From Saccoglossus kowalevskii (lineage: Eukaryota > Hemichordata > Enteropneusta > Harrimaniidae), in contig NW_003114465.1 in assembly GCF_000003605.2 (NCBI RefSeq), forward strand, positions 207,771 through 240,960: a DNA stretch of 33,190 bases, written 5' to 3'. This document shows positions 1 through 33,190 of the stretch, one piece after another. Under the pieces are notes generated by a model that saw only the letters and a list, made by a program, of their open reading frames with translations, did no database searches and was not told the DNA's origin. Numbering within the stretch: position 1 is the first letter of the stretch; each line of letters opens with the position of its first letter. Both the position numbers and the translations under genes were made by a program.

Positions 1-317
1 ATTTTAATCAGTACTTTGTGATCCAAATTAGCAAAATCTTAAGGGCTGCCCTTGTTGCGCAGCATGTATCAGTCATGACGTCACATTGTACATTGTATCA
101 CCATAGGTGGCGACCTGAGTTACTGAGGCAGGTATTTTCAGAGGTCAGGGTTCTTCTCATTTTCATTGGCCTTTTTGTCTGCAGTTGATAAATTTTGCAA
201 TTTTGTCTAAATTCACTGTGGTCCTCATGCAGTACAGGATTGCTTTGACCTCTGCTATACAATCATTTATTAGCTCCGCTGTCAACTTTGTCGAGCGAAG
301 CTTATATGATAAGCTAC
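1..317. other. Intergenic, no gene seen
   Basis: No coding potential recognised on either strand. Around 270-285 there is a short motif (agctccgctgt) whose reverse complement (acagcggagct) recurs near 28427. Both lie beside blocks of the 157-bp repeat family, so this stretch is probably the flank of that repetitive element. Confidence 0.4.
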
Positions 318-665
318 AAGTCTAAATGCTTTGATACTTGGTGTATATGTACCTTGGGTAGACCTCTCTTAGGTTTGTTCATTTCATGATGATATCTTTA
401 ATTCTCTAATTTTGGTGAATATTTTTGTCATTTTTGATAAAAAGTAATATTTTCGACTTCTTGTTAAAAACCGTAAGTCTAATTGCTTTGATATTACATA
501 TATGGGTACTACATGTGGACCTCTCTCAGATTTGTTCATTTTCTAATGATATCTTTAATTTTCTAATTTTGATGATTATTTTTGTCATTTTTTGTGAAAA
601 GTGATATTTTTGAATTCTTGTTGAAAACAGCAAGTCCCATTGCTTTGATATTACATATAAAAATA
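318..665 (+). repeat. 157-bp tandem repeat (2 full units plus a partial)
   Basis: Units start at 318, 475 and 632, marked by aagtct/aagtcc followed by a 'ttgctttgat' type core, giving an exact 157-bp period. The units are diverged by substitutions, and each ends in a T-rich tract followed by 'cttgttaaaaac' or a variant of it. The third unit is cut after about 30 bp. A related block lies at 28110-28400, so this is a dispersed family and not only a local tandem. Confidence 0.8.
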
Positions 666-1139
666 TACTAGCAATTTTCTATTAATGGTTTATTCAAGTG
701 GGCAAAATATAATGTACAGAAAGATTGCCCGTAGAGTATCGCTACACTGAAAAGTAAGCAACCGACAGCCTGTATAAAAGGGGGGCTGTGATTGGCTGTT
801 ACTTACGCGAGATTTGAACGGGACTTATATTGGCGTCGGATCAGATGTAGGTAGGGCAGAATTAAAAAAAAATCAAAGTAAAATAATAAAATAAAAGGGC
901 ATTAATAACAAAAGTAATAAAAAATAAAATTAAAATAAGTTCATAGCCAAAATAATTAAAGCCCGTACACTACATCAGATTTTAATCAGATTGGTACCAT
1001 GGTGTGCTTATTGTGTGCGAGTGCTCGAACGTGACTTTCGTGTATGAACAATAATAACTCCCCGAACCTGTGACAACAATAATATATTGTTACAGTAGGG
1101 AAAGGTCTCCAAGTGACATCTTTATTCAGAGGGAATAGG
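666..1139. other. Non-coding stretch with an isolated TATA-like box
   Basis: No gene recognised. A TATAAAAG match lies at 772-779, followed by an inverted CCAAT (attgg) near 790. It looks like a plus-strand core promoter, but no downstream exon can be supported, so it may be chance. The 860-950 segment is A-rich and low in complexity. Confidence 0.3.
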
Positions 1140-1950
1140 AAATATGGCACCTCCTATAATATTGTTATTGGTCTCGTTGTTATCCTTGAAAAATGTACAT
1201 AGAACGCTCTGGGTAATAAGAGGAAGCATGTACCGTATTTGTAATGCTATGCGTTAGATTCCACTTCATTGCGTAATAAGAAATGGCAAACTGAAAGAAT
1301 ATTGTAACTCTGAATAGTTGCTTAAAAATAATGCAACAGTTGGAGCTAAAACTAGACTCAAATACATACCAATTGATGCTGTGCTGTTTAGGACATCGGA
1401 TGCAGTTCTCGTCAAAACATGAATAAATATTTGATCCCCAGGCCTATAATGTGTACACCGACTGGTGCGTCTGATATTCGTGTTAATCCATTGATAATCA
1501 TACGGACGGGAATAATTTATCACCAGTCTGTTCGATTTGTATGCAGGTGTATAGAACATGTTACAATTAACTTACATTGTGGCTAACTATTTAACTGTCT
1601 AAAAGAGTTAGCTAATAGAAAATGTGTTGTTCCATGATAGCGCTATTGATAATCTAGTTACACAGGTTTGTCATTGTTAAAGTAAGAAAGGACAAACACT
1701 ACTGACCAAATTATAGCTGCATCAATATTCTGTATTAGCAGAGGCGAATGACTGTATCGACAGGACTACGCATGATAGTACCGTTTCGTAAAATATGTAA
1801 ATGGATGGTTTTGTCATGGAGATATTTCTGGTAATGCACAAGTTCTAAACTTATAATGTATTAACTAGTATACAACAATAAACACTGAATGGCTTACCAA
1901 TAAGCCCAAACACTGAAAGAGTAGATTGTGGGTTATTTATAGTCTGCAAA
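1140..1950 (-). repeat. Inverted segmental duplicate, copy 1
   Basis: Read on the minus strand, this segment aligns along its length with the plus strand at about 19541-20440. Shared anchors, in order on the minus strand, include acccacaatc, gtaagcca, tactagttaat, agaaatatctccat, atcatggaacaaca, ggattaacacgaatatc, aaatatttattcatgtttt, gatgtcctaaacagcacagc and caaggataacaa. Indels are frequent, so the duplication is old. It abuts the DIRS-like relic on its right side. It could be a duplicated gene piece or an unrecognised mobile element. Confidence 0.75.
1370..1559 (-). CDS. Candidate exon inside the inverted duplicate (unknown protein)
   Basis: On the minus strand an open frame runs from an ATG at 1559 to a consensus donor: the exon would end at 1370, followed by GTATGT. 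It encodes about 63 residues including YRPGDQIFIHVLTRTAS and DVLNSTASI. The second copy, at 20001-20207 on the plus strand, keeps the same junction with GTAAGT but has stops and frameshifts in the body. In both copies a ctttcag/tttcag acceptor-like site follows 66-79 bp later, which would make a very short intron. I do not recognise the protein. Conservation of the donor in both copies is the main argument that this was once an exon; the lack of convincing flanking exons argues against a working gene. Confidence 0.3.
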
Positions 1951-1989
1951 ATCCTTGGCTTACGGGAGTCACTCAAGATCAATGATTTC

Positions 1990-2351
1990 AAGCCCCTGGT
2001 CCAACGAACAGCTTCTGGAGAATGATCCAACACTGTCTATTGCCTTCCAGGATTACACTCTTTTGTTGTTGCTTGCATTCTTTGGAGCAAATATTGGTGC
2101 CGCAAGTGTTATTTCACTGTGACAATTCAACAGTGGTGAACATTGTCAATAAGGGGCATTCAAAGTCACCAGCTATAATAAAACTCGTGTGCCGTCTAGT
2201 CATTCTAGCAGCCACCGATAGCTTCACTTTCCAGGCAGAACATATACCTGGGTCCTTTAACACTATTGCTGATTCTCTATCACGTTTACAGGTTCGACGT
2301 TTCCGGAAAGTAACCCGATTTGCACAAGAACAGCCGTACCCATTACCTTGA
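1990..2351 (+). pseudogene. DIRS-like RNase H domain relic
   Basis: The open frame at 2022-2351 contains FHCDNSTVVNIVNKG, then SKSPAIIKLVCRLVIL, then EHIPGSFNTIADSLSRLQ. CDN carries a catalytic Asp of RNase H, and HIPG...ADSLSR is the typical C-terminal end of the domain in DIRS and related retroelements. Residues just upstream, from about 1990, fit the start of the domain only in another frame, with a stop, so the domain is broken near its N-terminus. The ATG at 2022 is incidental, not a real start. No function is expected today. Confidence 0.8.
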
Positions 2352-2384
2352 GATATAATGTTCAGTTAAATGATGCTATTTCAC

Positions 2385-2806
2385 ACTTCCAGGATGCTTC
2401 CCTCAGCACAAGGAAAGCCCAGTCCTAAGTGACAGGAGTACGTGCGTGGCCTCGCTTTGCTGGTCTCTTTGAGTTACCGTGTACTGCAGCGTCCTATCCA
2501 GATATTTCAGAGGACACCATAATTTACTTCACAGCTCACTGTGCTTTCAGCCTGCGATTAAAACTTTCTATGGATAAAGTTTACCTCGCTTCTATTCGAA
2601 ATCTCCACATTCGGGGAGGCTATGGAAACCCCATGATCACATCCGAGGGTTTGGAGTTCGCTTGTCTCTCCCATATGTTGAGACGGATTCACCGGATACA
2701 CGAGTTCTTCATCTCGTCCACGGTTGCACATAAGCTGCTACAACTGCTGCAACAAGTCAAATCCCGACCATCTTATGTCTGCTACATTCGCACACCTAGT
2801 TTTTAA
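2385..2806 (+). pseudogene. DIRS-like tyrosine recombinase, N-terminal relic
   Basis: From about 2395 the frame reads SLSTRKAQS, an in-frame TAA at 2426-2428, then continues through SEDTIIYFTAHCAFSLRL, KVYLASIRNLHIRGGYGNP and LRRIHRIH. This matches the SAM-like core-binding domain of tyrosine recombinases in DIRS elements. Near 2724 homology shifts frame to a segment with NPDHLMSATFAHLVF, corresponding to the start of the catalytic domain. The Arg-His-Arg-Tyr catalytic residues are not present. It lies about 40 bp after the RNase H relic, in the same order as in intact elements. Confidence 0.75.
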
Positions 2807-2815
2807 GAGAAACCT

Positions 2816-5373
2816 TTATTGTCTTAGCATCCACATAGAACCGCTGTTCGCACCATTGTCAACAGCATCATGGGCCACACATGGCTGTCTCACAGACCCG
2901 AGGCACTTCCCTCCACCTGTGTTTCAGTTTCATGTCGCCCAAACATTGTCCCTCTCCCCCAGGCCGCACATAGCTGTCCCACAGGTCGCGAGGCATACTA
3001 CCTTCCCCTATGTTGCTGAGTTCATGTCCATGGGCCGTGAGATGTTCACAGTTTAGTTATCTCAAGTTATTCTTGAGCAGACCACGCATACCGTGAACAT
3101 CAGTTCCATCTGCACCACTCCTTGGTCTGTTAAAGTTTGAGTCACCCTTTATTTATCAGGTCTCTTTATTTTTATTTTCATGGTCTGCTCCACTAGCAGC
3201 CCGTGTTCTCTCGTTTGGGCATTGGATTTCATTCCGACCCCCATAGCAAGGTTGGGCGGCCTCATGCAAGTCCCCCTTCTTTTGGTCTTGAAATACATCG
3301 CTCACTTGCTGTCTCAGTGGATAGAAGTGGCACCCCTGCCAAAGTTTATTGAATTGTATTTTATTAAATCTGTAATTATATTAGTTTGTAGTAGTTGTTT
3401 GTGATTGTAAGCTGTTATTTTCAATAATTAATGTTTCTCTACCTTTTTGTGTGTTTTTACAAATTGCTTACTTGTGGCTGCACAAGTGTGAGTTTTTAAG
3501 AACAAGTAACCCTTGAGCTTGGTACAATTTTATGATTCAGGATGTTCTGCTCTCAGCCAATCACAGCCAGTTTATTTCCAGCAATCAGCTTGCATCCTTG
3601 TTCATCAATCAGCTTCATTTCGCCAGCCAATCATAGCCAGCTTCTAAACACGTACCGTAGCGTCTCTACTTCTTTTGTTCAGCAGTTTCATTCATTGTCT
3701 TTTACGCGCCACCACTCAAGCATTGTTTTCTCTTTGCTCGTCATCCCACGATAATCCCCTTCTTCCCCCTTTTCTTGTTTGGCCTCCTTCTTCCTATCAG
3801 TCTGGGCAATGGATTTCATCGTAAAATGTGTGATACCACTGGTAAATTTTACTCTATTGTTTGCAAGGCGGGATTCAGAAGACGAGCTCTATTTACCATT
3901 CTTAAAAAACGATGAAGAACCAGAATATAAGAACACTAATATGTACAGAGAACAAAATGTTATGTGCATTACATGCATAGTTTCTTTAACCTAACGATGT
4001 AAATGTATCTAAATGGCCCAGGTTATGTTATCAGAGTCACCCAACTAAAAACAAAAACATCTATGTCAAATCTAACCCTGACCTAAAATTGCTTGAATTG
4101 ATTGTGTAGTGGGATTGGATATTAGCTTCCATAAATTTCCACCTACAGCCATTGGCGCGAAATATCACCATGTTTGCACCTACAAGAAGACTGCTAAGCG
4201 ATATTATTCGTCTCCCAGACATCACATATAGGGAGTGTATTTATACCCTGCCCAATAGTAAATTTTCAAATAATAAATACGTCTACCCATATACTCGTAA
4301 TCATGTCTTATTTAATATATTGTACGGTCCTAAAGAACGGGCCACTACAATTAAAATGTGTATTATTAAAACAATCATAAACGTTCAGCCACTACAGAAG
4401 CTGTTTTGCTTATAACCATTCTCCTGTAACATTGTCTGTGTCTGTGCGCACATCTGAAAGATAAGAAAAAGATGCGTGAATTGTAAATGACATACGATTG
4501 TTACAAGGTGATCGATGGCGAAGTGGAAATAATATAATAAACCGTAGATCATTAAACAAAAGTTCATAATCACAGAACAACTACAACCAATTGAAAATAC
4601 ATAATCATTTATACATCACAAAAAAACATTATCAAATCAGTGAAAAATATATTGATGTCATCTTAGATTATCTGTGTGACAGCGTTATCTTATTATAAAA
4701 ACTCTTGATGTGAACAAAAAAGACGATGCTATTTTAACTCGTATGTACCAAAGGTGTAGACAATTTATGACGGTGAAATTAAAACCATCTCCTCTGTCGC
4801 ACAGACTGGTACGAAGCAGGCTCTTACAGCTGAATTCAAGACACGGATCTAAGTATAAAGCAGAACAATAACAAATGTGCGTCCACATATATTCGAAATG
4901 CGCGGTTACCGTGCAATAAATTTAAATTAATTTGTGTGTGAGTGAGTGTGGCGATATGTTGATTCAAAAAGATAAATCATTACACTTGTTTATCACTCGG
5001 TGATATGAATACACCAATGCTCACAAGGTGTTATGCTGCTGATGTATATGTGTATATATATATATATATAATGATTGTATAAATAATGTATGGCATAAAC
5101 AGAAATTGTAAAGCACGGTTTCAAGTCATTCAGCCAAAAAGTGGTGCAACATGTATAAACATAAAGCCAAGAATTGGTGTCAGTAAGTACATTCTACTCT
5201 AGACTTAATGTATATAATCAAATTAGAAACTGAAAAACAACCTATTTAATGGTCTAAAAATGTATGTGGAAATGTGTACCCCTCATGGTTCGGTAGAGTG
5301 CGAGAGGGGGTATTGCTGTTACAGTACAGAAAATAAACAATCAACGAATGTACTGCAATTTGTATGCAGTCAC
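2816..5373. other. Long stretch without a recognised gene
   Basis: The first part (2816-3800) is richer in C and T and may contain the degraded 3' part of the DIRS element. Phrases recur in it: tgggcattggatttcat near 3217 and tgggcaatggatttcat near 3803, plus several copies of 'cagccaatca' and 'aatcagct' at 3553-3655. Open frames at 3180-3404, 3542-3754 and 4152-4415 resemble no family I know. A (TA)n run sits at 5052-5070. The rest is AT-rich with no visible signal. Confidence 0.4.
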
Positions 5374-5834
5374 TGTTCACCAGTCTTGTTCCTCCAGTGC
5401 ATTGCTAAATATGGACCACCATCACATATTCAATTTATTTGGTTCTCAACAAATGTAGTTCTTTTTAGCGCCAGACACTGATTCCCGTCAGCGACATTTA
5501 GAAAAACTACCCCATTCGCTTGTTATTGAATGTTTTTGAATCTTTGGAAGGTGTATATCAGAGAGTGAAACATGCATGTTTTTTATGGTCATGTACGTTT
5601 CTCTCAAGTTTGCAGACAAACATCCACCAGTAAATATAACTTTGTCAACCCATTGATTACACACCTCTCGAAACTTATCAACACTGATCAAGTTCACAGT
5701 TTTTCTCATTTTATATTCTTGAACTGTTTCATAAAATTTACCCGCTGTCCAATGGTTAAAGAAAAACATTTCTACGAGTTAGGTTTTCTTGAATCGCGCA
5801 TTTTATAGCTCATCTTGAAAGCTTTGTATTGACA
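5374..5834 (-). pseudogene. O-fucosyltransferase-like pseudogene (exon 3 relic)
   Basis: On the minus strand this is a degraded copy of exon 3 of the gene at 25085-32087. Shared blocks in order: CQYKAF (vs CQYQSF); AIKCAIQENLT in a second frame (vs AMKYALKENLT); FFFNHWTAG (vs FFINHWTAG); VDKVIFTGGC (vs VDKVIFPGSC); SLSDIHLPK (vs SLYDIRLPT); DGNQCLAL; then ICDGGPYLAMHWRNKTGE (vs ICDGEPYVAMQWRNRSGE). It has at least three frameshifts, an in-frame TGA before ICDGG, and a deletion of roughly 30-35 residues. Its 3' edge falls exactly where the intact gene has its splice donor (GTGACT here, GTGAGT there), so it arose by genomic duplication, not from a spliced mRNA. No copies of exons 1, 2, 4 or 5 were found nearby. 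Confidence 0.85.
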
Positions 5835-5907
5835 TATTGAAACATAACAATAATGCCTCTAAGTAATATTTGAGAAAGATAGAGCAAAGTAGAGCGTGTG
5901 ATGTTTT

Positions 5908-6042
5908 TTAAATATAATCAATTAGCGCCGATGTTGCTTTGACAATGTCTTTCTTGACAGTCACTTCACGGCGTGTTGATTCGTTGTCAAATTCACTCAA
6001 TACAGCCTCAAGTGTGACTGGGGTTACTTTGTGAACAACCAT
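5908..6042 (-). CDS. Small 44-codon ORF or terminal exon, unknown
   Basis: On the minus strand an ATG at 6042 opens a 44-residue frame ending in TAA at 5908-5910. Its composition is protein-like and charged: TLEAVLSEFDNESTRRE, then VTVKKDIVKATSALIDYI. An in-frame TAA lies just before the ATG, so either the ATG is the start or the frame is a terminal exon entered at an acceptor such as the ccccag near 6020. It lies about 75 bp upstream, on the same strand, of the O-fucosyltransferase pseudogene but resembles none of that gene's exons. I do not recognise it. It could equally be a fragment of a mobile-element gene. Confidence 0.3.
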   Translation of the reverse strand: MVVHKVTPVTLEAVLSEFDNESTRREVTVKKDIVKATSALIDYI

Positions 6043-7110
6043 TTATTTGCAACACGTGGTAAAATATTGTCTCTGTGAAAATAATGTCATCACAAGTGAA
6101 GCTCCAAAGACCATGAACATACTCTCTTGCATTCTGATTTGTTTTCATTATATTAAGAATTGCCCTCGAGCTGTTTAACATATGCTGCTTGTTTGTTACA
6201 GAATGACCATTTAATTAAAATAATACTGATATAATACTGACAATTACATCTCCTGTTTAAGCCCGGTCTTTACACTGTAAGTACACATAACTAATTAATA
6301 TAGCTATGTAACATGTTGCTGTCTCTTTTTCACACAATAAATATAATATAAGAATTATCAGCTGTCGCACACATTACACTAAGGAAAATCGACCACGTTG
6401 GTCCACCGGGATCTAATGTTCCAATATAATAAATATGCAAAGCAAACAACACATGTGTCGAAGGTAACATCTGTCATGTAATGTCGTTAAACAATAGCAG
6501 TAATATGTAGTGACATGGTGAGCTGAACCAATGTGTAAGCAAATGTGTTTGAACTGATAGACAAATAATAAACCATACCATGAAATGACAGAACATGTAG
6601 ATGATAGCCACACAAGCAATGCATAAGATGCATTTTTCTCATTTAATCATTTGGTTGTAAATTATGAATTTATTTTCAGTCATAGGCGTCACGCAACTCT
6701 ATTTTACTATTTTTAATAATAATAATTCACAACACATGCAAGGCAATTAGATTGGCAAATTTTATACAAACTAAAGTATCTTGTCAGAATCTTACGAGAG
6801 AGTCGCATTATCATGGACATGATAACATGCATCACATGAATAGTTGTATATTGTCTCCTCTTTACCGTGATACTTCAAAAAAAAAAAAAAACATTCATAA
6901 TTTTGGTCAACAAAAGCACATGTAAAACATTTTATGGTTCCAAGTGGGTATTCTAGTAGTCAAGGGTCATGTTCAAGGAGTGAACACTGTCCCTACCCCG
7001 GCTCTGGTGCTTGATGTCATTTAACGCTAGGAACTAAAGGTACAATGATATACATTTTCAAACCTGCTCTTTAGCCATGTCTCGACCAGGGCGCCCACAA
7101 TTATAAGATG
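6043..7110. other. AT-rich stretch, no gene seen
   Basis: No coding region recognised on either strand. An A15 homopolymer lies at 6877-6891. Short open frames such as the minus-strand one at 6413-6619 have no recognisable motifs. Confidence 0.45.
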
Positions 7111-7174
7111 ACGGGCTTTACTAAAAATATTTCTATCTAAGTCAAGATGGTGGTTCCCGCTATCAGCCAACACG

Positions 7175-7300
7175 ATGAAACCCATCACGAAAGAATTGTT
7201 ACAGGACATTGACCGAAAAGTAAAAAAGATTTTTAACTCAATAGAGTCGATAGTTAATAAACAAAAGAAGATTGCTGAGAGTTTCAAAGGTGGAGAGTAA
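7175..7300 (+). CDS. Candidate small coiled-coil ORF or exon upstream of the helicase
   Basis: An ATG at 7175 starts a 41-residue frame rich in Lys, Glu and Ile (MKPITKELLQDIDRKVKKIF, then NSIESIVNKQKKIAES), which has coiled-coil character. The frame is open upstream to about 7111. A consensus donor (GTAAGT) begins at 7297, inside the last sense codon, so it may be an exon ending at 7296. It lies about 200 bp before the helicase on the same strand. Whether it is a lost 5' exon of that gene, part of another element or chance is unclear. The antisense open frame here is longer but lacks protein-like composition. Confidence 0.25.
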   Translation: MKPITKELLQDIDRKVKKIFNSIESIVNKQKKIAESFKGGE

Positions 7301-7494
7301 GTACATGGAATTTGAAAAAAAATCTTTTGAACAAAAAAGGTGAGTGTTCCGGCAAAGCACTGCACTATTACCTTGAAGTCTTTCATCAGAACTGTGTGTA
7401 TGTGACAGTGCCCTCACAGTTTAGAATCAGTTTATCAACAGCCAATTAGATTGCTTCTTTTGTCAACGCGCTTGGGAAAACTTTCAAAACAAAT

Positions 7495-9420
7495 ATGACT
7501 GCGCACAATGGAAGCTGCGTTGGCTTCGATGTCGAGGCAATGCAGCGACGATATCCAGACATCAAACAACTTGCAGACATTCAGACCAACGCTATTCAAG
7601 CTTTACTTAGTTCTGACAAAGATGTGTTCGTTGTAAGTCGCACTGGAAGTGGTAAATCGTTATGCTTTACCAGCTTTGCGAGCATCGAGCGTGGTGATAG
7701 TGTTGTCACCACTGCTGAGTATTGTGGAGGAGCAGGTGTTATACCTCAGAGCCCATGATGTAACTGCAACATACATTGGAAGTAATGAAACCGAAGATGA
7801 AGACATCAGGAATGCAAAATTTCAAGTGCTTTTTGGCAGTCCAGAAATGATAATTGGCAATGAAAAATAGAGAAAGATGTGGAAGTCAGACGTCTACCAA
7901 ACCAGAGTGCTTGCCATTGTAGTTGATGAAGCCCACACAGTAACATTGTGGTTGGTATTTTTTTTAACCATGTGTATGTCAATATTGAGTTTCAATTTAT
8001 AAAAGCCTGTATTTTGCCTTATATCACGAAAATAAGCAATCACTGGCTATTCATTATTAACCCTTACCCTGCCAGTTCAATACACTCATACCACAGGAAA
8101 CCCAGGAACTATGATCAACTGTATGCACTCCCTATGAGCGAAGGGGGGGGGGGGTATCGGCTGGTATCCACATCATAGTTCCTGGGTTCCCTGTGCTTTT
8201 ACATTGACTTGACCAGATAACAAAAAAAATACTAAACACAATTCTAGACCCACTGTAAAACCATTAATTTTCACCGACATTTAATTTCACTATTTTGACA
8301 TTTCGAACAATTTTACTGGGTTTTAAGTTCTCTTGGCAGTGAAATTTCTATTGTTATTTTACATTTGCACGTGTAGTACATTTACCGGATTTCCGTTATC
8401 AGCAAAGATAGCTAAATAAAAACATGAAGGTAGAATGTTAAGGGGGTCGAGTGAATAAAATTCTGTGAGGTGATTGTGAACTAAGAACACAAAATAATAA
8501 CCATAATGCATTACAAATATATTTTTATTTATTGTAGGGGTGAAGATGGTCCAGGTGAGAAAGCTTTTCGTGAATATTTTTCCAGAATTGGTGAACCGTG
8601 TTCACTTTTGACAGCTTCATCGATGGCTCTTACTAAAACAGCTAGTTCTTCCAAGAGAAAGAAAATCATGACAGGGTTTAATACGATAAATACAAGGACA
8701 TTAATGTTGGTAGAAAGTCCAGACAGACCTAATATCAAATTAGGAGTCTTACGAAATGAAAAAGGACAGAGAACCATATTGCTGAAACATTTGAATGGTT
8801 GTTAGAAAAGGAAAATATGAAAAGGTACATCATTTTTGCAAGTGCATACAGGACTGCAGGAATCCACTGGTAGAATGTATAATATGTTTCACAGCAAGAC
8901 CCCCAATGCAATTAAACAACTAATAAAGAAAGATAAAAGTATTGATTTGCACTAATGCTGCTGGAATGGAGGGTGAACTTTCACAATGTCCATAATATTA
9001 TTCACTATGGTCCACCCAGAGAGCTGGACACTTTTCTGCAACAAATAGGGAGAGGAGGTAGAGATGGCAAGCAGTCGCAACAACTGTTAAACTACAATAA
9101 AACTCGTATTAGAAAGATAGATCTTGATATGTTATCATACATTTGTAACCACACAGAATGTCGAAGAAAAATCCTCCTTCAAAACTATAATGTAACGTGT
9201 ACCGGTAGTAGTGATGCAATTACTCATAACCATTGTTGTTGTGACATTTGTGAGCAAAGTTGTACACGTGAGCAAGAAGTATGCCAAATGCAACATGTTT
9301 ATTATAAAGAAACCAGGAGGATCCCATCATCACATGTTAGAAATGTGACAACTGAACATCAGCACTTGATGCTTATAGTGTCAATAAATCTTGATGTGTG
9401 TGATGAATCATTTATCGTAC
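7495..9420 (+). pseudogene. RecQ-type DNA helicase pseudogene
   Basis: RecQ helicases are ATP-dependent 3'-5' DNA unwinding enzymes. Visible motifs in order: DIQTNAIQALL (RecQ motif 0-like), SRTGSGKS (Walker A, residues 48-55), VIVLSPLLSIVEEQV (Ia), VVDEAHTVTLW (DEAH box), ALTKTASSS (motif III, normally ALTATA), CTNAAGM (motif V region), FLQQIGRGGRDGKQSQ (motif VI), then a Cys cluster (TECRRK, CCCDICEQSC) matching the RecQ zinc-binding region. The ATG at 7495 lies just before the homology. Damage: frameshift near 7665; TAG at 7868-7870 where Trp is expected (GNEK*RKMWK); further frameshifts near 8775, 8850 and 8945. The GT-AG intron 7951-8537 restores LWGEDGPGEKAFREYF across the junction. Many invertebrate genomes hold multicopy, short RecQ-like genes with a transposon-like distribution; this appears to be one of them, now dead. 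Confidence 0.85.
8092..8195. repeat. Short foldback (hairpin) element in the helicase intron
   Basis: A 24-bp arm at 8092-8115 (cacaggaaacccaggaac...) pairs with 8172-8195 (...gttcctgggttccctgtg) with one mismatch, around a 56-bp loop that contains a G12 run at 8143-8154. It lies wholly inside the intron 7951-8537. It looks like a small dispersed palindromic element. No target-site duplication was resolved. Confidence 0.75.
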
Positions 9421-9482
9421 CTTCTGAGGCGTCACATGGTTTTTCAGAGTTTGTTATTATTATTATCGCATATTATTATTGA

Positions 9483-10584
9483 ATCTAGTGTTCATAATTT
9501 AATGTGTCAAATTGACTTTCTTCCAAAACCTACAATTTCTGTGTGCAGCTCAACCTCCTGTTACCATAGTATTTTTTTATGTTGACATTGTCCAATGAAA
9601 TACAGAGACACTTTATTACAAATGACCAACTTTATATATTTTTGCCACATTGCCCAAATGTGAAATTCCAGTGGTCTTAGCAATGTAATCCAAATAGGAC
9701 ATGGGGTAACCATAGTAAATGCATGCTTTTTGTTCTGGGCTAAATCAAGTGTTCATAGTAGTGTATTGGGCTTAATATTCCATTCAGGTATGATGCTACA
9801 GAATCAAATAAACATGTACAATATCAGATGAACATTGTCATTTTTATTCATCAAACATACAATTTTTTTTAGAAAATATAGAAAATCACATTATTCTTGT
9901 CCAAACAAAGTCTGTGGTTAATGATTTGCTATGCAAACATGATGTACACATGACATGCACAACTATACAATCAATTTATGTCAGAAAAAAAACTTCTATT
10001 TTGTGCAAAATAATGAACACAAACACTGCACATGCACTTCTAAGTATTGCACCCATAGAAATTGAAACCGTATCTATGTTTATTAGACTGTCTAGTTCAA
10101 ATGAAGTCCTGTGTGCAGATTGAATTTAAGGCACTGATTTGATGTAGGAGATATTTATAATAACATTTAAGAATAGAGTTAGAACAAGAATCCGGTTAGG
10201 TACAAATAAATCTGAAATTGTGAGATGCAAAAAGTGGAAGCCATCCTATCCAGAGTACTGTAGTTGATAACATTTGTTGAAAGATGGATCAAGAACTGCA
10301 TTTTTTGAAAGAAAAATGGTTATTAGTCGATCATTTTGAATCCAATCAAGTAACCATTTTGCCACTAAATGACAAAAGTTGCATTCATGTATGTTTGACC
10401 TTGGTCTGAGTAAACTGTCAGCCCTTATTTGTTTTTTTGGATATCATCTCAAATGAAGGCATAGTCAATAGGAAGTTATAAAAGTTGTAACAGACTATTC
10501 AGGCCTAAGGACCTTCCTATAAACATACTTAGAAGGCTGTTGACAGTATTTCCTACAGCGATCCCATAATATAGTTCATTTATT
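9483..10584. other. Gap between the convergent helicase and DUF6589 relics
   Basis: No gene can be supported. The open frame at 9914-10123 is unrecognised. Around 10300-10370 there is a fragment related to the dispersed repeats at 21.5-22.4 kb and 30.0-30.4 kb (a 'cattttgaatcc' type core). An AATAAA on the minus strand at about 10579-10584 follows the DUF6589 stop codon directly. Confidence 0.4.
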
Positions 10585-12791
10585 TTAACTATCAAAAACA
10601 AAATTACCTTCTTCGTCAAGTAGTATGTATTTTTGTAGGATCTTTGGAGAGAATTTATTTAGCCAGTCTGTCTTTTCTAGATCTGTTGATGAAGTTGGAA
10701 GATCACACAGTGGTGTTTCTTCTTGGTCTTGTATCCCTAACAACTCCAAAGCTGTAGCAATGATTATATATATGCTTTCAATGTATCTTCTAAAAATACA
10801 TAATGTGCTCTGAATATGAAAAAAGTACATTTATTTGATAATAATACTGGTGTTTTTTGAATAAATAAATCTATTCTAGGTAGTACAAATTCATTACTCT
10901 TGCATGGTGTGATAGTTAAGGGCTTGAAATACAAAATTATTTTTCTACACTATTATTAGAATCAATAAAATTTAACAAATAGCTGTTTGAGTTGTATTTC
11001 AATTCTATGGTCTACAAAATCAGTATTTTTAATGAGCTGTAACAACACAACTTGTAACTCTTATGTACAGCAGAACCAGTTACATTTAATCTGTTTATAC
11101 TATTCCTCAGTTGAAACAATGATCCAAACTCTTCACCAGCTTGTAAAGCAAATAATAGCATGTGTTATATCAATCGATCAATTCTCTGGTTATCTTGCCA
11201 ACTGTTTATATTTGTCATTTAGAAATTTTAATTAGTTAAGGATTTACAAATTACATGACTTAAGGTTCATAGATCTTTTAATTGTTTCTTCTCTTGTGTG
11301 ACCTAACAGTGAACTAAAAAACGCAACAGACGTTTTCTGTTTAGTCTCACACAATCAGGGAAGAGACTGGGGAACAATGTAGATTCTGTTCACAGCAAAT
11401 ATATTCACTGGTGTACATTTTGACTATTTCAGTACATATCACCTGCTTTCAGCATAACATACTTGGGATTCACATTCTGGTATTATACGGTATATTGTAG
11501 AATGAAGAAACTACCTATCTGAACAAGATTCATTAAGCGATGTAATCATTTGGGTCGATGAATTAGTCCCTCACAGTTTTCATAACTTGTCCCCAAGAAG
11601 TTTTTTCCTGCAGCTTGAGCAGTATACGCACGTTCATTGGTAAGAACATCACCACCAAAAACCCTCTTGCCACAAATAACATGTGGCCTCCCTTCATCTG
11701 TATGTGGGATAAAGTTGGCATGAATATGCTCCAATATACTAATCATGTCATGTGATTTGTTCTCATTCTTGCTCAATAGCCCTAGAATAATATATTCAGA
11801 CTTTTTACTCGTTTCTTTTAAATATGAATGTTCAATGTAAGGAGACCGATTGTATATTAGGAACTTTGCTTTGATATTGTTCACAATTATGTTGCCGATA
11901 TGCAGTGTAAAGTTGTCATTGAGTGATGTACATTCTGCGATTGATGGCAATAACTTTGTTGCTGGGAATTGAAGAATATTCATGCGTGGTACATCAAGAG
12001 GACTGTTAGATGTAATTCTTCTTTTGACACTCACATTGAGAAACCAATAGATGCTTTCACGTTGTCTATCTTTTGTCGTATACGAGGAGTCCAGTCCATA
12101 GTGTCCTCTATGATGTCCCATGTAGGATTTCTGACCTTCTCAGATGACTTCAGGTATTTTTCCAAATAACGTGCTGTTGAATGCTGATTTGCACTTGATT
12201 TCACGTTATCTCCACAATTGTTATTTACAAAGGATATTCTACTTATCTTGGGGAAAAAAAAAACAATCTTTCCCACTACAGTTTCTATCTGGAATCATTA
12301 TCTGCATGCACAGTGTTGTTCCATTCTGACATTCCGCTATCCACAACCTTGGGATTTGGAATAGCCAATATGTTGGTCGTAAAAACCTCAGTGAAGCTAC
12401 GCGCATAACTCACTCATCGAATGTATTCCCCTGTAATGGGTTTGATGGTTTCACTTGGCAAGATATCACCACATGATATACTCTCCAGACATTTATAAAG
12501 TAAAGGGGTTGCAGTCCTCGATTTAGAAATAATGGCACCGAGATAAATTTTAGTCAGTTCATCTGGCGTTATATTCTTTAATTTCGAATCCATCATACAC
12601 ATCTCTTTGCTTTCCTGTACCAATGCTTTAGAAATTCTGTCTATTACCATTGACCTTGTATCAGAATCAGTTAACATCACATCTAGAATTCTCCTTTCAT
12701 TATTTCTAACCACTGCTTTGCAAATAGCATGTTGTGGTTCACTGCTCACGATTTTGCTCACTATTTGTGCTGGATGTTTCACAGGAATCTA
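10585..12791 (-). pseudogene. DUF6589-type protein pseudogene (four blocks)
   Basis: Read on the minus strand, four blocks match in order a large invertebrate family of transposon-like proteins carrying DUF6589. Block 1 (12791-12414): AQIVSKIVSSEPQHAICKAV and TPLLYKCLESI, after an atttag acceptor and ending in TGA beside a GTGAGT donor. Block 2 (about 12240-11525): TARYLEKYLKSSEKVRNPTW, a frameshift near 12040, then VKRRITSNSPLD, SEYIILGLLSKNENKSHDM, VICGKRVFGGDVLTNERAY and CEGLIHRP, with a TGA at 11546-11548 followed by LHRLMN and a GTAGTT donor. Block 3 (about 11140-11051): GSLFQLRNSINRLNV. Block 4 (10809-10585): IIIATALELLGIQDQEE to NFVFDS and a stop. The function of the family is unknown to me; the GD(Q/V)LT and LHRLMN signatures drive the call. 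Two internal stops and a frameshift mark it as dead, and family-typical C-terminal sequence appears to be missing. The L1-like LINE begins just beyond the 5' end, so an upstream exon may have been displaced or lost. Confidence 0.75.
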
Positions 12792-12863
12792 AATTAAAAA
12801 ATGTGTAAATTTCACATAACTGTGTGTCGATAAAACAAGTACAAATACTCCAACATACCAGAA

Positions 12864-13408
12864 ATGAAATCACACCAAAAATGCACATCAATGCAGGCGG
12901 ACGATGTAGAATCTCAATTATCTTCATTACGGCGTATCAATAAACAAACTGCTGCAGCAGTGGCCGATGCTACCAACTCGTGTTTGAAACTTGAGCGTTA
13001 TTCTCAGGGCGATAACCAGAGAAAAAAAGAAGATTGTGCAGTCATCATTTTGGATATTATTAAGGTGCGATTCAACATGTCGAACGTTGTTATTGACAAT
13101 GCACATCGTGTCCCGGTCCACGAAACACTTCGGCCAAATGATACACCTCGCTATATACTTGTAAAATTACCAATCCGTCGACAACGTGGACACATTTTGA
13201 CCAGGAAAAAGATTGCTCTAAAAGACGCAAGAACCTTATAACAGTAGACTTGTGTAAACAAGACTATGATACCAAAAAGAAGCTAAAGGAAGTAATTGAT
13301 ACAGCTTTCAAAGATGGAAAAGGAGTGAGATTATTAACAATGCGTGGTGAAGAAAATGGCTATGGCCATGACTATACATGTGTGATACTTATTAGGCCAT
13401 ATTTGTAA
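12864..13408 (+). pseudogene. L1-like ORF1 (RNA-binding protein) relic
   Basis: ORF1 proteins of L1-type LINEs trimerise through a coiled coil and bind the element RNA with an RRM and a C-terminal domain. Here an ATG at 12864 opens 125 residues: a heptad-like stretch (SQLSSLRRINKQTAAAV), then LERYSQGDNQR, which corresponds to the LE.YSRR.N entry to the RRM, then IIKVRFNMSNVVIDNAHRV and PRYILVKLPIRRQRGHIL. A frameshift near 13225 moves the rest to another frame (LCKQDYDTKKKLKEVI to LIRPYL, stop at 13406). The start region overlaps no other exon. The order and spacing fit invertebrate L1-like ORF1. Confidence 0.75.
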
Positions 13409-13801
13409 AGTTATGGATAAAGTACGAAAGGTTGAGTATAAATTGAGTCTGATAAATATTTTTATGAAGTAAGTCAGTGCCGGACTTTTGTCATTTGTAA
13501 AAGTGAAAGTAGGAATTCCCTTCTTTAGATATTGGTTAAATTTTAGTTCAAATACATGTAAAGCATTATGGCGGCGCCGGTGTGGCGAAATGTTTTTTCA
13601 TGCATCTTGTCATTTCACCTTTTTGCCTTTTTCCTTTTTCCCATTGCCCTGCACAATCGTGTTGCTGTCGGCGTTGTAGCAGACAGTGTTTTCTTGTTTC
13701 TTTTTTTGTGTTATATAATATTTAAAATAAATCAACGACGTATTCAAAATTCCATTGCATTGTGATCCAGCTGTGTGTTGTATCCCCCTTACAATTTCAC
13801 G

Positions 13802-14443
13802 ATGATTACTCCCTTTAAAGTTATCTCCTTAAATTTCGGGGCCTTGGAAATTACAAAAAAAGTAAAGCAGTTTTTGGTTGGTTAAAGAAATTAAAGCAAA
13901 GCCCAAATAATATTTCTAAAAGAAACAAACACGGTGGGAAATGATGAACAACTTTGGCGTAATAGTTTTCGATATTAATTCAGTGAGTACAGATGGACAT
14001 GGTAGAACCGTTATTGTTTCAGTTGATGTCATGCAAAATCACTATCTTCTGATTAATTCATAGTTCCCCAAATAAAGAGGAAGAACATGCTCAATTTCTC
14101 GATTCACAATTATTATTACTTAATTCTGCTATACTCCAACCTGAAATTATTTGGGGAAATGACCACAGTTTTACACCTGATATATTTCTGGATAGAATGG
14201 ATGGAAACCCCCCTTATGAAACGTTCTTGGGAAAAACAAAAAGATATTTGTGCTAAGTTTGATTTGATTTGAGGTATATGGAGGATACGTAATCCTACCA
14301 CACATAGATATACACGGAGACGTCTTAGGCCAAATCTCATTCAAAGTCGAATAGACTATTTCCTTGTTATTAATTCTCTCCAGTTGGCGGCGAGTAACGT
14401 ATATATTGATAGTGTGCAATCTGATCATTCCGCGATGATATAA
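13802..14443 (+). pseudogene. LINE ORF2 endonuclease relic
   Basis: This is the AP-type endonuclease domain that nicks target DNA for reverse transcription. It starts MITPFKVISLNFGALE, with the Asn of the LN.(R/G)G motif, and continues in shifted frames: AVFGWLKKLK, then IIFLKETNTVGND, where the usual QET motif is KET. Then come GRTVIVSVDV, IWRIRNPTTHRYTRR, SRIDYFLVINS, and finally SDHSAMI, the hallmark His/Asp end of this fold. At least three frame changes separate these blocks. A long fragment is also open on the opposite strand (14116-14428) but has no family match. Confidence 0.8.
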
Positions 14444-14635
14444 TGAAGCTTAGAAGTTCTTAATTAAAGCTTGGTAACGTGTCAGTTTGTACTGGTTGAT
14501 CTGCAAACAGTCAAAGTCGCCATCTTTGTTTATATGAGACCCACATATTTCGCGCATGCGTGGCGCGACGACTACCGCCCTTTAAATTAGATGATTGAGA
14601 GAGAGGGCTTTGTGAAGACCTTATTACCCCCCCAG

Positions 14636-16885
14636 AAAAAAATGAAGCATTGAATGCTATGCCAAGAAATAAACCCAAGGAAATGATGGACTCAGTGTTC
14701 AGTACTACTTTACTTTCTGGCCTCTACGTGGAGAATACTTGGTTAATGCATTAAATGCTTCAGTTGTAACTGAAGAAAAAATGAAGCATTGAATGCTATG
14801 CCAAGAAATAAAACCCAAGGAAATGATGGACTCAGTGTTCAGTACTACTTTACTTTCTGGCCTCTACGTGGAGAATACTTGGTTAATGCATTAAATGCTT
14901 CAGTTGTAACTGATGAATTTTCAAATAGTCAAAACCAGGGGATCATCAAACTTCATCGAAAAAAAGGTAAAGACAAACTGTTCATCCGCAACTGGCGAAC
15001 AATCACCCTGCTTAGTACAGATTATAAAATTGCATCAAAATGTATTGCTCACAGGTTGGATAAGGTGTTATTCATGATTGTTAAATGGCTTTTGCCGAAC
15101 GCAGATCCATTGGGGACTCAATTCGCTTAATTGAAGGTATAATGCAATTCACCAAAGATAATAATTTACCTGGGATTCTCGATTTCAAAAAAGCTTTTGA
15201 TAGCTTAGAGTGGGAATATATCTTGTATGCATTAAAGCAATTTAATTGCGGCAAAGCGACCGAGATTTGAGTACTGGCCCATGGGTATTTAAATCTTGGC
15301 AGAGGAGTCGGGCAGGGAGACCCTGTCTCACCTGCCTTATTATAGCTCTTGAGGTATTTCTAACATCACTAAGACAACGTGAGTCTATTACGGGAATAAA
15401 TATTCAAGGCTCGGATATAAAATAGTCATCATTTGCACATGATTTTTGGGAAATTTGAGCTCTGTTGGTCATTTATTTACATTGTTAGATGTATTCGGCA
15501 CTTTGTCAGTATTACAAGTAAAATACGAGAAAGCCGAAGCCATGTGGCTTGGGCGTGGTACCCGCTGGCCAATGTTACCAATGAATATAATGTTGTTGCA
15601 ATATCGATCTAGCATATATATTGACTATTGAAGGACCACTCGATTCGCTAAAGTAATGCCTGCATCTTTGGTCTCTTCGAAAACTGTCATTGATAGGTAA
15701 AACCCAAATAGTCAAATCACTGCTAATTCAATTTTTTTTATTTAATCTTGTAGTCATAAAAATGCACGATATTAAAACAATAAACAGATTTATCCACACA
15801 TTTATTTGGAATGGACCAGACAGGGTGGGAAGAAATACATTTGGTGATATTGCTCAGTGGAGAATAAATTTATTAGATATTTTCGCTCTGTATCATGCGT
15901 CAAGTGGATTTAACGTTTCCTAGACCCTGCTGTTACCCATCCTTGAAAAAAATCCTCTCTATCTTAGACCCCTTCAGAGGTAGCATTATCTTCTAATTTC
16001 TCTACTATCCGCCTCACTGCCAGCCTTCTGCACAGTTGGTCAAAGTTTAATATCTTCCAAAAGCAAATCCAGTCAGTAGAAAATATTGTATTTTTTAACT
16101 CTAAAATATTCATAAATGGCAGGAGTGTATACAGCCTGGATTTCATTTCCAAAGGTATTATTTATATTGCTGACTTGTATGATGCTGGAGGGTATCCAAA
16201 AACGCGGGAATCTTTTAAACGCACAGGGCTAACAAAAAACATTTTCTCTAGTATCAAGGATTACTTTCATGTCTATCTCTGCCCGCAAAATGGAAGTCAT
16301 GTTAATCATATTCTGTTAGACCAGAACTACCAATTGGTATGCTCATTGGGAATAAGTTTGCTCCTATGGGTTGTATTAATTGTAGGCAATTACTAAGATT
16401 GCTCTCTGCGTCCTATTTTGTACCTCCTAGAGAACAAACGTATTATCAATTTTTTATATTGGGGACAAAGAGTGGAAAGAATTGTATTCACCCCATTCAC
16501 ATTTACAATAGAATCAAAACTTCAGGAATTCCAATAAAAACGAAATATTTTGTATACTAATTTTTTACTTCTATGTATGAGACCTCTTCGTGTAACTTCA
16601 AGTCTATGTACGGTTGTTAACAATGCCGAAGAAACAGTTTTACTCGTTTTTGTGCAATGTGATTATATACAATCGCTATGGAATAATATATTAAGAAAAT
16701 GGGAAACTTCCCTTAATATTCCAGAAAATATTTCAACAAAACAGATAATTCTAATAGATAATACGCTTTCTAAATTGCTGAACCCTATCATACTAATTAC
16801 TAAACAAACGATATATCAGAGCAAGTTAAAGGGTAATCTGTCTACATTTAACACGGTGAAGGCAATTTTTATGGTTCCAAATTAA
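14636..16885 (+). pseudogene. LINE ORF2 reverse transcriptase and C-terminal region relic
   Basis: Blocks in order: EALNAMPRNKT..GNDGLSV (14789 on, and in an upstream duplicate), FIRNWRTITLLSTDYKIASK, RRSIGDSIRLIEGIMQF, LDFKKAFDSLEW (motif A with the catalytic Asp region), RGVGQGDPVSPALL (motif B), SFAHDFW at 15429-15446 where FADD is expected, KAEAMWLGRGTRW, IGKTQIVKSLLIQFF, FIHTFIWNGPDRVGR, then FINGRSVYSLDFISKGIIYI and QCDYIQSLWNNIL, which are typical of the L1-like C-terminus. The FAHD substitution removes a metal-binding Asp of the polymerase centre. Several frame changes and stops occur throughout. Confidence 0.85.
14641..14917 (+). repeat. Tandem duplication within the LINE RT (about 139 bp x 2)
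   Basis: The segment at 14641-14779 is repeated directly at 14780-14917. The copies are nearly identical: the only clear differences are one extra A in the second copy (aaataaaaccc vs aaataaaccc) and the final bases. The duplicated part covers the start of the RT region (EALNAMPRNK to NASVVT). Its high identity inside a badly decayed element shows that the duplication is much younger than the LINE insertion. Confidence 0.9.
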
Positions 16886-19540
16886 CATAATCTGTTTGAA
16901 AGAACGTTTTACTTGCTTGTTAATGGTGTTCGTGTAACATTCGTTTCTAATCTACATATATTATTCTACATTTCCATATAGAACACATGAACAAAATACC
17001 AAAATCAACTATTGCATCGACCAAGTGCACAAATATCCCATATTAATCATATAACTACATACGACTTTTCAAAGAACATTAATTCATTCATTCTACTGTT
17101 TTGTGGCACTATTTGAGCACGCGATTTGTAATGAATGTAATTTTGGTTGGTTGGTTTGATTGGTCATGTATATTAACCTTTCTGACCTCCACTAACTAGT
17201 GAAATTCAAAATAACGTCGTCACAGATAAATGCATAGCATTTTATGAAGTCTTGCATTTCTGGATTCTGGTAATCCAAATAAAATATGCTGTAAATGCTT
17301 AAGTCACATATTCTACAATCTAGCAATATAGTTGTAATTAGTATTTTTTCTGACTGTACATCATATTCTACACTGAAATCCAACAACGAAGTTATGGTTT
17401 GGGATGTCCATCCGAGAAATCGAAGCTCTAATACTATATTTTAATAAATAATAAAAATAATAAATAATAAACAAGTAAAACAAAATTTAAAAGCAGTTTT
17501 TAAAGTATAGTAAGATTAACAAAAACTACTATAAATATAATACACAAATCTCATTTGCAACTTTCGAAGGAGCTATGCACAACTAATACTCAAGTAGACA
17601 TGACAACATAACCAAAAGTCATGAATCACGGCACGAAAGAGTTCAGCTGACACATACTACATATGTAGGAAAGGGGTAGTAAAATTGACATAAGCCATCT
17701 GGATCGTGATCTTGAAAAACGAATTAGGTGTTGTACACAAGAAAAATCATTATGTATTTATTATAGCGAATTACGTTTTGTACACGTGAGATTCACGTAT
17801 TTAATTATTATCATAGTATAAACTGATACACACTCAGAGGTTGGATTTATAGCCAAGAGTTGGGCGCCTTTAACACTACATGTACACATGCCTGGAAGAG
17901 GGCGTTTCTGGGATAAGATGTGTACTTATGTTGACTTTGACTACTATTGATGACCAAGTAATTCTGTTGACTTGGGCATTGATGAATTGTCTATCGCGAT
18001 TTGTTAAGCGCGGACAGTACGTGGGACTTCAATGTTCTGTGAAATAGTGACTGGCGAAAAGCTCCTGGTCATCACAATTATGTTGGGAAGGCCTAATGAA
18101 GAGGACATAACAAAATCAAGACAACGCGACACTATATTTAGCTGGTACTAAACAAAGCCATAACACCATGTGATTGCGTTCTGTTAAGGATGTAACTATG
18201 AATGAGAGGAACATCGTCGACTTGACTAAGCGAGACTACACGAACCGACCGCTTAATAATAATAATTGAGTACTGGACTATTTAACTTATTGTACAAAGG
18301 TATGGGTAAGTGCGTGCCATATACTAAATTTGGTAGACGTTTTTGCAATATAGGCTCAGTGTGTGATATTGGTTGATTGTAGGCTACTAAAACATATTCT
18401 TTAATCTATATGACGTATTATATACACAGATAGTACGAATATATGTGGTGTAATTGTGTTACCATAGGCACAGCACGTACGCTGTTTTTTCACACAATGT
18501 TCTAAAATTAGTTATTTTGAACAATCTGCATGTTTTGGGCGTGTAGTTTGTTGTATTATAAACATATAGTTCATAAATATATAATTGTATTAAGTATCAC
18601 AACTCTACAAGGCTTACCCTAGAGTATTGGGACCTGGTAATCACGGGGTCATGTCAGGTGCTTGCAATTATTTGCTGATGACGTATTGCCTTGCCCTTTT
18701 ATATAATTGTATTCTTAATAGAGTTTCAGGAGGAAAGGACATGGCTACCCAACCAGAGGTTGGTGATTGGAATTAGCAACCATGGGGTAGGAATGGAGGC
18801 TTGAATGGTAATAAAGCAGAACAATCTGTGTGGAAATATAGGTGTGCGTACTTTTGTTTGATTCATACAGTATATTGTAGACACGGTGTATGTGTTTCCT
18901 CACGTTATCTATACGCTTCCTTCTGTAATACTTACTGGAGAACCCAAAATATCTCTGATTTGATTCTGCTGACATTATGGAGAGAGACGCGTTCAGTATA
19001 AGTGTAGACTGCCAAGCAAGTTGAGCACCCCAATTCTGTGACTTGTATGCAATCTGGTCGTAGAAATTGGAAGCGTGGAGAAAGTCAAAAGTTCAGTGTG
19101 ACGTACACACACAAACTACTGCTGTTAGTGACTAGTTGCAGGAACACTTGCTGGAATCTTCAGTACATAGAGACGACATAATTATAATTTTATGAAAGGT
19201 GGAAGTAATTTCAATCACCTTGTGGGGATAACCAGGCAGGTTATTGATTCAGTAGGACATTGTACTTAAGTACACGTCGATGTATACCAGTATCTCCATT
19301 CGAATACTCTATTACCCTTCACATTCTTTCTTGTATATATAGTTTGTCAGTAATGTTTTTTGACATAACTTTAGGTATAGTCGTAAATAAGTGGTCTTTT
19401 TTAGATTGTGTATTAACGAGCATTGTGTTACATAAACATCTGCTGCCATGTGACCTAGGGTTGTCACGATATAGATATATAAGCAATAAACACATTTAGT
19501 TGGAGTTTAGTTGGATTATGATCATTCTCATTTACTGATA
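16886..19540. other. Gene-free stretch after the LINE
   Basis: No gene or RNA recognised. A (TTGG)n-like tract lies near 17143-17160. AT-rich low-complexity sequence lies at 17438-17480. Open frames at 17192-17386 (minus), 18745-18975 (minus), 18801-19001 and 19260-19499 have no recognisable motif or splice context. Confidence 0.45.
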
Positions 19541-20440
19541 TATAAACCACTGAGATTTCGATGGATTACCCACAATCCACTAGTTCAGTTTTAGGGTTTA
19601 CCAGTAAGCCAATTAAGGTTTGTTATTGCTTACACACAAGACACGTGTATATTGTGATTTCTAGTTATATACTAGTTAATAAATTAAAGTAGACAAATTT
19701 AGAATTTTAATTGTGCATTACTAGAAATATCTCCATATCATACTTGCGTAAATAGTCATGTCATTCACTTATACTGTTAAAGATACTGAAGTAATATAAT
19801 CAAACTATTGATGCACGTATGATTTGTTCAGTAGTTTTACTCTTTTCAAAAAAGACGAACCTCAGTAACTGGATTATTAATAGGGCAATCATGGAACAAC
19901 AAACACAACATTATTAGGTTGAGGATTTAGAAACATCAACCAGTATATGCAGTTTTGAAAATTGGTCGTTATATGAGATATTACTTCCATGCTCTGCAGG
20001 TAGCCCACAAATCTAACAGACTGATTATATATTATTGCCGCTCGCATGATTATCTCAAACAATAAATGGATTAACACGAATATCACGAAATAACACGTAC
20101 CAGTTGGTGATTGCATTATGGAACGGGTGATCCTTTATGAACACAAATATTTATTCATGTTTTGTCCAAAACTACATCTGATGTCCTAAACAGCACAGCA
20201 TCGACTGGTAAGTATGCGTGTCCATTTTTACTATTACATTATTTTCGAAGCAACTAGAGCAGAGTTGTTTCAGTTTCCCATTTCTTGTTACCCGTCAAAT
20301 TGTACATATTTCAGAGAAAACTACTACTGTAGTACTATATGGTGCATGTTTGCTCTAGTGACCCCTAGCGTTCGATGTACAGTTTACAAGGATAACAAAG
20401 ACGGCAGGGCGGCACACATTCCAATTTAATTCTATTTTAC
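19541..20440 (+). repeat. Inverted segmental duplicate, copy 2 (with pseudo-exon)
   Basis: This is the plus-strand partner of 1140-1950, aligning over most of its length with many substitutions and indels. The part at about 20001-20207 matches the candidate exon of copy 1 (KSNRL, then FIHVL and DVLNSTAS) but has several stops and frameshifts. Its 3' border keeps a perfect GTAAGT donor at 20208 and a gtttcag acceptor-like site ending at 20273. The homology runs well beyond the putative exon on both sides, so the duplicated unit was genomic. Confidence 0.75.
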
Positions 20441-21529
20441 ACTTGTATACAAGGAATGGGCTCCAAACCAAACACGACAATCCTTAACATAATAAACCAG
20501 GTCTAGTTGTAAACCGGGCACCGTAATGTATGAGGTGACATTTGTGGTTGTTTTATATGATTTAACCATACTATATATTACAATGAACATCAGATTTAAT
20601 TATTTATATACAATTAGCTTTCATACCAACTATCAATATGTTATGCCATTCTATATGAATAATTATGTAATGTTTACATTTGACATAATATCAAAAACTA
20701 CACAAGTATAAGTAATCATAATACAGTGTATTATTATATCTGTCACCGTAACGCCATAAGGGACTGGACAGGAGGGAATAGGTTGGTGTTTTTTGGGGGT
20801 GGGTCACTGATTTTCGTGCAAGTGTTGTGGGGAGGGTTACAGTTATCTGTGAAGGCATAAATAGAAGGGTCACAATTTTTTGTGCAATGCAAGCCTCATG
20901 ACAACGCAGTAAAAGTAGCCGAGATTTTATGCACAGTGTGGTTGACTGTGTTGCCTCAACAAACACCTATTCTTATTACTCATTTAGCAGTTGTATTTAC
21001 ATTGAATGACATGTTAACAAATTAAGTTATATTCAGAGCTATGGCGAGGACCCACTGTCTGATGATTCTAATATTTAATAATCAGACAGTGGAAATGAAT
21101 ATTTTCAGCCGGTACACCAGGTCTGGGAGAAAAAAACAAGTTACTGGAACAGAAAGTTCTTTGGCGGCTGTTTGATTAAAACACACTGTCGTGATTATAA
21201 TATGTGTTTACAATACCAATAGCCACTGTTTGTTTACATGTATTTCAACAGACCGTAACTAATATGCAAATTACTTAATACACTGATTATTCAAATGTAA
21301 TCTTTATATGTAATTATCTTAAGCCATGATTATCACGTGTAAGAGGAATTAAGGCCGCCAGTACTAGTTAATAATAATATTTGATCTAGCAGTGGTGTGG
21401 CTAGCATTTTTCTACTATAAAAGTACAACCAGTTACCTCATTCCATTGCAATGTTATAATTAATTTTCTTTGTTATAATTTTTATAATCTTTTTAGTGTA
21501 GTTTTTATAGTATGATTCAACAAGTCATT
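20441..21529. other. Non-coding stretch with a dispersed repeat
   Basis: No gene seen. The 20745-20905 part (gggtcactgattttcgtgca ... gggtcacaattttttgtgca) resembles 22785-22935 and looks like a dispersed G-rich repeat built from 'gggtca' phrases. A short inverted repeat (cactgtctgatgattc / aatcagacagtg) lies at 21053-21091. Confidence 0.4.
21053..21091. repeat. Short perfect hairpin
   Basis: The sequence cactgtctgatgattctaat is followed closely by attaataatcagacagtg-type sequence. The 10-11-bp arms cactgtctgat and atcagacagtg are perfectly complementary around a loop of about 17 bases. It sits in non-coding DNA and its role is unknown. Confidence 0.6.
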
Positions 21530-22390
21530 ATGAATGACATAGTCCGCTTTGGAATTAGGGGAAATGTTATTCATGCCAAAAATAAAGTTGTGGACCAAAA
21601 GTATAGTTAGTAATTTAGAGTGAATCAACATAAATTAGATGTATTAAATTACTTTTCCAAAATCGAAATATATGGCCAGAAACAGGATAAGCTATTCGTG
21701 CATTTTTGTATCCAAACTGAATTTTCTTTGTCTGGGCTAATGTACAGAGATATAGTAGTATGGTCAAAAAGCAATAATACAGAGAGTGAACCATCTTTTA
21801 TCTGATTGTGAAAATAATTGTCATGGATATGTATCATATAATGTATAATTTGAAGAGAAAAAAAGTCAACAATACATTTTGAAAAAAACTAGGTGGCTGC
21901 CAGTTGGTCATTTTGGATTCGAACACAAATTACCAAGGACATGTATCCCAACATAAACAATGTTTGTACCAAATTTAAACTAAAAAATCCCGTTGAAGAA
22001 ATCACATTCTTCAAAAAACGAGATGAATGCCAGTCTTTGGTCTGATTATGGAACAAACTGATATAAATATGTATTCCTATATTTCTGATGTATGAAAAAA
22101 TGAATGGAAATGGTATAAAAGCCTTAGTGATATAGTTGTAATGTCAAAAAGCAAGATGCCCACCAGTCGGCTATCTTTAATCCGATTGTAAAAAAAATGA
22201 ATGGAAATGTAATCTAAAACGTACCATTCATGTGAATCATACTTATAAAAAAAATGACAAAGCATGCATAAGATACCATATTTCCAAAACACATCATGGC
22301 GGCTGCCAGTCAGACGGAAAGACGGACGGAGACCGAGTTATAAGTGCTCGTTTAGAACTTTGTTCGAACGGCGACTAATAAAGCTGGCAG
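21530..22390 (+). repeat. Dispersed non-autonomous repeat with internal subrepeats
   Basis: Sub-units recur within this segment: 'ggctgccagt.gg.cat.tt..atccgat' followed by 'aacaaa.tgatatg.atatgtat' and 'ggtcaaaaagcaa/tgtcaaaaagcaa'. The right part ends in a distinctive block (gccagtcagacggaaagacg, then tataagtgctcgtttagaac and gttcgaacggcgactaataa), which looks like an element terminus. Related sequence lies at 30030-30430 and, weakly, near 10300-10370. Short open frames inside it are artefacts of the repeat. Confidence 0.65.
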
Positions 22391-22784
22391 TCCCTGATTG
22401 CCCATACTTGTATCTTAGTATTGTGTGCATTTTATAGGTTTATTGTTTATTTATGTTATTTCAATCAACATCACACTGATTCTGTGTTGTTATAAAATAA
22501 GTGCATATATAGAGTAATTAATAAAAATATAGAATGGTGGCATTGATTATGTGTATCCCGTATTTCAAAGAATGCACACGATTCAACACGCAACACGCAT
22601 AAAGGTGGCAGTAAAATTGTGTATGTATCACCTTAATGTGGTGCATACATAGTATCATACATTGTTCTCTTCTCAGTGAGAGCTGGGCCAACTGAATGAA
22701 GTAGAAAAGTTCTAAGCTGTGCAGTAGAACATCAATTAGTACGTAAAAATACTTTTAATACATGTACTATTCTTACACATTGAA

Positions 22785-22935
22785 GGAGGAAGGATCACAA
22801 TTTGTCATGCACCATTCAAGGGGAAGGTCAGCAAATTTCATGCAAATGTTTGTGAAGGGTCATATATTTTTATGTGCGTGACTTTCAAAAAAACACCGAC
22901 CTATCTCGTCATGTAATTTGTGTCCAGTACCTTTT
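22785..22935 (+). repeat. Dispersed repeat related to 20745-20905
   Basis: Phrases 'gaaggatcacaatttgtcatgca', 'ggggaaggtcagcaaatttcatgca' and 'gaagggtcatatatttttatg' recur as imperfect direct sub-repeats of about 35 bp. They parallel 'gggtcactgattttcgtgca' and 'gggtcacaattttttgtgca' at 20801-20890. No coding signal. Confidence 0.5.
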
Positions 22936-23147
22936 TGTGGTATCTAACGAGGTATTTTCTTCCTACCATGATATTAGGAAATGCGAACTCCAAATATGGA
23001 ATGATTACGCGCGTGAGAGTCCTCTAATAATAAAAACAAACATGGCTGCCACCAGTATTCGACTCCACACAAACAAGTTCGCTAATTCTGTTCTAACCAT
23101 TTTGAATTTTGGCATTCCCATAATATATCCGTGGAAGAAATATATGT

Positions 23148-23303
23148 ATATATAATAATAAGGTTATTATGAGGATACCGCAAAGTATGCACCCAGACAG
23201 TACATCGTCGCATCGACCTCCGCTGCGCGTCGGTTGATACTCTCACTGTACTGTCTTCAGGCATACTTTGAGGTATCCTCTAATAACCTCATATTATATA
23301 TAA
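23148..23303. repeat. Foldback / MITE-like inverted repeat
   Basis: The left arm at 23161-23203 (aggttattatgaggatacc...gacagtac) pairs with 23248-23289 (gtactgtctt...ataacct) with few mismatches. AT-rich flanks extend the pairing by about 10 bp on each side. The 44-bp loop itself contains a smaller complementary pair (atcgac / gtcggttgat). Size and form fit a short non-autonomous foldback element. Confidence 0.85.
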
Positions 23304-24660
23304 ATAAATTATGACATATAATTATTATACTTTATAGTCATATTTTTTATAACAAGTATATATGTTCAGTGTGCGAGTTATTATATAAAAAACATAGCTA
23401 AAAGTGTATTTTTATAGACATAAAATTAAAAATTCCCTCGAAATTTATTTTATCAAAGATTATATATAATCAAGACAATTGATATAAACAAGAAAATTAC
23501 AATTGACATTCTGTCATTATACACATATAAACCGGTGGGACATTTTTATTTTTAGTTATATAAAATAAAGTACAATTTCAGAAATACTCAATCCATTGTT
23601 ATACACACGCACATATAGCATTATTTATATATAATGAAAACTGCTCACCGTGTGCTTACATTATATACGTATAATAGAAATTGCACTCCCGAGCCGCTCA
23701 TAATATAAATTATGTATCTAATAAAAACATCATCAGAGCCCGGAGGTTCAACTGAATCAGTCTGTTTCAATGGCAAGGAAATTGTCGAAATTGTGTCGTG
23801 CGCACATTGAAAGATATTAAAGAACACTGTGATCAACAAACCGACTGCAGTACTGATCGATCTCGAGGAGCATCGAGAGTAATGTCGACGAACGCAGCTA
23901 TAGGTGGAGCTATAGAGGACGCTATTATAGCAAACTATGGAGAACCCTCCTTGGGGCCTAATGTTCGTTTTTGATTGAAAAGTTTTGACAAAAATGTCAT
24001 GGAATATACAAATTCACTTCACTATTATTCAGTCAAGCGAGTCAAAATAAAATAAAAACAAAACGTACTTTTGTAAAAAATGGCATTCGTTTAAGTGATT
24101 AAAGTTACAGTGAAATTGCATCTCCATGACTACATTTCTGGCCCAAAATACCCCCATAGCATATTTGTGTTGGGATGTCTTTGATATTTTCACATACCTC
24201 AAACAATATGAATATTTTTCCGCAAAAATATCAAAAAACAAAATTAGTTTATAGAACTGATTTAAAAAAGAATGAAACATTCAGGAACAACAACAACCCA
24301 CTGATAATGTCATTGGTTGGCGCTATTTTCAAACAAAATATTTAAATGTTTATTGTAAATAATACAATACTATAAGCGTGTGAATTACATTGATTACAAT
24401 ATGGCATAGGTTCCAATGTAAAGAAAGCAGAATACTATATTAAAACAGCTGAAGAACGACAAAAAACCAACAAAAATATGGATAAATAAAAGATAGAAAA
24501 TATACGTAAATCAGAGCTTATACAAATTTGTTTGTGTTTAATGAAATTAGAACATCGTATTCCATTTAATAATATTTGAATATACAAAATCGGCAACACG
24601 TGTGACTTGAGTTAGTGAACTTTGTTGTTTGTGAGCACAGTCCTCAAATTGTATATGTGG
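23304..24660. other. Gene-free AT-rich stretch
   Basis: No gene recognised. Many short TA-rich tracts occur (tatataatca, tatataatg). The open frames at 23645-23839 and 24029-24280 on the minus strand have no motif or splice context. Confidence 0.4.
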
Positions 24661-24666
24661 GGAAAA

Positions 24667-24675
24667 TATAAATAG
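24667..24675 (+). promoter_or_regulatory. Possible TATA box of the O-fucosyltransferase gene
   Basis: TATAAATAG lies about 410 bp before the start codon at 25085, on the same strand. It would imply a 5' UTR of about 380 nt if unspliced. In AT-rich DNA such a match is expected by chance fairly often, so this is only a candidate. Confidence 0.25.
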
Positions 24676-25084
24676 CTCTGTTTCAGCTAAAAAGAATTTA
24701 CTGAGTCATGTTGTCAATGAAAATTGCATTTTAAAATTATTTTTAAATTTTTTTTTTTAAATGTTCATTGAATTCACTTTCTGGATGAAAGAAATTACTT
24801 TATTTTGTGGGATTGTGTCTCAATGTAAAATTGCTCAAATAACTAGAGGCAAGTTGTAAAAAGATTCTTATATCTGTGGCCAAATATCAGGATTCCAGTC
24901 TGTAGTCTTCTTTGTGTATACACATCTGTTCGTTATAGGTTCAAATACACATCGTAATTGACGCTTTTCTGCTTCGCAAAGCAGACATTTATTTGCAGGT
25001 GACAAATATCAAACAAGTTCAAAACTGACACATACTTTTCATTACTAGAGCAGATGAAGAATACTTTTTACCAATCTGACAACA

Positions 25085-25333
25085 ATGAAAGCACTAATGT
25101 ATATCCTCATCGCTGCCATGGTTATCACCACTTTTCTTTATGGAATGCATACTCGTTCTAATAAATTACCAAAGCTTCTAATAAAACAAATCCATGCCAG
25201 GGGAAAACCACCAGTGCATGACGCATGGGAAGACAATGTTGTCAATAATGACGAAGCATTGAAGAAGTTAGTTGCTGACAACCATAATCATACAAAGACG
25301 GCAATAAAACAGCCTGATGAAAAAAGTGATAAG
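25085..25333 (+). CDS. O-fucosyltransferase-like gene, exon 1
   Basis: Exon 1 encodes the start Met, the signal anchor and the first stalk unit (DNVVNNDEALKK ... KQPDEKSDK). It ends at AAG before a GTAGAA donor, phase 0. Read through the donor, the frame would stop six codons later, which supports splicing here. Confidence 0.8.
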
Positions 25334-27333
25334 GTAGAAAACTATTAGATTATTAAAATTAATATGTGAACTAGGATGTAAACATACAATGTTTTACACG
25401 TGATCACAATGGTATACACTGTTATTTTAAACTCGGAATATGGAATCGTACATAAAGCCCCACTTGTACTATTTTTTGTTTAGATTTACTTTACAATTTC
25501 CGTTTCAATATATTTGTTTTACTGTGAACAAAAAAGCACCCCAACCAGCGGCATTTTGTAAACAAAATAGCAATGTTGATAGTTAAAATATAACAGTTTG
25601 TTATGATATCACTAGTGTTACTTTGTTAGCAAAACAGTGTGCTACATTGCAATACTGCCGGCTGGGTTGTTTGTCGTACACAGTAAAAAGTAATCTTCTA
25701 AATTTAACAAAAAATCAATGTAACATTGTTCTATTATAAAATATTTATCGGATTAGATGCCATGGTATTGGGAACATTCATTTGTTTAGTTCGAATTGTA
25801 TCTTTCAAAATATATAAGAGTATAACTCTTTAAAACATATATATTCAAATAAAAATCATACATTTGTGACAGACAGAGCAAAATATACGTCGAATTATAT
25901 ATTTCTGTCAAGAGTGATGAAGTCCAGTTTGCATTTACAACAACTGAAATACATTATCTCAACCCGGCTCTTCATTATGTGAGCCAGCTAAACACTCTTC
26001 TATCAATAAAGCAGATGATATACTTCCGTTTGCCACTGCAGCTTTTGCAAAGTTGGCACAACTTGCTATATTATTATTATTATTATTTGAATGTATAACT
26101 AATTTTTGCTATTACTTTATTTAATTATATCAGTCAGTCAGTAATCATCATAGGCATGACGCATATATAATTCCAGCAAAGGCGGACAAAATAGTCGATA
26201 ATGAGGAAGCAATAAAGAAAGGAATTACGGCTTACAAAAACCCTAAACGTGTAATGGAAACAAAACAGCCCGATGCCAAAGGTGATAAGGTTTGTAGCGT
26301 GGCGTAACGGGGAGAGCGTCCATTTACAGTGGCGAGGCGTGTGTTCTAGGTTTTGGGGTTCGTAAATGTGCCTGTAACTTCGATGACTAGATGGAACGAC
26401 CATTTGGTAAATGTGCAACAGTTCAACGTACATACAAAATGTTTGACATACTATTACGATGGTATACATCAACCTACATTATATATGCGTCGTTAAAACA
26501 GGCCGCTCCCAAATAATTAAATGTTGTACTTACAGTGTCTCTCACTGCAAAAATACATAGCCATCAATTATTATTACTGATATTATTATTTAGTAGTATT
26601 ATTTAGATCCAGCATACACATTTCTAGTAAGTATTTTTTGTTTGTTTTGTTTCAGCGAGTCAATGGTCAACATGCCAGTCACAGACATGGTCAATATATG
26701 ATTCCAGTTCTTTACGATGGTAATGGACCAAATTGCCAATACCAATCTTTCAGAGGAGCTATGAAATATGCTCTTAAGGAAAACTTAACATTGACTGAAA
26801 ACTTTTTTATCAACCACTGGACAGCAGGAAATAAATTCGGGGGCAGAAAATTCCTCAATGAAACATTTGATATAAACAAAATAAAAGAAGTGTTAGACTT
26901 AATCCCACTCAATCAATTTAAAGATATATGCAATGGAACAGTTGATAAAGTTATATTTCCAGGGAGTTGTGCGGCATCGAATAAAATATTTGACATATAC
27001 AAAAAAATGAGTAAAGAGTTTACTTCGTTATATGATATCAGACTTCCAACTTTAGACCGAAATGATAATTTGACACAAATTGGAGACGATTTGGTATTAA
27101 AAGTAACTGACAACAATCAGTGTATGGCATTAATCGGCCCAGATCGACGGTGTACAGTTAAAGCGACAAACGAAATCATTAACCAGGCTGACCTCCATAT
27201 GATACGAACTGAGGAGATTAGAACTCTGGCAAAGAAAATCTCAAAAACAATCTGTGATGGTGAACCATACGTAGCTATGCAATGGAGAAACAGATCAGGG
27301 GAAGCGTGAGTTACCATCATACATGTTTTATAT

Positions 27334-27404
<71 letters not shown>

Positions 27405-30400
27405 TATTCTATAGCCCCATCGCGACTTGTGTGTTGCCTCCACGTACGTGTACTGACTGCATAACTAAAATGTATAGAAGACACTGGCAATGTCTTGCCA
27501 CCCAAAAATAATTTGTCAGTAGGAGACATTGGCCTGTGAAACGTAGTTGAACTCAGCCAGGAAGACACGCCTTGGGCCAATATATTGTATAATTATAAGC
27601 CACTGAGCTGTAGCAATACATTTGATCAATCAGCACAAGTAACATTTTGAAACCAAACTCGTTGGCGAATATTACTAAAAACTTTCCATATTACACGGAC
27701 ATAAACCACATAGTTTCGGGTAAATCTCCCCAAGCAGAGCGGGCCTCCCAGTAAATCTAAAAACTCTGCAGTGGTGCAACCTACCGATATACTGGCTGCC
27801 ATAATTTAATTCAAAGTGCTAGGAAAGGTCAACATATCTTTCCCATCAACTAATAGTTACCCCCATGTGTTGGAACAGTCAACACATCAGATAGGACCAT
27901 CTTTGTTATTTCTCTGCTTAAAATAACTCTTCAAACCTGAAATCTTTGATTCAGTTGCTTTAAGTTTGTACGTTGAATTATGAAACCGCCGTATATTTAA
28001 AAAGAGGTCAGAACCTTTTTTAGATACACTTTTGACTTTGTTAAGCGAGTGATTGTCCATCGTCGTCCGTGTCAACTTTTTACCTTTTCAAATTCTTCTT
28101 ATAAACTACAAGCCTGATTGCTTTGATACTTGGAGTATGTGTACCTTTGGTAGACCTGACTTCAAGTTTATGGTATCTTCAAATCACTAATTTTGGTGAA
28201 TATTTTTGATAAAATATGATATTTTTGACTTATTGTTAAAATCCGGCGGATTGATTTGATAATTATAAATATATGTAATTTTTGATGAATATTTGTGTCC
28301 TGTTTGATAAAACGTTATATTTTTGACTTCTTGTTAAAAACTGATTAATATTATACTTAAAGGTGCTCTCAGATTTGTTCATTTGTTGATGATGTCTTCA
28401 ATTCTTGAAAATGAAATGTGCATTGCTAACAGCGGAGCTATCTCAGCCAAAAGGCTGCTCGTTATTTTTTAAAAAAGTTGCATTTCATCACCTCGAAATT
28501 GAGAAATGCTAAGAATTTAACAGGTTATGTTTTAATTTATATTCTCAAACATTTGGTCAGTACATGAATATTTTCCCCTTGTATAGCAATACGTAATATA
28601 TTCGCAAAATTTAAAGAAATCCATAGACTTTCGTGGAACTATTACGGCACAATAATACCATGATCATTGACTACCTGTGAAATCTTCACACAATACTTCG
28701 GATAATTTCAATTCACAAGAATTAAAATACTTGGAGTAAAAATAAAACATTAAGACATGCTATGTTAATAGATATTGATGGCAGCTTAAATACAGTTCAT
28801 AATTAAACAATGTTTGCCAGCAAAGAGATATGTAGCAGAATCAAAAATATTAGATGTTTTGTCCTGTCAAAGTCTTGTAAAATATTTGTCTTTAATGTGG
28901 TCGTCATTTGTCGTGTGGTATGCGTTCATATATTCGAATGTGTTACGTGTGTGGAATATGTTTAAATTGATATGTAGTTGTAGTTAATAATTGCCAAAAA
29001 ACTCAAGTTATTAATATTAATCCTTGATAATTATGCATCATAGATGAGAAGTTTGTTCTGTAATATCGCGTTTTACTCTCATCAATTACAGTTGTGCCAA
29101 ATCAAATAAACGATGTAGCCCAGATTCGCCATTGATGGTGAATATTAGCAAAATTGCTGACTCAACTGCTGAAGGAGTTAAACAATTTATGACAGAAAGA
29201 AATATTAGATGTGTGTATGTTGCTTTCCCTCCATTCGGTTCAGTAAGTATCACATCACCACACAGTATCATATTGTTTTTTCATAGATATGAAATTTTGT
29301 TTTTACCATATATGTGTCCAGTTTGCAATACTTTTGACAATTTGTGATACCATCTAAAGAGGAAGTAGTTTTTTACTGCTTTATACCATTTCTTTTAAAA
29401 GTTTAATATCTCTACTGAATAATTCGGTAACAGACGTGATTTTGCTGCCATCTTTTATTCGACAGGTTGGACATTTGTTTCTCATTTCTCATGAGTGCTT
29501 TAACCATTGAAGTTGATATTGCATGTAATTGCAAACTTCTTACAATAAAATAAAATAAAATAACGTTAATTCAATATGGCGACGTACAGAGCATTCGTTT
29601 GCAAGCAAAATCATATTTTTTAACTGATTTTGTGTGTCGATACTGTACATTTAATTTGGTAAGTAAACTATTCCTGTTCACACATGCACTGTTATTTTAA
29701 AGGTAATTAAAATAGTGTTTTGAGAATTACGAGACACTTTCATATGTTGACCAACATGCTTGGAGAGGTAAATTGCATTGTTTTAGTGAGGCTCTAAGCC
29801 GTGTTCCTATAGTTTCTTAGAGCTTAGATCTGATGCATCTCAGAATAAACAAGCCATGCATGGCATACTCGTTAGTTATCAAATCTAAGTTATACGGTTT
29901 TGTTACTTAATCATACTGAGAAATATTGCTCTGGAACATCATATATGCATTTCTATAGAATGACATATAATGAATATTTAACATTCAAAGATAATCAATC
30001 AGTCAAAGTATGTCAGAGATATGGCACTAGAGCCGCATTCATTAAACGAAATGGCTGCTAGTCTGGTTCTGTAATGTCAGAAATGCTTGATTTTTGATGA
30101 TTTCTAGCACAAATATGGCCACTATTCGATCATTTTGAATCGGATCGTCAGACCAATATATCTGTATATCTATGAGGTAATGTATAATGAATATTCTAGA
30201 ACCATATTGAATAAAACAAAATGGCCGCCAATCAACCATTTTGAATCCGATCTCAATAATAAAATGACGTGCATCAAGGTCCCATTATGTTCTATATATG
30301 TACCAAGTTTTAACAAAATATATTTGTAAACAGTCCAGAAATACTTGATTTTGATGATTTTTCAGTACAAAAATCACTGCCATTCAGCCATCTTGAATTA

Positions 30401-32087
30401 GACCATGGAACAAATTGATATGCATATGTATAATTTTATGTATGAACTATGTGTGAAGTTTTAATGTAATAAGCTCGGGTATGTATAAGATATAAATCTA
30501 GGTCAATCCACAAGTCCCCATTTTCGAACTAAAATAATGAAATTTTGACATTTATGACAACACGTTATGGATTTCAACTGTGAAAAAGGCCAATGAATTT
30601 TCAAGCTTATATTATATATCTAATAAGTTGCATAAACACCATATAAAGCCAGATTTATAGCAAGTTCATCTAAGTGCTCAACCAAAGAACTCAACTGTTC
30701 TTTCTACCAACAAAAATGCGATGTTATATTTTACAGAAGTGGTATCGACCTAATGTGGATAATGCAGAACAATGTTTCTATAATATTTCTGCTATCAAAA
30801 TTGTTGACTTTTCCACACTTTATAATATCATACCACAGAAGATAACATCGTCATTATGTTTGAATAATTGATTGATATGTGGAGTTTAGTGACGATGTCT
30901 TTCAACAAAGCATTGCAATCCCATAAGAACAAATTGTGCTCCTCAGCTCAGTTTTTTACTCACATAAGGCAGAATGTTTTTAGAAACTAAAAAATATATG
31001 ATGTAACATCATTAAAATTAAAAGAGACAGGAAAGCAAAATAATTTAGCCAAGTTCAACTTTTGAAGTTATAGATAAAATTATTTTTCACAACATAGATA
31101 TGATGTCGCACAATCTATTGCTGGGGCATCAAAGTGACGGACTACATGATACTGATGAAAAGTTGAATATATCTAGTAAATGAAAAGTGATTTAAAAAAC
31201 TGTAAATTACATTCTCCTACATTTGTGGAGTTCTTTCATCTGGGAGTATTATGTTGTTTGCCTTTAATACAAATCTGCGTTTTCGTGTTTACCAAATTGT
31301 CAAATTGTTAGACGTCTTTTTTTTTTGGTTATTAATTAATCTATTGATTGGGTGCATCGTCACCCACTACCTAATTTCTTCTTCGTTAGTATCTGGTACA
31401 TATATGACGGCAAAACCCACCTCATCACCTATCCCAATTGATTATTTCAAATAACCAATACGACATTTAAGACTTACTTTTCTCTCCAAGGCTCCTGTTT
31501 TTAACTAGGCAATCCACCACAATCCACAACATGTACATTTCTTAAATGGTAAACCGGAATCCTTGTATTCATACTCAAATTTCAAATAATTTCAAATCTA
31601 TTTTCCACTCACTGAACAACTTGCTTGTAGTTTTACTTAGTCCATTTGAACCAAATAACTTTCCCCAAATTCTCTATAATTCTCTTCTACTCACAATTCG
31701 CTTTATTACTAATATCTGTATTCAGTTGTCTACGTCAAAAACACTGCAATATTTTCAGTTGACAAGGTTTTTTTTTACCAAGAATTAATTTTCAGTTTCT
31801 AAAATGTTATAATAGCGTTGCATTTGAACTTCTCATCAAAACTAATCATGGTTAATTGAACATGACAATTATCGCTCACAATTAACCAATAATAAATCCA
31901 CATTTAAATACAGTCTAATCACATTGTTTGATGACACAGGAAATTGTAAACAAGCTAAAGAAGGCAAATATCAAACACATTGTCTCAAGAACTGATATAA
32001 CCAGCAAATCGTATCCAGTGAAAATCAGAGATGAGATAAGATTAGACAACTACCATGTTGCACTTTTGGAGCAAGAAATCTGTAGTC
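25085..32087 (+). CDS. GDP-fucose protein O-fucosyltransferase-like, type II membrane (3' end beyond the window)
   Basis: This family transfers fucose from GDP-fucose to protein Ser/Thr in the secretory pathway. Five exons join in phase: 25085-25333, 26182-26289, 26656-27305, 29092-29242 and 31940-32087, together 435 codons plus 1 nt. All introns are GT-AG. The start ATG has A at -3. Residues 4-20 (LMYILIAAMVITTFLYG) form a signal anchor, giving a Golgi/ER lumenal enzyme. A charged stalk of about 100 residues follows, then the catalytic region: NHWTAGNKFGGRKF, VDKVIFPGSC, YVAMQWRNRSGEAC (the family's H.R.-like GDP-fucose region, here Q-W-R), CVYVAFPPFGS and YHVALLEQEIC. The last is the usual block before the C-terminal conserved motif, which must lie in the missing exon. 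Seven N-glycosylation sequons are visible. No stop or frameshift was found, so it is probably functional. Its acceptor specificity cannot be told from sequence. Confidence 0.85.
26069..26088. repeat. (TTA)n microsatellite
   Basis: About six uninterrupted TTA/TAT units lie in intron 1 of the O-fucosyltransferase-like gene. Confidence 0.8.
26182..26289 (+). CDS. O-fucosyltransferase-like gene, exon 2 (duplicated stalk unit)
   Basis: This 36-codon exon has acceptor ...ccagcaaag and donor GTTTGT, both phase 0, so it can be skipped without breaking the frame. It encodes DKIVDNEEAIKK ... KQPDAKGDK, clearly similar to the end of exon 1, and both end in D-K at the donor. The upstream AG (ttccag, 26175-26176) would put the exon out of phase. 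The antisense open frame across it has no motif. Confidence 0.7.
26656..27305 (+). CDS. O-fucosyltransferase-like gene, exon 3 (main catalytic part)
   Basis: Acceptor tttgtttcag, donor GTGAGT, length 650 bp, leaving two bases (GC) that join T of exon 4 to give Ala. It encodes about 216 residues from RVNGQHASH to RNRSGEA, including five sequons (NLT, NET, NGT, NLT, NRS). This is the exon whose decayed antisense copy lies at 5374-5834. An ATG at 26638 lies in the intron and is not a start. Confidence 0.85.
27331..27404. repeat. (TTTA)n microsatellite in intron 3
   Basis: About 18 perfect TTTA units start some 25 bp after the exon 3 donor at 27306. The repeat creates spurious open frames (FIYLFIYLF...) in two registers. 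Long perfect runs such as this are usually length-polymorphic. Confidence 0.95.
28110..28450 (+). repeat. Second block of the 157-bp repeat family (intron 3)
   Basis: It starts with aagcctgattgctttgatac, matching the units at 318, 475 and 632. It contains about two shortened units and a partial third (ctctcagatttgttcatttg, then gatgatgtctt). It ends at aacagcggagctatctcagcc, whose first part is the reverse complement of the motif at 270-285. This suggests that the element has short terminal inverted ends around a variable number of 157-bp units. Confidence 0.65.
29092..29242 (+). CDS. O-fucosyltransferase-like gene, exon 4
   Basis: Acceptor aattacag, donor GTAAGT, ends in phase 0. It encodes CAKSNKRCSPDSPLMVNISK through CVYVAFPPFGS. 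The K.YVA.PPFG block is typical of the second Rossmann-like half of O-fucosyltransferases. It has one sequon (NIS). Confidence 0.8.
30030..30430 (+). repeat. Dispersed repeat, related to 21530-22390 (intron 4)
   Basis: Three imperfect direct units, each with an 'aatggc(t/c)gc(t/c)a.tc..ccattttgaat(c)cgat' core and 'gaaatacttgatttttgatgatttt' spacer, spaced roughly 110-170 bp apart. The same core occurs at 21890-22310. Open frames inside it are not genes. Confidence 0.65.
30674..30871 (+). pseudogene. Possible Penelope-like reverse transcriptase relic
   Basis: The frame contains IKIVDFSTLYNIIPQKI, close to the (F/Y)DFSTLYT.(I/L)PH.KL motif A of Penelope-like and related reverse transcriptases, where the Asp is catalytic. 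The preceding KWYRPNVDNAEQCF also fits the usual upstream region loosely. The match stops soon after and no other RT motif was found. The fragment lies in intron 4 of the O-fucosyltransferase-like gene. The class assignment is tentative. Confidence 0.45.
30900..31930. other. Intron 4 remainder, no gene seen
   Basis: Open frames at 31251-31454 and 31546-31788 have no recognised motif. The first encodes a hydrophobic stretch (FFFWLLINLLIGCIV), expected by chance from the T-rich sequence. Confidence 0.4.
31940..32087 (+). CDS. O-fucosyltransferase-like gene, exon 5
   Basis: Acceptor gatgacacag, donor GTAAGT, ends in phase 1. It encodes EIVNKLKKANIKHIVSRTDI through YHVALLEQEICS. The A.(L/V)EQ.IC block normally precedes the G(S/T)..ST(W/F) motif that completes the active site. 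That motif is not seen before 33190, so at least one more exon lies downstream, past the minisatellite. Confidence 0.8.
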
Positions 32088-32179
32088 GTAAGTATTTGCA
32101 TATGATTACAGAGTAACTCCTAATTTAAAAAACCTCGACTTTTTGAATCGTCTATGATGTAATTCAATGGTGACATGAT

Positions 32180-32361
32180 TTTAACATGGATTTAAGGATG
32201 TATGTCTGATGTAGGATTTGTCACATTCAGATAAAGCATTAGTCATAAAGTACTTTTGTACAGCAGTATTTGTACAGCAGGATTAGTTACAATTGATATC
32301 TAATACTGGTCCTACTGGTTTTGTATTAGTCACATTTAGTTCAGGATTGATCACAGTGATT
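32180..32361. repeat. Degenerate lead-in to the minisatellite
   Basis: Phrases such as 'aggatttgtcacattcag', 'aggattagttacaattga', 'tattagtcacatttagttc' and 'aggattgatcacagtga' recur at roughly 50-60 bp. They are diverged and differ from the 26-bp unit that follows. Confidence 0.4.
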
Positions 32362-33190
32362 AAACAATGGTATCAGATATAATGGCTTAACAGTGGTATA
32401 AGATATGATGGCTTAACAATGGTATCAGGTATATGGCTTAACAATGGTATAAGATATGATGGCTTAAGAATCGACTCAGATATAATGGCTTAACAATGGT
32501 ATCACTTATGGTGGCTTAACAATGGTATCAGGTATGGTAGCTTAACAATGGCTATAAGATATGATAGCTTAACATTGGTATCACTTATGGTGGCTTACCA
32601 ATGGTATCACTTATGGTGGCTTAATAATGGTATCAGGTATGATGACTTAACAATGGTATCAGGTATGATGACTTAACAATGGTATCAGGTATGATGACTT
32701 AACAATGGTATCAGGTATGATGACTTAACAATGGTATCAGGTATGATGACTTAACAATGGTATCAGGTATGATAGCTCTAACAATGGTATCAGATATGGT
32801 GGCTTAACAATTGTATCAGGTATGATGGCTTAACAATGGTATCAGGTTTGATGGCTTAACAATGTTATCAGGTATGGTGGCTTAACAACGGTATCAGATA
32901 TGATGGCCTAATACTGGTGGTATCAGATATGAGGGATTAACAATGGCATCAGATATGATGGCTTAACCATGGTATCAGATATGATGGCTTAACAATGATA
33001 TAAGGTATGATGGCTTAACAATGGTATAAGATATGATGGCTTAACATTGGTATAAGATATGATGGCTGAACAATCGTATCAGATATAATGGCTTTAACAA
33101 TGGTATCACTTATGGTGGCTTAACAATGGTATCAGGTATGGTAGCTTAACAATGGCTATAAGATATGATAGCTTACATTGGTATCACTTA
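32362..33190 (+). repeat. 26-bp minisatellite with higher-order structure (continues past the window)
   Basis: About 32 tandem units with consensus near acaatggtatcaggtatgat + ggctta. Variant units carry 'ataagatatgat', 'atcacttatggt' and 'ggtatggtag'. Five consecutive units at 32641-32770 are identical. The ordered set of variants at about 32395-32590 reappears at about 32999-33190, an offset of about 604 bp. The array is intronic or downstream relative to exon 5 of the O-fucosyltransferase-like gene. Confidence 0.95.

Follow-up and report, generated by a model that had tools for sequence, protein, structure and literature searches.

Gene content of the locus

The window analysed here (the whole 33,190-bp stretch of Saccoglossus kowalevskii contig NW_003114465.1) contains a broken RecQ-type helicase gene on the plus strand and a broken DUF6589-type gene on the minus strand (Table 1). 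As proposed in an earlier, sequence-only reading of this DNA, the two genes face each other tail to tail, and open reading frames (ORFs) and profile matches now confirm this arrangement; the gap between them, 1.1 kb (9482 to 10588), also agrees with the earlier figure.

Table 1. Features of the locus (window coordinates).
Feature	Position	Strand	Basis
Putative relic of a DNA transposon (5418 bp) that includes both genes	7400..12817		Flanking 10-bp duplication (exact), inverted ends of 6 bp
Left target-site duplication, AACTGTGTGT	7390..7399	+	Identical to 12818–12827
Right target-site duplication, AACTGTGTGT	12818..12827	+	Identical to 7390–7399
Left terminal inverted repeat, ATGTGACA	7400..7407	+	Agrees with right end at each of the first 6 bases and at 7 of 8 overall
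Right terminal inverted repeat, read inward, ATGTGAAA	12810..12817	-	Matched to left end
RecQ-type helicase pseudogene	7495..9482 (end approximate)	+	recQ_fam, DEAD, Helicase_C and RecQ_Zn_bind matches; Werner helicase match
Probable helicase intron, GT...AG	7951..8537	+	Donor and acceptor sequence, reading frames; limits set by eye
Upstream pieces of DUF6589-type gene	12034..12788	-	Reading frames, position, presumed family features
Longest DUF6589-type ORF piece, with GGDVLTNER stretch	11546..12139	-	Pfam PF20231, E = 0.0015, under curated cut-off
Downstream pieces of DUF6589-type gene, probable (11075–11155, 10588–10773)	10588..11155	-	Reading frames, order, presumed family features
Beginning of ORF1 of L1-like LINE, left of insertion	7175..7297	+	Reading frame; recognised by eye
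Remainder of LINE ORF1, right of insertion	12861..13405	+	Reading frame; by eye; one frame break near 13240
LINE reverse transcriptase piece	14774..15130	+	RVT_1 and L1 reverse transcriptase chains

All three helicase ORF pieces scanned match the NCBIfam family recQ_fam (TIGR00614), in colinear order along its 470-position profile: 7450–7758 (profile 10–56, E = 7.6e-6), 8485–8805 (profile 146–210, E = 1.1e-4) and 8946–9482 (profile 291–335, E = 1.2e-11, the best of the three). All of them lie inside the 10-bp duplication. Their scores are far under the curated cut-off of the model because the queries are pieces of a gene. In the Pfam scan, the first piece matches DEAD (E = 8.3e-7) and the third matches Helicase_C (5.1e-4) and RecQ_Zn_bind (0.0038), both under the cut-off, while the second piece has no match. 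In a read-through protein made by joining the pieces with X at the breaks, both DEAD and Helicase_C score above the cut-off. The top match of this read-through among solved structures is the Werner helicase (E = 1.7e-35, residues 27–395), and chain 1oyw, which we take to be E. coli RecQ, is matched with an E-value of 4.4e-27. The motifs TGSGKS, DEAH and QQIGRGGRDG and a cysteine-rich stretch are legible. Judged by the recQ_fam and solved-structure matches, the helicase is clearly RecQ-like.

The helicase gene is dead: its frame changes near positions 7665, 8770, 8866 and 8950, and a stop codon is present at 7868–7870. The pseudogene was probably organised in two exons, and removal of the segment assigned as an intron would connect ...VDEAHTVTLW with GEDGPGEKAF... 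without a change of frame. The earlier reading placed the start at 7495, which is where the helicase frame has its first ATG.

On the minus strand, the sole Pfam match to DUF6589 (PF20231) covers residues 64–179 of the ORF 11546–12139 (window positions of about 11603–11950), with an E-value of 0.0015 and 17.7 bits versus a cut-off of 27. The read-through of all assigned pieces scores 15.2 bits (E = 0.009) over the same stretch, with no gain over the single ORF. The outer pieces (12788–12034 and 11155–10588) are without a database match, and we assume from their order, strand and presumed family features that they belong to the same gene. In particular, ORF 12414–12788 has no significant family match in the Pfam and NCBIfam scans. 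The upstream pieces are interrupted by a stop at 12414–12416 and a frame change; the gene as a whole carries at least two stops (12414–12416 and 12031–12033) as well as frame changes. The EDTMDW stretch (from 12108) and the GGD motif (from 11656) each contain a candidate acidic catalytic residue, and about 152 codons of DNA separate the two. Taken on its sequence, the DUF6589 half of the gene pair is probably real, but weak. Crov588, the single solved-structure match of the DUF6589 read-through (E = 0.0039), had no passing stretch and was set aside as chance.

Boundaries of the proposed element

Both genes are contained in a 5418-bp segment (7400–12817) that starts with ATGTGA, ends with TCACAT and is flanked on both sides by an exact copy of AACTGTGTGT. 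This segment was the top candidate of a boundary scan, in which element starts at 7200–7489 were combined with ends at 12795–12959 in search of duplications of 9 or 10 bp accompanied by inverted ends; these duplication lengths were chosen because the figure for AcademH in PMC10045372 was known beforehand. The terminal inverted repeats are short, and comparison of the left and right ends of the element revealed no similarity past 6–8 bp. An 8-bp duplication with one extra terminal base (7399–12818) is the same match and is indistinguishable from the 10-bp reading. Two other possibilities were rejected. Ends directly at the breaks of the flanking LINE (about 7300 and about 12858) had been expected before the scan, and no duplication is visible there by eye. 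Another exact 10-bp match, AATAAACAAA (7256–7265 and 12939–12948), has both of its copies within LINE ORF1, and the element ends that it would define agree at only 3 of 14 bases.

A 10-bp match on its own is not rare, being found in 11.9% of shuffles. Since a lone match is this frequent and a second one is present here, the inverted ends matter. The fixed combination of a 10-bp duplication and a 6-bp end repeat was observed neither in 2000 dinucleotide shuffles nor among 3000 pairs of places drawn at random from the real sequence (pairs less than 600 bp apart were skipped yet counted, so that slightly fewer were examined); a 9-bp duplication combined with an end repeat of 6 bp occurred in 0.05% of shuffles and a single time among the real-place draws. 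In a control with free lengths (duplication of 4–12, ends of 3 or more), the observed sum is 16, and sums of at least 16 were obtained in 1 of 1000 shuffles of the scanned region, 1 of 1000 shuffles of a wider region and 0 of 1500 real pairs, the last set excluding pairs located entirely within the right-hand minisatellite.

These joint frequencies make it quite unlikely that two independent insertions or gene fragments lie tail to tail by accident, with the duplication and the ends matching by chance. Such an accident would be compatible with the single copy of each gene seen in the window, with the frequency of the lone 10-bp match and with end agreement over only 6–8 bp. It is disfavoured, beyond the three free-length controls, by the length of the duplication, which is that reported for helicase-bearing Academ elements in the available part of PMC10045372; likewise, no second end pair was noticed between the genes, where the 1.1-kb gap was not scanned separately. 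Coming from one copy, the duplication and inverted ends are good evidence, not overwhelming.

Of the whole element anatomy, the right end is the least secure. Only 29 bp separate it from the first DUF6589-type ORF, which has no clear start codon, and the beginning of the protein is therefore missing. This copy has probably lost part of the gene; otherwise, the right end has been misplaced.

The sequence-only reading had delimited the unit at 7495–12791 and had linked the two genes by proximity alone. The element proposed here is slightly larger, and the link now includes the exact 10-bp duplication enclosing both genes. The earlier suggestion that the helicase and the transposase-like gene belong to one element is supported by this single target-site duplication with its 6-bp inverted ends, as well as by the flanks, in which two parts of a different element can be read. 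Nothing was found in favour of a "composite" in the strict sense of two joined elements.

Flanking LINE-like pieces

The DNA of the window is AT-rich and carries several remnants of mobile elements. The sequence immediately outside the element is read as two complementary pieces of one L1-like LINE. With the flanks joined, the left and right ORF1 pieces fall in one frame, for which the chance expectation is one in three. After removal of the insert, 135 bp between the LINE pieces (7298–7399 and 12828–12860) are unreadable as ORF1. The joined ORF1 pieces gave weak matches under the cut-off, for example to the coiled-coil family PF15188 (E = 0.0017), and no specific family match. Further to the right, the reverse transcriptase piece matches Pfam RVT_1 under the cut-off (E = 0.0031) and the sequences of five L1 reverse transcriptase chains, with E-values between 4.9e-5 and 1.1e-4. 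As the ORF1 was recognised by eye without a specific family match, the order of events, the LINE first and the DNA transposon later, is one that we infer.

Comparison with known transposons

The locus most probably represents a dead 5418-bp DNA transposon of the Academ superfamily, of the AcademH type, inside ORF1 of an older L1-like LINE. The AcademH lineage of Academ DNA transposons is reportedly treated by Kojima (2020, Mob DNA 11:15). The presence of a RecQ helicase in Academ transposons is credited to Kapitonov et al. in the available part of PMC3627910. Target-site duplications are given as 9 or 10 bp for AcademH and 3 or 4 bp for AcademX in the accessible text of PMC10045372, which proposes that this difference is tied to the helicase versus the nuclease.

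The relic shares with AcademH a RecQ-type helicase gene beside a transposase-like gene, and its 10-bp duplication lies within the 9–10 bp range (PMC10045372, available part). Its length of 5418 bp may be set beside the mean of 5565 bp for bivalve Academ consensus elements, a figure used as a yardstick only (PMC10294476, in the portion at hand). It is filed as AcademH-type because the RecQ partner, the 10-bp duplication and the 5418-bp length agree with printed Academ. The points of difference from AcademH are that the element here is dead, its transposase is weakly matched and without its beginning, and its end repeats measure 6–8 bp. As far as the available parts of PMC3627910, PMC10045372 and PMC10799480 go, the helicase/transposase pairing matches a kind of transposon already in print.

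AcademX belongs to the same Academ superfamily, but carries a nuclease instead of a helicase and makes 3–4 bp duplications (PMC10045372, available part), in contrast to the helicase and the 10-bp duplication found here. The Pfam matches obtained for the scanned ORF pieces within 7400–12817 include no nuclease family. AcademX was rejected on the basis of the duplication length and this absence of a nuclease match.

A Kolobok element with a RecQ helicase, either KolobokH or one similar to Kolobok-1_CCri, is very improbable at this locus. Kolobok elements insert at 4-bp TTAA sites, whereas the duplication here is 10 bp long, AACTGTGTGT, and not TTAA, which argues against Kolobok. The combination of a RecQ helicase and a DDD/E transposase, putative in the present element, would be common to both kinds; according to the available part of PMC9587614, KolobokH carries RecQ and Kolobok-1_CCri has it on the complementary strand, so that the two genes are on opposite strands as in the present element. 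However, the same part of this source reports KolobokH from fungi only, and the duplications that it lists for KolobokP are of 3–4 or 4–5 bp.

Another possibility is a separate, unnamed superfamily of helicase-bearing DNA transposons outside Academ, with DUF6589 as the transposase. The link between DUF6589 and Academ is drawn by us, and the name DUF6589 is absent from the literature searched, which would leave room for such a superfamily. Its probability appears to be very low, given that the RecQ partner, the duplication length and the element length fit Academ as printed in the available parts of PMC3627910, PMC10045372 and PMC10294476. It is also unlikely that DUF6589 would be a DDD/E transposase paired with RecQ in a convergent two-gene animal transposon whose lineage falls outside Academ as currently defined.

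For the preferred AcademH-type transposon, we infer the transposase identity of DUF6589, the role of the helicase and the family name, together with the order of events. While the element was alive, the minus-strand DUF6589-type gene would have encoded a DDD/E transposase, which would bind the short inverted ends, excise the element there and join it to target DNA with a 10-bp stagger. A RecQ helicase, encoded by the gene on the plus strand, could have acted in strand separation during excision, insertion, or later replication or gap repair.

Search for relatives and implications

Among five pattern scans of viral contigs, three gave 7, 7 and 12 pattern matches, of which none was confirmed as a relative, and one matched nothing. 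A GGD-LT motif pattern, in which Q was also allowed, was found at 1 locus in viral contigs and at 35 loci in genome contigs of the prokaryote collection. A tblastn comparison of both read-through proteins with all 36 loci gave a best E-value of 0.064, and therefore none of them was accepted as a relative. Phage records, searched with the main DUF6589 piece only, yielded no match.

With the boundaries proposed here, the proximity of two genes becomes a bounded element, and DUF6589, an unnamed Pfam family, gains a likely function as the transposase of helicase-bearing Academ elements. If this is true, annotated DUF6589 and RecQ-like genes in invertebrates and fungi need to be checked for transposon origin before they are counted as host repair genes. 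Were the lineage outside Academ the true one, many invertebrate "RecQ-like" and "DUF6589" annotations would likewise be transposon rather than host genes. The element itself is mostly ordinary, being one more dead copy of an already described kind.

Sequences between and within the LINE and transposon remnants

With the probable Academ-type transposon relic removed, the two ORF1 pieces of the surrounding L1-like LINE are separated by 135 bp, including one copy of the target-site duplication. Together with neighbouring bases, this stretch starts with GTAAGT and ends with CAG, which gives it an intron-like appearance. Alternatively, it could be a small older insertion, its ends being weakly similar. 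The ORF2 region of the LINE contains a 140-bp tandem duplication; the location of this duplication inside that region and its 98% matches indicate that it is probably much younger than the LINE. The probable helicase intron of the transposon harbors a MITE-like 104-bp hairpin, with 24-bp arms of 96% complementarity.

Positions of the additional features in the window
Feature	Position
Tandem 157-bp unit	318–631
Inverted repeat copies	1174–1882; 19658–20401
RNase H-like piece with following ORFs	1986–3056
First ORF	2429–2806
Second ORF	2682–3056
Stretch between LINE ORF1 pieces	7298–7389; 12828–12860
MITE-like hairpin	8092–8195
27-bp unit within transposon	9769–9795
140-bp tandem duplication	14637–14917
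Longest stop-free stretch	26581–27309
Blocks related to 157-bp unit	28101–28403
Minisatellite	32363–33186

Other coding-like regions

In the left part of the window, an RNase H-like piece (Pfam RVT_3, E 6e-5) is followed by two ORFs, neither of which has a Pfam match. Judged by eye, the first resembles a tyrosine recombinase, perhaps derived from a DIRS-type retrotransposon. Among all reading frames of the window, the longest run without a stop codon spans 242 aa and looks like an exon. Convincing matches to it are lacking: Pfam gave E 0.079, and comparison with the Tako8 chains gave E 0.001 and no passing stretch.

Repeats

Seven contigs of the bacterial MAG bin.280, found by the GGD-LT motif scan (loci L013, L016, L020, L022, L024, L029, and L035), share a short stretch reading GGDELTAESAE, or nearly so. 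This stretch has the appearance of a dispersed bacterial repeat with no relation to DUF6589.

One repeat of the window is present in two inverted copies about 18 kb apart, complementary at 80–96% in six blocks. The 157-bp tandem unit near the left edge has related single blocks 28 kb away. The minisatellite comprises 31.5 copies of a 26-bp unit, and one similar 27-bp unit is located within the transposon.
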